A DNA stretch of 64,000 nucleotides. Origin: Pseudomonas sp. MAG733B (GTDB lineage Bacteria > Pseudomonadota > Gammaproteobacteria > Pseudomonadales > Pseudomonadaceae). The stretch is from assembly GCF_036884845.1 (NCBI RefSeq), contig NZ_CP145732.1, forward strand, positions 6,480,501 through 6,544,500, given 5' to 3'. Each line of letters opens with the position of its first letter. Position 1 is the stretch's first letter. This document shows positions 1 through 64,000 of this stretch, one piece after another. The notes under the pieces are model-generated. The model saw nothing but the letters and a program-made list of their open reading frames with translations, ran no database searches and had not been told where the DNA came from. The position numbers and the translations under genes were made by a program.

Positions 1-1
1 G

Positions 2-133
2 GCGAAGGTGTCCAAAGCCACAGCGACTCGTCATCTCGCTGAACTGCTGGAAAAAGGCTGCGTGAAACGACTGCCAGGTGGTGGGCGCAGTACCCGGTAT
101 CAGATTAATTATCCCGATAACTCGCCACTGTAG
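2..133 (+). CDS. C-terminal end of a probable Fic/DUF4172-type protein (partial)
   Basis: Only the last 43 codons are inside the window, read in frame from base 2 to a TAG at 131-133. The peptide (starts AKVSKATATRHLAELLEKG) reads as a winged-helix segment: a recognition-helix-like SKATATRHL followed by a wing with GGGRSTRYQI. Such a tail is typical of Fic-family proteins that end in a winged helix, but the catalytic HPFxxGNGR motif would lie upstream and is not visible. Any transcription factor with a similar winged helix is an alternative. The stop codon falls inside the first REP arm that follows. Confidence 0.5.
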   Translation, partial: AKVSKATATRHLAELLEKGCVKRLPGGGRSTRYQINYPDNSPL

Positions 134-213
134 GCGCTGCCGAAGGCTGCGATCCTTTGATCTGCTTCCTTGAAACAAAGATCAAAAGATCGCAGCCTTC
201 GGCAGCTCCTACA
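129..213. repeat. REP pair 1 (inverted)
   Basis: Two inverted arms, left TGTAGGCGCTGCCGAAGG and right ending in GCAGCTCCTACA, each with the inner core GGCTGCGATC, face each other across a short centre. The left arm begins in the last codons of the preceding gene. Same class as the repeat at 17762-17843. Confidence 0.85.
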
Positions 214-298
214 GGAGTGTGCGTCGCCGGTGAGTTTGCCCATAAACCCCCTATCTGCTAGTGTCGCGCCGGTTTAACGTCAACCGGAAATCGCCGCC

Positions 299-541
299 AT
301 GGCCCGCAAAAAAGCTGCACTGGATTTCGAACAGTCCCTCGCCGACCTGCAAACACTGGTCGAGCGTCTGGAGAACGGTGAATTGTCGCTGGAAGACTCG
401 CTGACCGCTTTCGAGCAGGGCATCGGCCTGACCCGCGATTGCCAGGCGGCGCTGGCCCAGGCCGAGCAAAAGGTTCAGGTGCTGCTCGAGCGTGATGGCG
501 AGTTGGCCGAGGAACCCTTCGACGCGGACCAGCCAGAATGA
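299..541 (+). CDS. xseB: Exodeoxyribonuclease VII small subunit
   Basis: An 80-residue protein matching the usual size of XseB. It begins [18 protein letters not shown] and carries the family pattern [22 protein letters not shown] near residues 22-40, a helical hairpin that binds the large nuclease subunit XseA. Together they degrade single-stranded DNA in both directions. It overlaps the start of ispA by 4 bp (ATGA), so the two are translationally coupled. xseB-ispA-dxs is the standard gamma-proteobacterial order. xseA is not in the window. Confidence 0.95.
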
Positions 542-1425
542 TTGCAGCGTATTCGGCGACCAGCCAGGCCCGGGTCAACGCGGCCCTGGACACCTTGTTC
601 ACCGCACCGAGCCCCGAGCTGGCGCGCCTGTACGAAGCCATGCGCTACAGCGTGATGAACGGCGGCAAGCGCGTGCGTCCATTGCTGGCCTACGCCGCGT
701 GCGAAGCGCTGGGTGGCAAGGCCGAACAAGCCAACGGCGCGGCCTGTGCGGTGGAGTTGATCCACGCTTACTCGCTGGTGCACGACGATTTGCCGGCCAT
801 GGACGATGACGACCTGCGTCGCGGCCAGCCGACCACCCACAAGAAATTCGATGAAGCCTGCGCGATCCTCGCCGGCGACGGTTTGCAGAGCCTGGCGTTC
901 AGCGCCCTGCTCGACCCGCGCCTGAGCAATGCAGACGCGGAGATTCGCCTGCAAATGGTCAGCGCATTGGCGCAGGCCGCAGGCCCGGCGGGCATGGTCG
1001 GCGGTCAAGCCATCGACCTCGGCTCGGTCGGTCTGAAACTCGATCAGAAAGCCCTCGAATACATGCACCGGCACAAGACCGGTGCGTTGATCGAAGTCAG
1101 CGTCAAGCTCGGCGCCCTGGGCAGCGGCCGTGCCGAAAAAGATGAACTGAAATCCCTGCAGACTTATGCACAGGCCATCGGGCTGGCGTTTCAGGTCCAG
1201 GACGACATTCTCGACGTTGAAAGCGATACCGAAACCCTTGGCAAACGCCAGGGCGCCGACATTGCCCGCGACAAGCCAACCTACCCGGCGCTGCTCGGCC
1301 TCGACGCGGCCAAGGCCTATGCGCTGGAGCTGCGCGATCTGGCCCTGCACGCGCTGCGACCGTTTGACGCGGCCGCCGAGCCTTTGCGCGATCTGGCCCG
1401 GTATATCGTCGAGCGCCGCAGCTGA
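538..1425 (+). CDS. ispA: (2E,6E)-farnesyl diphosphate synthase
   Basis: A 295-residue short-chain prenyl transferase that condenses IPP with DMAPP and GPP to make farnesyl diphosphate, precursor of ubiquinone and undecaprenyl phosphate. The first aspartate-rich motif is [11 protein letters not shown] at residues 82-92, the second QDDILD at 221-226. The substrate-binding GGKRVRP lies at 42-48. The start overlaps the xseB stop. Length is normal and no residue expected for catalysis is missing. It feeds on the product chain begun by dxs just downstream. Confidence 0.96.
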
Positions 1426-1516
1426 AGGCGTATCCGCCAAAAAAGACCAACGCGTGGGCACGGGCCGATGCATCAGGTAAACTGCCGCATCTTTTATACC
1501 TATAACGATTCGCCTG

Positions 1517-3415
1517 ATGCCCACGACGTTTCATGAGATTCCCCGCAAGCGCCCAACCACGCCCCTGCTCGACCGCGCGAATACGCCGGACGGCCTGCGC
1601 CGGTTAGGCGAAGCCGAGCTGGAAACCCTGGCCGATGAGTTGCGCCTGGAATTGCTCTACACGGTCGGCCAGACCGGTGGGCATTTCGGTGCCGGCCTGG
1701 GCGTGATCGAGCTGACCATCGCGTTGCATTACGTTTTCGACACCCCGGACGACCGGCTGGTGTGGGACGTGGGTCATCAGGCTTATCCGCACAAGATCCT
1801 CACCGGTCGACGCGAGCGCATGGGCACCCTGCGCCAGAAGGACGGCATTGCCGCTTTCCCGCGTCGCTCCGAGAGCGAGTACGACACCTTTGGCGTCGGC
1901 CACTCCAGCACCTCGATCAGTGCAGCGCTGGGCATGGCGATTGCCGCCCGCCTGCAAAACAGTGATCGCAAGGCCATCGCCGTGATCGGCGACGGTGCCC
2001 TGACGGCGGGCATGGCGTTCGAAGCGTTGAACCACGCGCCGGAAGTGGACGCCAACATGCTGGTGATCCTCAACGACAACGACATGTCGATCTCGCGTAA
2101 CGTCGGCGGATTGTCGAACTATCTGGCGAAGATTCTTTCCAGCCGCACCTACGCCAGCATGCGCGAAGGCAGCAAGAAAGTGCTGTCGCGCCTGCCCGGT
2201 GCCTGGGAAATCGCTCGTCGAACCGAAGAATACGCAAAAGGCATGCTAGTCCCCGGCACGCTGTTCGAAGAGCTGGGCTGGAACTACATCGGCCCGATCG
2301 ATGGCCACGACCTGCCAACCCTGATCGCCACCCTGCGCAACATGCGCGATCTGAAAGGCCCGCAGTTCCTGCACATCGTCACCAAAAAAGGCAAAGGCTT
2401 CGCCCCGGCGGAGGTCGACCCGATCGGTTACCACGCCATCACCAAACTGGAACCACTGGACGCCCCGGCCGCTGCACCGAAAAAGGCCAGCGGGCCGAAG
2501 TATTCCGGTGTGTTCGGCGAATGGCTGTGCGACATGGCGGCTGCCGACCCGCGCTTGGTGGGGATTACCCCGGCGATGAAAGAAGGCTCGGACCTGGTGG
2601 CTTTCAGCGAGCGTTTCCCGCTGCGCTACTTCGACGTGGCGATTGCGGAGCAGCACGCAGTGACCCTCGCGGCCGGCATGGCTTGCGAAGGCGCCAAACC
2701 GGTGGTGGCGATCTATTCGACGTTCCTGCAACGCGGCTACGACCAGTTGGTGCATGACGTCGCGGTGCAGAACCTCGACGTGCTGTTTGCCATCGACCGC
2801 GCCGGTCTTGTTGGCGAAGATGGTCCGACCCACGCGGGCAGCTTTGATCTGTCGTTCCTGCGGTGCATCCCCGGCATGCTGGTGATGACCCCGAGCGACG
2901 AAAACGAGCTGCGCAAAATGCTCACCACCGGGCACCTGTACGAAGGCCCGGCGGCAGTGCGTTACCCACGCGGCAATGGCCCGAACGCGACCATCGAGAA
3001 AGACCTCGAACCGATCGAAATCGGTAAAGGCGTGGTCCGCCGTCAGGGCAGCAAAGTCGCCCTGCTGGTGTTCGGCGTGCAACTGGCCGAGGCGCTGAAA
3101 GTCGCCGAGAAGCTGGATGCGACCGTGGTCGACATGCGCTTCGTCAAACCACTGGATGAAGAACTCGTCCGCCAGATCGCCGCCAGCCATGAGCTGTTGG
3201 TGACGGTCGAAGAGAACGCGATCATGGGCGGTGCTGGTGGCGCAGTCAGCGAATTCCTCGCTCGCGAGAACATCCTCAAGTCGGTGCTGCACCTTGGCTT
3301 GCCGGACATCTACGTCGAACACGCCAAGCCTGCGCAGATGCTGGCTGAGTGCGGGCTGGATGAGGCCGGCATCGAGTCCTCGATCCGCGAACGTTTGCAA
3401 CTGCTCACCCGCTAA
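1517..3415 (+). CDS. dxs: 1-deoxy-D-xylulose-5-phosphate synthase
   Basis: A 632-residue thiamine-diphosphate enzyme that joins pyruvate and glyceraldehyde 3-phosphate in the first step of the MEP isoprenoid pathway. Visible signatures are the N-terminal [14 protein letters not shown], the TPP/Mg motif [15 protein letters not shown] around residues 157-171, and the central transketolase-like [14 protein letters not shown] containing the catalytic glutamate. The C-terminal transketolase domain is complete. It lies 91 bp after ispA on the same strand, so it could be co-transcribed or have its own promoter in that gap. A REP pair follows. Confidence 0.97.
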
Positions 3416-3426
3416 ACGCAATTCCC

Positions 3427-3516
3427 TGTGGGAGCGGGCTTGCTCGCGAATGCGGTGTATCAGTCAAAATTTTTATCGACTAATACACCGCATTCGCGAG
3501 CAAGCCCGCTCCCACA
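3427..3516. repeat. REP pair 2 (inverted)
   Basis: Arms TGTGGGAGCGGGCTTGCTCG and its exact complement face each other around an AT-rich centre that can itself pair (GCGGTGTAT with ATACACCGC). It fills the dxs-btuB gap. The same family recurs at 37829-37918. Confidence 0.9.
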
Positions 3517-3555
3517 TTTGATTGTGTGTACACCAAAAGCACCAACGGACTGCCG

Positions 3556-5439
3556 ATGAAACTCTCCCCCTTCGCCCTGACGCTGACCCTGCTGCCAGCC
3601 GGGCAACTGCTGGCCGACACCTTCGAACGCGATCAAGCCCTGAAACTGCCCGACGTGCTGATCAGCGCCAACCGCCAGGTCGAAGCGCGCAACGACAGCA
3701 GCGCCGCCAATACCGTGTTCACCCGCGAAGACATCGACCGTCTGCAACCGAACAGCGTCACTGATTTGCTGCGTCGCGTACCGGGTGTGCAAGTGGCGCA
3801 AACCGGCGGGCGTGGCAGTCTGCCGGGGGTTTACATTCGCGGCACACAATCGGCGCAAAGCCTGGTGCTGGTGGACGGCCAGCGCATCGGCAACGCGACC
3901 TCCGGCGACAGCAACCTGCAACACATCAACATCGAACAGGTCGAGCGCGTGGAAGTGCTGCGTGGCTCCCGCTCGGTGATTTATGGCAGCGACGCGATTG
4001 GCGGGGTGATCCAGATTTTCACCCGACGCGGCAGCGAGCCGGGGTTGCGCCCGCAAATGCATGTCGGATTTGGCAGTAACCAGACCTGGGAACGCAGCCT
4101 CGGCTTGTCCGGTGGCGATGAGCAAACCCGCTTCAACCTCGGCGCCAGTCTCGATGAAACCGCCGGGATCAATCGTACCCACGAGTCGTATCCCAGCGAC
4201 GGCGATCACGACGCGTACCGCAATAAATCGTTCAGCCTGAGCCTCAGCCATGCCCTGAGCGATGACATCGAAATCGGCGCCAACGTGCTGGATAACCGCG
4301 GCAAAAGTGAATACGACAACCCCTTCGGCCGCTTCGATCTGACTACCTTCGAGTCAGTCCAGGAGCAGCCCTACAACGAATTCGATGTAAGCAGCGTCAG
4401 CAGCTACGTCGACGCGCGGGTCAACGATCTGTGGAAAACCCGCATCGAGTTCGGCCACAGCGAAAACCGCGAGAAGACCTTCGACAAGCTCAGCGATGAG
4501 CGCAGCGTGTTCAACACCTATCGCGACTCGGTGAACTGGCAGAACGACCTGACACTCAACGAGCGCAACAGCCTGATCCTCGGCGGCGACTGGTATGAAG
4601 ACCGGGTCAACAGCAGCACCGCGTTCGACGAAGACAGTCGCTGGAACCGTGCGGCGTTCATCCAGCATCGTTATCAGGCGGACAGCTTCTCCACAGAGCT
4701 GGGCTTGCGCCACGACGACAACCAGCAGTTCGGCAGTCAAAACACTTGGAGCGGCACCTTCACCCTGCCGTTGAATCCAGACAACGACGTGCTGCTGACC
4801 TACAGCGAAGGCTTTCGCGCACCGACGTTCAACGACCTGTACTACCCGGACTTCAGCAACCCTGACCTGAAGCCGGAAACCTCGAAAAGCTACGAGCTGC
4901 AATGGCGCAGCCAGTTGACCGAAAGCAGTCGACTCGAAGCCTCGCTGTACCGCACGGACCTGGAAGACGCGATCATCTTCGGCAGCAACTCACGCCCGGA
5001 GAACGTGGCCTCGGCTCGGATCAATGGCTTTGAAGCGGCGTTGAAACAGGAACTGTTCGGCTGGCAGAGCAACCTCGGCGTGGCGATCATCGACCCGCGG
5101 GATCGCGAGACCGGCCATACGCTGGCCCGTCGCGCACGCCGCACCTTGAGCCTGGACCTCGACCGCCAGTTCGACCGCCTGGGCCTCGGCGCCAGTTGGC
5201 AAGCGGTCAGCAGCAGCTATGACGACCTGAACAATCAACAGCCGTTGGGTGGTTATGCGCTGCTGGGATTGCGCAGCAGTTGGGCGCTCAATCGCGAGAT
5301 CAGGCTGGAGCTGAAGGTGGATAACCTGCTGGACAAGGGTTATAGCCGGGCGCTGTACAGCCATGAAGGCAGTCAGTATGGGTATCGCGAGGAAGGTCGG
5401 GCGTGGATGTTTGGGGTGACGTGGACGCCAGAGATCTGA
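3556..5439 (+). CDS. TonB-dependent outer-membrane receptor, BtuB-like (probable cobalamin)
   Basis: About 627 residues from the chosen ATG, which opens a clear signal peptide (MKLSPFALTLTLLPAGQLLA). A GTG ten codons upstream would spoil that signal. After it come a TonB-box-like stretch (LPDVLISANR), the plug domain with DLLRRVPGVQV and VYIRGTQSAQSLVLVDGQRIG, then GGVIQIFTRRG at the plug-barrel junction and a 22-strand-type barrel. The barrel start resembles BtuB. The convergent neighbour is a BtuF-like protein, which supports vitamin B12 as substrate, although haem or another siderophore cannot be excluded. No cobalamin riboswitch is visible in the short REP-filled leader. Confidence 0.82.
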   Translation: MKLSPFALTLTLLPAGQLLADTFERDQALKLPDVLISANRQVEARNDSSAANTVFTREDIDRLQPNSVTDLLRRVPGVQVAQTGGRGSLPGVYIRGTQSAQSLVLVDGQRIGNATSGDSNLQHINIEQVERVEVLRGSRSVIYGSDAIGGVIQIFTRRGSEPGLRPQMHVGFGSNQTWERSLGLSGGDEQTRFNLGASLDETAGINRTHESYPSDGDHDAYRNKSFSLSLSHALSDDIEIGANVLDNRGKSEYDNPFGRFDLTTFESVQEQPYNEFDVSSVSSYVDARVNDLWKTRIEFGHSENREKTFDKLSDERSVFNTYRDSVNWQNDLTLNERNSLILGGDWYEDRVNSSTAFDEDSRWNRAAFIQHRYQADSFSTELGLRHDDNQQFGSQNTWSGTFTLPLNPDNDVLLTYSEGFRAPTFNDLYYPDFSNPDLKPETSKSYELQWRSQLTESSRLEASLYRTDLEDAIIFGSNSRPENVASARINGFEAALKQELFGWQSNLGVAIIDPRDRETGHTLARRARRTLSLDLDRQFDRLGLGASWQAVSSSYDDLNNQQPLGGYALLGLRSSWALNREIRLELKVDNLLDKGYSRALYSHEGSQYGYREEGRAWMFGVTWTPEI

Positions 5440-5468
5440 TTTGATTTTTTCGGCGCTTGTAATGGCCT

Positions 5469-5560
5469 CATCGCGAGCAAGCTTTGCTCCTACAGATTTG
5501 CGTGAACAGAACTTCGAGCACGACACAAAACCTGTAGGAGCAAGGCTTGCCCGCGATGAA
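5469..5560. repeat. REP pair 3 (inverted)
   Basis: Arms CATCGCGAGCAAGCTTTGCT and TGTAGGAGCAAGGCTTGCCC...GCGATG face each other between two convergent genes, the TonB receptor and the cobalamin-binding protein. The two arms differ at a few bases, so the hairpin is imperfect. Confidence 0.88.
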
Positions 5561-5572
5561 AGCACCTCGGTC

Positions 5573-6373
5573 TCAGCGATCGGGCGCAATCAATCGGCAC
5601 AATTTAGCGGTCGCTTCGACCATCTGCCCACTAGGCCGCTCCAGGCCTTTATCCGTCACCAAAAGCAATCGCCCCTGCCTCACCGCAGCAACCTGCGGCC
5701 AGGCTTTCCACGCATCGAGCTGTGCCTGATCGCTGGCCAGAATCACCTCGGGATTACGCTGCAACACCGCTTCCACGCTCACTTGCGGAGCCGGCAGCGT
5801 CAGGTCGGCAAATACGTTGCGGGTACCGCAGACTTCCAGCGCATCACTGATGATCTGCCCTCCGCCAACGGTGTACAACGGACGATCCCAGACTTGGTAG
5901 AACACTCGCAACGGCTCGTCCCGTCGATAGCGCTGACTCAGTTCGGCCAGCCGTCGGCGCAACTCAGTGGCCAATGAAACTCCGCGTTCAGGCCGCCCAA
6001 GCTGCACGGCAATCCCCTCGATCTGTGCGGTGAGCTGTTCGAAATTGTGCGGTTCGGCGACGTAGGTCGGGATGTTCAAGCGTTTGAGTTGCTCTCGCTG
6101 GGCCGGGCCGACACTGCCGGGCCAGAGCAGTAGAAAATCGGGCTTGAGGCTGAGCAGGCGCTCCATGTCCAACTGACCGTAGCGGCCAACGGAAGGCAAG
6201 TTGTTGAGTTCGGCAGGACGCTCACCGGCATCCAGCACGCCCACCAAAAGATCGGCTGAATCCAGCTCAACGACGATTTCAGACAAAGATGGTGCGAGGC
6301 TGATCACTCGTGGGGCGGCCAACAACGGGCCACCGATGACCAGCAGCAGAACCGCCAGCCAGAGTTGGCGCAT
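5573..6373 (-). CDS. Periplasmic cobalamin-binding protein, BtuF-like
   Basis: A 266-residue protein read from the ATG at 6373, which gives a signal peptide ([19 protein letters not shown]). An open frame continues upstream but codes in an implausible composition. The mature part has the class III substrate-binding fold seen in BtuF: APRVISLAPSLSEIVVEL, VGVLDAGERPAELNNLPSVG, YGQLDMERLLSLKPDFLLLW, and a long linking helix. It would deliver B12 to an inner-membrane ABC permease. BtuCD are not nearby. Its start overlaps the stop of the upstream membrane protein by one base (TGATG), so it ends a ribA-membrane protein-btuF operon. Confidence 0.8.
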   Translation of the reverse strand: MRQLWLAVLLLVIGGPLLAAPRVISLAPSLSEIVVELDSADLLVGVLDAGERPAELNNLPSVGRYGQLDMERLLSLKPDFLLLWPGSVGPAQREQLKRLNIPTYVAEPHNFEQLTAQIEGIAVQLGRPERGVSLATELRRRLAELSQRYRRDEPLRVFYQVWDRPLYTVGGGQIISDALEVCGTRNVFADLTLPAPQVSVEAVLQRNPEVILASDQAQLDAWKAWPQVAAVRQGRLLLVTDKGLERPSGQMVEATAKLCRLIAPDR

Positions 6374-6792
6374 CAACCGAGTTGACGCGGAATACGGTAG
6401 AGGTAGAACAGCACCGTGGTCGACAGCGCCAACAGCATCAGTGGCACCGCTTCGAGGCCGACAAACACGGCCAGCGCACCGATCCACGCCGGCAGGCCGG
6501 CAGCTAGAAACGCCTTGCGGCGCTTGGCTGCCAGGCTGATCCAGGCGGCGGGTTCTTCAGGGGTATCGAGGGCTTTCTGGGTGGCGATCAACGCGTGTTT
6601 GTAGCTGCCAAAGAATTTCAGGCTGACAAACATCGAGGCCACGCCGGCGATGAACAACGGCATCGCCAGCACCGGCAGGACTGCGTCGCTCTCGCCGAAC
6701 ACGCCGTTGATCACGAACAACGGCAGCAGGGCCAGTGCAAAGTACTGCCACCAGTTGACGGACAGTCGCCGCCGCACCTGACCGCGGGTCAC
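6373..6792 (-). CDS. Small conserved inner-membrane protein, function unknown
   Basis: A 139-residue protein with four probable membrane segments: [55 protein letters not shown] and [18 protein letters not shown] short soluble part with a [12 protein letters not shown] stretch lies between the second and third. I do not recognise a named family. It overlaps ribA by 4 bp at its start and btuF by 1 bp at its end, so it is certainly co-transcribed with them. No catalytic motif is visible. A role as a transport accessory is a guess from context only. Confidence 0.75.
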
Positions 6793-7406
6793 GCCCGGCC
6801 TACCTCGCCCTGATGTTCGTTGCCCATCATGTGGTCGAGTTTGCTGGCCTTGGTCGCCAGGTAGAGTTTGTTGTGCGGGTTGTGGCCAGTGTGCAACGGC
6901 ACGCGCTCAGCGACCACGATGCCCATGTCGGTCAAGGCTTTGACCTTGCGTGGGTTATTGGTCATCAGGCGCAGGGATTTCACGCCCAGGTGCTCCAGCA
7001 TCGGCAGGCACATGGCGTAGTCACGCTGGTCGGCGGCAAAGCCCAGACGCTCGTTGGCTTCAACGGTGTCGGCACCGCCATCCTGCAGTTCATAGGCGCG
7101 GATCTTGTTCAGCAAGCCAATGCCACGGCCTTCCTGACGCAAGTACAGCAACACGCCACGGCCTTCACGGGCGATGGCCTGCAACGCAGCCTCCAGTTGC
7201 GAGCCGCAGTCGCAACGCTGGCTGAACAAGGCATCGCCCGTCAGACATTCGGAGTGCAACCGGCCGAGTACCGGGGCACCGCCGGCGATCTCACCCAGGC
7301 TCAGCACAACGTGCTCGCGGCCGGTGGCTTCGTCGAGAAAGCCGTGCATGGTGAATTGCGCAAAAGGCGTTGGCAGCTTGGAAGCGGCGACAAAAACGAC
7401 AGGCAC
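6789..7406 (-). CDS. ribA: GTP cyclohydrolase II
   Basis: A 205-residue enzyme that opens GTP to 2,5-diamino-6-ribosylamino-pyrimidinone phosphate, the first riboflavin step. The zinc cysteines are C54, C65 and C67 ([20 protein letters not shown]), and the GTP-contact motif QEGRGIGL is at residues 91-98. Length is normal for a stand-alone RibA. This is the only intact GCH II in the window: the C-terminal half of ribBA at 11033-12124 lacks these motifs. It leads a minus-strand operon with the membrane protein and BtuF-like gene. Confidence 0.96.
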
Positions 7407-7492
7407 CGGTGTGCTCCTGATCTAAAAGTCTGAAGATTCGCAGAGCCGGCATTGTAACAGCAGGTTCCAGACGACGCTTAGGCTGAATTATC

Positions 7493-7567
7493 GGCGATAA
7501 CTATCAAAAAGTTTGATATCGCCCCCCACAATACCCTCCTTGTGGGACTCAGCCATGGGTATTGTGG
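7493..7567 (-). repeat. Two adjacent inverted repeats between the binding-protein gene and ribA
   Basis: First arms CCACAATACCC at 7526-7536 and GGGTATTGTGG at 7557-7567, perfectly complementary, with the right arm abutting the binding-protein stop codon. Second, GGCGAT (7493-7498) ... ATCGCC (7518-7523) enclosing ATCAAA/TTTGAT. On the minus strand these follow the upstream gene and precede ribA, so they could be a terminator-like structure or an operator. Neither has a clean U-tract and neither resembles the FMN aptamer. Confidence 0.55.
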
Positions 7568-8305
7568 TCAGTTCTCTTCAAACGGATACGGCTGTTTCCA
7601 GCGTTCGAAGATCGGCTTCAATTCGCCGCTTTTCACCAGCACCTCCATGCGCTGATCGAACAACGCCATCAGCGTGCGGGCCGAGTCGGTCTTGGCGAAA
7701 CACAGATACAGCGGCAATTCGGCGATATGGGTACGGCGGAACTGCGACGGATCCTTCGCCCGGTTGAGGACGTAATCGACTTCAGTCAGTGCGTCGATGT
7801 AAAAATCGGCACGATTTTGAGTCAGCATCGAGACAATGCCCGTACGCCGCAACACTTCGTTATAGCGGCGTACGTTGGGCAAGTAATCCTGGTAGTCGTA
7901 GCCACGCACCCATGCCAGTCGGTAGTTACCCAGGGTTTCCAGGGTCGGCACCGGACTGCTGGCCAGCCCCAGGGCATAGATGTGATCGGTGTCGAAGTTC
8001 CAGCGTGGGTACAGCAGCGATTGCGATTCATCACGATAGGAGCCGACACAAGCGTCGACTTCACCGCGCTCGGCCAGGCCCATCGAGCGCACGTAAGGTT
8101 CGGTGCGAATATCGAGCTTGACGCCTGCGGGCTCAAAGACCTTGCGCAGCACGTCCCAGCCGAGCCCGTGTCCGTCGGCGGCGGTGTAGTCTTCCCAATC
8201 TTCGCTGGCCAAATGAATCACCGATGGCGCCGTCCCGACCTCACCCGCCTGGACGAATGAGCAAAACAAGGCGAACACCATCACCATCAACCCGCGTAGA
8301 GCCAT
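7568..8305 (-). CDS. Periplasmic amino-acid-type solute-binding protein (SBP_bac_3 family)
   Basis: 245 residues from the ATG at 8305, which is preceded by a GGGAG-type ribosome site. A GTG five codons upstream lies inside that site. The signal peptide is MALRGLMVMVFALFCSFVQA. The mature sequence has the family pattern for two-lobed binding proteins (IHLASEDWEDYTAADGHGLGWDVLRKVFEPAG, YVRSMGLAERGEVDACVGSY, and DFYIDALTEVDYVL). No permease or ATPase gene adjoins it, so it may be an orphan binding protein or a sensor-type one. Substrate unknown. Confidence 0.8.
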   Translation of the reverse strand: MALRGLMVMVFALFCSFVQAGEVGTAPSVIHLASEDWEDYTAADGHGLGWDVLRKVFEPAGVKLDIRTEPYVRSMGLAERGEVDACVGSYRDESQSLLYPRWNFDTDHIYALGLASSPVPTLETLGNYRLAWVRGYDYQDYLPNVRRYNEVLRRTGIVSMLTQNRADFYIDALTEVDYVLNRAKDPSQFRRTHIAELPLYLCFAKTDSARTLMALFDQRMEVLVKSGELKPIFERWKQPYPFEEN

Positions 8306-8328
8306 CCCTAGTTCTCCCACTTAACCCC

Positions 8329-8832
8329 TCAGGCGAAAATCCACACCAGTCCCTGCATCGCCAGCCACGCAAACACCCCGGCCAAAACGTCATCGAGCAT
8401 GATCCCGACGCCGCCGTGTACATGCCGATCAATCCAGCGAATCGGCCATGGCTTGAGAATATCGAAGAACCGGAACATCAAGAACCCCGCCAGCAACCAC
8501 TGCCAACCTTCCGGCACCAGCCACAGGGTAATCCACATCCCGACCATTTCGTCCCAGACGATGCCTTCGTGGTCGTGCACGCGTAAATCATCGGCCACCT
8601 TGCCGCACAGCCAGAAGCCGAACAGCATGGTGATGCCCAGCATCAGCCAGTAGCCCCAATCGGGCAACATTTGCCACAACGGAATAAAGGGTAGCGCAAC
8701 TAACGACCCCCAGGTGCCCGGTGCCTTTGGCAAGGTGCCCGAGCCGAAGCCGAACGCCAGGAAATGCCATGGATTGCGCCAGACCGATGGCGGTACGAAT
8801 TCCGCCGGGACCTGTTTGGGATGATCTGTCAC
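8329..8832 (-). CDS. pgpA: Phosphatidylglycerophosphatase A
   Basis: 167 residues starting at a GTG (8830-8832) that overlaps the thiL stop in the arrangement GTGA. An upstream extension of the frame would be inside thiL and has no PgpA similarity. PgpA removes the terminal phosphate of phosphatidylglycerol phosphate in the inner membrane. Visible family motifs are FGFGSGTLPKAPGTWGSL, WDEMVGMWITLW and IMLDDVLAGV, with several hydrophobic helices. Last gene of the ribH-nusB-thiL-pgpA operon. Confidence 0.93.
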   Translation of the reverse strand: MTDHPKQVPAEFVPPSVWRNPWHFLAFGFGSGTLPKAPGTWGSLVALPFIPLWQMLPDWGYWLMLGITMLFGFWLCGKVADDLRVHDHEGIVWDEMVGMWITLWLVPEGWQWLLAGFLMFRFFDILKPWPIRWIDRHVHGGVGIMLDDVLAGVFAWLAMQGLVWIFA

Positions 8833-9794
8833 GGTGTCTCCCGAAAATGTTGATAACCCCGGGTTTGCGGGGTGATGTCTTGCCCATCGGCGTCGATCAG
8901 CGTCACGCCCTGCCCGTTCACGACACGGCCGATCACATGGATCGGCCAGCCCTCGGCCAGCAACAGCGGCAACTCGACGGACGGTAGAGTGAAGGCCAGC
9001 ACGTAATCGTCGCCGCCGCTCAGGGCCGCCACTTGTGCGTCCGGTTGACCGACAAAAGCGATCAATGCCGGCGACAGCGGCAAGCGATCCCGCTCGATGT
9101 GAATACCGACCTTCGAAGCCAGCGCGATATGCCCGCAATCAGCGAGCAGCCCGTCAGAGATATCCATCGCCGACGTAGCCTTGCCACGCAACGCTTGACC
9201 CAAACCGAGCTGCGGTTGCGGCGACCAGTAATGCGCCAGCAACGGATCGGCGATCACAGCTTCAGCGGTGCGCTGGCCGAGTACCAGCGGCAATGCGCCA
9301 GCGGCATTGCCCAACTCGCCGCCGACACACAACAGATCGCCCGGTTTTGCACCGCTGCGGGTCAACGCCAAACCGCCCGGCACGCGACCGAACACGGTCA
9401 TGGTCAGGCTCAACGGCCCACGGGTGGTGTCGCCGCCCACCAATGCGACGCCGCAGCTTTGCGCCATGAGGTTCAAACCACGGGCATAGGCTTGCAGCCA
9501 ATCGGCGGTCACCGTCGGCAAAGTCAGGGCAAGGGTAAACGCAACCGGTGTGGCGCCCATGGCGGCCAGATCGCTGACGGCCACGGCCAGCGAACGCTGA
9601 CCGAGCAGAAACGGATCGCAGGGGTCGGCGAAATGCACGCCGGCCACCAACGTATCGGTAGAAATCGCCAACTGTTCCCCCGGGGGAACAGCCAGCAAGG
9701 CGCAGTCATCGCCAATCCCGAGGGCAACGCCTTCGCCGCCCTGCGCACAAGGCGCGGCGGCGAAGAAATTGCGGATCAGCTCAAACTCGCCCAT
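8829..9794 (-). CDS. thiL: Thiamine-monophosphate kinase
   Basis: 321 residues from the ATG at 9794 (MGEFELIRNFFA is the usual ThiL beginning). A TTG six codons earlier is less likely. ThiL phosphorylates thiamine monophosphate to the active diphosphate. Seen here are the PurM-like ATP-binding features GIGDDCALL, STDTLVAGVHF, VGGDTTRGPLSLTMTVFG and AMDISDGLLADCGHIA. The gene follows nusB by 18 bp and overlaps pgpA by 4 bp. Its product would supply the cofactor used by Dxs encoded at 1517-3415. Confidence 0.95.
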   Translation of the reverse strand: MGEFELIRNFFAAAPCAQGGEGVALGIGDDCALLAVPPGEQLAISTDTLVAGVHFADPCDPFLLGQRSLAVAVSDLAAMGATPVAFTLALTLPTVTADWLQAYARGLNLMAQSCGVALVGGDTTRGPLSLTMTVFGRVPGGLALTRSGAKPGDLLCVGGELGNAAGALPLVLGQRTAEAVIADPLLAHYWSPQPQLGLGQALRGKATSAMDISDGLLADCGHIALASKVGIHIERDRLPLSPALIAFVGQPDAQVAALSGGDDYVLAFTLPSVELPLLLAEGWPIHVIGRVVNGQGVTLIDADGQDITPQTRGYQHFRETP

Positions 9795-9812
9795 TGCTGA
9801 TTCAAACGCCAA

Positions 9813-10313
9813 TCAGCGTTTGAACGCCTTCACTTCAGCTTCACGCAGACGTGGCGCCAGTTTGTCGAGCACACCGTTGACGAACTTGTGGCCGTCGGTG
9901 GAACCGAAGACCTTGGCCAGTTCGATACCTTCGTTGATCACAACGCGGTACGGCACGTCGACGCGCTTGAGCAGTTCCCAGGTCGACAGGCGCAGAACCG
10001 CCAATTCAACCGGGTCCAGCTCTTCGATGGTCAGATCGAGGCAAGGCGTGAGTGCGGTGTCGATTTCGGTCTTGAACTGCGGAACCCCGTGCAGGATCTC
10101 GCGGAAGTAGGCGCCATCGACATCGGTGAAATCGTTATCGACCCGGAACTGCGCTTCGATCTCGTTCAGCGACTGCTTGGCCATGTGCCATTGGTACAGC
10201 GCCTGGGTCGCGAGCTGACGAGCCTCCCGACGCTTGACGCTTTTCGATGGCTTGCCGGCATCCGCAGGCTTTGGATCGCGCGGGTTGAAACGATCGCTTT
10301 CGTCGCTAATCAC
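9813..10313 (-). CDS. nusB: Transcription antitermination factor NusB
   Basis: A 166-residue all-helical RNA-binding protein that acts with NusE (S10) on boxA in rRNA operons. The core [20 protein letters not shown] is typical, and the family helix [32 protein letters not shown] is near the C-terminus. It has a charged N-terminal extension of about 24 residues rich in D, P and K, common in pseudomonads. Its start overlaps the ribH stop by 4 bp; ribH-nusB coupling is widespread. Confidence 0.96.
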
Positions 10314-10786
10314 TTGGCCTCCAACTGCGCCAGCAGGCTGACCATTTCCAGAGCGGACAGGGCAGCTTCAGCACCTTTGTTACCGGCCTTGGTGCCGGAA
10401 CGTTCGATGGCTTGCTCGATGGAATCAACGGTCAGGACGCCGAAAGCGACCGGTACGCCGAATTCCATGGACACCTGGGCCAAGCCCTTGGTGCACTCGC
10501 CAGCCACGTATTCGAAGTGCGGAGTGCCGCCACGAATGACCGCGCCCAGGGCGATGATTGCTGCGAACTCGCCTTTCTGAGCGACTTTCTGCGCAACCAG
10601 CGGAATTTCGAAGGCGCCAGGCGCACGGATGATGGTGATGTCGCTTTCGCTCACGCCATGGCGAACCAGGGCATCAACTGCACCGCTGACCAGGCTTTCA
10701 ACGACGAAGCTGTTGAAACGGCCCACTACCAGAGCGTAGCGGCCTTTAGGGGCGATGAAGGTACCTTCGATGGTCTTCAGGGTCAT
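10310..10786 (-). CDS. ribH: 6,7-dimethyl-8-ribityllumazine synthase
   Basis: 158 residues. The enzyme condenses 5-amino-6-ribitylaminouracil with 3,4-dihydroxy-2-butanone 4-phosphate, the penultimate riboflavin step. Motifs seen are [33 protein letters not shown] and [17 protein letters not shown], the last containing the catalytic histidine. It starts a four-gene operon ribH-nusB-thiL-pgpA. A 246-bp gap with a REP pair separates it from ribBA, so it may have its own promoter. Often called ribE or ribH interchangeably. Confidence 0.96.
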
Positions 10787-10894
10787 TCGTTAGATCTCTT
10801 AAAGAGCCGGGACGTGTTTTCTACGCGTCCCTCAGTGATTTGTTAACCGCGAATACAGCGCCGGAACCCGCATCGGTGTTCACTTGCAACTCGT

Positions 10895-10984
10895 TGTGGC
10901 GAGGGAGCTTGCTCCCGCTGGGCTGCGTAGCGGCCCCTCTCGTGGGCGCTGCGCACCCAAGCGGGAGCAAGCTCCCTCGCCACA
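10895..10984. repeat. REP pair 4 (inverted)
   Basis: Arms TGTGGCGAGGGAGCTTGCTC and the complementary GAGCAAGCTCCCTCGCCACA surround a GC-rich centre (GGGCTGCGTAGCGGCCC). It lies between ribBA and ribH. The rest of the 10787-11032 gap shows no gene. Same family as 23351-23454. Confidence 0.9.
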
Positions 10985-11032
10985 GTAAATCAAACAAGCC
11001 TTAAGTGAACTACGATGCCAAAACCCGGTGTC

Positions 11033-12124
11033 TTATTCGGAGGGCACGTATTCTACAACTTCCAGATCGAAACCGGATATCGCATTAAATTTCATCGGCG
11101 CCGACATCAGGCGCATTTTGCGCACGCCGAGGTCACGCAGGATCTGCGAACCGGCACCGACAATGCTGTAGGTGGTCGGTTTTTTCACGGCCGCGTGGTC
11201 GGCGGTTTCGCGAATATGCGCCAGCAACACGTCGCCATCCAGCGGATGACCCAGCAGCAACACCACGCCACTGCCAGCCTCGGCAACCGCAGCCATGGCG
11301 GCGCGCAGGCTCCAGCGACCCGGTTGCTTGACCATCAGCAGGTCGCGCAGCGGGTCCATGTTGTGCACGCGAACCAGGGTCGGTTCTTCGGCGCAGACAT
11401 TGCCCAGGGTCAGTGCCATGTGCACGTCGCCTTCCACCGAATCACGATAGGTCACCAGGTTGAATTGGCCCAGTTCGCTGTCCAGTGGCTGCTCGGCAAT
11501 CCGCTGAACGGTACGTTCGTGGATCATGCGGTAGTGAATCAGGTCGGCGATGGTGCCGATCTTGATGTCGTGTTCGGCAGCGAAAGCTTCCAGCTCGGCG
11601 CGACGGGACATGGTGCCGTCGTCGTTCATCACTTCGCAGATCACGCCGCTCGGTTCGAAACCGGCCATGCGCGCCAGGTCGCAGGCGGCTTCGGTGTGGC
11701 CGGCGCGAGCCAGGGTGCCGCCGGCCTGGGCCATCAGCGGGAAGATGTGGCCGGGGCTGACGATGTCTTCGGCCTTGGCATCACGGGCGGCGGCCGCTTG
11801 CACGGTGCGCGCTCGGTCGGCGGCGGAAATGCCGGTGGTTACACCAGTGGCCGCTTCGATCGATACGGTGAACTTGGTGCCGAAACCGGAACCGTTGCGC
11901 GGCGCCATCAATGGCAGCTTAAGCAGTTCGCAGCGCTCGCGGCTCATCGGCATGCAGATCAGGCCACGGGCGTGCTTGGCCATGAAGTTGATGTGCTCGG
12001 GTTTGCAGCATTCGGCGGCCATGATCAGGTCGCCTTCGTTCTCGCGGTCTTCGTCATCCATGAGGATGACCATCTTGCCTTGGCGGATGTCTTCAACCAG
12101 TTCTTCGATGCTATTGAGCGCCAC
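11033..12124 (-). CDS. ribBA: 3,4-dihydroxy-2-butanone 4-phosphate synthase with degenerate GTP cyclohydrolase II-like domain
   Basis: 363 residues. Residues 1 to about 200 are RibB: DDEDRENEGDL at 23-33 binds metal and substrate, followed by FMAKHARGLICMPMS, SIEAATGVTTGISAADRA and PGHIFPLMAQAGGTLARAGHTEA. It makes the four-carbon riboflavin precursor from ribulose 5-phosphate. The C-terminal part has the GCH II fold outline, but the zinc-cysteine cluster and the QEGRGIGL motif are replaced by other sequence, so it should not cleave GTP. The separate ribA supplies that step. It follows ribE by 16 bp. Whether to call it ribB or ribBA is a matter of naming. Confidence 0.93.
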   Translation of the reverse strand: MALNSIEELVEDIRQGKMVILMDDEDRENEGDLIMAAECCKPEHINFMAKHARGLICMPMSRERCELLKLPLMAPRNGSGFGTKFTVSIEAATGVTTGISAADRARTVQAAAARDAKAEDIVSPGHIFPLMAQAGGTLARAGHTEAACDLARMAGFEPSGVICEVMNDDGTMSRRAELEAFAAEHDIKIGTIADLIHYRMIHERTVQRIAEQPLDSELGQFNLVTYRDSVEGDVHMALTLGNVCAEEPTLVRVHNMDPLRDLLMVKQPGRWSLRAAMAAVAEAGSGVVLLLGHPLDGDVLLAHIRETADHAAVKKPTTYSIVGAGSQILRDLGVRKMRLMSAPMKFNAISGFDLEVVEYVPSE

Positions 12125-12140
12125 AAGGCACCCCCTTGAG

Positions 12141-12806
12141 TCAGGATTTGAGATAGCCGTTGGCGGCCAGAAAGCTTTCAGTAATTGTGCCGCCCGATGC
12201 GGGCTCTGCGGCCTTGTCGCCCAACAGCAGGCGTTCCAGATAACGGGCCAGCAAGTCGACTTCCAGGTTCACCCGGCGACCCGGCTGATACGACGCCATG
12301 ATGGTTTCGCTCAGGGTGTGCGGAATGATGGTCAGCAGGAACTCGGCGCCATCGACCGCGTTCACGGTCAGGCTCGTTCCGTCGACGGTGATCGAGCCTT
12401 TATGGGCGATGTACTTGGCCAGCTCTTTCGGCGCGCGGATACGGAACTCCACGGCACGTGCATTCTCGGTACGGGCAACCACTTCGCCCACGCCGTCGAC
12501 GTGACCGCTGACCAGGTGCCCGCCCAGGCGAGTGGTCGGGGTCAGGGCTTTTTCCAGATTGACCGGGCTGCCGCTTTTCAGGTCGTTCATGGCGGTGCAG
12601 TCGAGGGTTTCACGGCTGACGTCCGCCGCAAAACCGTTGCCCGGCAATTCAACGGCAGTCAGGCACACGCCGTTGACCGCGATGCTGTCGCCCAGTTTGA
12701 CGTCGCTCAGGTCGAGCTTGCCGGTTTCGACGTGAACCCGCACATCACCGCCCTTTGGGGTCAGTGCACGGATACTGCCGATGGATTCGATGATGCCGGT
12801 GAACAT
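12141..12806 (-). CDS. ribE: Riboflavin synthase alpha chain
   Basis: 221 residues with the usual two lumazine-binding repeats: the first starts MFTGIIESIGSI, the second follows LVSGHVDGVGEV near residue 100. The enzyme dismutates two lumazines to riboflavin and the ribityl-uracil. The C-terminal trimerisation helix (VDLLARYLERLLLGDK) is present. It stands between ribD and ribBA in a single minus-strand operon. Called ribC in some pseudomonads. Confidence 0.96.
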   Translation of the reverse strand: MFTGIIESIGSIRALTPKGGDVRVHVETGKLDLSDVKLGDSIAVNGVCLTAVELPGNGFAADVSRETLDCTAMNDLKSGSPVNLEKALTPTTRLGGHLVSGHVDGVGEVVARTENARAVEFRIRAPKELAKYIAHKGSITVDGTSLTVNAVDGAEFLLTIIPHTLSETIMASYQPGRRVNLEVDLLARYLERLLLGDKAAEPASGGTITESFLAANGYLKS

Positions 12807-12853
12807 GGGGTTCTCCTTGAGAACAAAGCCAACGCTATAGCGATGGCCGGAAA

Positions 12854-13987
12854 TTATACGCTCGCCGCTGGCGAAGGAATGGCGATGACTCGCCAGTCAT
12901 CGCCAACCGCGCGAATTTCGGTGATTTTGAGCTCCGGCGCATCCTTCATTTGCGCGAGCGGCCAGTCAAGCAGCGGCCGCGCCGAGGAGCCCAAAAACTT
13001 GCCGGCGATGAAAATCTGGAATTCGTCGACCAAGCCGAGCTGGGCAAAAGCACCCGCCAGCCGTGGACCTGCCTCGACCAGCACCTCGTTGACGCCACGG
13101 TTGGCGAGCTCGACCAGCAACTGGCGCAAATCGACCTGACCCTCGTAGCCGGGCACGATCAGGCATTCCGGGCCGGTGGCGTACTGCTCTTCTACGGCCA
13201 CGCACGTGGCGACCAGCGCCGGGCCAGCCTTGAAGAACGGCGCATCCAGCGGCACCCGCAGGCGGCCGTCGACCAACACACGCAGCGGCGGACGGCTCAT
13301 GGCCAGTGCCGTTTGCTCGGCATCCAGACCCAATTCGTCGGCGCGCACAGTCAACCGGGCGTTGTCCGCCAGCACCGTATCGGCACCGGTCAGCACCACA
13401 CTGGCTTGAGCGCGCAAACGCTGAACCGCCGAACGTGCTGCCGGGCCGGTGATCCACTGGCTTTCGCCACTTTCCATCGCCGTGCGGCCGTCCAGGCTCA
13501 TGGCCAACTTGACTCGCACGAACGGCAAGCCGTGTTCCATGCGTTTGAGGAAGCCTTGATTGAGCTTGCGCGCCTCGCCTTCCAGCACGCCGCTTTCGGT
13601 GACGATGCCCGCCTGTTCCAGGCGTTGCAGTCCGCGACCGGCGACTTCCGGATTCGGGTCCTGCATCGCCGCTACCACCCGCGCCACACCGGCATTGACC
13701 AACGCATCGGCGCAGGGTGGCGTGCGGCCATGGTGGCTGCAAGGTTCAAGGGTCACATAGGCGGTAGCGCCACGCGCCTGCTCACCGGCCGCGCGCAAGG
13801 CGTGAACTTCGGCATGCGGTTCACCGGCGCGCTCATGCCAGCCTTCGCCGACAATCTGCCCATCCCGCACGATCACACAGCCGACCCGCGGGTTGGGGTG
13901 CGTCGTGTAGTGGCCTTTGCGCGCCAGTTCCAGCGCGCGGGCCATGTAATGAGCGTCGAAGATGGCTTGTTCGGCAGGCGTGGTCAT
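12854..13987 (-). CDS. ribD: Bifunctional riboflavin deaminase/reductase
   Basis: 377 residues. The N-terminal deaminase has the zinc ligands in PHAEVHAL (H58, catalytic E60) and [11 protein letters not shown] (C83, C92). The C-terminal reductase domain shows [22 protein letters not shown] and [20 protein letters not shown]. Together they convert the RibA product to 5-amino-6-ribitylamino-uracil phosphate. Its start overlaps the nrdR stop by 4 bp, giving the conserved nrdR-ribD-ribE-ribBA order. Confidence 0.96.
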
Positions 13988-14448
13988 TCTTTCACCGGTT
14001 CACGGGCCAGGCGGTCGATCTCTTCGCGGAACTCGTTGAGGTCCTGGAAGCGGCGATACACCGAAGCGAAACGGATATAGGCGACTTCGTCGAGCTTTTG
14101 CAACTCGGCCATCACCAGCTCACCGACCACTAGGGATTTGACCTCGCGTTCGCCGGTGGCGCGCAGTTTGTGTTTGATGTGCACCAGCGACGATTCGAGG
14201 CGCTCGACGCTCACCGGACGCTTTTCCAGCGCACGCTGCATGCCGGCGCGGAGTTTTTCTTCGTCGAACGGCTGGCGACTGCCGTCGGTTTTGATCAGGC
14301 GCGGCAACACCAGTTCAGCGGTCTCGAACGTCGTGAAACGCTCGCCGCAGGCCAGGCATTCACGCCGGCGGCGCACCTGTTCGCCCTCGGCGACCAGACG
14401 CGAGTCGATGACCTTGGTGTCGTTGGCACCGCAGAAGGGACAGTGCAT
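13984..14448 (-). CDS. nrdR: Transcriptional repressor of ribonucleotide reductase genes
   Basis: 154 residues from the ATG at 14448 ([18 protein letters not shown]); longer readings upstream are implausible. The zinc ribbon uses C3, C6, C31 and C34, and an ATP-cone domain follows ([19 protein letters not shown]). NrdR senses the ATP/dATP balance and represses nrd genes. It is the first gene of the riboflavin operon here, an arrangement seen in many gamma-proteobacteria. The upstream region is shared with the divergent lipoprotein gene. Confidence 0.96.
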
Positions 14449-14576
14449 GGTGGCAGGCAACAAAAAAAGGGAGGGCCATGGTAGCGCATCCCGGTGGCAA
14501 GACAAGACATAGGGTTTGCGGTATACAGACGAGCATGATCTGTCGATCCATGGATTTCACGTTTACGGAGCTGCCA

Positions 14577-15041
14577 ATGTCGTTACGACCGCTCGTTTTG
14601 CTCAGTGTGTTCAGCCTGCTGGTGGCCTGCAGCAGCGATGCACCCCAGCCCCAGCCGCCAACACCCGGCCCCGCGCCAGAGCAGGCGCAGAAAAAAGCCA
14701 GGGAATCGACCAACCTCGGCCCGCTGCCGGCGTATCAACGCGAACTGAGTGGCACCCTGCAAGGTGTGCCGGCCGGCGCCGAAGTCGAACTGGCCTTGCT
14801 GGTGATCGATGAAAAGGACCGCCCGCAACAACTGCTCGCAAGTTCGAGCCTGATCGGCACCAATCAGGTGTTGCCGTTTCACCTGCGCTTCAACCCGGAG
14901 TCTTTCCCGGCCGGCGCCCGCGTTGAACTGCGTGGCCGCGCCAGCCAGTCCGGCCAGTTGATCCTGCATCTGCCGTCGCAACTGATTACCCAGCCAACGA
15001 CCCAGACGCTGGGGCAACTGCAATTCGTCAAAGCCCCATGA
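14577..15041 (+). CDS. YbaY-family lipoprotein
   Basis: 154 residues from an ATG with an ACGGAG ribosome site 7 bases upstream. The signal ends in a lipobox LLVAC with C18 as the lipidated residue, followed by a proline- and glutamine-rich linker. The rest is a small beta-sandwich-like domain (YQRELSGTLQGVPAGAEVELALLVIDE) resembling the type III secretion-associated, YbaY-like lipoproteins. Function is not established. The stop overlaps the methyltransferase start by 4 bp. Confidence 0.75.
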   Translation: MSLRPLVLLSVFSLLVACSSDAPQPQPPTPGPAPEQAQKKARESTNLGPLPAYQRELSGTLQGVPAGAEVELALLVIDEKDRPQQLLASSSLIGTNQVLPFHLRFNPESFPAGARVELRGRASQSGQLILHLPSQLITQPTTQTLGQLQFVKAP

Positions 15042-15694
15042 GTGCACCGCTCGACCTGCAACAGGCCTTGGGTGAACTGCTCGGCGATGCGCAGCTGGTG
15101 GCTTGCCCATTGCCGGAGACCGACCTGAAGTTGTGGCTGATCGACGGCGACAACATGGACCGCGCCTTCAGCCCGGAAGAAACCCGGCGCATCCTGAATG
15201 AGCCGCCTTATTGGAGTTTCTGCTGGGCCAGCGGGTTGGCCGTGGCCCGTTATCTCGCCGAAAACCGGCATTGGGTCGAAGGCAAACGAGTGCTGGATTT
15301 CGGCGCCGGTTCCGGCGTGGCGGGAATTGCCGCCGTGAAGGCCGGCGCGCTGGAGGTTGTGGCTTGCGACCTCGACCCGCTAGCGATTGCCGCCTGTCGG
15401 GCGAATGCCGAACTCAATGACGTGCAGCTCAATTATTCGACGGACTTTTTCGCCGAGGCTGATCGCTTCGATCTGATCCTGGTGGCCGATGTGCTGTACG
15501 ACCGTGCGAACCTGCCGCTGCTCGACCAGTTCCTCAGCCGCGGTCGGGAAGCGCTGGTGGCGGATTCACGGGTGCGTGATTTCCGTCATCCGCTGTACCG
15601 GCGCATCGAAATGCTCGAAGCCATGACCCTGCCGGATCTGGCCGAGCCCGAAGAGTTTCGGCATGTGAGCCTCTACCACGCTGCCCGCGCCTGA
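15038..15694 (+). CDS. Class I SAM-dependent methyltransferase, lysine-methyltransferase-like
   Basis: 218 residues with the Rossmann SAM site VLDFGAGSGVAGIAAVKAGA around residues 86-105, the acidic loop VVACDLDPLAIAACRANAELN and DLILVADVLYDR. The N-terminal pattern PPYWSFCWASGLAVARYL is characteristic of the METTL20/ETFB and related protein-lysine methyltransferases, so a protein substrate is likely. Substrate is not shown by the sequence. It is coupled to the lipoprotein by a 4-bp overlap, and trxA-like cnoX follows 39 bp later. Confidence 0.82.
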   Translation: MSAPLDLQQALGELLGDAQLVACPLPETDLKLWLIDGDNMDRAFSPEETRRILNEPPYWSFCWASGLAVARYLAENRHWVEGKRVLDFGAGSGVAGIAAVKAGALEVVACDLDPLAIAACRANAELNDVQLNYSTDFFAEADRFDLILVADVLYDRANLPLLDQFLSRGREALVADSRVRDFRHPLYRRIEMLEAMTLPDLAEPEEFRHVSLYHAARA

Positions 15695-15733
15695 CCGTAT
15701 AGTTGCCCCATTCACGCTTTTACGAGATCCATC

Positions 15734-16606
15734 ATGAGTCAAGAAACGCCGTACATCTTCGACGCCACGACTGCCGATTTCGAGCAGTCGGTGATCGAGA
15801 ACTCTTTCCACAAACCGGTGCTGGTGGATTTCTGGGCCGAATGGTGCGCGCCGTGCAAAGTGCTGATGCCGATGCTGCAGACCATCGCCGAGAGCTATCA
15901 GGGCGAGTTGCTGCTGGCCAAGGTCAACTGCGACATCGAGCAAGACATCGTCGCCCGCTTCGGCATTCGCAGCCTGCCGACGGTGGTGCTGTTCAAGGAT
16001 GGCCAGCCGGTCGATGGCTTTGCCGGGGCACAACCGGAATCCGCCGTGCGTGCCTTGCTTGAGCCGCATGTGCAAATGCCGCCACCGGCAGCGGCCGACC
16101 CGTTCGAGCAGGCTCAAGCGCTGTTCGACGACAGCCGTTTCGCCGATGCTGAAGCCATCCTCAAAGTGCTGCTGGGCGAAGACAACACCAACGCCAAGGC
16201 TCTGATCCTCTACGCACGTTGCCTCACCGAGCGCGGTGAACTGGGCGACGCACAAGCCGTACTCGATTCGGTCAAGACGGATGAGCACAAGGCCGCCCTG
16301 GCCGGCGCAAAAGCGCAGATCAAGTTTCTCGGTCAGGCCAAGGACCTGCCGGACGCCGCCGACCTGAAAGCACGACTGGCGAAAAACCCGCAGGATGACG
16401 AAGCGGTCTATCAACTGGCGGTTCAGCAACTGGCGCGCCAGCAATACGACGCGGCGCTGGATGGCTTGCTCAAGCTGTTCATCCGCAACCGCAGCTACAA
16501 CGAAGGCCTGCCGCACAAGACCTTGCTGCAGGTGTTCGAACTGCTGGGTAATGACCACCCGTTGGTGAGCACTTATCGCCGCAAGTTGTTTGCTGCGCTG
16601 TATTAA
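15734..16606 (+). CDS. cnoX: Thioredoxin-TPR protein, CnoX (YbbN)-like holdase
   Basis: 290 residues: a thioredoxin domain (about 1-110) with an intact WCAPC active site (C38, C41) and the cis-proline SLPTVV, then a helical TPR region with repeated FADAEAILKVLLG and QYDAALDGLLKLF units. CnoX proteins guard unfolded proteins and hand them to DnaK and GroEL. E. coli CnoX lacks the first active-site cysteine, but this one keeps both, so it may also be a true oxidoreductase. Followed by a REP pair. Confidence 0.88.
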   Translation: MSQETPYIFDATTADFEQSVIENSFHKPVLVDFWAEWCAPCKVLMPMLQTIAESYQGELLLAKVNCDIEQDIVARFGIRSLPTVVLFKDGQPVDGFAGAQPESAVRALLEPHVQMPPPAAADPFEQAQALFDDSRFADAEAILKVLLGEDNTNAKALILYARCLTERGELGDAQAVLDSVKTDEHKAALAGAKAQIKFLGQAKDLPDAADLKARLAKNPQDDEAVYQLAVQQLARQQYDAALDGLLKLFIRNRSYNEGLPHKTLLQVFELLGNDHPLVSTYRRKLFAALY

Positions 16607-16612
16607 AGCCTT

Positions 16613-16680
16613 TGTAGGAGCACGGCTTGCCGGCGATGGCGTACTTGAGATCGCCATCGCCGGCAAGCCGTGCTCCTACA
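16613..16680. repeat. REP pair 5 (inverted)
   Basis: Arms TGTAGGAGCACGGCTTGCCG and the complementary CGGCAAGCCGTGCTCCTACA, with GGCGATGGCG facing CGCCATCGCC closer in. It separates the convergent cnoX and the small hypothetical gene. One of the shortest and most perfect pairs in the window. Confidence 0.9.
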
Positions 16681-16687
16681 GATCCTG

Positions 16688-17026
16688 CTAGATCCAGCGA
16701 TAGATCGGCGTATCAGCGCCGCTTTCCACCTTCACGTCCGGGCTGTGGCGCAGACGCACCAACAGGCGCTTGCCCGCCGCCGCGCTGCCGGTCAGTCCTT
16801 CCAGTTGATCGAGCAGATCCGGTCCGCTGAGCTGCCCGGCCTGGCGCAGCAAATCCCTGGCGACCTGCCACTGTGAATCGTCCTGGCTCAGTGGTTTTGC
16901 CACCGGTGTGCTAACCGCAGTTTTTTCCACCTGCAACTGCGCACCCAGCCGCGCCCAGTCGGCGTCATCCATCTCCAGCGTCAAATCCACCGGCCAATCG
17001 CCGATGCTTCCGCGAATTCGCAACAT
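16688..17026 (-). CDS. Conserved hypothetical protein
   Basis: 112 residues from the ATG at 17026, chosen because an AGGAG-type ribosome site precedes it at good spacing. The sequence begins MLRIRGSIGDWPVDLTLEMD, has an acidic DDADWARLGAQL helix, then SQWQVARDLLRQAGQLSGPDLLDQL, and ends IYRWI. No membrane segment, cysteine pair or enzymatic motif is visible. I do not recognise a named domain. It is divergent from the DUF2796 gene and shares the 134-bp upstream region containing the Zur-like box, so it could be co-regulated. Confidence 0.65.
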   Translation of the reverse strand: MLRIRGSIGDWPVDLTLEMDDADWARLGAQLQVEKTAVSTPVAKPLSQDDSQWQVARDLLRQAGQLSGPDLLDQLEGLTGSAAAGKRLLVRLRHSPDVKVESGADTPIYRWI

Positions 17027-17111
17027 AAGTTCGCTCCTGCACTTTTCTGACTTGCATGCTCCCATGGGACTTGTGCAACGCCAAGCAGACAGTCAAACTC
17101 TCCGCACTTAC

Positions 17112-17124
17112 GTTATAAGATTAC
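17112..17124 (+). promoter_or_regulatory. Zur-like operator upstream of the zinc operon
   Basis: GTTATAAGATTAC matches the gamma-proteobacterial Zur core GTTATANTATAAC at 10 of 12 defined positions. An additional ATAAC at 17125-17129 follows. It sits 36 bp before the start of the His-rich DUF2796 gene, whose P. aeruginosa counterpart I recall as Zur-regulated. Sequence match is by eye. Confidence 0.5.
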
Positions 17125-17160
17125 ATAACAAATTTTTCATCTTACTTTCGGAGACTCGCC

Positions 17161-17745
17161 ATGCGTCGTCTGCTGCTCGCTTTGCCGTTTGGCTTGTTGC
17201 CGCTGGCTGTCGCCCATGCGGCCGACGAACATGACCACGCCCATGAGCACGGCAGCCTCGGCGCCCATGAACACGGCGTCGGTCGCTTGAACGCAGCGCT
17301 GGACGGCCAGACCCTGGAGCTGGAGCTGGAAAGCCCGGCGATGAATCTGGTGGGCTTCGAACACGCCGCCACCAGCGATGCCGATAAAGCCAAAGTCGCC
17401 GCCGCCCGCGTTCAGTTGGAGAAACCGCTGGCCCTGTTCAACCTGCCAAAAGCCGCCGGTTGCGTGGTCGCGAGTCAGGAACTGGAAAGCCCGTTGTTCG
17501 GCGATAAACCAGAAGCCGACGATGATCACGATGAAGACGCCAAGGACGAGCATCACCACGACCACAGCGAAATCCACGCCCATTACCAATTCACCTGCGC
17601 CACGCCGGGCGCGCTGAAGACCCTGGATCTGGCGAACATTTTCAACACCTTCCCGGCCACCCAGAAAATTCAGGTACAACTGATCGGCCCGAGCGGGCAG
17701 CAAGGGGTTGAAGTCACGGCCAAGGCTGCGGCCCTGAAATTCTGA
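17161..17745 (+). CDS. DUF2796 (ZrgA-type) histidine-rich periplasmic protein
   Basis: 194 residues with a signal peptide (MRRLLLALPFGLLPLAVAHA) followed by a His-rich cluster (DEHDHAHEHGSLGAHEHG) and a second at about 120-140 (DDDHDEDAKDEHHHDHSEIHAHY), both likely to bind zinc. The family is linked to zinc acquisition (Vibrio ZrgA). Downstream on the same strand come an ABC ATPase, a permease and a DUF3299 protein, the arrangement of PA4063-PA4066 as I recall it. A Zur-like box precedes it, supporting expression under zinc starvation. The REP pair after it separates it from the ABC genes. Confidence 0.83.
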   Translation: MRRLLLALPFGLLPLAVAHAADEHDHAHEHGSLGAHEHGVGRLNAALDGQTLELELESPAMNLVGFEHAATSDADKAKVAAARVQLEKPLALFNLPKAAGCVVASQELESPLFGDKPEADDDHDEDAKDEHHHDHSEIHAHYQFTCATPGALKTLDLANIFNTFPATQKIQVQLIGPSGQQGVEVTAKAAALKF

Positions 17746-17761
17746 ATCCACCCAGATCCCT

Positions 17762-17843
17762 TGTAGGAGCTGTCGAGTGAAACGAGGCTGCGATCTTTTG
17801 ACTTTCAAGATCAAAAAGATCGCAGCCTGCGGCAGCTCCTACA
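17762..17843. repeat. REP pair 6 (inverted)
   Basis: Arms TGTAGGAGCTG...GGCTGCGATCTTTT and AAAAGATCGCAGCC...CAGCTCCTACA. It lies inside a presumed operon, between the DUF2796 gene and the ABC ATPase, so it may reduce read-through or stabilise the upstream message. Confidence 0.88.
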
Positions 17844-17871
17844 GGTCATCAATATTCTTGAAATCGGCGCC

Positions 17872-18582
17872 ATGACCCAAGCACTCATCGAACTGTCCGA
17901 CCTGGGCTTCAGCTGGCCCGGTCACCCGCCGCTGCTGGACATCCCGGCGTTTCGCCTGGAACCGGGCGAAACCCTGTTCCTCAAAGGCCCCAGCGGCAGC
18001 GGCAAGACCACCCTGCTCGGCCTGCTCGGCGGCGTGCAGAAGCCTGATCGCGGCAGCATTCGCCTGCTCGGCCAGGAGCTGACCGAACTGTCGGCCGGCG
18101 CCCGCGATCATTTCCGCGTCGATCACACCGGCTACATCTTCCAGCAATTCAACCTGCTGCCGTTTCTGTCGGTGCGCGAGAACGTCGAACTGCCCTGCCA
18201 CTTCTCGAAACTGCGCGCCGAGCGCGCCAAACAGCGCCACGGCAGCGTCGATAAAGCGGCTGCCACCCTGCTTGCCCATTTGGGTTTAAAGGATGAAAAC
18301 ATCCTCAGTCGCCGTGCCGATTCCCTGTCCATCGGCCAGCAACAACGGGTAGCCGCCGCACGCGCGCTGATTGGTCAACCCGAGCTGGTGATCGCCGACG
18401 AGCCAACATCGGCCCTCGATTACGACGCCCGGGAAAACTTCATCCGACTGCTGTTCGCCGAATGCCGCGAAGCCGGGTCGAGCCTGTTGTTCGTCAGCCA
18501 TGACCAGAGCCTGGCGCCGCTGTTCGATCGCAACCTGTCGCTGGCCGAACTCAATCGCGCCGCCACCCCGTCCGAGGTCTGA
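17872..18582 (+). CDS. ABC transporter ATP-binding protein (LolD/MacB-type)
   Basis: 236 residues with Walker A GPSGSGKTT (about 44-52), the Q-loop IFQQFNLLPFLSV, signature LSIGQQQRVAAARAL, Walker B LVIADEPTSALD and the H-loop FVSHD. The sequence belongs to the LolD/MacB subclass, whose complexes perform mechanotransmission rather than classical import. It is followed by its permease with one base between stop and start. In this operon it probably works with the His-rich and DUF3299 periplasmic partners. Confidence 0.92.
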   Translation: MTQALIELSDLGFSWPGHPPLLDIPAFRLEPGETLFLKGPSGSGKTTLLGLLGGVQKPDRGSIRLLGQELTELSAGARDHFRVDHTGYIFQQFNLLPFLSVRENVELPCHFSKLRAERAKQRHGSVDKAAATLLAHLGLKDENILSRRADSLSIGQQQRVAAARALIGQPELVIADEPTSALDYDARENFIRLLFAECREAGSSLLFVSHDQSLAPLFDRNLSLAELNRAATPSEV

Positions 18583-18583
18583 G

Positions 18584-19849
18584 ATGTATTTGTTTCGTCT
18601 AGCCATGGCCAGCCTGGCTAACCGCCGCTTCACCGCGATCCTCACCGCGTTCGCCATCGCCCTGTCGGTGTGCCTGTTGCTGGCTGTAGAGCGGGTGCGC
18701 ACAGAGGCCAAAGCCAGTTTCGCCAGCACCATCAGCGGCACCGACCTGATTGTCGGCGCGCGCTCCGGCTCGGTGAACCTGTTGCTGTACTCAGTATTCC
18801 GCATCGGCAACGCCACCAACAACATTCGCTGGGACAGCTTCGAACACTTCGCCAGCAACCCGAAAGTGAAATGGGCGATCCCGATGTCCCTCGGCGACTC
18901 CCATCGCGGCTATCGGGTGATGGGCACCACCGAGGCCTACTTCGAGCATTACCAGTACGGTCGCCAGCAACACCTGGAACTGGCCGATGGCCGCGCCTTC
19001 GCCACCGACCCGTTCGAAGTGGTGCTCGGCGCCGAAGTCGCGGATGCGTTGAAGTACAAACTCGGCGACAAACTGGTACTCGCCCACGGCGTGGCGGCGA
19101 TCAGCCTGGTCAAGCACGACGACAAACCGTTCACCGTGGTCGGCATTTTCAAGCGCACCGGTACACCGGTGGACCGCACGCTGCACATCAGCCTCGGCGG
19201 GATGGAAGCGATTCACATCGATTGGCACAACGGTGTGCCGGCTCTTGGCAACGGGCGGATCAGCGCCGATCAGGCGCGCAACATGGACCTGACGCCACAA
19301 GCGATCACCGCGTTCATGCTCGGTCTCAATAGCAAGATTTCAACCTTTGCCCTGCAACGCGAGATCAACGAGTTCCGTGGCGAACCGATGCTGGCGATCC
19401 TGCCAGGCGTAGCGCTGCAAGAGTTGTGGAGTTTGATGAGCACCGCAGAAAAAGCCTTGTTCGTGGTCTCGTTGTTCGTGGTGCTGACCGGTTTGATCGG
19501 CATGCTCACGGCGATTCTCACCAGCCTCAACGAACGTCGCCGCGAGATGGCAATTTTGCGGTCAGTGGGCGCGCGTCCGTGGCATGTCGCGACGTTGCTG
19601 GTGCTGGAGGCGTTTGCCCTGGCACTGGCCGGCGTGGTCGCCGGCGTAGCGCTGCTTTACGTGGGCATCGCCGTGGCCCAGGGTTACGTGCAAGCCAATT
19701 ACGGCCTGTTTCTGCCGCTGGCCTGGCCCAGCGAATATGAATGGACGCTGCTCGGTGGCATTCTGATCGCCGCGCTGCTGATGGGCAGCGTGCCGGCCTG
19801 GCGCGCTTATCGCCAATCCTTGGCCGATGGCCTGTCGATCCGTTTATGA
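18584..19849 (+). CDS. ABC transporter permease, FtsX/MacB-like
   Basis: 421 residues from the ATG one base after the ATPase stop. One membrane helix near the N-terminus (FTAILTAFAIALSVCLLLAV) is followed by a large periplasmic domain of about 240 residues, then three C-terminal helices (ALFVVSLFVVLTGLIGMLTAI, LVLEAFALALAGVVAGVALLY and EWTLLGGILIAALLMGS). That four-helix layout with the cytoplasmic coupling motif RRREMAILRSVGARP is typical of MacB-type permeases. Stop overlaps a candidate ATG of the next gene. Confidence 0.92.
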   Translation: MYLFRLAMASLANRRFTAILTAFAIALSVCLLLAVERVRTEAKASFASTISGTDLIVGARSGSVNLLLYSVFRIGNATNNIRWDSFEHFASNPKVKWAIPMSLGDSHRGYRVMGTTEAYFEHYQYGRQQHLELADGRAFATDPFEVVLGAEVADALKYKLGDKLVLAHGVAAISLVKHDDKPFTVVGIFKRTGTPVDRTLHISLGGMEAIHIDWHNGVPALGNGRISADQARNMDLTPQAITAFMLGLNSKISTFALQREINEFRGEPMLAILPGVALQELWSLMSTAEKALFVVSLFVVLTGLIGMLTAILTSLNERRREMAILRSVGARPWHVATLLVLEAFALALAGVVAGVALLYVGIAVAQGYVQANYGLFLPLAWPSEYEWTLLGGILIAALLMGSVPAWRAYRQSLADGLSIRL

Positions 19850-19860
19850 GGACCTTGAAA

Positions 19861-20379
19861 ATGCCCCGCGCTGTTTTTGCGCTGTTGATGCTGGTCGCCC
19901 TCCCGCTGTGGGCAGCCGAGCCGAAAGAGCTGACCTGGTCGGAAATGATTCCACCGGACGCCGCACCCGAAGTGCCGAACATGACGCCGCTGCACGACAT
20001 GTCGAAGATGAGCGATGCTCTGTCCGCCGAGTCGGCGCCGGCAGCCAAGCAGGACATGCCAAATGCCCCCGTGGTCAAAGCGCTCGATGGGCAAAACATT
20101 CGCCTGCCGGGCTACATCGTGCCGCTGGAAGTGAGTGAAGACGGTCGTACCACGGACTTCCTGCTGGTGCCGTATTTCGGCGCATGCATCCATGTGCCGC
20201 CACCGCCGTCGAACCAGATAGTGCACGTCAAAAGCGAAGTGGGCGTGAAGCTTGACGAGTTGTATCAGCCGTACTGGATCGAAGGTGCGATGCAAGTCAA
20301 AGCGTCGACTAGCGAGTTGGCGGATGCCGGGTATCAGATGGAGGCGGAGAAGATTTATCTGTATGAATTGCCCGAGTGA
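19861..20379 (+). CDS. DUF3299 periplasmic protein
   Basis: 172 residues from the second ATG, which has GAGG nine bases upstream; an ATG at 19846 overlapping the permease stop is the alternative. A signal peptide (MPRAVFALLMLVALPLWAA) is evident. The family core is RLPGYIVPLEVSEDGRTTDFLLVPYFGACIHVPPPPSNQ, where the cysteine-histidine pair could bind metal. DUF3299 proteins are usually encoded next to these MacB-like transporters. Likely a periplasmic partner in zinc or lipoprotein trafficking; the exact job is unknown. Confidence 0.8.
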   Translation: MPRAVFALLMLVALPLWAAEPKELTWSEMIPPDAAPEVPNMTPLHDMSKMSDALSAESAPAAKQDMPNAPVVKALDGQNIRLPGYIVPLEVSEDGRTTDFLLVPYFGACIHVPPPPSNQIVHVKSEVGVKLDELYQPYWIEGAMQVKASTSELADAGYQMEAEKIYLYELPE

Positions 20380-20411
20380 ATCTGGCAGTCATGTGTTGTT
20401 TGATCGATAGT

Positions 20412-20485
20412 CATCGCTAGCAGGCTAGCTCCCACAATGGATCTGCATACACCGGACCAATGTGGGAGCTAGCCTGCTAGCGATG
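20412..20485. repeat. REP pair 7 (inverted)
   Basis: Arms CATCGCTAGCAGGCTAGCTC and the complementary GAGCTAGCCTGCTAGCGATG meet around a 25-bp centre. It separates the zinc operon from oprG. Same family as 31474-31562. Confidence 0.9.
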
Positions 20486-20528
20486 AGGCATTCAGAAACA
20501 CCACAAAAACCACCCCATCCCACTTTCA

Positions 20529-20577
20529 TTGAGCTGCGTCAAAAGACCAAATAGTTAGCCGGCTTACCATTGGACAT
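20529..20577 (+). promoter_or_regulatory. Anr/FNR-like box and promoter of oprG/ompW
   Basis: TTGAGCTGCGTCAA at 20529-20542 fits TTGAT-N4-ATCAA at 8 of 10 positions, with both invariant TTGA and TCAA. A TACCAT at 20565-20570 would be the -10 element, placing transcription start near 20577 and the box centre at exactly -41.5, the class II activator position. P. aeruginosa oprG is known to be Anr-dependent. Inferred, not measured. Confidence 0.55.
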
Positions 20578-20607
20578 CGAAAATTTTTAACGTCCTTTGG
20601 AGCCCCC

Positions 20608-21306
20608 ATGAACAAGTCCCTGCTCGGTGCCTCGCTGGTAGCACTAGCGCTCGCAGCCCCGCTCGCCCACGCCCACGAGGCCGGTGACATCATCCTTCGT
20701 GCCGGCGCGATCACCGTCAACCCGAAAGCCAATAGCTCCACCGTCAAGGTCGATCAAGGCCCGCTGAGCGGCGCCGATCTGGGTGGCAAGGCGACCATGA
20801 GCAGCGACACGCAGCTGGGCCTCAACTTCGCCTACATGCTCACCAACAATTGGGGTATCGAACTGCTCGCGGCCACGCCGTTCGAGCATGACGTGAAACT
20901 CAAGGGCACGGCGCTGCCTGCGGCCAACGGCAAACTCGGTTCGCTGAAACACCTGCCGCCGACCCTGAGCGTGGTCTATTACCCGCTGGACGCGAAGTCT
21001 GCCTTCCAGCCGTACGTGGGCGCTGGTATCAACTACACCTGGATCTACGACGAACACGTCGGCAGCGAAGCCAGCGCCAACGGTTTCAGCAACTTCAAGG
21101 CGAAGAATTCCTGGGGCATGGCCTGGCAGGTCGGCGCCGACTACATGCTGACCGACCGCGTGATGATCAACGCCCAAGTGCGTTATATCGACATCGATAC
21201 CCGTGCCACTGTTGAAAACGACGCCGTGGCACCAGGCACTCGGGCACGGGTGAACGTGGACGTCGATCCGTTCATCTACATGGTCGGTCTGGGTTACAAG
21301 TTCTAA
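20608..21306 (+). CDS. oprG: Outer-membrane protein OprG (OmpW family)
   Basis: 232 residues with a signal peptide (MNKSLLGASLVALALAAPLAHA) and mature start HEAGDIILRAGAITVNPKANS, a hallmark of OmpW. It forms an eight-stranded barrel ending in an aromatic residue (VGLGYKF). The family is thought to pass small hydrophobic molecules or amino acids through a lateral opening. An Anr-like box upstream suggests induction at low oxygen. It is followed by a terminator shared with the convergent epimerase gene. Confidence 0.92.
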   Translation: MNKSLLGASLVALALAAPLAHAHEAGDIILRAGAITVNPKANSSTVKVDQGPLSGADLGGKATMSSDTQLGLNFAYMLTNNWGIELLAATPFEHDVKLKGTALPAANGKLGSLKHLPPTLSVVYYPLDAKSAFQPYVGAGINYTWIYDEHVGSEASANGFSNFKAKNSWGMAWQVGADYMLTDRVMINAQVRYIDIDTRATVENDAVAPGTRARVNVDVDPFIYMVGLGYKF

Positions 21307-21364
21307 GGATTCACGTGGTGGTGAATGGATCGCTCCCAAGCTCTGCAAGGGAACGATCAGCAAC

Positions 21365-21394
21365 AAAAAAAGGCGCCTCAACAGGCGCCTTTTT
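21365..21394. terminator. Bidirectional rho-independent terminator (oprG / epimerase)
   Basis: AAAAAAAGGCGCCT...AGGCGCCTTTTT forms a stem of seven GC-rich pairs with A and T tracts on both sides. It serves convergent oprG and the epimerase gene, whose TAG stop abuts it. Confidence 0.88.
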
Positions 21395-22316
<922 letters not shown>

Positions 22317-22324
<8 letters not shown>

Positions 22325-23201
22325 GGCGATAGAACCTGTCCAGTAAGCCCGGAAGCGCCGCACGCCAGGCGCGTGGCTTGATCCCGAAGGTGTGAAGGAT
22401 TTTTTTGCAGGCCAGCACCGCGTGTTGCGGTTCTTCGGCGGCGTCCGGTCGCGCGGCGTGAGCCTGGGCGGTCGGCGCTTCAATGGCCAGCGGATGCAGG
22501 GCCCGCGCTTCGGTGAGAATCGCCTGCCCCAGCGCCAGCGGCGTGGTCGCCTCGTGCCCGGCGTAGTGGTAGGTGCCCCACAGCGGCGCTGCGCAATCGA
22601 GTTGCTTGAGCACCGAAATGATCACCCGGGCAGCGTCGTCCACCGGCGTCGGATTACCCCGGCGGTCGTCGGCCATCAGCAGCTCTTCAGGTTGTTCGGC
22701 CCGACCGAGGAAACGCCCGAGGGTGCCGTCGGGGCTGTCGTCGAGCAGCCAGCCGAAACGCAGCAGCACGTGCTGCGGGCAAGTGGCGCGCACGCTCTGC
22801 TCGATCCGCCACAGCGCCTGACCGCGCTGGCCCAGAGGCACCGGCTCGTCTTTTTCGCTGTAGGCGGTGGCGCGGGAGCCGTCGAACACGCGGTAACTCG
22901 AAGGCTGCACCAGCACGATATTGTGGTGCTGGCACAGTTCGGCCAGGCGCTCGACCGCGCGTTCCTGCCCGGCCAGACGCTGTTCGCTGACCGCTTCGGC
23001 CTGGAACCAGTCGAAGTAGTAGGCGAGGTTGATCAACGCGTCCGGACGGGTGTCGTCGAGCAGTTGCGTCAGGCTCGCGGCATCCCAGCCGTCTTGCGGC
23101 GGGCGGGGGGCGAGGAAACCGATGTCTTCCTCCGCACCGAGGCGAATCAGCGCCTGCCCAAGGGCATTTCCGCCGCCCAGTAACATAAGGCGCATTCGCA
23201 T
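22317..23201 (-). CDS. RmlD-like sugar-nucleotide reductase (SDR superfamily)
   Basis: 294 residues, beginning MRMRLMLLGGGNALGQALIRLG, where the glycine-rich loop takes the NAD(P) site. Middle motifs such as DTRPDALINLAYY and VQPSSYRVFDG resemble dTDP-4-dehydrorhamnose reductases, but the usual YxxxK is not obvious at the expected point, so activity is uncertain. It is co-transcribed with the epimerase through an 8-bp overlap. The 310-bp region to lhr upstream holds a REP pair and no other gene that I can see. Confidence 0.75.
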
Positions 23202-23350
23202 AGAGTCAGCAGGCCCAGTCTGATTGGAACGATGGCTTTATCGGCATCACCCGCAGGCGATACCGTTGATAGTTGCCGGAATCGTTGCATTTTGCGGGTT
23301 TAGTGCGCAACCGTCATCCGTAAAGTGTAGATGTCCGGGATTTCAGCGCG

Positions 23351-23454
23351 CCCCTGTGGCGAGGGAGCTTGCTCCCGCTGGGCTGCGAAGCGGCCCCAAA
23401 TTGCTGGCGACTGCTTCGCAGTCGAACGGGAGCAAGCTCCCTCGCCACAGGGGG
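23351..23454. repeat. REP pair 8 (inverted)
   Basis: Arms CCCCTGTGGCGAGGGAGCTT and the complement AAGCTCCCTCGCCACAGGGG, perfect over 20 bp, with an internal GCTGCGAAGC/GCTTCGCAG. It lies in the 310-bp divergent region between the RmlD-like gene and lhr, where no other feature was found. This is one of two pairs in the window that sit between divergent or start-proximal genes rather than at gene ends. Confidence 0.9.
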
Positions 23455-23511
23455 GATTAATAAACCGAGCGGTACTTGCATCTTCCCGTCCTCACCCGCA
23501 TAAATCACTCC

Positions 23512-27813
<4,302 letters not shown>

Positions 27814-27826
27814 TGTTGACTGGGGC

Positions 27827-27930
27827 GGCCTCTTCGCGGGCAAGCCCGCTCCCACAGGAATTTCCTTGTGAATGCAAATTTCCAAAACAACAAAGATCAC
27901 TGTGGGAGCGGGCTTGCCCGCGATGAGGCC
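27827..27930. repeat. REP pair 9 (inverted)
   Basis: GGCCTCTTCGCGGGCAAGCC...GCTCCCACA and its counterpart TGTGGGAGCGGGCTTGCCCG...GAGGCC. It sits between convergent lhr and the mechanosensitive channel gene. Confidence 0.9.
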
Positions 27931-27946
27931 AGCACTGCCACTAGAG

Positions 27947-30073
27947 CTATTGAGGCCTCGGCCGCTCCGGCATCAACACCGACGAATGTTCCGGCTCCAC
28001 AACGCCATCCTGCGGCGGCTCAGGATGCCGCGGCATCAAAACCTGCTGTGGATAAGTCTGCGCGAAATGCACCCACGGGCTGTTATCCACAAGCTTTTTC
28101 AAACGCTGGTTGAACGCCCGGCTCACCGTATACTGCCCACCCGACACGGTCCGAAACTGCGCCGTCAGCACCACACCGTTGAGGTCCATCTTGTCGACGC
28201 CGAACACATCCAGCGGCCCTTGCAGGTTGTACCGCAGGAACGGGTCATCGCTGATGGAATGCCCGGCCTCGCGGATCAGTTCGATGGCCTTGTCGACATC
28301 GGTGTCGTAAGTGAACTGCACCGAAAAGAACGCATAGGCAAATTGCCGCGATTGGTTGGTTACCGCCTTGATCTGGCCGAACGGCACCGAGTGCACAAAG
28401 CCCTTGCCGTCACGCAGGCGCAAAGTGCGAATGGTCAGGCCCTCGACGGTGCCGGCGTGCCCGGAATCGAGCACCACCCAGTCGCCGATGGACAGTGTGT
28501 CTTCGATGATGATGAACAACCCGGTAATCACGTCCTGCACCAGTTGCTGGGAACCGAAACCAATGGCCAGACCGATAACGCCGGCACCGGCCAGGAACGG
28601 TGCAACGTTGATCCCAAGATTGGCCATGGTGGTAATCGCGCAGATCACCACCAGGATGATTTTGATCGCGTTGCGCAACAGCGGCAGGATGGTTTTCACC
28701 CGCGTGCTCGGCTGACGCGCCGAGCGTTTGTTGGCCGGTGGTTTCAGGGCTTCCTGAATCGCCGTGTCGAGCACGACCCAGACCATCCAGGTGATCAGGA
28801 AGATCAAACCGATATGACTCAGCGAATCACTGATCGCCCGACCAACCGCATTGCTCACCGCGAAATCGAACAGCGATACCCCCCAGATGCGCCCCAGGAT
28901 GTCGATGAACACAATGGCCATGGCAATGCGCAGCAAAGCGTGGGACAGGTTCAGAAACCGCTCTTTGTAGGCGCTGCTGCGGCGCACGTCCGCTTCACTG
29001 CGCGACTTGAACAAGTGATGCAGCGTGGTGCTCAGGAACACCGTGGCAATCAGCAAGACCGTGGTGAACAGCGCACTGCGCAGCACTTGCTGATTGTCAT
29101 CGCTGACGCTGATCAGATTGATGATCGACACCAGCACCATCAACAGAATCGGCCAATACCAGAGCCCGGAAAAAATCCGCAGGGTTTCTCGCAGCGCCGG
29201 CTGTTTGCGACGCTGGGCGAGCGGCAGGATCCGGATCAGCTGAGCCACCGGACGGCGCAGGCGAATCACCAGCAACCCAAAGGAAATCGAGGCCGCCAGA
29301 CCGGTAAAGACCGCGATGCTGCTGGTGAGGTTGTTGCCCAGCTGATGAGCGATCTGCGGACTGGTCAGGGCATCGCTGAGGGCGACGAGGAAGCCGATCG
29401 CGAACAGCGGTCGCGGACTTTCCTGACGGATGATTTGCACTGCCCGACGTTTGTGGCCGGAATTGAACAGCACCACCAACGACATCACCAACGACGCCGC
29501 GAACACTCCACTGCTGGTGGCGTAGGCAAAACACAGCGCCAGCGCCCGACCGGCCGATACTGGTAAAAACTGGCTGGCATAGATTGTCAGCGGCAGGCTG
29601 ACCACGGCCGGAATGCTGTAGGGCAACACGTAACCGAGCAAGGCCTGGCCACGCTCGCGGCTGAGCAGCAAACGATGTTCACACAGGCGCTGCGCCGACC
29701 ATTTCCCGAGCAACCAGAGCGAGGCGAAAACCGCTGCCCAGACCAAGGTCAGTAACAGGAAATCCCCTGTCACGCTCCAGCTCGAACGGGCGGAGGGCTG
29801 ATTGACCAGTTGATCCACTTCATCCGCCGCCCGATCGGCGCGCAGACGCCAGGCGTCAACGAGGTTTTCGTTGAGATCGAGTTTGTTCTGCACCTCGTCA
29901 ATGCTTGAACTGATGGCACCTAGCAAGCCGCCCTGCACCAACGGTTCCGGGTGTGCCGGAGGTGTTGCGGCCGTAGCACTTGCAGGCAGGCCCGGGATGG
30001 CGGCCGCTTCCAGTTCCTCGCTGCCCAGAAACAGCAACGCGCCGAGTAACACCGCGGTCTTGAGCTTGATCAA
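27947..30073 (-). CDS. MscS-family mechanosensitive ion channel, large N-terminal extension
   Basis: 708 residues with a signal-like N-terminus (MIKLKTAVLLGALLFLG), a periplasmic helical linker (about 30-110) and around nine to eleven membrane segments. The last segment and the beta domain form the conserved MscS pore (NLGINVAPFLAGAGVIGLAIGFGSQQLVQDVITGLFIIIEDTLSIGD is the family core, cited by position near 500-545 and given in part only: GVIGLAIGFGSQ, LVQDVITGLF). It relieves osmotic pressure. The size resembles MscM/YbiO-type homologues. It is convergent with lhr and divergent from an MFS gene. Confidence 0.9.
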   Translation of the reverse strand: MIKLKTAVLLGALLFLGSEELEAAAIPGLPASATAATPPAHPEPLVQGGLLGAISSSIDEVQNKLDLNENLVDAWRLRADRAADEVDQLVNQPSARSSWSVTGDFLLLTLVWAAVFASLWLLGKWSAQRLCEHRLLLSRERGQALLGYVLPYSIPAVVSLPLTIYASQFLPVSAGRALALCFAYATSSGVFAASLVMSLVVLFNSGHKRRAVQIIRQESPRPLFAIGFLVALSDALTSPQIAHQLGNNLTSSIAVFTGLAASISFGLLVIRLRRPVAQLIRILPLAQRRKQPALRETLRIFSGLWYWPILLMVLVSIINLISVSDDNQQVLRSALFTTVLLIATVFLSTTLHHLFKSRSEADVRRSSAYKERFLNLSHALLRIAMAIVFIDILGRIWGVSLFDFAVSNAVGRAISDSLSHIGLIFLITWMVWVVLDTAIQEALKPPANKRSARQPSTRVKTILPLLRNAIKIILVVICAITTMANLGINVAPFLAGAGVIGLAIGFGSQQLVQDVITGLFIIIEDTLSIGDWVVLDSGHAGTVEGLTIRTLRLRDGKGFVHSVPFGQIKAVTNQSRQFAYAFFSVQFTYDTDVDKAIELIREAGHSISDDPFLRYNLQGPLDVFGVDKMDLNGVVLTAQFRTVSGGQYTVSRAFNQRLKKLVDNSPWVHFAQTYPQQVLMPRHPEPPQDGVVEPEHSSVLMPERPRPQ

Positions 30074-30262
30074 CGCCTCCGCTCCTTTGGATAAGACTGT
30101 AAGGAACTGATCGACAAATACCGGACTAGTTCGCAGGTGACCCGCATCCGCCCGGCAATCTTTGCGTTCAAGACAAATATCAAATGCTCATCCCTGTATT
30201 TTTCCGCACAACTCAAACCCCGACACTGCGCTCCATCAAATCAATCCACCGGAGTTGCAGCC

Positions 30263-31465
30263 ATGCCCATTGCCTTGCTCGCGCTGACCCTCAGCGCCTT
30301 TGCCATCGGGACGACCGAGTTCGTCATCGTTGGCCTGCTACCGACCATCGGCGCCGACCTCGGCGTCAGCCTGCCGTCCGCCGGCCTGCTGGTCAGCCTC
30401 TATGCATTGGGAGTCGCCGTCGGCGCCCCGGTGCTGACCGCCCTGACCGGCAAAGTGCCGCGCAAATTGTTGCTGTTGTCGTTGATGGTGCTGTTCACCC
30501 TCGGCAATCTGCTGGCGTGGAAAGCACCGAGCTACGAGTCGCTGATCCTGGCGCGGATCGTCACCGGCCTGGCCCACGGGGTGTTTTTCTCGATCGGTTC
30601 GACCATCGCCACCAGTCTAGTGCCCAAGGAAAAAGCCGCCAGCGCGATCGCCATCATGTTCACTGGCCTGACCGTGGCCTTGGTTACCGGCGTGCCGTTG
30701 GGTACCTTCATCGGTCAGCATTTCGGCTGGCGTGAAACCTTCCTCGCGGTGTCGGCATTGGGCGTAATCGCCTTTATCGGCAGCCTGCTCTATGTGCCGA
30801 AAAACATCGCCCACAGCAAACCTGCGTCGCTGCTACAGCAATTGCAGGTACTCAAACAGCCTCGGTTGCTGCTGGTGTACGCCATGACCGCTGTGGGTTA
30901 CGGCGGATCGTTCATCGCGTTCACCTTTCTGGCGCCGATTCTTCAGGACATCTCGGGTTTCAGCGCCAGCACCGTTAGCCTGGTGTTGCTGGTCTACGGC
31001 ATCTCGGTGGCCGTCGGCAACATCTGGGGCGGCAAACTGGCGGACAAACGCGGCCCGATCAGCGCCCTGAAAATCATCTTCGCCCTGCTCGCCGCCGTGC
31101 TGTTCGTGCTGACCTTCACCGCCGGCAATCCATGGCTGGCGCTGGCTACCGTGCTGGTGTGGGGGGCCGTGGCGTTCGGCAACGTGCCGGGGTTGCAGGT
31201 TTATGTGGTGCGTCAGGCCGAACATCACACGCCGCACGCGGTGGATGTAGCGTCCGGCCTGAACATTGCGGCATTCAACCTCGGTATCGCCGGTGGCGCG
31301 TGGGGCGGTGGCTTGATCGTTGCCCACATGGGCTTGATCCATACCGCGTGGATTGGCGGGCTGGTGGTGCTGGTGGCACTGGCACTGACGGCGTGGAGCG
31401 GTCGACTGGATTGCCTCGGTCCGGTGTATGCCGAGAGCTCGACCCGCGTCGTCGCCGGTCACTGA
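30263..31465 (+). CDS. MFS transporter, AraJ/YdhP-like drug or sugar exporter
   Basis: 400 residues from the ATG at 30263 with GGAG seven bases upstream. An upstream frame exists but lacks family similarity. Twelve membrane segments are visible, starting LLALTLSAFAIGTTEFVIVG. The DHA1 motif GVPLGTFIGQHFGWRETF and the loop LADKRGP fit proton-driven exporters of the AraJ/YdhP group. Substrate is unknown. The 189-bp upstream region is divergent with the channel gene and shows no obvious operator. Confidence 0.87.
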   Translation: MPIALLALTLSAFAIGTTEFVIVGLLPTIGADLGVSLPSAGLLVSLYALGVAVGAPVLTALTGKVPRKLLLLSLMVLFTLGNLLAWKAPSYESLILARIVTGLAHGVFFSIGSTIATSLVPKEKAASAIAIMFTGLTVALVTGVPLGTFIGQHFGWRETFLAVSALGVIAFIGSLLYVPKNIAHSKPASLLQQLQVLKQPRLLLVYAMTAVGYGGSFIAFTFLAPILQDISGFSASTVSLVLLVYGISVAVGNIWGGKLADKRGPISALKIIFALLAAVLFVLTFTAGNPWLALATVLVWGAVAFGNVPGLQVYVVRQAEHHTPHAVDVASGLNIAAFNLGIAGGAWGGGLIVAHMGLIHTAWIGGLVVLVALALTAWSGRLDCLGPVYAESSTRVVAGH

Positions 31466-31473
31466 TAAACCCT

Positions 31474-31562
31474 TGTGGGAGCTAGCCTGCTAGCGATGGC
31501 GGTAGATCAGCCAACATTGATGTGTCTGACAGACCGCTATCGCTAGCAGGCTAGCTCCCACA
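31474..31562. repeat. REP pair 10 (inverted)
   Basis: TGTGGGAGCTAGCCTGCTAG and the complement CTAGCAGGCTAGCTCCCACA around a 49-bp centre. Between the MFS gene and the DUF72 operon. Same family as pair 7. Confidence 0.9.
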
Positions 31563-31658
31563 TTTGAATTCGTGGTGCCTACCGTCCGTAGCCCCACCGA
31601 AACTTTCGTCACCGCCCCGCAGTCAGCAAAGGAATGGGGCATTCGGACGGGAGGCGAC

Positions 31659-32585
31659 ATGGCGGCGATTCACATCGGAATTTCAGGTTGGCGCTACACG
31701 CCCTGGCGGGGGGATTTCTACCCAAAGGGCTTACCGCAGAGACGCGAGTTGCAATTCGCGTCGCGGGCGGTCAACAGCATCGAAATCAATGGATCGTTTT
31801 ACGCCTTGCAACGGCCGGAACGCTATGCCCAGTGGTACGCCGAAACCCCACCGAACTTCGTGTTCAGCGTCAAGGCTCCGCGTTTCATCACCCACATAAA
31901 ACGTCTGCGGGACATCCATAAACCCTTGGCGAATTTCTTTGCTTCCGGGGTTCTGGAGCTCAAGGAAAAGCTTGGGCCGATCCTCTGGCAGTTTCCACCC
32001 AACTTCAAATTCGATGCCGAGCTGTTCGAAAACTTCCTCGAACAATTACCCCACGACACCGAACAGGCGGCCGCCCTCGCCCGCCAGCACGACTCGCATC
32101 TGCATGGTCACGCCAGCCTCAAGGCGTACAAGAAAAAACCTGTGCGCCACGCCGTGGAGATCCGCAACGACAGCTTCGTCGACGCGGCCTTCGTCCGCCT
32201 GCTCAAGCGCTACAACACGGCTCTGGTGATCGCCGACACCGCCGGTAAATGGCCGTATCGCGAAGACATCACCAGCGATTTCGTTTACCTGCGTCTGCAC
32301 GGTGCCGAAGAACTCTACGCCAGCGGTTACACATCGCAGGCACTGAAACGCTGGGGCGACCGGATCGAGGCCTGGCATCACGGCAAGCAACCACACGACC
32401 CGCAGTTGATCGCGCCCAGACTGAAGGCCAGAGCCCGCAAGTCCCGCGAGGTGTTCTGCTATTTCGATAACGACATCAAGGTCCGCGCGCCTTTCGATGC
32501 CAGGCGGCTGCTGGAGCGTTTCGATCTCGCCAAAGACTTGCTCACTGCCCCCGGCGAACCCGTTACCGAAGGAGCGCTGCCATGA
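31659..32585 (+). CDS. DUF72 (YecE-type) protein
   Basis: 308 residues from the ATG at 31659, preceded by a GGGAGG ribosome site. The family start [18 protein letters not shown] and the segment [23 protein letters not shown] are characteristic of the TIM-barrel-like DUF72 fold. Its biochemical role is not established. Its stop overlaps the start of the endonuclease-like gene by 4 bp, so it leads the ybhP-clsB-ybhN operon, which suggests but does not prove a link to membrane lipids. Confidence 0.85.
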
Positions 32586-33379
32586 GCATTTCCGAGCCGG
32601 TCGGCGTCACGGACGAGCAGGCGACCGTCGTGACCACGGTGCATCGCTTCACGGTGCTGACGGTCAACACTCACAAGGGTTTCACTGCGCTGAACCGGCG
32701 TTTCATCCTGCCGGAGTTGCGCGAAGCGGTGCGCAGTGTTTCCGCCGATGTAGTGTTTTTGCAGGAAGTGCACGGCACCCACGAACAGCATCCCAAGCAC
32801 TACACCAATTGGCCGGCGATGCCGCAATACGAATTCCTCGCCGACACCCTGTGGCCGCAGTTCGCCTATGGACGCAACGCGGTATATCCGGCGGGCGATC
32901 ACGGCAATGCGTTGCTGTCGAAATTCCAGATCGTGCGCCACGACAACCTCGATGTGTCGATCAGCGGCCATGAGAATCGCGGCATCCTGCATTGCGTCTT
33001 GCGCCTGCCCGGCGAAGGCCCGGAGGTGCATGCGATTTGCGTCCATCTCGGCCTGCGCGAAACCCACCGCAATGCACAACTCAAGCTGCTCGCCCGTCGC
33101 CTGGAAGAGTTGCCGGGCGATGCACCGGTGATCGTCGCCGGGGACTTCAATGACTGGCGCCAGCGCGCCGATGCCCTGCTCAAACCCTGCGGTTTGCGTG
33201 AGGTATTCGCCGAGCATCACGGCAAACCGGCGCGCAGTTTCCCCGCCCGCTTGCCGGCTCTGCGCCTGGACCGCATCTACGTGCGCAACCTCAAGGCCAG
33301 CCAGCCGCAAGTGCTGACGACCCGGCCCTGGTCACACCTTTCCGACCACGCACCGCTGTCGGTGGAGATCGAGCTATGA
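32582..33379 (+). CDS. ybhP: Endonuclease/exonuclease/phosphatase-family protein (YbhP-like)
   Basis: 265 residues with the EEP fold: the first motif LTVNTHKGF (Asn), [10 protein letters not shown] (catalytic Glu), VAGDFNDWR (Asp/Asn) and [10 protein letters not shown] (terminal Asp-His). In this family the active site cleaves phosphate esters of DNA, lipids or sugars. The gene overlaps DUF72 by 4 bp and clsB by 4 bp. E. coli has the same order ybhP-clsB-ybhN, where a lipid phosphatase-like role has been suggested. Confidence 0.87.
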
Positions 33380-34668
33380 GCACTTCACCGATGGAAAAAA
33401 CCACTGCGCAGCCGATTGCCGCGCCGCCAATGAGCGAGCCCGCAGCGGTCGACGTCGAGTACCGCTGGCAAGGCAACAACCGCGTCGAGTTGCTGGAAAA
33501 CGGCGAAGCCTATTTCCCAAGGGTGTTCGAGGCCATGCGCCAGGCCAAGACCGAGATCCTCCTGGAAACCTTCATCGTGTTCGAAGACAAAGTCGGCGAG
33601 GAGCTGAAGACTGTGCTCATCGACGCCGCTCAACGGGGCGTGCGCGTCACCGCCAGCCTCGACGGATTTGGCTGCGGCGAACTGAGCACCGGGTATCTCA
33701 CCGCCCTCAGCAGCGCTGGCGTGCACCTGCAAATGTTCGACCCGGCACCCAAGCGGTTGGGCATCCGCACCAACTGGTTCCGACGCCTGCACCGCAAGAT
33801 TGTGGTGGTGGACGGGACTGTCGCCTTCATCGGCGGGATCAATTTTTCCGCCGACCATCTCGCCGACTTCGGCCCCGAGGCCAAGCAGGATTATTCGGTG
33901 GAGGTGCAAGGCCCGACGGTGGCGGACATTCATCATTTTGCCTTGCTGCAATGCGGTCGCCCGGTGCGCGCCAAGTACTGGTGGCAACAGCGCCGGCAGC
34001 GTCGCTCGGAACTGGCGGTCAGCGATCACGATGGTCAGGTGCGTCTGGTACACCGCGACAACGGTGATCACCAGACCGACATCGAACAGGTTTACCGGCA
34101 AGTACTGCGCACGGCAAAGCAGCGCGTGGTGATCGCCAACGCCTACTTTTTCCCCGGCTACCGATTGCTGCGCGAGATCCGCAACGCGGCGCGCCGTGGC
34201 GTCGACGTGCGGCTGATTCTGCAAGGTCAGCCGGACGTGCTGGTGGCCAAGCTCGCCGCGCGCATGACCTACGACTACCTGCTCAAGTCCGGGGTGAAAA
34301 TTTACGAATATTGCGACCGTCCGCTGCACGGCAAAGTGGCGTTGGTGGACGACGACTGGAGCACCGTGGGCTCGAGCAATCTCGACCCGTTGAGCCTGTC
34401 GATGAACCTGGAAGCCAACGTGTTGATCCGCGACCGCGAGTTCAACCGCATGCTGTTCGAACGTCTCGAAGACCTCAGCGACAACCATTGCAAAGTCATG
34501 TCCGTGGACAAGGCGCCGCGCGGGCGCATCTGGCACATGACCGTGGGGTTTCTGGTGTTCCACTTCCTGCGGCACTTCCCGGCCTGGGCCGGTTGGCTAC
34601 CGGCGCATAAACCGCGCTTGAAAGCGTTCACCTCACCGACCGGGAGCGACGAGCATGAGCCGCACTGA
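33376..34668 (+). CDS. clsB: Cardiolipin synthase B
   Basis: 430 residues with two phospholipase D HKD motifs: [16 protein letters not shown] (about 136-151) and [18 protein letters not shown]. Each provides the His-Lys-Asp pair for transfer of phosphatidyl groups. No long hydrophobic anchor is present at the N-terminus, which fits ClsB rather than ClsA. It makes cardiolipin, and in E. coli ClsB also phosphatidylglycerol. Coupled to the EEP gene by a 4-bp overlap and to the ybhN gene by 14 bp. Confidence 0.93.
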
Positions 34669-35638
34669 AGCACACGCGGCGCCCCACGAGCACCCGGCCA
34701 AGTCACGTTGGAGCCGCTGGAAACGACCGCTGACGATGCTGTTTTTCCTGGCGCTGATCGTGCTGTTGACGATGTTCGCCCAACGCATCGAATGGGCCGA
34801 AGTGCTGGAAACCCTGGCCGATTTCAAGGTTCGGACGCTGATCATTGCGTCCTCCCTGACCCTGCTGAGTTTTCTGGTGTACGCCTGTTTTGACCTGATC
34901 GGCCGCACCTACATCCGCCAGGACCTGACGTGGAAACAGATCCTGCCGGTGGGCATCATCAGCTACGCCTTCAACCTCAACCTGAGCGCCTGGGTCGGCG
35001 GCATCGCCATGCGTTATCGGTTGTATTCGCGGCTCGGGGTGAGCAAAGGCAACATCGCAAAAATCCTCGGCCTGAGCCTGGCCACCAACTGGTTCGGCTA
35101 CATGTTGATAGCCGGCGTGGTGTTCAGTAGCGGCCTGGTCCGGATGCCGCCAGGCTGGAAGTTGAGCAGCGGCGCGTTGCAAGCGGTGGGTGTGTTATTG
35201 CTGTTGATCAGTGCGGGCTATCTGGCGGCGTGCCAGTTTTCCAAACGCCGTGAGTGGGCGATTCGCGGGGTGGAAATCAATCTACCGTCGCTGCGCATGG
35301 CGATCCTGCAACTGTTGCTCGGCGCGCTGAACTGGTCGCTGATGGCGGCCGTGATCTTCACTTTGCTGCCGAGCAAACTCGATTATCCGCTGGTGCTCGG
35401 TGTGCTGCTGATCAGCGCCATCGCCGGGGTCATCACCCACATTCCGGCCGGGCTCGGTGTGTTGGAGGCGGTGTTCGTCGCGCTGCTGCAACACGAGGCG
35501 TCGCGGGGCAGTCTGGTGGCGGGTTTGCTAGCGTATCGGGCGATCTATTTTCTGTTGCCGTTGTTGATCACTCTGGTGATGTATCTGGTGGTGGAGGCCA
35601 AGGCGAAGTCGCTGCGGATTTCGAAGAAGCCCAAGTGA
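34655..35638 (+). CDS. ybhN: YbhN/LPG-synthase-type membrane protein (UPF0104)
   Basis: 327 residues with about eight membrane segments, such as RPLTMLFFLALIVLLTMFAQ, ILPVGIISYAFNLNLSAWVGG and YPLVLGVLLISAIAGVITHIPAG. This family includes the transmembrane half of lysyl-phosphatidylglycerol synthases and lipid flippase-like proteins. No lysyl-transferase domain is attached. Its start overlaps clsB by 14 bp, so it is coupled to cardiolipin synthesis. Function in the operon is inferred only. Confidence 0.87.
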   Translation: MSRTEAHAAPHEHPAKSRWSRWKRPLTMLFFLALIVLLTMFAQRIEWAEVLETLADFKVRTLIIASSLTLLSFLVYACFDLIGRTYIRQDLTWKQILPVGIISYAFNLNLSAWVGGIAMRYRLYSRLGVSKGNIAKILGLSLATNWFGYMLIAGVVFSSGLVRMPPGWKLSSGALQAVGVLLLLISAGYLAACQFSKRREWAIRGVEINLPSLRMAILQLLLGALNWSLMAAVIFTLLPSKLDYPLVLGVLLISAIAGVITHIPAGLGVLEAVFVALLQHEASRGSLVAGLLAYRAIYFLLPLLITLVMYLVVEAKAKSLRISKKPK

Positions 35639-35656
35639 ATGTGTGGTGTTTGATAT

Positions 35657-35759
35657 GACGCCATCGCGGGCAAGCCTTGCTCCTACAGGGATTGGAGCGT
35701 TCACTCATTTTGTGAACGACTCAAAAGCTGTAGGAGCAAGGCTTGCCCGCGATGGCGTC
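35657..35759. repeat. REP pair 11 (inverted)
   Basis: GACGCCATCGCGGGCAAGCC...TGCTCCTACA and TGTAGGAGCAAGGCTTGCCC...GCGATGGCGTC. The outer arms match over about 30 bp with one gap. Between ybhN and a convergent hydrolase gene. Confidence 0.9.
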
Positions 35760-35777
35760 CGCAAGAACACCACAAAA

Positions 35778-36536
35778 TCACTTGGACTGAATAATGCTCA
35801 ACCGCTCACCCACCACCATTTCCGTGATCCAGTCCACGAGGATCGAGGTGTAGGCCTGTTGTGAAACCGGGTCACTCAACGCATGGTCGGCACCGTCGAT
35901 AATCCGGTGCGTCAACGAATGAGTCTGCTGGCACGCCGCGCGGTAACTCATGATGGTCGCGTGGGGCACATAGGCATCGGTTTCCGATTCCACCAACAGC
36001 ACATCCCCGGTAAAGGCCGAACAGGCGTGCAACGCACGGTTGCTGTCGGCGCGCACCAGCGTGCTGCGGTAATCGCGCAGGTCGAGCTTGTCCAGATCAC
36101 GCTTGGGCGTGTGCCACTGATCGTCGCGATACAGCGCCGGCACCCGCAGCGCCAGCCAGCGTACGGGCCGCAAAGACGTCAGGATCGCGGCCAGGTAGCC
36201 GCCATAGCTGGTGCCGACCACTGCAATCGCCGAGGTGTCGAGCGCCGGGTGCGCGAGCAAGCGGTCGTAGGCCGCCAGCAGGTCACGCAGGTTGTCTTCG
36301 CGGGTTACCCGAGTCAGCGGAATACCGGTGCCACCGGTGTGCCCGCGCAGGTCGAAGGTCAGGCACACACAACCCAGACCGGCGATGCCTTTGGCCCGCT
36401 CCAGGTCCCGTTCCTGACTGCCGCCCCAACCGTGCACGAACAGCACGCCGGGGACTTTCGATTTGGGACTGAGGAACGTCCCGCTCATCTGTTCATCATC
36501 GATGTCGATTTGAATGCTTTCGCTTCTAGCCGTCAT
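35778..36536 (-). CDS. Alpha/beta hydrolase (dienelactone-hydrolase/S9-peptidase-like)
   Basis: 252 residues. The fold's nucleophile elbow is GTSYGG (Ser around 118), with the oxyanion-type strand PGVLFVHGWGGSQERD near residue 29, a plausible acid in LLVESETDAYVPH and the catalytic His in GADHALSD near the C-terminus. No signal peptide, so cytoplasmic. Substrate is unknown. It overlaps the DUF3182 gene upstream by 11 bp, so the two act in the same process. Confidence 0.82.
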   Translation of the reverse strand: MTARSESIQIDIDDEQMSGTFLSPKSKVPGVLFVHGWGGSQERDLERAKGIAGLGCVCLTFDLRGHTGGTGIPLTRVTREDNLRDLLAAYDRLLAHPALDTSAIAVVGTSYGGYLAAILTSLRPVRWLALRVPALYRDDQWHTPKRDLDKLDLRDYRSTLVRADSNRALHACSAFTGDVLLVESETDAYVPHATIMSYRAACQQTHSLTHRIIDGADHALSDPVSQQAYTSILVDWITEMVVGERLSIIQSK

Positions 36537-37635
36537 AGGAATTGACCGTTACGTACTTGAGAAGAAAGTCACTGTTTTCCGCTGGTCCACGGTACACCTC
36601 TATGGCGTCCGCAGGCAGCGGCTGGTCGATGTAGGTTTCCACCGAGGACACCCGGATCGCGCGCATGTGCGGATCATTGACGAAGCTCTGCAATGCCGCC
36701 ACTTCGGCGCTGCTGGCGCCGCCCATGCGCCAGGATTGTTCGAGCACACCGCTGCGTTGTTTGCCGTCGTAATCGAGGCCCTGGGCGATGTCGTAGTTAC
36801 GCCGCGAGGCATAGAAACCGGGATAGGCTTCATCCGCGGCACTGTCGAACACCTGCGCCTGCCTGATCGCCAACTGCACGTCATCCGCCAGGTCCAGCTT
36901 CAATAAATCATCGTAGCCGCCCTGCACCACCAACAGGTTCGAGCCGCCGTACACGTCTTCGCCCTCGGCGTCCTGGGTCAAGTATTGATCACCGCAGTAA
37001 CTCAGCACTTTGTCGCCGATGACACTCTGGCCGACGCTGTGGGTGATGACCTTGTCCAGGTCCTGTTCCAGCACCACGCCTTCGCTGAACAGGGTTTTCG
37101 CCTCGGGCCGGGCGAGGATCTCGTCGAACTGGTCGAGGCTTTTGATCACTTCCTGACCGCGTCCGGCGCAGGCATGAATCGGCTTGAGGCGGATCGGGCC
37201 GGCGTAGAGCAAATGTTCGGCCGCCGGCCGTGCATCCTCGAACGCGAACACGCTGAGGCCATCGAGCACGACACTGCGCACCCGTTCGGAAAACAGCGGC
37301 GCCCAGCCTCTCGGCGCATGGGCATTGTGGTTGAGCAAACCGTGGCTGATGGCTTTGGTGCAAATGAAGTCATGCTCGACATAACCGCCCCACAAGTCCT
37401 CCGGCCCCTTGACCCCCAGTTGTCGCGCGGCGTCGGCGCCGACCAGTGTCTGGGTCGGCAACAAATAAAGCTCTCGACCACGATGCTGCTGCGGGTCGTA
37501 GCTGCCGCCAAATTTCAATCCGAGGATTTGCGCCAGCCAACGGGCCAGCGCGCGATTGGTTTCGACTTCATGCAACGGCGCATCGGGGTGCACCGAATGG
37601 GCGACCACCAGTTTCTTGCGGTTTGTTGGGGTCAT
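36526..37635 (-). CDS. DUF3182 family protein, ATP-grasp-like
   Basis: 369 residues. The length and the pattern LKPIHACAGRGQEVIKSLDQF resemble the nucleotide-binding lysine and glycine-rich loop of ATP-grasp ligases, and VVLEQDLDKVITHSVGQSVIG and VVQGGYDDLLKLD follow in the usual order. The DUF3182 family is restricted mostly to pseudomonads and relatives, and no function is known. It forms an operon with the downstream hydrolase. The 304-bp gap upstream (37636-37939) contains only a REP pair. Confidence 0.72.
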   Translation of the reverse strand: MTPTNRKKLVVAHSVHPDAPLHEVETNRALARWLAQILGLKFGGSYDPQQHRGRELYLLPTQTLVGADAARQLGVKGPEDLWGGYVEHDFICTKAISHGLLNHNAHAPRGWAPLFSERVRSVVLDGLSVFAFEDARPAAEHLLYAGPIRLKPIHACAGRGQEVIKSLDQFDEILARPEAKTLFSEGVVLEQDLDKVITHSVGQSVIGDKVLSYCGDQYLTQDAEGEDVYGGSNLLVVQGGYDDLLKLDLADDVQLAIRQAQVFDSAADEAYPGFYASRRNYDIAQGLDYDGKQRSGVLEQSWRMGGASSAEVAALQSFVNDPHMRAIRVSSVETYIDQPLPADAIEVYRGPAENSDFLLKYVTVNSYDG

Positions 37636-37828
37636 GCGTCCCCCTTCAATCAGCGCTAGATGAATGTAGCTGGAGGGGTGCAGAGATCAGGCCAACCGGG
37701 GCTGCTCGAAAACGCTTTGCCAATCAGGCGGTTGCAGAATCGGTGATGGCAGGACGCCTGCTTTATTCTGCACGACCGTTAATGCCTTTCCTGCAAATTG
37801 CACGATTTCAAACCTTTTGGAGATCCAT

Positions 37829-37918
37829 TGTGGGAGCGGGCTTGCTCGCGAATACGGACTAACAGTAGATGTCTGTGGCGACTGACATATCGCATTCGCG
37901 AGCAAGCCCGCTCCCACA
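37829..37918. repeat. REP pair 12 (inverted)
   Basis: TGTGGGAGCGGGCTTGCTCG and the complement CGAGCAAGCCCGCTCCCACA around a 50-bp centre. The surrounding 304-bp gap between the DUF3182 gene and the GlxA-type regulator (37636-37939) holds nothing else that I recognise. Confidence 0.9.
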
Positions 37919-37939
37919 TTTTGAACCTCAGTGTTTTCG

Positions 37940-38935
37940 CTACCGCGAAACAGTTACCACCGGCGTCACCCCAAACCGCGTCCGGTAATCACTCGGCGCC
38001 AGCCCGGTGATTTTCTTGAACGTCGAGCGAAACGCACCCGGGTCTTGATAGCCTACGGTCCAGGCGATGTGATCGATGGTGCCGTTGGTGAACTCAAGCA
38101 TTTCCCGCGCCTTGCCAACCCGCAGATGCTGGCAGTATTCCGTGGGCTTGAGCCCGGTAGCCGTGCGAAAACGGCGCAGGAACGTGCGCTCTTCCAGCCC
38201 TGCCCGCTCGGCCATTGTCGTCAGCGATACATCGGTAGCGCCGGTGCTTTGCAGCCAGTGCTGCACCTTGAGAATCGACGCATCGCCGTGGCTGAGGATC
38301 GGCGCGAAATTGCTGCCGCACTCGCTGGCACTGTCGCTGTGTTCCACCACCAGAAAACGCGCGGTGCCGGTGGCAATGCTCGGCCCCATCAGGCGATCAA
38401 CCAAGCGCAATCCCAACTCGGACCAGGCCATCAACCCGGCGGTGGTGATCAGGTCACCGTCGTCGACGATGGGCGTATCGGCCTTGAGCTTGATTGCCGG
38501 GTAATGCTCGGCAAAGGTCTTCGCCGAGGTCCAGTGGGTGGTAGCGCTACGGCCGTCGAGCAGTCCGCTTTCGGCCAGCAGGATCGAGCCCACGCAGACA
38601 CCGCCCAGCGTCGCGCCACTGGCATGTTGCTCGCGAAGCCAGCGAATCAGTGCTTGCGGCGCCTGGCCTTCGGTAAACCCGCCGATCGATGGCGGAATCA
38701 ATACCGCCACCAATGCGCCGTCCGCACCGGGATGGCTGTCGTAGACCCGAGCGGGAGGCTGATCGCCCTCGACCTGCCAATGGCTCACGCGCAATAACGG
38801 CAAGTGCGCGGCCTGATGTTCGGCGGCGATCCGGTTGGCTACCCCGAACAGGTCCGTCAACCCATGCACCGCCGCCATCTGCGCGCCGGGATAGATCAAC
38901 ACGCCCAGTTCGGCGATTGCCTTTTGTGCGTCCAT
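37940..38935 (-). CDS. GlxA-type AraC family transcriptional regulator
   Basis: 331 residues from the ATG at 38935 after a purine-rich GAAGGGGGA. Residues 1 to about 190 are a DJ-1/PfpI-like (class I GATase) sensing domain with GGVCVGSILLAESGLLDG around the elbow. The C-terminal 100 residues are an AraC double helix-turn-helix (SLTTMAERAGLEERTFLRRF and YQDPGAFRSTFKKITG). It faces a divergent isochorismatase-like hydrolase across 102 bp, the usual place for its target promoter. Ligand unknown. Confidence 0.88.
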   Translation of the reverse strand: MDAQKAIAELGVLIYPGAQMAAVHGLTDLFGVANRIAAEHQAAHLPLLRVSHWQVEGDQPPARVYDSHPGADGALVAVLIPPSIGGFTEGQAPQALIRWLREQHASGATLGGVCVGSILLAESGLLDGRSATTHWTSAKTFAEHYPAIKLKADTPIVDDGDLITTAGLMAWSELGLRLVDRLMGPSIATGTARFLVVEHSDSASECGSNFAPILSHGDASILKVQHWLQSTGATDVSLTTMAERAGLEERTFLRRFRTATGLKPTEYCQHLRVGKAREMLEFTNGTIDHIAWTVGYQDPGAFRSTFKKITGLAPSDYRTRFGVTPVVTVSR

Positions 38936-39037
38936 TGTCAGTTTTCCCCCTTCTATTGTCGGTGCGGCCAATCCTCGAACGGACTCGCGGGGCCGATACT
39001 TCATTCCACACCCAACCCGCACTTCGAGGAAACAGTC

Positions 39038-39592
39038 ATGGCCAAGCAAGCACTCATCGTAGTCGATATCCAAAACGACTACTTCCCTCAAGGCAAGTGG
39101 CCGCTGGTCGGTGCCGATGCCGCCGCAGACAACGCCGTCCGCTTGCTCAAGGCCTTCCGCGAGGCCGGTGATTCGGTGGTGCACATCCGCCACGAGTTCA
39201 CCTCACCGGACGCACCGTTTTTCACCCCGAACTCCGAAGGCGCCAAGCTGCACCCCAAAGTCCTCAACCAGGGCAACGAGCCGGTGGTACTCAAGCACTT
39301 CGTCAACTCGTTCCGCGAAACCGAACTGCAATCAATCCTCGATGAGCAAGGCGTCAAGGAACTGGTGGTCGTCGGCAGCATGAGCCACATGTGCGTCGAC
39401 GGTATCACCCGCGCCGCCAATGATCTGGGCTACAGCGTGATTGTGATCCACGATGCCTGTGCCTCCCGTGACCTGGAGTTCAACGGCACGACCGTTCCGG
39501 CCGCCCATGTACATGCCGCGTTCATGTCGGCTCTGGGTTTCGCCTACGCCAATGTGATTTCCACCGACGAATACCTGAACGCCAGCCGCTGA
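39038..39592 (+). CDS. Isochorismatase-family cysteine hydrolase
   Basis: 184 residues from the ATG at 39038 with GAGG upstream. The catalytic triad of the family is visible: Asp in VVDIQNDYFPQG, Lys in VVLKHFVNSF and Cys in VVGSMSHMCVDGITRAA, with the cis-peptide SMSHM. Such enzymes hydrolyse amides or imides, for example nicotinamide, biuret or isatin. It is divergent from the GlxA-type regulator, which probably controls it. A terminator follows. Confidence 0.9.
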   Translation: MAKQALIVVDIQNDYFPQGKWPLVGADAAADNAVRLLKAFREAGDSVVHIRHEFTSPDAPFFTPNSEGAKLHPKVLNQGNEPVVLKHFVNSFRETELQSILDEQGVKELVVVGSMSHMCVDGITRAANDLGYSVIVIHDACASRDLEFNGTTVPAAHVHAAFMSALGFAYANVISTDEYLNASR

Positions 39593-39611
39593 TCAATCCG
39601 TCGAAAGACCC

Positions 39612-39639
39612 AAGGCCCGCCTCGTCGCGGGCCTTTTTG
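39612..39639 (+). terminator. Rho-independent terminator of the cysteine hydrolase gene
   Basis: AAGGCCCGC...GCGGGCCTTTTTG forms an 8-9 pair GC-rich stem and a five-T tract just after the stop codon. Confidence 0.87.
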
Positions 39640-39653
39640 TGGGCGGTCATAAA

Positions 39654-39715
39654 ATCTCACGCGTGAGCCATTGATGGCACTCTGATTCCGCTGTAGGGTT
39701 GCTCACGCGTGAGAT
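39654..39715 (+). promoter_or_regulatory. Twin palindrome operator and sigma70-like promoter of the yjf/pspA operon
   Basis: The 12-bp perfect palindrome CTCACGCGTGAG occurs at 39656-39667 and again at 39702-39713, centres 46 bp apart. With flanking bases the two sites form an inverted pair (ATCTCACGCGTGAGC and GCTCACGCGTGAGAT). Between them TTGATG (39671-39676), a 17-bp spacer and TAGGGT (39694-39699) form a weak -35/-10, so the second palindrome would cover the start point near 39706. This looks like repressor control, regulator unidentified. Confidence 0.6.
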
Positions 39716-39736
39716 GTTCACAACGGAGTCACTGCC

Positions 39737-40423
39737 ATGAAAAGCCGCTCCCCGTCAGGCCCGCCTGTCGAGCCTGCCGTATCAAAGAGCCCAAAGGGAG
39801 AGCGCGCAAAACCGTCCGCGAAAAAACCGTCGAGCTTCTACATGAAGCAGATGCGCGCGGGTCTGGCAGCCGCCGGTTATGTGAAACACGAAACTTGGGT
39901 GCTTCCCGAAAACCGAAGCTTGCTCAAGCAGATGGAGCAACAGCTACGCCAACCGATTCTGGCTGGCTCATTCATGTCGGAGAATTACATGAGCGCAGGC
40001 AACAACTGGAACATCGACAGCCTCTTCAACGCCCTCAAGGCCCTGGACGAGGTGGCTTCGCAAGAAATCACGCTGTCCCTGATCCAGAGCTCCGAGCCCA
40101 GCATCAAACTGGAAATGAACGAGTTTGGCGGTCTGCCGATTCACATCGCCGTAGCCGGTGATCAGATCATCGTCGATACCGTTCTGGTCGATGTCGAATC
40201 CATCAATGACGTGCCGAAATTCAATGATGCCGTGCTGCGCAGCCGGGAAATGTTCCCGCTGTCGTCGATCGGTATCGAGTCCATGCCGAACGGGCAGATC
40301 GTCTACAACATGTTCGGCGCGTTGAGTTCCGATTCCAGCCTGACCAACGTGGTGACCGAGGTGAAAACCCTGGTCGACAACGTCCAGCGTGCCAGCGAAG
40401 CCTTCGAACGCTTCTTCAAGTAA
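39737..40423 (+). CDS. yjfI: DUF2170 family protein (YjfI-like)
   Basis: 228 residues. The N-terminal 35 residues are a charged, proline- and lysine-rich tail. The core (LLKQMEQQLRQPILAGSF, WNIDSLFNALKALDEVASQEITLSL, GLPIHIAVAGDQIIVD) looks like an alpha-beta fold of the DUF2170/YjfI family, of unknown function. It is the first gene of the PspA operon, and the same gene stands in front of the PspA paralogue yjfJ in E. coli. A stress-chaperone-like role is conceivable, but unproven. Confidence 0.82.
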   Translation: MKSRSPSGPPVEPAVSKSPKGERAKPSAKKPSSFYMKQMRAGLAAAGYVKHETWVLPENRSLLKQMEQQLRQPILAGSFMSENYMSAGNNWNIDSLFNALKALDEVASQEITLSLIQSSEPSIKLEMNEFGGLPIHIAVAGDQIIVDTVLVDVESINDVPKFNDAVLRSREMFPLSSIGIESMPNGQIVYNMFGALSSDSSLTNVVTEVKTLVDNVQRASEAFERFFK

Positions 40424-40445
40424 TCATCAGGAAAGGAATGCCCAC

Positions 40446-41144
40446 ATGACACAGTCCATCTGGAGCAAGTTGTTCACCGCATTGCGCGGCGGCGCCACCG
40501 AAGTCGGCGAAGCCATCGTCGATCAACAGGCCCTGCGCATTCTCGACCAGGAAATCCGCGAAGCCGATAGCGCCCTGGCCAACGCTCGCCGCGAGCTGGT
40601 CACCATCATGGCCAAGCACAAACTGTCGGCTGATCGCGTCAGCGAGTACAACGCCAAGATCAAGGACCTGGAGTCCAAGGCCATGGCCGCGATCCAGGCC
40701 AACCGCGAAGACCTGGCGATGGAAGTGGCCGAAGCCATTTCGACCCTGACCAATGAGCTGGATGTCGAGCAGAAACAAGCCACCGAGTTCGGCACCTACG
40801 CGGAAAACATGCGCAAGGACATCAACAAAGCCGAAGCACGAATCAAAAGCCTGCGCCAGCAAGTGGACATGGCCAAGGCGCGCGAAAGCGTTCAAAAAGC
40901 CCAGGTCAGCGCTTCGATCGCCAGTGGCGGCGCCAACGGCAAGCTGGAAACCGCGGTTGGCACCCTCAACCGCCTTCAGGCCAAGCAACAGCAACGCGCC
41001 GCCGAACTGAACGCTCAGGATGAACTGGCAGAAGCTTCGACCGGTAACGATCTGGAGCGCAAACTTCGCGAGGCCGGCATTACGCCAAACGAAGGCAGCG
41101 CCAATGCGATCCTGGAACGCCTGAAGAAACAATCGGCCGAGTAA
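40446..41144 (+). CDS. yjfJ: PspA/IM30 family protein (YjfJ-like)
   Basis: 232 residues from the ATG at 40446. The sequence is almost all alpha-helical coiled coil with the family start SIWSKLFTALRGGATEVGEAIVDQQALRIL and conserved long helices. PspA proteins form rings or rods on stressed inner membranes, bind phospholipids and preserve proton-motive force. The typical N-terminal amphipathic helix (about 1-20) is short but present. It is 22 bp after yjfI. The regulator PspF and the PspBC sensors are not in the window, so this copy is likely controlled by the palindromic operator upstream. Confidence 0.93.
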   Translation: MTQSIWSKLFTALRGGATEVGEAIVDQQALRILDQEIREADSALANARRELVTIMAKHKLSADRVSEYNAKIKDLESKAMAAIQANREDLAMEVAEAISTLTNELDVEQKQATEFGTYAENMRKDINKAEARIKSLRQQVDMAKARESVQKAQVSASIASGGANGKLETAVGTLNRLQAKQQQRAAELNAQDELAEASTGNDLERKLREAGITPNEGSANAILERLKKQSAE

Positions 41145-41157
41145 TCGAAGCCGCACC

Positions 41158-41256
41158 TGTAGGAGCGAGCATGCTCGCGAAAAACCTGAGAACGCCACGG
41201 GGTATCAGGCTTTGCGCGTCATCGTTAACGACCATCGCGAGCTTGCTCGCTCCTAC
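41158..41256. repeat. REP pair 13 (inverted)
   Basis: TGTAGGAGCGAGCATGCTCG and CGAGCTTGCTCGCTCCTAC around a 60-bp centre. It lies inside the operon, between yjfJ and the rhomboid gene, and is the only such insertion in the yjf cluster. Confidence 0.87.
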
Positions 41257-41274
41257 GTCAAGTCGAGGTCAAGG

Positions 41275-41838
41275 ATGGATGCCCTGAAGGGTTTCAAGAC
41301 AGTCGCCGCTCTGGCGATCTTCATGGTTGTGCTGCAATTGCTCAATGCAGCGACCGGCTACAGTCTTGTTGCCTTCGGCCTGGTGCCGAGAACGATGCAC
41401 GGACTGATCGGCATCCTCACCTCGCCTTTCCTGCACGGCTCCTTCGCTCACTTGAGCGCCAACCTGATCGCCTTTCTGATACTGGGCACTCTGGTCATGG
41501 TCGAAGGCCGCAACCGCTTCTTCACCGTCAGCGCCATCATCATTTTGCTGGGCGGCTCGCTGGTCTGGCTGTTCGGTTTTTCCGGCTATCACATCGGTGC
41601 CAGCGGCTGGGTGTTCGGGTTGTGGGCGTACCTGCTGGCGCGCGCATGGTTCCAGAGGAGTTGGGGCAATCTGCTGACGGCCAGTGTTGTGACGTTGCTG
41701 TATGGCGGCCTGATCTTTGGCTTCCTGCCCCGCCAGGGCGTTTCTTTCGAAGGGCATATCTTTGGTGCGTTCGCCGGTTTTATTGCGGCCAAGGTACTTT
41801 CCCCCGCGTCGCGCACTCGGTTAAATGCCGCCCCATAA
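41275..41838 (+). CDS. Rhomboid-type intramembrane serine protease
   Basis: 187 residues from the ATG at 41275 (an upstream frame reading reaches into the REP). Six membrane segments are seen. The catalytic serine is in GASGWVFG, the partner histidine in FEGHIFGAFAGF, and the oxyanion Asn in HLSANLIAF. These positions match GlpG-type rhomboids. It cleaves proteins inside the membrane. This gene is not part of the E. coli yjf locus, so its place between pspA and yjfK suggests a membrane-stress partner. Confidence 0.88.
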   Translation: MDALKGFKTVAALAIFMVVLQLLNAATGYSLVAFGLVPRTMHGLIGILTSPFLHGSFAHLSANLIAFLILGTLVMVEGRNRFFTVSAIIILLGGSLVWLFGFSGYHIGASGWVFGLWAYLLARAWFQRSWGNLLTASVVTLLYGGLIFGFLPRQGVSFEGHIFGAFAGFIAAKVLSPASRTRLNAAP

Positions 41839-41889
41839 ACGCATTTGAATGTGTCTGCATCGCCTCTTCTCCCCTCAAGGAAGTCTTCA

Positions 41890-42570
41890 ATGGGATGGTT
41901 TAAACAGATGATGGGGCTCGAGGCTCCAAACTCGAACTCGAAGTGGATCGCCAATGACAACGCGCCACTCAATGAGTCGCCCGTCGGCCCGCTGGGCCTG
42001 GCATCAGGCAAAAGCGTGATGTTCGACTCGACCCTGACCTTGCTGCTCGACGGCAAAACCTCCGTGGCCGTGCCCGCCGCCCAGCAGATCTGGAGCGCCG
42101 GCACCATCGAGCTCGGGCAATCGGCCTGGCTGTCACGCTACTACATGAACAACGAAGATCACTGGCTGCAAGTGCACACCACCGGCGATATCGCCGGGCA
42201 GGTCGAGTCGGTGATCCTGTTCAACTACCTCGACTACGTGACCATCAGCAGTGAAGCGGAGCTGCGCCGACTGGCCGGCCCCGACAGCCTGATCGGCTTG
42301 CCGACCTACAGCCATAACGGTGTCGAATACACCCGTGAATGGGGAACCGAGTCTGGCCAGACCGAACTCGTGGCGCTGAGCGAGCAGTTGAGCAACCCGG
42401 ATCAGACCTACCGCATCGAGCACCACTCGATGCTGTACGCCCGCGACACCGGCCTGACCAACCGCCGGGAATTCCTGCTGTTCTCCGTCGAAGAAGACGC
42501 CGAAGGCAGCATCAGCTTGAGCACTTCGCTAGGCATCTCGCTGTACACCACCGACCTGACCATTTACTAA
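41890..42570 (+). CDS. yjfK: DUF2491 family protein (YjfK-like)
   Basis: 226 residues from the ATG at 41890. The N-terminus MGWFKQMMGLEAPNSNS is followed by a largely beta-type cytoplasmic sequence (VMFDSTLTLLLDGKTSVAVPAAQQIWSAGTI, EHHSMLYARDTG). No membrane segment or catalytic motif is visible. The family is found next to DUF350 and PspA in E. coli and many proteobacteria. Function unknown. Confidence 0.83.
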   Translation: MGWFKQMMGLEAPNSNSKWIANDNAPLNESPVGPLGLASGKSVMFDSTLTLLLDGKTSVAVPAAQQIWSAGTIELGQSAWLSRYYMNNEDHWLQVHTTGDIAGQVESVILFNYLDYVTISSEAELRRLAGPDSLIGLPTYSHNGVEYTREWGTESGQTELVALSEQLSNPDQTYRIEHHSMLYARDTGLTNRREFLLFSVEEDAEGSISLSTSLGISLYTTDLTIY

Positions 42571-42582
42571 ACAGGAACAATC

Positions 42583-43011
42583 ATGCTCGAAGCACTCTCC
42601 ATTTCCCTGAACCAAACCGCGGTCCTCGGGTTTGTTTCGTACATTGTCGGTGCGGCCGTGTTGTTCGCCCTGTTCCAGTTCATCTACACCCGAATCACGC
42701 CGCACAAGGAATTTGAACTGATCCGTTCGGGGAACGTTGCCGCCGCGATCGCCCTGGGCGGTGCCATCGTCGGTTTCGCCATTCCGGCGAGCAATGTCAT
42801 TGCCTACTCGATCAGCATCCTCGACTTCGTCGTCTGGGCAGTGATTGCTGCGTTCGTCCAGTTGCTGGCATTCCTGATGACCAGCCTGGTGCTCAAAGGC
42901 GCGTCCGAACGCATCCAGAAAGGTGAAATCGCTGCAGGCATCTACGTCGCGGCAGTGGCCATCAGCGTCGGCATGTTGAACGCCGCGTGCATGACCCCTT
43001 CCCAGAACTGA
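42583..43011 (+). CDS. yjfL: DUF350 integral membrane protein (YjfL-like)
   Basis: 142 residues forming two repeated halves with about four membrane helices (VLGFVSYIVGAAVLFALFQF, AAIALGGAIVGFAIPASNVIAYSI, VWAVIAAFVQLLAFLMTSLVL, AGIYVAAVAISVGMLNAA). DUF350 proteins are small membrane proteins of unknown function, often beside PspA-like or glutathionylspermidine-synthase-like genes. Only 12 bp separate it from yjfK. Confidence 0.88.
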   Translation: MLEALSISLNQTAVLGFVSYIVGAAVLFALFQFIYTRITPHKEFELIRSGNVAAAIALGGAIVGFAIPASNVIAYSISILDFVVWAVIAAFVQLLAFLMTSLVLKGASERIQKGEIAAGIYVAAVAISVGMLNAACMTPSQN

Positions 43012-43027
43012 TCGCGCGGAGACCCGG

Positions 43028-43738
43028 ATGAAACGAAGCAAATACGTTCAGCTCTCGCTGGCCGCGTCGGTCGCCATGGCGATATCAGGCTGCGGGCCAA
43101 CGGAAAAAACCTATTCGGTACAGAAGAAATACAACTTCCAGTCCGTTCAGCAATGCGCCGACGAAAAACTGCCGGTAGACGTCTGCTCCGACGCCTACAT
43201 GACCGCCCTCGCCGAGCATCGTCGCCTTGCGCCGGTGTACGACAACCAGGCCGATTGCGACGCCGACTTCGTCGCCGACTGGTGCCAACAGGACTCCGCC
43301 GGCAAGTTCATCCCAAGGCTGGGCGGTTTCGAACTGACGGCCGATGGCCAGGTGACGCAATCCCAGGTGGACGCTGCCAAAGCGCAATTGCCTGCCGAAC
43401 AAGCGAACAGTGGCGGCTCAGGCTTCTCCACCGGCAGCCTGCTGACCGGCCTGTTGATCGGCAACATGTTGAGCAACAACCGCAACAGCTACTACTCCGA
43501 ACCGGTGTACCGCTATCGCGATGATCGCGGCAACTATGCCTCTTCGACGCTCGGCCAGCGGATTTCCAAGGGCACGACGTTTACCCGGTCCGACCAGGCG
43601 AAGTACGGACGCGGCTACAGCACCGCAAGCACCCGCTCGGCCAGCAAGCCGATCTCAGTGGCCTCCTCCACCTCCCGCGGCGGTTTCGGCAGCAAGGCCA
43701 GTGCGCGCAGTGGCTGGGGCGGCGGATCGAGCAGTTAA
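43028..43738 (+). CDS. yjfM: DUF1190 family lipoprotein (YjfM-like)
   Basis: 236 residues. The signal ends with the lipobox ISGC (C22 lipidated). Further paired cysteines occur in the mature part (CADEKLPVDVC, and CDADFVADWC). The C-terminal half is low-complexity, rich in Ser, Tyr and Gly, with a short hydrophobic glycine/leucine stretch (SLLTGLLIGNML). Family of unknown function, often next to the ATP-grasp gene that follows 11 bp later. Confidence 0.83.
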   Translation: MKRSKYVQLSLAASVAMAISGCGPTEKTYSVQKKYNFQSVQQCADEKLPVDVCSDAYMTALAEHRRLAPVYDNQADCDADFVADWCQQDSAGKFIPRLGGFELTADGQVTQSQVDAAKAQLPAEQANSGGSGFSTGSLLTGLLIGNMLSNNRNSYYSEPVYRYRDDRGNYASSTLGQRISKGTTFTRSDQAKYGRGYSTASTRSASKPISVASSTSRGGFGSKASARSGWGGGSSS

Positions 43739-43749
43739 GGAGCCGGGCC

Positions 43750-44907
43750 ATGAAGAAGATCCACTGCGCAGAACGGCATGACTGGAAACAGACTGCCGAA
43801 AGCCTCGGCTTTCTGTTTCACACCATTGACGATGAACCCTATTGGGACGAGAGCGCGTATTACCAGTTCACGCTCAAGCAGATCGAAAACGATCTGGAAG
43901 ACCCGACCACCGAGATCCATGAGATGTGCATGGACCTGGTGGCCCGCGTGGTTCAGAGCGAAGAATTGCTGGAACGCCTGAGCATTCCTGCGCCGTTCTA
44001 CGACCTGATTCGTACGTCTTGGCTCGAAGGCCACCCACATCTGTACGGGCGCTTGGATTTTTCCTACAACGGTAACGGACCCGCCAAGTTGCTGGAGCTG
44101 AACTACGACACGCCCACCAGCCTGTACGAGGCGGCGGCGTTTCAGTGGGGCTGGCTGGAGCAATGCATCGAGCGCGGTTTGCTGCCCAAGCATGCCGATC
44201 AGTTCAACAGCATCGACACCAAACTGCATCAGGCTTTCGCCCAACTGCAGCTCAAACAGCCCTTTTACTTCGCCTCGATGAAAGACTCGATGGAGGACAA
44301 AGGCACCACCGATTACCTGCGCCTGGTCGCAGAAAAAGTCGGTATCGAATCACGGCATATCGACATCGAAGACATCGGACTCACCAGCGACGGACGCTTC
44401 GTCGACCTCGAAGATCGATGGATTCCTCACCTGTTCAAGCTGCATGCCTGGGAGTTCATCTTTCATGAACCCTTTGGCGCGGCGATCGCCCAGAGTGACA
44501 CGCAGTTTTTCGAGCCGGCATGGAAATCGATCATCTCCAACAAAGGCATCCTGCCGTTGCTGTGGGAGTTCAACAAAGGCCATCCGAACCTGCTCGCCGC
44601 CCATCTCGATACCGACCCGGGCAAAGCGGTGCCCAAGGGTTGGGTGCGCAAGCCGTTCTTCTCGCGGGAAGGCGCCAACATCGAACTGCAAACCGCTGAC
44701 GGCCTGATCGTCAAACAGGATGGGCCCTACACGGATGCACCCTTCATCCTGCAGGAGTTCGCCCCGCTTCCGAAGTTCGGCGACAGCTATACACTGATCG
44801 GCTCCTGGGTGATCGCCGATCAGGCGGCGGGTATTGGTGTGCGGGAAGACAACAGCCTGATCACCAAGGATTCGAGCCGGTTCTTGCCGCACCTGATTCT
44901 CGACTGA
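43750..44907 (+). CDS. yjfC: Glutathionylspermidine synthase-like ATP-grasp protein (YjfC-like)
   Basis: 385 residues with the preATP-grasp fold of the C-terminal synthetase domain of GspS: DEPYWDESAYYQFT, LLELNYDTPTSLYEAA (a conserved substrate-site segment), FEPAWKSIISNKGILPLLWEF, KPFFSREGANIEL and FILQEFAPLPKFG. No amidase domain is attached. Members outside GspS may ligate amines or amino acids to peptides or lipids; the substrate here is unknown. It closes the operon and is followed by a terminator. Confidence 0.88.
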   Translation: MKKIHCAERHDWKQTAESLGFLFHTIDDEPYWDESAYYQFTLKQIENDLEDPTTEIHEMCMDLVARVVQSEELLERLSIPAPFYDLIRTSWLEGHPHLYGRLDFSYNGNGPAKLLELNYDTPTSLYEAAAFQWGWLEQCIERGLLPKHADQFNSIDTKLHQAFAQLQLKQPFYFASMKDSMEDKGTTDYLRLVAEKVGIESRHIDIEDIGLTSDGRFVDLEDRWIPHLFKLHAWEFIFHEPFGAAIAQSDTQFFEPAWKSIISNKGILPLLWEFNKGHPNLLAAHLDTDPGKAVPKGWVRKPFFSREGANIELQTADGLIVKQDGPYTDAPFILQEFAPLPKFGDSYTLIGSWVIADQAAGIGVREDNSLITKDSSRFLPHLILD

Positions 44908-44920
44908 ATCCATCGCCATG

Positions 44921-44957
44921 AAAAAGCCCAGCGCCTCTAAAGCCCTGGGCTTTTTTT
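44921..44957 (+). terminator. Rho-independent terminator of the yjf operon
   Basis: AAAAAGCCCAG...CTGGGCTTTTTTT: a six-pair GC stem (plus A/T) and seven Ts, 13 bases after the yjfC stop. Confidence 0.85.
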
Positions 44958-45097
44958 GTTCCCACGTTTGGACGATCTGCACCGAACGCAATACCGCCAG
45001 AACCCAAATGAATCAGGCCAGCGCCAACAATAGCGTCACTCCCAAGATGAACCGCGGGGGCTTAACTCTTTAGCCAAACTCACTGGAAGCCTGAACA

Positions 45098-45598
45098 ATG
45101 AACACTTCGAATATCAGCACTGTCAGCGCGTCGAACACCTCATCGCTCGGCGTTAAAACCACAGCGATTGGGACCTACGGCATCTATTTCGCCCTCGCCG
45201 TCATCTACTTCTGGTTCGGTGGAATGAAATTCACCCACTACGAAGCAGAAGGTCTGGTTCCACTGGTGAGCAACAGCCCATTGCTGGGTTGGGTGTATCA
45301 GATCTTCAGCGTCGATCTGTTCTCCAGCCTGCTGGGGGTGCTTGAGGCCTCGATTGGCGTGTTGATCGCCGGCCGCCTGCTGTCGCCGAAACTTTCACTG
45401 ATTGGGGGCGCTTTGTCCGCCGGGCTGTTCGTCACGACATTGAGCTTCATGTTCTCGACGCCTGGCGTGATCGAACCCGGCCTCGGCTTCCCGGCCATCT
45501 CGGTTGCACCGGGCCAGTTCCTCCTCAAGGACCTTGGATTGCTTGCCGCCTCCCTCTTCGTGGCGGGTCATTCCCTGACCAAGCTGGAAACGCCTTGA
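45098..45598 (+). CDS. DUF417 family membrane protein (RclC-like)
   Basis: 166 residues with four membrane helices (TYGIYFALAVIYFWFGGMKF, SPLLGWVYQIFSV, LSLIGGALSAGLFVTTLSFM, LLKDLGLLAASLFVAG). DUF417 includes RclC of E. coli, part of the reactive-chlorine resistance regulon. The convergent AraC neighbour resembles RclR. The N-terminal 25 residues are serine- and threonine-rich. Upstream 44958-45097 has no other gene. Confidence 0.82.
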   Translation: MNTSNISTVSASNTSSLGVKTTAIGTYGIYFALAVIYFWFGGMKFTHYEAEGLVPLVSNSPLLGWVYQIFSVDLFSSLLGVLEASIGVLIAGRLLSPKLSLIGGALSAGLFVTTLSFMFSTPGVIEPGLGFPAISVAPGQFLLKDLGLLAASLFVAGHSLTKLETP

Positions 45599-45616
45599 GC
45601 TGAAAACGTCACAATG

Positions 45617-45655
45617 AAAAAGGCCTGAAACAGTTCGATGTTTCAGGCCTTTTTT
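45617..45655. terminator. Bidirectional terminator (DUF417 / AraC)
   Basis: AAAAAGGCCTGAAACA...TGTTTCAGGCCTTTTTT: a 13-pair stem with A and T tracts on both sides between convergent genes. Confidence 0.88.
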
Positions 45656-45664
45656 CATTTCTGC

Positions 45665-46516
45665 CTACAACGATTGACCGCGCTCCGCGCCCTCACCGCT
45701 CAGGGATTTCATCCAGTCCCGAGGGCTACAACCGGTCTTGCGCCGGAACGCCCGGGCAAGCGCCGAAGGACTTTCATAACCGACCTCATCGGCGATCAGC
45801 GTAATCGGGCGCCCTTCACGCAAGCGCTTCTGCGCCAGGCTGATCCGCCAACTCAGCAGGTAGTCAGCAGGCGTCTGCCCTAGCACCGAGCGAAAATGCA
45901 CCGCATACGCGGCGCGGGACATGTTCGACTCATTCGCCAACTCCGCAACCGACCACGCCCGTTGTGGCGCCTCGTGCATCTGAATCAACGAACGGGACAG
46001 CCGCAAATCCGCCAACCCGGCCATCATTCCAGTGCTCAACTGATGGTGATCAAGCAGGTGCCGGAACAGCAGGATGATCAACAGCTCGAACAAACGATCA
46101 AGCACCGCCTCCCTGCCGCAATGCACGTCTGCCGCTTCCTTGAACAACCATCTCAGCGTATCCGCCAGCAGCGGCAACTCATCCAGGGACAACACCAGAA
46201 GATCAGGCAATGAAGCAGAAATGGGGTTGCTGGCGCCGCCGTCGAACGCCAGCGACGCACACAACAGCTGGGCGCCCTCGGGTTCACCGCCGATCAATTG
46301 ATGTCGACTGGGACGCGGCAGGAAAATCAGGCTGGGGCGGTCAATCAGCGTGTCGCTGCCGCCAGGCACTTTCAGCGTAACGGTGCCCGCCTGCAACAGA
46401 TGGATATGACCGCGCAGGTCAGCGCCATCATAAGCCGCCATTCCGCAGAGCTTGCCACTGTAGAACAGGCTCGCGCGAACGCCGAACTGGGACAGCAACG
46501 TAGACAGGCGATCCAT
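45665..46516 (-). CDS. AraC family regulator, RclR-like
   Basis: 283 residues. The N-terminal cupin-like sensing domain contains C24 (SGKLCGMAAY) and C86 (AQLLCASLAF). E. coli RclR senses hypochlorite with C21 and C89 at similar positions. The C-terminal AraC domain reads WSVAELANESNMSRAAYAVHF and ITLIADEVGYESPSALARAF. It is convergent with the RclC-like DUF417 gene. I infer a reactive-chlorine or redox sensor. Alternative: a general AraC regulator of the adjacent operon. Confidence 0.82.
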   Translation of the reverse strand: MDRLSTLLSQFGVRASLFYSGKLCGMAAYDGADLRGHIHLLQAGTVTLKVPGGSDTLIDRPSLIFLPRPSRHQLIGGEPEGAQLLCASLAFDGGASNPISASLPDLLVLSLDELPLLADTLRWLFKEAADVHCGREAVLDRLFELLIILLFRHLLDHHQLSTGMMAGLADLRLSRSLIQMHEAPQRAWSVAELANESNMSRAAYAVHFRSVLGQTPADYLLSWRISLAQKRLREGRPITLIADEVGYESPSALARAFRRKTGCSPRDWMKSLSGEGAERGQSL

Positions 46517-46605
46517 GGCGCAACCCGGTGTCAGTTTTAGACGAATTGCATCATATCACTGAGAATTCCGGCCCTTATTGCATTGGCCTTGAGAACACGC
46601 AGGCA

Positions 46606-46645
46606 ACAAAAAACCCGGCATCCTCTAGGGAGTGCCGGGCTTTGC
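46606..46645 (-). terminator. Rho-independent terminator of ssb
   Basis: On the minus strand GCCCGGCA...TGCCGGGTTTTTT follows the ssb stop: eight-pair GC stem with a six-T tract. It also separates ssb from the AraC promoter. Confidence 0.85.
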
Positions 46646-46663
46646 TTGGCTCGAAGCTAATTC

Positions 46664-47188
46664 CTAAAAGGGAATATCGTCATCAAAGCTGTCGAAGTCC
46701 GGAGCCGGCTGTGGTGCGGCCTGCTGTGGAGCCGGGGCCGAACGCTGTTGCGGTGCCGACTGCTGAGGACGAGGAGCCTGTTGGCGCGGAGCGGATTGCT
46801 GGTAGTTGTTACCACCACCGCCCTGGCCTTGCTGGTCGCCCTGTGGACGGCCGCCCAGCAATTGCATGGTGCCTTGCATGTCGACCACGATTTCGGTGGT
46901 GTAACGCTTGATGCCGTCTTTTTCCCACTCGCGGGTCTGCAGTTTGCCTTCGATGTAGACCTGCGAACCTTTACGCAGGTACTCGCCAGCGATTTCTGCA
47001 ACTTTGCCGAACATCGACACACGGTGCCATTCGGTCTTTTCGACTTTCTGACCGGTTTGCTTGTCGGTCCACTGCTCGCTGGTCGCCAGACTCAGGTTGG
47101 TCACGGCGTTGCCGTTCGGCAGGTAGCGAACTTCAGGATCCTGGCCGCAAGTGCCGACCAATATGACTTTGTTAACCCCACGGGCCAT
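46664..47188 (-). CDS. ssb: Single-stranded DNA-binding protein
   Basis: 174 residues. The OB fold begins [29 protein letters not shown]; the interaction surface [25 protein letters not shown] follows. The glutamine-, proline- and glycine-rich linker leads to the acidic tail ending DDDIPF that recruits repair and replication proteins. Length is normal for Pseudomonas. It lies 9 bp after the MFS gene, so the two could share a transcript, and is next to uvrA across divergence. Confidence 0.96.
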
Positions 47189-47197
47189 TACGTTCTC

Positions 47198-48595
47198 CTA
47201 GGCTACGCACGCTGCCCCGGCCGGGTTGTTCACCAGGCTTTCAAGGGTGGTGCGATCCAATAGTTCGGTGTCCAATTTGATGTAAATGGCCGCCTCATCA
47301 GCGACTATCACTGCATCTGTTACCCCTACGACGGCCTTCAGGCGCTCGACCAGACCCGCTTCGCGGATCGCCTCGGGCGACAACGGCAAGCGCAGACTTG
47401 TCACGTAGGGAGGTTCACGCATGGTAACAGCAAAGACCAGCCAAAGTGCAGCCAGCCCGGCGCAACCGAGGAACACAACCGACAAACCGCCATGCTGGAA
47501 CAACCAGCCGCCGAGGATACCGCCCAGTGCAGATCCGAGGAACTGACTGGTGGAATAAACCCCCATTGCCGTGCCTTTGCCGCCCGCCGGTGAAACCTTG
47601 CTGATCAGCGACGGCAGCGAAGCTTCCAGCAGATTGAACGCAGTAAAAAACACCACGGTACCGATCACCAGAGCCCGCAAGCTATCGCCGAACTGCCAGA
47701 AGAATAGCTCAGTGAGCATCAGCGTCACGACGGCGCCGAGCAAAACTCGTTTCATTTTGCGTCGCTTCTCGCCATAGATAATGAACGGGATCATGGCGAA
47801 GAAAGAAATCAGCAGCGCGGTCAGGTAGACCCACCAGTGCTGCTCCTTGGGCAGCCCGGCTTTCTCGACCAGGGCCAGCGGCAAGGCAACGAAGCTCGAC
47901 ATCAGCATCGCGTGCAAGACAAAAATGCCCAGGTCCAGGCGCAGCAGGTCCGGATGCTTGAGCGTCGGGATCAACGCCTGGCGCGCGACGCCGGACTCGC
48001 GGTGCTGCAACGGACCGGTGGAGCGCGGCACCATGAACATCACGATCAAGATGCCGAACAGCGCCATGCCGCCAGTGGCGAGGAACAATCCGGACAGGCC
48101 GAAAGCGCGGGTCAGCAACGGCCCGACAACCATCGCGACGGCGAACGACAGCCCGATGGTCATGCCGATCATGGCCATGGCTTTGGTTCGATGCTGCTCG
48201 CGGGTCAGGTCTGACAGCAACGCCATGACCGCTGCGGAAATCGCCCCGGCGCCCTGCAGGATGCGACCGGCGATCACGCCCCAGATCGAATCGGCGTTGG
48301 CCGCCAGTACGCTGCCGAGGGCGAAGACGATCAGCCCAAGATAAATCACCGGGCGGCGGCCGATGCGGTCGGAAATGAAACCGAAAGGAATCTGGAAAAT
48401 CGCCTGGGTCAGGCCGTAAGCGCCAATGGCCAGCCCGATCAGGGCCGGGGTCGCTCCTGCCAGGTCCATGCCGTAGGTCGCCAGTACCGGCAACACCATG
48501 AACATGCCAAGCATACGGAAGGCGAACACCAGGGCCAGACCGCTCGCCGCGCGGGTCTCGCTGCCACTCATGCGTTCGCTGTGGGGATCGTGCAT
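47198..48595 (-). CDS. MFS transporter with C-terminal YAM-like domain (YajR-like)
   Basis: 465 residues. Twelve membrane segments with DHA1 motifs (FISDRIGRRPVIYLG, IGRRPV in loop 2). After the last helix (about 395) there is an 70-residue cytoplasmic extension (EAIREAGLVERLKAVVGVTDAVIVADEAAIYIKLDTE) that fits the ferredoxin-like YAM domain of E. coli YajR. The substrate is unknown. Divergent from uvrA and followed by ssb, the PAO1-like order. Confidence 0.87.
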   Translation of the reverse strand: MHDPHSERMSGSETRAASGLALVFAFRMLGMFMVLPVLATYGMDLAGATPALIGLAIGAYGLTQAIFQIPFGFISDRIGRRPVIYLGLIVFALGSVLAANADSIWGVIAGRILQGAGAISAAVMALLSDLTREQHRTKAMAMIGMTIGLSFAVAMVVGPLLTRAFGLSGLFLATGGMALFGILIVMFMVPRSTGPLQHRESGVARQALIPTLKHPDLLRLDLGIFVLHAMLMSSFVALPLALVEKAGLPKEQHWWVYLTALLISFFAMIPFIIYGEKRRKMKRVLLGAVVTLMLTELFFWQFGDSLRALVIGTVVFFTAFNLLEASLPSLISKVSPAGGKGTAMGVYSTSQFLGSALGGILGGWLFQHGGLSVVFLGCAGLAALWLVFAVTMREPPYVTSLRLPLSPEAIREAGLVERLKAVVGVTDAVIVADEAAIYIKLDTELLDRTTLESLVNNPAGAACVA

Positions 48596-48786
48596 GGAAA
48601 AACCTCATGTGAACCGGCGGCGATTCTACCAGTCCCATCGATTGGCGGGGTATATCGCGACGCTTTGCCGCGTGTAGATGACAGACCTTTCATGTAAGGC
48701 TGCAAAGACATCATTCGATAGTGTGCATCCATCCAGTATTTGGCCGTATACTCCTACGTTTTCGACGCCCGCCAAGCGAGGCCACT

Positions 48787-51621
<2,835 letters not shown>

Positions 51622-51633
51622 CAAGGCTCCATG

Positions 51634-51674
51634 AAAAAGCCCCTGTCACTTCATCAGTGACAGGGGCTTTTTTG
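51634..51674. terminator. Bidirectional terminator (uvrA / ferritin)
   Basis: AAAAAGCCCCTGTCACT...AGTGACAGGGGCTTTTTT, a 12-pair GC-rich stem with flanking A and T tracts, between convergent uvrA and the ferritin gene. Confidence 0.9.
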
Positions 51675-51686
51675 TATCAGTTGCAA

Positions 51687-52151
51687 TCAGGCGTGGGATT
51701 GCAGGTAGTTCTCGAGACCGATCAGCTTGATCAGACCCAACTGCTTCTCGAGCCAGTAGGTGTGATCTTCTTCAGTGTCATGCAATTGAACCCGCAGCAT
51801 TTCACGGCTGACATAGTCCTTGTGCTGCTCGCAGAGCTTGATGCCCTTGCACAGCGCAGCCCGCACCTTGTACTCCAGCCGCAAATCCGCTTCGAGCATC
51901 TCGGTGACCGTGGTGCCAACATCGAGATCGTCCGGACGCATGCGCGGCGTGCCTTCGAGCATCAGAATCCGGCGCATCAGGGCATCAGCGTGCCCTGCTT
52001 CTTCTTCCATCTCGTGGTTGATTCGTTCGTAGAGCTTGGTGAAACCCCAGTCCTCATACATCCGCGAATGGACGAAATATTGATCACGCGCGGCCAGTTC
52101 GCCGGTCAGCAACGTGTTGAGGTAATCGATAACGTCTGGGTGGCCTTGCAT
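51687..52151 (-). CDS. ftnA: Bacterial ferritin of the Bfr family without heme ligand (FtnA-like)
   Basis: 154 residues from the ATG at 52151. The four-helix ferritin has the di-iron ligands E18, E51, H54, E93, E127 and H130 (EEEAGHAD and [10 protein letters not shown]). In true bacterioferritin, Met52 ligates heme; here residue 52 is Ala (EEEAGH), so heme is probably absent. The P. aeruginosa orthologue next to katA was reclassified as FtnA for this reason. Stores iron as ferric mineral in the cytoplasm. It lies 149 bp after the katA stop on the same strand. Confidence 0.9.
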
Positions 52152-52263
52152 CGCCCTACATCTCCCTGCCTGAAAGTCTGTAGTTTGAACCAACACGGCC
52201 ATAACGTCACTCGCCAGACGCAATAAAAGCGAAGATATTCTGAGAAAAGCAGCCGAAATAACG

Positions 52264-52290
52264 CAAAAACCGCCCAAATAAGGGCGGTTC
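52264..52290 (-). terminator. Rho-independent terminator of katA
   Basis: On the minus strand ACCGCCC TTATTT GGGCGGT followed by TTTTTG: seven-pair GC stem just after the katA stop codon. Confidence 0.82.
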
Positions 52291-52300
52291 TGCTTCTCAT

Positions 52301-53755
52301 TTAGACTTCGTTAAGCTGTACGTTGAGCAGCTTTGCGATTGCTTCTCCATACGCCTGATCGGCCTTGAAAAAATGCTGCAACTGACGATCAACCACATCA
52401 CTCGATACACCCGCCATTGCACCCGCGATGTTGCTGACCAGCAATGCTTTCTGCTCGTCGCTCATCAAACGGAACAACGCACCCGCGTGGCTGTAGTAGT
52501 CAGTATCCTCACGGTGATCGTAGCGATCAGCCGCACCACTTAAGGCGAGCGCTGGCTCGGCGAAGCGAGGTGCCTGCTTCGGCGAATCGACATAACTGTT
52601 CGGCTCGTAATTCGGCGCTGCGCCGCCATTGCTGCCAAACGCCATCGAACCATCACGCTGGTAGCTGTTGACCGGGCTACGCGGAGCGTTCACTGGCAGT
52701 TGCTGGTGATTGGTGCCTACACGGTAGCGATGGGCATCAGCATAGGCAAACACACGCCCCTGCAGCATGCGATCCGGCGACAGACCAACACCCGGCACCA
52801 TATTGCTTGGGCCGAACGCCGCTTGCTCGACTTCAGCAAAGTAGTTGAGCGGGTTGCGATTCAACTCCAGCTCGCCAACTTTGATCAACGGAAACTCTTT
52901 CTGCGTCCAGGTTTTGGTGACGTCGAACGGGTTTTCATAATGCGTGGCGGCCTGAGCCTCGGTCATGATCTGGATGCATACGCTCCATTTCGGGAAATCA
53001 CCGCGTTCAATGGCTTCGAACAGGTCGCGCTGAGCGTAATCCGGATCAGTCCCGGCCAGACGCGCTGCCTCTGCCGGCGCCAGGTTCTTGATCCCCTGCT
53101 TGGTCTTGTAGTGCCACTTCACCCAATGACGCTCGCCATTGGCGCTGATCAGGCTATAGGTGTGGCTACCGAAGCCGTGCATGTGGCGGTAACCATCGGG
53201 GATGCCTCGATCCGAAAACAGGATCGTGACCTGGTGCAGCGCCTCCGGAGAGTGCGACCAGAAGTCCCACATCGCCTGCGCACTTTTAAGGTTGCTTTGC
53301 GGCAGACGCTTTTGGGTGTGGATAAAGTCCGGGAATTTGAGCGGATCACGGATGAAGAACACCGGCGTGTTGTTGCCGACGATGTCCCAGTTGCCTTCTT
53401 CGGTGTAGAACTTCAACGCAAAACCACGTGGATCACGCTCGGTATCAGCCGAACCGCGCTCGCCACCGACCGTGGAGAACCGGAGAAAGGTTGGTGTTTG
53501 CTTGCCGACGGCGTCGAACAGCTTCGCGCTAGTGTATTGAGTGATATCACGAGTTACGGTGAACGTGCCGTAAGCACCTGAACCCTTGGCGTGCACACGA
53601 CGCTCAGGGATGTTTTCACGGTTGAAGTGAGCAAGCTTCTCGATCAGGTGAAAGTCGTCGAGCAGCAGCGGGCCTCTCGGGCCTGCGGAACGGGAATTCT
53701 GGTTATCGGCGACAGGAGCGCCACTGGCGGTGGTAAGCGTTTTATTCTGGCTCAT
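52301..53755 (-). CDS. katA: Monofunctional heme catalase
   Basis: 484 residues from the ATG at 53755 with a GGAAGAG ribosome site; the upstream extension is not catalase-like. The active site is visible: catalytic His in [13 protein letters not shown] (about 60), Asn in [10 protein letters not shown] and proximal Tyr ligand in [13 protein letters not shown]. Clade III catalase, normal length. It disposes of hydrogen peroxide, in concert with the ferritin beside it. The upstream gap includes a partial OxyR-like motif. Confidence 0.96.
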
Positions 53756-53857
53756 GCGATCTCTTCCTTTGTCAGTCTCAAACTGCCGGCTAATCGGCTG
53801 AAAGGAAGTATTGATGATCCAGATGACACCTTCTAATTCATTGACTGATGCCAATCG

Positions 53858-53872
53858 ATAGAAAATATCTAA
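53858..53872 (-). promoter_or_regulatory. Possible OxyR half-site upstream of katA
   Basis: The plus strand reads ATAG-N7-CTAA; the reverse strand is TTAG-N7-CTAT, matching an OxyR half of ATAG-N7-CTAT at 7 of 8 positions. It lies about 103 bp upstream of the katA start. Only half of the full OxyR motif is matched and the remaining two quarters do not fit, so this is weak. Confidence 0.3.
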
Positions 53873-53917
53873 TCGAATAGGAAGGCAATCAATCGCCGTC
53901 GCACTTTTCGAGCGCGC

Positions 53918-53950
53918 ACAAAAAACCGGGCACTAGGCCCGGTTTTTTGT
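53918..53950 (-). terminator. Rho-independent terminator of the alpha operon (after rplQ)
   Basis: On the minus strand AAAAAACCGGGC...GCCCGGTTTTTT forms an eight-pair stem and ends the rpsM-rplQ transcript. Confidence 0.88.
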
Positions 53951-53960
53951 ATTTGACGTC

Positions 53961-54347
53961 TTACTCGGCAGAAACAGCTTCGCCAGCAGTAGCACGATCA
54001 ACCAACTCGACGTACGCCATTGGCGCGTTGTCGCCAGCGCGGAAACCGCACTTGAGGATGCGCAGGTAGCCACCCTCACGGGTAGCGTAGCGCTTGCCCA
54101 GGTCGTTGAAGAGCTTACCAACGATAGCTTTCGAACGAGTACGGTCGAAAGCCAGACGACGGTTAGCAACGCTATCTGTCTTGGCCAAAGTGATCAGCGG
54201 CTCAGCAACGCGGCGCAGTTCTTTAGCTTTTGGCAGAGTAGTTTTGATCAGCTCGTGCTCGAACAGCGACACCGCCATGTTTTGGAACATGGCCTTGCGG
54301 TGCGAGCTGGTGCGGCTGAGGTGACGACCACTTTTACGATGACGCAT
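53961..54347 (-). CDS. rplQ: 50S ribosomal protein L17
   Basis: 128 residues starting [20 protein letters not shown], the typical basic N-terminus. Last gene of the alpha operon, 42 bp after rpoA. Confidence 0.98.
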
Positions 54348-54389
54348 GGTTCATTCCTTACCAAACACTACGTTCGGTGATTACGACGA

Positions 54390-55391
54390 TCAGGCAGTCG
54401 CCTTGTCGTCCTTCTTAAGACTTGCAGGCGGCCAGTTGTCGAGGCGCATGCCGAGGGACAGACCGCGGGAGGCCAGAACGTCCTTGATTTCGGTCAAGGA
54501 TTTCTTGCCCAGGTTCGGAGTCTTCAACAGCTCTACTTCGGTACGCTGAATCAGGTCGCCGATGTAGTAGATGTTTTCCGCCTTAAGGCAGTTAGCCGAA
54601 CGTACAGTCAGTTCCAGATCGTCAACCGGGCGAAGCAGGATCGGATCGATCTCGTCTTCCTGCTCGATTACCACAGGTTCGCTGTCACCTTTGAGGTCGA
54701 CGAACGCAGCCAACTGCTGTTGCAGAATGGTTGCAGCGCGGCGGATAGCCTCTTCAGGATCCAGAGTACCGTTGGTTTCCAGATCAATAACCAGCTTGTC
54801 CAGGTTAGTACGCTGCTCAACACGGGCGTTTTCCACCACGTATGCGATACGGCGAACCGGGCTGAACGAAGAGTCAAGCTGCAAGCGACCGATGCTGCGG
54901 CTTTCGTCTTCATCGCTCTGACGCGAGTCGGCTGGTTCATAACCACGACCACGAGCTACTACGAGCTTCATGTTCAGGGCGCCGTTAGACGCCAGGTTAG
55001 CGATTACGTGATCGGGATTAACGATCTCGACATCATGATCCAGCTGAATATCGGCAGCGGTAACCACCCCCGAACCCTTCTTCGACAAGGTCAGCGTAAC
55101 TTCGTCACGGCCGTGCAGCTTGATAGCCAGACCTTTAAGGTTCAACAGGATTTCAATTACGTCTTCCTGTACACCTTCGATGGCGCTGTACTCGTGGAGC
55201 ACACCGTCAATCTCGGCCTCGACTACTGCACAGCCAGGCATTGAGGACAACAGGATGCGGCGCAGCGCGTTGCCCAGGGTGTGGCCAAAGCCACGCTCGA
55301 GAGGCTCGAGAGTGATCTTGGCGCGGGTTGGACTGACAACCTGCACATCAATGTGGCGGGGTGTCAGGAACTCATTTACCGAAATCTGCAT
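54390..55391 (-). CDS. rpoA: RNA polymerase alpha subunit
   Basis: 333 residues. N-terminal dimerisation domain ([23 protein letters not shown]) and the C-terminal domain with the DNA- and activator-binding helices ([27 protein letters not shown]). It nucleates polymerase assembly and contacts UP elements. Operon: rpsM-rpsK-rpsD-rpoA-rplQ, 23 bp after rpsD. Confidence 0.98.
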
Positions 55392-55413
55392 GGATGCACC
55401 TATTTTCTAGCCC

Positions 55414-56034
55414 TTACTTGGAGTAGAGCTCGACAATCAGGCTTTCGTTGATGTCGGCGGACAGATCACTGCGAGCTGGAACGTTCTTGAAAACGCCCGA
55501 CTTCTTCTCAGTGTCTACTTCTACCCATTCTACGCGGCCACGTTGGGCACACAGATCGAGAGCTTGGACAATGCGAAGTTGGTTTTTTGCTTTCTCGCGA
55601 ACAGCAACCACGTCACCAGCACGAACCTGGTAGGACGGAACGTTAACGGTCTGACCGTTTACGCTGATCGACTTGTGCGATACCAGCTGACGGGATTCGG
55701 CACGAGTCGAACCAAAGCCCATACGGTATACAACGTTGTCCAGACGGCATTCGAGCAGTTGCAGCAGGTTTTCACCGGTTGCACCTTTCTTGCCAGCTGC
55801 TTCTTTGTAGTAGCCGCTGAATTGACGCTCGAGAACGCCGTAGATACGACGGACCTTCTGCTTTTCACGCAGTTGGGTGCCGTAGTCGGACTGGCGACCG
55901 CGGCGTTGGCCGTGGATACCAGGTGCTGCTTCAATGTTGCACTTCGATTCGATCGCGCGCACGCCGCTCTTCAGGAAGAGATCGGTGCCTTCACGACGAG
56001 CGAGTTTGCATTTTGGACCAATGTAACGAGCCAT
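55414..56034 (-). CDS. rpsD: 30S ribosomal protein S4
   Basis: 206 residues, beginning [20 protein letters not shown], with the S4 RNA-binding motif ([24 protein letters not shown]). Primary 16S rRNA binder and, in E. coli, the translational repressor of the alpha operon. Confidence 0.98.
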
Positions 56035-56052
56035 TCTTTACAATCTCCTGGA

Positions 56053-56442
56053 TTACACGCGGCGCTTCTTCGGCGGACGGCACCCGTTGTGCGGGATTGG
56101 CGTCACGTCGGTGATGCTGGCGATCTTGTAGCCACAGCCGTTCAAAGCGCGGACTGCGGATTCACGACCTGGACCTGGACCTTTGACGTTTACGTCGAGG
56201 TTTTTCAGGCCGTATTCCAGCGCAGCTTGACCAGCACGTTCAGCAGCTACTTGAGCAGCAAACGGGGTGGACTTGCGGGAACCGCGGAAACCCGAACCAC
56301 CGGAGGTAGCCCAGGAAAGAGCGTTACCTTGACGGTCGGTGATGGTCACGATGGTGTTGTTAAAAGATGCATGGATGTGGGCGATGCCATCAACCACTGT
56401 CTTTTTAACTTTTTTACGAGGACGAGCAGCAGGTTTTGCCAT
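56053..56442 (-). CDS. rpsK: 30S ribosomal protein S11
   Basis: 129 residues, beginning [20 protein letters not shown] and ending [13 protein letters not shown], as usual. Located between rpsM and rpsD. Confidence 0.98.
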
Positions 56443-56472
56443 GATTAAATTCCTGTCGATTCGCTGGGGCGA

Positions 56473-56829
56473 TTACTTGCGGATCGGCTTACGCGGACCT
56501 TTACGGGTACGCGCGTTGGTCTTGGTACGCTGACCGCGCACTGGAAGACCGCGACGATGACGCAGACCGCGATAGCAACCGAGGTCCATCAAGCGCTTGA
56601 TTTTCATGTTGATTTCGCGACGCAGGTCACCTTCAGTGGTGAACTTCGCCACTTCGCCACGCAGCTGTTCAATTTGCTCGTCGCTCAGATCTTTGATCTT
56701 TGCTGCTGGGTTTACCCCAGTCTCTGCACAAATTTTCTGTGCAGTAGTGCGACCAACACCATAGATGTAGGTCAGCGAGATAACAGTATGCTTGTTATCT
56801 GGAATGTTAACGCCTGCAATACGGGCCAT
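56473..56829 (-). CDS. rpsM: 30S ribosomal protein S13
   Basis: 118 residues, beginning [20 protein letters not shown] with the helix-hairpin-helix and the basic C-terminal tail ([17 protein letters not shown]). First gene of the alpha operon, with a promoter at 56889-56917 upstream. Confidence 0.98.
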
Positions 56830-56888
56830 TCAGTGGGACTCCAATTGACAGCTACCTACGCCCCGGAAGCCAAGAAATAGGGCGCGAG

Positions 56889-56917
56889 ATAATATCGCTG
56901 TAATAACAAATAATCAA
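56889..56917 (-). promoter_or_regulatory. Sigma70-type promoter of the alpha operon
   Basis: On the minus strand TTGATT (56912-56917), a 17-bp spacer and TATTAT (56889-56894) form a well-spaced promoter 60 bp before the rpsM start. The hairpin at 56918-56941 immediately precedes it, suggesting separate transcription of rpsM-rplQ from the spc block. Confidence 0.6.
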
Positions 56918-56941
56918 CCCGGTAGCGCACTAGCTACCGGG
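56918..56941 (-). terminator. Hairpin between rpmJ and rpsM, probable spc-operon terminator or attenuator
   Basis: CCCGGTAGC GCACTA GCTACCGGG, a nine-pair stem with a six-base loop. On the minus strand it is followed by TTGATTATTTGTTATT, which is T-rich but not a pure T run, so partial termination is likely. Confidence 0.55.
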
Positions 56942-56959
56942 CTTGAAGCACAATCACAC

Positions 56960-57076
56960 TCAGCCTTGGCGCTGTTTGTGACGCGGTTCCGCGCTGCAAA
57001 TTACTCGAACAACACCTTCGCGGCGAATAATCTTGCAGTTACGGCACAGCTTTTTCACCGATGCACGAACTTTCAT
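56960..57076 (-). CDS. rpmJ: 50S ribosomal protein L36
   Basis: 38 residues: [19 protein letters not shown] followed by a short second half ending PRHKQRQG. The zinc site is C11, C14, C27 and H32, so this is the zinc-binding (C+) form. It sits between secY and rpsM, the normal place, 24 bp downstream of secY. Confidence 0.97.
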
Positions 57077-57100
57077 CACCAACTCCTCGAACCTTATGGG

Positions 57101-58429
57101 TCAGCGCAGCATGCCGCTGCCGTAACCCTTCAGGTTGGCTTTCTTCATCAGGGATTCGTACTGGTGCGAAACGAGGTGCGATTGTACTTGGGACATGAAG
57201 TCCATCACAACCACGACGACGATCAGCAACGAGGTCCCGCCAAGGTAGAACGGAACGTTGGCTGCAACCACCAGGAACTGGGGCAACAGGCACACGGCCG
57301 TCATGTAAAGAGCACCGAACATGGTCAAGCGAGTCAGAACGCCATCAATGTAGCGCGCAGACTGCTCACCTGGACGGATGCCCGGAATAAAGGCACCGGA
57401 CTTCTTCAGGTTTTCCGCTACGTCTTTCGGATTGAACATCAACGCCGTATAGAAGAAGCAGAAGAAAATAATCCCTGCACTAAACAGCAGAATATTCAAC
57501 GGCTGACCAGGAGCGATCGACTGCGAGATGTCCTGCAACCAGCCCATACCTTCAGACTGACCGAACCAGGCACCCAACGAAGCCGGGAACAGCAAAATGC
57601 TGCTCGCGAAAATGGCCGGAATAACACCGGCCATGTTCACCTTCAGCGGCAAGTGGCTGGTCTGCGCAGCAAAAACCTTGCGGCCTTGCTGACGCTTGGC
57701 GTAGTGAACAGCAATACGACGCTGACCACGCTCAATGAACACCACGAAACCGATAATCGCTACTGCCAGCAAACCGATGGCAACCAGGGCGAAGATGTTG
57801 ATATCACCCTGACGTGCAGACTCGAAAGACTGCCCGATCGCTCTCGGAAGACCGGCGACGATACCCGAAAAAATCAACATCGAGATACCGTTGCCAACAC
57901 CACGCTCAGTAATCTGCTCACCCAGCCACATCATGAACATCGCACCAGCCACAAAAGTGGATACCGCGACGAAATGGAAGCCAAAGTCACCAGTGAACGC
58001 AACGCCCTGCCCTGCCAGACCAATGGACATGCCAATGGCTTGAACGAGAGCGAGGACGACAGTGCCGTAGCGGGTGTACTGGCTGATCTTGCGACGGCCA
58101 GCTTCACCTTCCTTCTTCAACTGCTCCAGCTGCGGGCTGACGGCTGTCATCAGTTGCATGATGATCGATGCCGAAATGTACGGCATGATCCCCAGTGCAA
58201 AGATGCTCATCCGCTCCAGCGCGCCGCCGGAAAACATGTTGAACAAGCTAAGAATGGTCCCCTCATTCTGTCGAAACAGGTCCGCGAGTCGGTCCGGGTT
58301 GATACCTGGAACCGGGATGTGTGCGCCTATTCGGTAGACGATAATCGCCAGGAACAGAAAACGCAGACGAGCCCAAAGTTCAGACATACCGCCTTTGCCG
58401 AGCGCAGAGAGAGCACCTTGCTTAGCCAT
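57101..58429 (-). CDS. secY: Protein translocase subunit SecY
   Basis: 442 residues with ten membrane helices, including the plug region ([25 protein letters not shown]) and the cytoplasmic loop [17 protein letters not shown]. The channel exports or inserts proteins with SecE and SecG. It starts directly after the rplO stop. Confidence 0.98.
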
Positions 58430-58867
58430 TTATTCCTCGAACTTGCCGCCAGCTGCTTCGATAGCCGCACGCGCACCTTTGGTGGCGCCGATTCCCTTGC
58501 CGATAGTGACAGCGCGAGTCACTTCACCGGACAGCATGATTTTCACACGCTGTACGTTGACGTTGATCACGTTGGCATCTTTCAGGGACTGCACGGTGAC
58601 GATGTCGCCTTCCACTTTAGCCAGCTCGGACAGACGCACTTCTGCGCGATCCATGGCCTTCAGGGAAACGAAACCGAACTTCGGCAGGCGACGATGCAGC
58701 GGCTGTTGACCGCCTTCAAAGCCTGGAGCAATGGTGCCACCGGAGCGGGAGGTTTGACCTTTGTGACCACGGCCACCAGTCTTACCCAAACCACTACCGA
58801 TACCACGGCCCGGACGATGCTTTTCGCGACGGGAACCCGGCGCTGGACTCAGATCATTGAGTTTCAT
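58430..58867 (-). CDS. rplO: 50S ribosomal protein L15
   Basis: 145 residues, [20 protein letters not shown] with the glycine-rich [17 protein letters not shown]. Stop abuts the secY start. Confidence 0.98.
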
Positions 58868-58870
58868 CGA

Positions 58871-59047
58871 TTAACCCTCGACACGCAGCATGTAGTAAGC
58901 CTTGTTGATCATCCCGCGATTCTCGGGAGTATCCAGGACTTCTACAGTGTGACCGATGCGACGCAGACCCAGACCCTTAACGCACAGTTTGTGGTTAGGG
59001 ATACGGCCGGTCATGCTTTTGATCAGCGTTACTTTAACGGTAGCCAT
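58871..59047 (-). CDS. rpmD: 50S ribosomal protein L30
   Basis: 58 residues, [20 protein letters not shown] and ending [10 protein letters not shown]. Its start lies 2 bp after the rpsE stop. Short gene of the spc operon. Confidence 0.97.
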
Positions 59048-59049
59048 GA

Positions 59050-59550
59050 TCAGAAGATCTCCTTGACGCTTTTGCCACGCTTGGCGGCAATGGATTCAGG
59101 AGACTGCATTGCTTTCAAACCCTTGAAAGTGGCGTGAACCACGTTTACCGGGTTAGTCGAGCCGTAGCACTTGGCCAGAACGTTCTGAACGCCAGCAACT
59201 TCGAGAACGGCACGCATAGCGCCGCCAGCGATGATACCGGTACCTTCAGAAGCAGGCTGCATGTACACCTTCGAAGCGCCGTGAGCGGACTTCATTGCGT
59301 ACTGCAGAGTGGTGCCGTTCAGATCAACCTGGATCATGTTGCGGCGAGCAGCTTCCATTGCCTTCTGGATCGCAGCAGGCACTTCACGCGACTTGCCACG
59401 GCCGAAGCCAACACGGCCTTTACCATCACCAACCACGGTCAACGCGGTGAAGGTGAAGATACGGCCGCCTTTAACGGTTTTGGCTACGCGGTTAACTTGA
59501 ACCAGCTTCTCGATGTAGCCTTCGTCGCGCTTTTGGTCGTTATTTGACAT
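59050..59550 (-). CDS. rpsE: 30S ribosomal protein S5
   Basis: 166 residues, with the double-stranded RNA-binding [20 protein letters not shown] and the C-terminal [20 protein letters not shown]. Confidence 0.98.
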
Positions 59551-59553
59551 AAC

Positions 59554-59904
59554 TTAGAACTCCAGCCCAGCTTCACGAGCAGCATCAGCCAGCGCTTTAA
59601 CGCGGCCGTGGTACTTGAAGCCAGAGCGGTCGAAAGCCACCTGCGAGACGCCAGCGGCCTTAGCACGCGTAGCGACCAGCTGGCCAACCTTAGTGGCCGC
59701 GTCGATGTTGCCAGTGGCGCCATCACGCAGTTCTTTATCCAAAGTCGAGGCAGATGCCAGGACTTTGTTGCCGTCGGCCGAAATGACCTGGGCGTAGATG
59801 TGCTGCGAAGAGCGGAACACGCAGAGACGCACGACTTCGAGTTCGTGCATTTTCAGGCGTGCTTTGCGAGCGCGACGCAGTCGAGTAACTTTTTTGTCGG
59901 TCAT
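59554..59904 (-). CDS. rplR: 50S ribosomal protein L18
   Basis: 116 residues with the 5S rRNA-binding [20 protein letters not shown] near the C-terminus. Confidence 0.98.
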
Positions 59905-59914
59905 TTGCTATGCC

Positions 59915-60448
59915 CTACTTCTTCTTGGCTTCTTTACGACGGACGACTTCGTCCGCGTAGCGCACACCTTTGCCTTTGTACGGCTCTGGTGGACGGAAGT
60001 CGCGGATCTCGGCGGCCACTTGACCTACCAGCTGCTTGTCGATGCCCTTGATCAGGATATCGGTCTGGCTAGGAGTCTCAGCGGTGATGCCTTCCGGCAG
60101 TTCGTAATCCACTGGGTGCGAGAAGCCAAGAGCCAGGTTCAGCACTGTGCCTTTTGCTTGCGCTTTGTAACCAACACCGACCAGCTGGAGCTTGCGCTCG
60201 AAGCCTTGGCTTACGCCTTGGACCATGTTGTTTACCAACGCACGAGTGGTACCAGCCATTGCGCGAGTCTGTTGATCGCCATTGCGAGCAGCGAAACGCA
60301 GCTCACCAGCTTCTTCAACGATCTCAACGGACGAATGGATGTTCAGTTCGAGAGTGCCCTTGGCACCCTTCACCGAAAGCTGTTGGCCTGCGAATTTTAC
60401 TTCGACACCGGCTGGCAGCTTAACGGGGTTCTTAGCGACGCGAGACAT
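59915..60448 (-). CDS. rplF: 50S ribosomal protein L6
   Basis: 177 residues, [19 protein letters not shown] and the two-domain L6 pattern [14 protein letters not shown]. Confidence 0.98.
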
Positions 60449-60460
60449 GCTTATCCCCCC

Positions 60461-60853
60461 TTAGAACACAGTGCAAAGAACTTCGCCGCCGACACCGGCA
60501 GCGCGCGCAGCACGATCCGTCATCACACCCTTGTTGGTGGAGACGATAGACACACCGAGACCGCCACGAACTTTCGGCAGATCTTCGACGGACTTGTACT
60601 GACGCAGGCCTGGACGGCTAACGCGCTTCACTTCTTCGATAACCGGACGGCCTTCGAAATATTTCAGCTCGATAGACAGCAGTGGTTTGATTTCGCTGCT
60701 GATCTGATAACCCGCAATGTAACCTTCGTCCTTCAGGACTTTGGCAACAGCTACCTTCAAAGTAGAAGATGGCATGCTTACGACGGACTTTTCAGCCATC
60801 TGGGCATTACGGATTCGAGTTAGCATGTCCGCTAACGGGTCCTGCATACTCAT
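60461..60853 (-). CDS. rpsH: 30S ribosomal protein S8
   Basis: 130 residues, [18 protein letters not shown] and the C-terminal [24 protein letters not shown] core (here [20 protein letters not shown]). Its leader from rpsN is unusually long (209 bp). Confidence 0.98.
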
Positions 60854-60928
60854 GGGCTAGACGCTCCTAATACAGAAAAATTAGCCTTGCGGCTACTACG
60901 TGTCGCCGAGAATCTCCGAGCATAGAAA

Positions 60929-61001
60929 ACACGGGCTCAGGCGAGCCGGGTATTCTAGACACACCCCGGAAATGAATCAAGCCCCAAAAGGGGCTTGATT
61001 C
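60929..61001 (-). other. Structured spacer between rpsN and rpsH
   Basis: The 209-bp gap between these co-directional genes holds a perfect 12-pair hairpin (arms 60974-60985 and 60990-61001, loop TTTT on the minus strand) and a smaller GGCTC/GAGCC hairpin at about 60932-60949. No T-tract follows, so they are unlikely to be simple terminators. Could be mRNA-processing or protein-binding sites. Confidence 0.45.
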
Positions 61002-61062
61002 AGATTCAAGGCCACCGGTGGTCAGGATCTTGCGAACCTTCCCACCGAGACTTTGACAGTAC

Positions 61063-61368
61063 TTACCAGCTGGCTTTAACCAGACCCGGTACGTCACCAC
61101 GCATTGCCGCTTCACGCAGTTTGTTACGGCCGAGGCCGAACTTGCGGTAAACGCCGTGTGGACGACCGGTCAGGCGGCAGCGGTTACGCATGCGCGAAGC
61201 GCTTGCGTCACGTGGCTGCTTCTGCAGGGCTACTGTAGCTTCCCAACGCGCTTCTGGACTTGCGTTCAGATCGACGATGATTGCTTTCAGTGCTGCACGC
61301 TTCTTGGCGTACTTGGCAACCGTGAGCTGACGCTTCAGCTCGCGGTTTTTCATGCTCATCTTGGCCAT
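61063..61368 (-). CDS. rpsN: 30S ribosomal protein S14 (cysteine-poor form)
   Basis: 101 residues from the ATG at 61368 ([19 protein letters not shown]); the longer upstream frame overlaps rplE. It has only one cysteine, so it lacks the zinc ribbon of short S14 paralogues. C-terminal RNA-binding segment [20 protein letters not shown]. Confidence 0.97.
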
Positions 61369-61381
61369 GGTCCTACTCCAA

Positions 61382-61921
61382 TCAGTTGCGGAACGGGAAT
61401 TTGAACGCACGCAGCAGAGCGCGGCCTTCATCATCGTTCTTGGCAGTGGTGGTCAGGGTAATGTCCAGACCGCGGAGAGCATCGATCTTGTCGTAGTCGA
61501 TTTCCGGGAAGATGATCTGCTCTTTTACGCCCATGCTGTAGTTACCACGACCATCGAAGGACTTGGCATTCAGGCCGCGGAAGTCGCGAACCCGAGGCAG
61601 GGAGATCGACAGCAGACGATCCAGGAACTCGTACATACGCTCACGGCGCAGGGTCACTTTGACGCCGATCGGCCAACCTTCACGGACTTTAAAGCCAGCG
61701 ATGGATTTGCGAGCGTAGGTCACAACGACTTTCTGGCCGGTGATCTTTTCCAGGTCAGCAACAGCGTGCTCGATGACTTTTTTGTCGCCGATCGCTTCGC
61801 CCAGACCCATGTTCAGGGTGATTTTGGTAACGCGCGGAACTTCCATCACGTTCGAAAGCTTAAGTTCTTCCTTAAGTTTCGGAGCAATTTCCTTCCGGTA
61901 AATCTCTTTTAGTCGTGCCAT
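61382..61921 (-). CDS. rplE: 50S ribosomal protein L5
   Basis: 179 residues, [20 protein letters not shown] and the L5 core [19 protein letters not shown]. Binds 5S rRNA. Confidence 0.98.
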
Positions 61922-61943
61922 GGTCTCATCTACCTAGCAGTGT

Positions 61944-62258
61944 TCAAGCATCAACCGCTTTTTGGGTCGACTTGAAGACACGAATTTTCTTGCCGTCTTC
62001 TACTTTGAAACCAACGCGGTCAGCCTTGTTGGTTTCGCCGTTGAAAATGGCGACGTTAGAAGCATCCAGTGGAGCTTCTTTTTCGACGATACCGCCCTGC
62101 ACGCCCGACATCGGGTTAGGCTTGGTATGACGCTTGACCAGGTTCAGACCACCAATAACCAGACGGTTGTTAGCGAGAACCTTAAGCACCTTACCGCGCT
62201 TACCTTTGTCTTTGCCGGCGATCACGATGATCTCGTCGTCACGACGAATCTTTTGCAT
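61944..62258 (-). CDS. rplX: 50S ribosomal protein L24
   Basis: 104 residues with the KOW motif [19 protein letters not shown], near the start. Confidence 0.98.
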
Positions 62259-62269
62259 GTCGGATCTCC

Positions 62270-62638
62270 TTACAGCACTTCTGGGGCGAGCGAGACGATC
62301 TTCATGAACTTCTCAGTACGAAGTTCACGGGTCACTGGCCCAAAGATACGGGTGCCGATCGGCTCTTGCTTGTTGTTCAGAAGAACAGCAGCGTTGCCAT
62401 CAAAGCGGATAATGGAGCCATCAGCACGGCGTACGCCGTGACGAGTGCGGACTACAACAGCAGTCATCACTTGGCCTTTTTTCACTTTACCGCGAGGAAT
62501 TGCTTCCTTGACGGTAACTTTGATGATGTCACCGATACCAGCGTAACGACGATGGGAGCCACCCAGCACCTTGATGCACATAACACGGCGAGCGCCGCTG
62601 TTATCGGCCACATCGAGCATGGATTGAGTCTGAATCAT
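62270..62638 (-). CDS. rplN: 50S ribosomal protein L14
   Basis: 122 residues, [20 protein letters not shown] with the typical L14 sequence through [20 protein letters not shown]. Confidence 0.98.
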
Positions 62639-62661
62639 ATAATTTCTCCGACCCCTAGTCC

Positions 62662-62928
62662 TTAGACTTCCACAGCGCGTTCGAGAACATCAACCAGCGC
62701 CCAAGACTTGGTCTTGGCCAAAGGACGAGTTTCACGAATAGTGACTTTGTCGCCGATGTGGCACTGATTGGTTTCGTCGTGCGCGTGCAGCTTAGTCGAA
62801 CGCTTAACGTATTTACCGTAGATCGGGTGCTTAACGCGACGCTCGATCAGAACGGTGATGGTTTTGTCCATCTTGTCGCTGACAACACGGCCAGTCAGCG
62901 TACGGACAGTTTTTTCGGCTTCAGCCAT
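62662..62928 (-). CDS. rpsQ: 30S ribosomal protein S17
   Basis: 88 residues with the S17 signature [20 protein letters not shown] near the end. Confidence 0.98.
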
Positions 62929-62930
62929 GA

Positions 62931-63122
62931 TTACTTACCTGCCTGCTGGTTGAGCACAGTCTTCACGCGAGCGATGTCACGCTTAACTTGCGAGAGCAGA
63001 TGAGACTGCCCCAACTGGCCAGTTGCTTTCTGCATACGCAGATTGAACTGGTCGCGCAGCAGGCCGAGCAGTTGCTCGTTCAGCTGCTGTGCGGATTTTT
63101 CACGAAGTTCATTCGCTTTCAT
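62931..63122 (-). CDS. rpmC: 50S ribosomal protein L29
   Basis: 63 residues from the ATG at 63122 ([20 protein letters not shown]). A GTG one codon upstream is the alternative. The start overlaps the rplP stop as TGATG. Confidence 0.97.
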
Positions 63123-63535
63123 CACATCACCGTCCGTTTAACAAAGGAGGTGGCGAGCGGCAGCTTTGCAGCAGCCAGGGCGAAAGCCTCACGCGCCAGC
63201 TCTTCAGAAACACCCTCGATTTCATACAGGACTTTGCCTGGCTGAATCTGGGCAACCCAGTATTCCACGTTACCCTTACCTTTACCCATCCGCACTTCGA
63301 GAGGCTTCTTGGAGATCGGCTTGTCCGGGAATACACGGATCCAGATCTTGCCGCCACGTTTTACGTGACGGGTCAGAGCACGACGCGCTGACTCGATCTG
63401 ACGAGCGGTGAGACGACCACGAGCAACAGACTTCAGCGCGAACTCGCCGAAGCTGACTTTGCTACCGCGCAATGCCAGGCCACGGTTGTGACCAGTCATT
63501 TGCTTGCGGAACTTCGTACGCTTTGGTTGCAACAT
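63122..63535 (-). CDS. rplP: 50S ribosomal protein L16
   Basis: 137 residues, [20 protein letters not shown] and the family segment [20 protein letters not shown]. Confidence 0.98.
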
Positions 63536-63547
63536 TTGGCGTACCCC

Positions 63548-64000
63548 TTACTTAGCAGCTTTTTTACGAGGCGCTGGTGCTTGTGGTTTCAGTTCTTCTT
63601 GGCGACCACCAATTACTTCGCCTTTGAAGATCCAAACCTTTACACCGATCACACCGTAGGTGGTGTGAGCTTCGTAGTTGGCATAGTCGATGTCGGCACG
63701 CAGGGTGTGCAGTGGCACACGACCTTCGCGATACCATTCAGTACGTGCGATTTCAGCACCGCCGAGACGACCGCTCACTTGGATTTTGATGCCTTTGGCA
63801 CCAATGCGCATTGCGTTCTGTACAGCGCGCTTCATAGCGCGACGGAACATAACGCGACGCTCCAGCTGCTGAGCTACGCTCTGCGCAACCAGCATACCGT
63901 CGAGTTCCGGCTTGCGGATCTCTTCGATATTGATGTGCACAGGCACACCCATTTGCTTGGTCAGGTCCTGACGCAGTTTCTCAACATCTTCACCTTTCTT
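63548..64000 (-). CDS. rpsC: 30S ribosomal protein S3 (partial, N-terminus beyond the window)
   Basis: The C-terminal 150 residues are in the window; the frame continues open to base 64000 through [19 protein letters not shown]. The KH-domain end and the C-terminal [20 protein letters not shown] and [12 protein letters not shown] are visible. It is the upstream neighbour of rplP in the S10 operon. Confidence 0.97.

Follow-up and report, generated by a model that had tools for sequence, protein, structure and literature searches.

Many bacteria remodel their membranes with PspA/Vipp1 proteins. In the classical Psp circuit, PspA restrains the activator PspF (PMC2587700). Ravi et al. (2024) described a third group, the CesT/Tir-PspA operon, to which E. 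coli yjfIJKLMC belongs, and passages of that survey list a DUF2170-type CesT/Tir protein, a PspA-like protein, DUF2491, DUF350, a DUF1190 lipoprotein and a glutathionylspermidine-synthetase-like ATP-grasp ligase, together with a potassium channel (PMC11237479). In the bac operon of P. aeruginosa, a DUF2170 protein (BacA, PA3732) is encoded first and a PspA-like protein (BacB, PA3731) second. The loss of bacA raised BacB-D and two downstream proteins 6.1- to 13.5-fold (PMC10948618 section 3.4).

In this study, we analyzed a 64,000-nucleotide stretch of Pseudomonas sp. MAG733B DNA (the window). Seven plus-strand open reading frames, each above its Pfam cut-off, encode a yjfI-like protein with a DUF2170 (CesT/Tir-like) domain (39737..40423, 228 aa; PF09938, E 1.7e-43), a yjfJ-like protein of the PspA/IM30 family (40446..41144, 232 aa; PF04012 PspA_IM30, E 2.1e-42), a rhomboid protease (41275..41838, 187 aa; PF01694, E 8.2e-23), a yjfK-like DUF2491 protein (41890..42570, 226 aa; PF10679, E 5.8e-42), a yjfL-like DUF350 membrane protein (42583..43011, 142 aa; PF03994, E 1e-35), a yjfM-like DUF1190 lipoprotein (43028..43738, 236 aa; PF06693, E 1.1e-29) and a yjfC-like ATP-grasp ligase (43750..44907, 385 aa; PF03738 GSP_synth, E 2.1e-141). 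A terminator-like hairpin with a T tract, seen in the terminator scan and in the sequence, lies 3′ of the last gene on the same strand (44939..44958). The rhomboid gene likely starts at ATG 41275, as the listed TTG at 41212 sits inside a REP-type element, and the DUF2491 gene probably starts at ATG 41890 rather than at TTG 41845. The original prediction had named these seven genes, their strand and their order, and its PspA_IM30, DUF350 and ATP-grasp calls, like the other four, were borne out by the Pfam scan; the close spacing that it also described is not uniform, since an inverted pair that we take to be of the REP type (about 41158..41256) separates yjfJ from the rhomboid gene. E. coli K-12 has yjfI-J-K-L-M-C in identical order and no rhomboid gene, as the original prediction had stated, and the rhomboid is indeed an extra gene, an optional accessory found in 31 of 65 DUF2491-bearing genomes (149 genomes in all).

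The same gene order was present in the compared genus loci when neighborhoods were compared with the window's own genes scored, and this recurrence shows that the order is not due to chance. Together with the survey passages in which an operon group of this type is already described (PMC11237479), the conserved order supports the earlier reading of the locus as a single module, and we conclude that it represents, in Pseudomonas, the yjfIJKLMC type of PspA operon, to which a rhomboid is an optional addition. It is unlikely that the seven genes are mere neighbors of mixed function, with the operators described below concerning only yjfI-yjfJ and the rest expressed from internal promoters. The REP-type element that splits the run, the variable rhomboid/channel slot and the greater divergence of DUF2491, DUF350 and DUF1190 than of yjfI, yjfJ and yjfC in many empty-slot relatives would suit such a reading, but the genus loci, like E. 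coli, repeat the K-to-C order, and RT-PCR products were obtained across each gap tested in the bac operon, whose downstream genes differ (PMC10948618 section 3.5).

Several of the downstream proteins could be placed more closely. YjfJ of the window belongs to the PspA/IM30 family through PF04012 only, with 24.1 bits against the NCBIfam PspA equivalog TIGR02977 (cut-off 242.95) and 33% identity to E. coli YjfJ. The rhomboid passes PF01694 and carries the catalytic serine motif GASG and the later histidine motif GHIFG; GxSG followed by H..G was found in 30 of 31 operon rhomboids. Assignment as a rhombosortase (TIGR03902, 25.9 bits, cut-off 84) or as GlpG (TIGR04239, 21.3 bits, cut-off 250) was not supported. 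The C-terminal tail SRGGFGxxxxARxxWG of the yjfM-like protein is conserved in 61 of 64 proteins. The yjfC-like ligase is the sole GSP_synth match in the whole genome, and the match spans residues 12-383 of 385, with the amidase half absent (PF03738). The earlier description of this ligase as glutathionylspermidine synthase-like agrees with the GSP_synth match, but the predicted activity is better put as peptide-spermidine-ligase-like, of the YjfC/YgiC kind, given 50% identity to E. coli YjfC, whose RefSeq name is peptide--spermidine ligase.

Two palindromic sites and an additional domain at the N terminus of YjfI were absent from the original prediction. This N-terminal domain (NTD) comprises ~50 residues (coding part 39824..39961, plus strand, ~residues 30-75; motif GYVKHETWVLPEN) and is predicted from alignments and AlphaFold to form a helix, an extended stretch and a second helix; E. 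coli YjfI does not have it. The published BacA crystal also has no NTD, and BacA in its 206-residue form carries the same NTD as the window YjfI. A search for the NTD found it once in this genome, and all six matches of that search lay within frames of 211-239 codons; 13 short matches from another search were pieces of YjfI. In the single-chain AlphaFold models, the helices at residues 32-45 and 57-70 had moderate confidence (10-residue means about 50 to 80), no second helix of the kind typical of ribbon-helix-helix domains, which form strand-helix-helix dimers, follows, and the fold comparison extended over very little of the NTD. No Pfam family matched the window's own NTD; its relatives reached the MazE-like family PF11455 with a best E of 5e-4 (20.4 bits, below the gathering cut-off of 22) and the plasmid repressor family UrfF (NF041430) with a best E of 7.6e-6, below the curated cut-off, and a profile comparison of the NTD with two MazE-like sequences gave a probability of 6.6%.

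Upstream of yjfI, two perfect palindromes CTCACGCGTGAG with a start-to-start spacing of 46 bp flank a promoter-like core, the putative sigma70-type promoter TTGATG-N17-TAGGGT (39671..39699, plus strand). Operator 1 (39656..39667) lies directly upstream of the putative -35 box, and operator 2 (39702..39713) overlaps the predicted transcription start and reaches to within 23 bp of the start codon. A generic promoter scan of 39400-45300 found none, the proposed promoter included; the core is marked by ATTG and TGTAG..T, islands at least 95% conserved among the 36 loci with a 46-bp pair, and the pattern of operator 1, TTG, 16-18 bp and TA..GT was present in 46 of 98 strong-NTD loci. The genome (6,652,015 bases) holds exactly two copies of CTCACGCGTGAG, both in this promoter, and one-mismatch copies at four other places. 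Paired sites recur 5′ of yjfI in the genus.

The NTD and the operators occur together. Among 169 DUF2170 loci, 103 (13 genera) fell into a strong-NTD class and 61 (42 genera) into an NTD-absent class, two genera holding both kinds. The site TYACRYGTRA was present in exact form within 200 bp upstream of 92 of the 103 NTD loci, leaving 11 NTD genes without an exact site, vs. 0 of the 61 NTD-absent loci. At most one mismatch being allowed, the counts were 102/103 (one NTD gene had no site) vs. 6/61, and for at least two such sites 90/103 vs. 0/61. By genus, 11/13 vs. 0/42 had an exact site (Fisher 6.5e-10) and 13/13 vs. 4/42 a site with at most one mismatch (Fisher 1.6e-9). The co-occurrence is phylogenetically clustered (6 label changes, of which 2 are forced; 99 rows used), and the loci are therefore far from independent. 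Two NTD-lacking Pseudomonadaceae rows, both without a site, are nested in an NTD group of 19 rows with support of 99/96, a pattern such as coupled losses of NTD and site would give. The center of the site also changes with the residue that follows a conserved Lys in the NTD. With His at this position (46 loci), 77 of 84 exact sites had the center GC, and all 77 GC-centered sites belong to His-type genes, whereas all exact sites were AT-centered in the Arg type (33/33, 25 loci) and the Lys type (48/48, 32 loci); this matching follows the same clades as the co-occurrence.

One might suppose that some unrelated regulator, with its gene at another place in the genome, binds the palindromes, YjfI being only an ExsC-type chaperone or anti-factor, as suggested for BacA; loss of YjfI would then act on the operon indirectly. 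The DUF2170 fold is shared with type III secretion chaperones and ExsC-like regulators (fold comparison; PMC10948618 section 3.6), which would fit this view. We consider it quite improbable, because the presence of the operator tracks the NTD, its center tracks an NTD residue, and no promoter but that of yjfI has the exact operator sequence, so that a separate regulator would serve that promoter only.

Considering these results, YjfI appears to be an overlooked DNA-binding repressor, and the operon type being known, regulation by the product of the first gene would be the new point. In the model that we regard as probable as a whole, YjfI combines a PspA-binding with a DNA-binding domain and acts as the repressor of the operon that encodes it. 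Its NTD, probably in the form of two dimers, would bind the paired palindromes TYACRYGTRA that flank the promoter, and its DUF2170 domain would bind the PspA-like YjfJ, as a predicted BacA-BacB contact suggests (0.981; PMC13092808). Upon membrane damage, YjfJ may assemble on the membrane and pull YjfI off the operators, switching on the operon. DNA contact by YjfI is very likely and repression by YjfI only slightly less so; release through YjfJ has about an even chance, and the same balance applies to membrane damage as the signal. By analogy, a membrane or envelope role of the operon is plausible: the related PA3731 was reported to accumulate after osmotic shock (PMC2587700), and a promoter deletion to raise yjfIJKL in E. 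coli evolved under heat (PMC12492005).

Enhancer-binding proteins usually have paired sites, and the palindromes could on that ground be upstream activator sites of a stress operon of the sigma54, PspF-like kind that has been claimed for bac. A -24/-12 site has been proposed upstream of bacA (PMC10948618, PMC2587700), but this explanation is highly improbable, since operator 2 overlaps the promoter end so close to the start codon, unlike an enhancer site, the boxes conserved between the two sites are spaced as for sigma70, the published BacA start appears 59 codons too far downstream, and Bac proteins rise upon bacA loss. When about 440 bp of a P. aeruginosa-like genome were scanned for -24/-12 elements, the best match reached 8 of 12 positions and coincided with the beginning of the long BacA frame.

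If YjfI and BacA are repressors partnering a PspA-like protein, control would be a two-protein loop, the strongest published effect of bacA loss would be explained, as would the induction of such operons without classical stress regulators, and the gene start behind the deposited BacA structure would be corrected. The NTD with paired TYACRYGTRA sites would then be a genome-searchable signature of such operons. We lean slightly toward a broader view, in which an unrecognized one-component regulator family, with a MazE/UrfF-like DNA-binding domain and a type III secretion chaperone fold, senses free vs. membrane-bound PspA/ESCRT-III-like protein and, in many Proteobacteria, uses paired palindromes to control the PspA operon to which it belongs, the operator centers changing with the protein. 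In P. aeruginosa, an annotated gene start about 59 codons too far downstream would have hidden this family and would also have left the solved structure without the DNA-binding half.

Compared with the third group of Ravi et al., the window has, by Pfam, the DUF2170-PspA pair followed by DUF2491, DUF350, DUF1190 and the GSP_synth ligase. It has a rhomboid gene, a word absent from the main text of the survey, and no potassium channel frame between yjfJ and yjfK (ORF list and sequence); a channel motif was present in 22 of 60 relatives' loci having both genes, and because it varies, the channel was not treated as defining. Passages of PMC11237479 on the group make no mention of the YjfI NTD or the paired operators. 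The bac operon shares with the window its first two genes and, in a P. aeruginosa-like genome, paired TYACRYGTRA sites upstream of bacA, but the spacing of bac-type sites is mostly 21-26 rather than 46, the window YjfI scores 210.8 bits against NCBIfam BacA (NF050185; equivalog cut-off 300), and NfeD-like PA14_16160 and SPFH-domain PA14_16180 are reported downstream (PMC13086221). NTD relatives align with the MazE-like antitoxins and UrfF over 36-47 residues in a similar helix - xVxxxWVPxx - helix pattern, with matches below curated cut-offs, and the window NTD is fused to DUF2170. PspF, PspB and PspC were not found by Pfam among the nine proteins scanned at 38.8-45.6 kb, in agreement with the original prediction of a system without known regulators, but the first gene likely encodes a dedicated regulator in Pseudomonas. 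The classical Psp system and the window would thus both tie a PspA-family protein to operon control in mirrored circuits, the PspA partner being the activator PspF with sigma54 in the former and, as proposed here, a repressor in the latter.

YjfI of the window, the product of the first gene of the yjf operon, carries 89 residues ahead of DUF2170 (CesT/Tir-like), those at about 30-75 being strongly conserved in alignments, and this N-terminal domain (NTD) co-occurs with palindromes of the consensus TYACRYGTRA upstream of yjfI. The final set comprised 169 loci, drawn from DUF2170 genes of 61 of the 65 DUF2491-bearing genomes of the genus (window included) and from all places at which searches for DUF2170 in samples of the family, the class and the phylum gave a match; duplicates (L220, L331 and L354) and stretches without a DUF2170 gene (L102, L120, L142 and L158) were dropped. 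At the 103 loci with a strong NTD (13 genera), an exact site was present within 200 bp upstream at 92 and a site with at most one mismatch at 102, L098 being the lone exception, and 90 of the 103 had at least two sites with at most one mismatch. In contrast, the 61 loci without an NTD (42 genera) had exact sites at none, a one-mismatch site at six and two or more sites at none. Counted by genus, exact sites were found in 11/13 vs 0/42, and one-mismatch sites in 13/13 vs 4/42. Five loci with a weak alphaproteobacterial NTD were kept as their own class, with exact sites at one and one-mismatch sites at three. L360, counted as having no NTD, encodes a protein whose start is a divergent stretch resembling the NTD (KVEVYVPERM, E 0.047); TYACRYGTRA is absent there.

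In control windows placed 300 bp inside the gene, exact sites were found in 0/118 and one-mismatch sites in 1/118, and 4.2% of random 200-bp windows from the same loci, with the real sites kept, contained at least one site with at most one mismatch. A first count on 118 loci had given exact sites at 88/96 (NTD) vs 0/22 (none), and a second on 146 loci 90/98 vs 0/45, with the weak NTDs of L326 and L328 placed under none; the final count is the second plus the 23 remaining matches. The tree and the promoter counts rest on the set before these loci were added. In the tree, built from 99 rows with only the DUF2170 part, the NTD was clustered, with six changes needed and two of them forced. Two Pseudomonadaceae loci, L159 and L351, lack both the NTD and the sites and are nested within a supported NTD group; this joint absence is suggestive but not decisive, because both branches are long.

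In the window, the perfect palindrome CTCACGCGTGAG occurs twice, at 39656 and 39702. Elsewhere in the genome there was no exact copy, with one-mismatch copies at four other places, and at least one exact copy was found in 52 of 149 genomes of the genus. Fetched operons of the window's clade have the sites 5' of yjfI, mostly paired at 46 bp, and where YjfI is more divergent, TCACATGTGA or TTACATGTAA replaces CTCACGCGTGAG at the operon. Between the operators, ATTG and TGTAG..T are conserved among 36 loci with the 46-bp pair. In G270, a P. aeruginosa-like genome, the first site is followed by similar boxes, TTGAAG, 17 bp and TAGTGT, and the second site lies inside the spacer. The pattern of first operator, TTG, 16-18 bp and TA..GT was found at 46 of 98 NTD loci; its count of 0/48 among the other loci of the same promoter count is no independent evidence, because the pattern itself demands a site.

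The loci were also grouped by the residue following the conserved Lys of the NTD. In the His group (46 loci, 84 exact sites), the site centres were GC in 77, AT in four, GT in two and AC in one, while AT was the centre of every exact site in the Arg group (25 loci, 33 sites) and the Lys group (32 loci, 48 sites). Site spacing was 44-46 in the His group, 21-26 in 30/31 of the Lys group and mixed in the Arg group. This matching of NTD residue and operator centre is support rather than proof, because the residue groups are also clades. Alphaproteobacterial YjfI proteins (L325-L329) have a related, weakly scoring NTD, and TACATGTA- or TACGCGTA-like stretches, some imperfect, lie 5' of yjfI at four of these five loci. 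In one genome (L353 in G252, and L195), a bac-type bacA coexists with a full yjf operon that includes rhomboid and channel. Each of the two has an NTD type and sites of its own, which makes this genome a natural test of cross-regulation; two further genomes of the same genus likewise have two DUF2170 genes.

The NTD likely binds DNA. In the AlphaFold model it is predicted to form a helix at 32-45, an extended stretch at 46-56 and a helix at 57-70. NTD relatives scored below the cut-offs against PF11455, MazE-like (20.4 bits against a cut-off of 22; E 5e-4), and against UrfF, named "plasmid repression protein F" (25.9 bits against a cut-off of 100; E 7.6e-6), and a MazE profile built from two sequences gave a probability of 6.6% (P 0.0055). 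A PDB search with the NTD profile returned nine matches (E 0.017-1.4), none taken as a relative, and the fold comparison covered chiefly residues 88-228, so a missing NTD match there is no evidence. The domain was found in 6 of 274 class genomes, every time within a frame of 211-239 codons; 13 short matches to a stand-alone NTD proved on inspection to be YjfI fragments. In a plasmid search, two matches were weak and three were YjfI proteins encoded on Pseudomonas plasmids; the large plasmids NC_009444.1, NZ_CP047261.1 and NZ_CP127046.1 carry yjfI genes with the NTD.

In the protein collection, P. aeruginosa BacA (PA3732) is entry P0213, with a length of 206 aa, and the crystal chain 8q8o, to which the G270 protein is nearly equal, covers residues 61-206. 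The mass of PA3732 is given as 16 kDa in PMC2587700, which fits a start at Met60. From the chain and this mass, BacA seems to have been studied as a protein without the NTD. Neither DNA-binding nor operator, palindrom or ribbon appears in the main text of PMC10948618. No account of the NTD-operator system was found in the literature searched, mostly main texts of open-access papers; searches with four operator strings listed no title on these operons, and the matches listed for UrfF were all unrelated.

We propose a plausible mechanism in which YjfI sitting on both sites would block the promoter, YjfJ, the PspA-like protein, would compete for YjfI, most likely after assembling on stressed membrane, and the operon products would thereupon work at the membrane; we infer the final steps of this scheme. 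In a bacA mutant, BacB, BacC and BacD were reported to be up 7.2-, 7.9- and 13.5-fold, and two downstream proteins 8.9- and 6.1-fold (PMC10948618). Contact between BacA and BacB has been predicted (PMC13092808), and PMC13086221 deals with the SPFH protein of bac.

The rhomboid was rejected as the core novelty. DUF2491 was present in 65 of 149 genus genomes and a relative of the window rhomboid in 45; 31 of the 65 DUF2491-bearing genomes have the rhomboid inside the operon. The other 14 matches (L160-L173) are in genomes without a DUF2491 match, at 45-55% identity and another location, and the five inspected all had different neighbours. The slot between yjfJ and yjfK, at 60 fetched loci with both genes (window excluded), held neither rhomboid nor channel in 26, both in 17, the rhomboid alone in 12 and the channel alone in five, a channel being called if a TVGYGD-type motif occurred at any position of the stretch, which says nothing on intactness. 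The window slot has a rhomboid without a channel. The rhomboid is accessory.

Sixteen operons without rhomboid or channel (L127-L129, L132, L138, L143, L144, L146, L147, L150-L153 and L155-L157) have more diverged middle genes, with identities to the window of 47-50% (DUF1190), 65-70% (DUF2491) and 77-81% (DUF350), and of 86-91% for YjfI, YjfJ and YjfC, the pattern that exchange of the whole middle module would give. DUF1190 has a hydrophobic glycine-rich stretch; cleavage by the rhomboid is unsupported, because the stretch is kept with and without a rhomboid (23 aligned Pseudomonas rows). The tail SRGG[FY]GxxxxARxxW is near-invariant at the DUF1190 C-terminus (61/64, loci L096-L159; window gene 43028-43738) and is shared by E. 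coli YjfM. The last residues are Gly-Gly in 25/64 proteins and Ser-Ser in 38/64, the window included, and spermidinylation of this C-terminus by YjfC is offered as an idea. A lipobox-like motif is missing from the first 90 residues in 17/64, chiefly in empty-slot operons.

The window is positions 6480501-6544500 of a single-contig genome of 6,652,015 bases. A Pfam scan bore out the domain calls of the original prediction for the seven plus-strand genes (39737-44907), in which the true starts of the rhomboid and DUF2491 genes are likely ATG 41275 and ATG 41890. An inverted pair at 41158-41256, between yjfJ and the rhomboid gene, which we take to be REP-type, may affect mRNA stability or divide expression inside the operon. 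A terminator-like hairpin is predicted 3' of the last gene; immediately downstream lies a DUF417 membrane protein (45098-45598), weakly RclC-like (87.1 bits, cut-off 275). The sole above-threshold Rfam match in the window is RF00140, the Alpha operon ribosome binding site RNA (56797-56892, minus strand).

The gene order is, as predicted, that of E. coli, K-12 carrying yjfI-J-K-L-M-C without a rhomboid. Identity to the E. coli proteins is 37% for YjfI (DUF2170 part only), 33% for YjfJ, 26% for YjfK, 38% for YjfL, 24% for YjfM and 50% for YjfC. E. coli YjfI (133 aa) is without the NTD residues, and no site with at most one mismatch was found across 400 bp upstream of its gene. In heat-evolved E. 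coli, yjfIJKL was up via a promoter deletion (PMC12492005), and PMC12568646 refers to YjfC and YgiC as peptidylpolyamine synthetases. The word rhomboid is absent from the main text of PMC11237479, where the third group of CesT/Tir-PspA operons comprises an ATP-grasp ligase, DUF350, DUF1190, DUF2491 and a potassium channel. The operon type is already known, not new, and a relative, the bac operon of P. aeruginosa, has already been studied (PMC10948618, PMC2587700).
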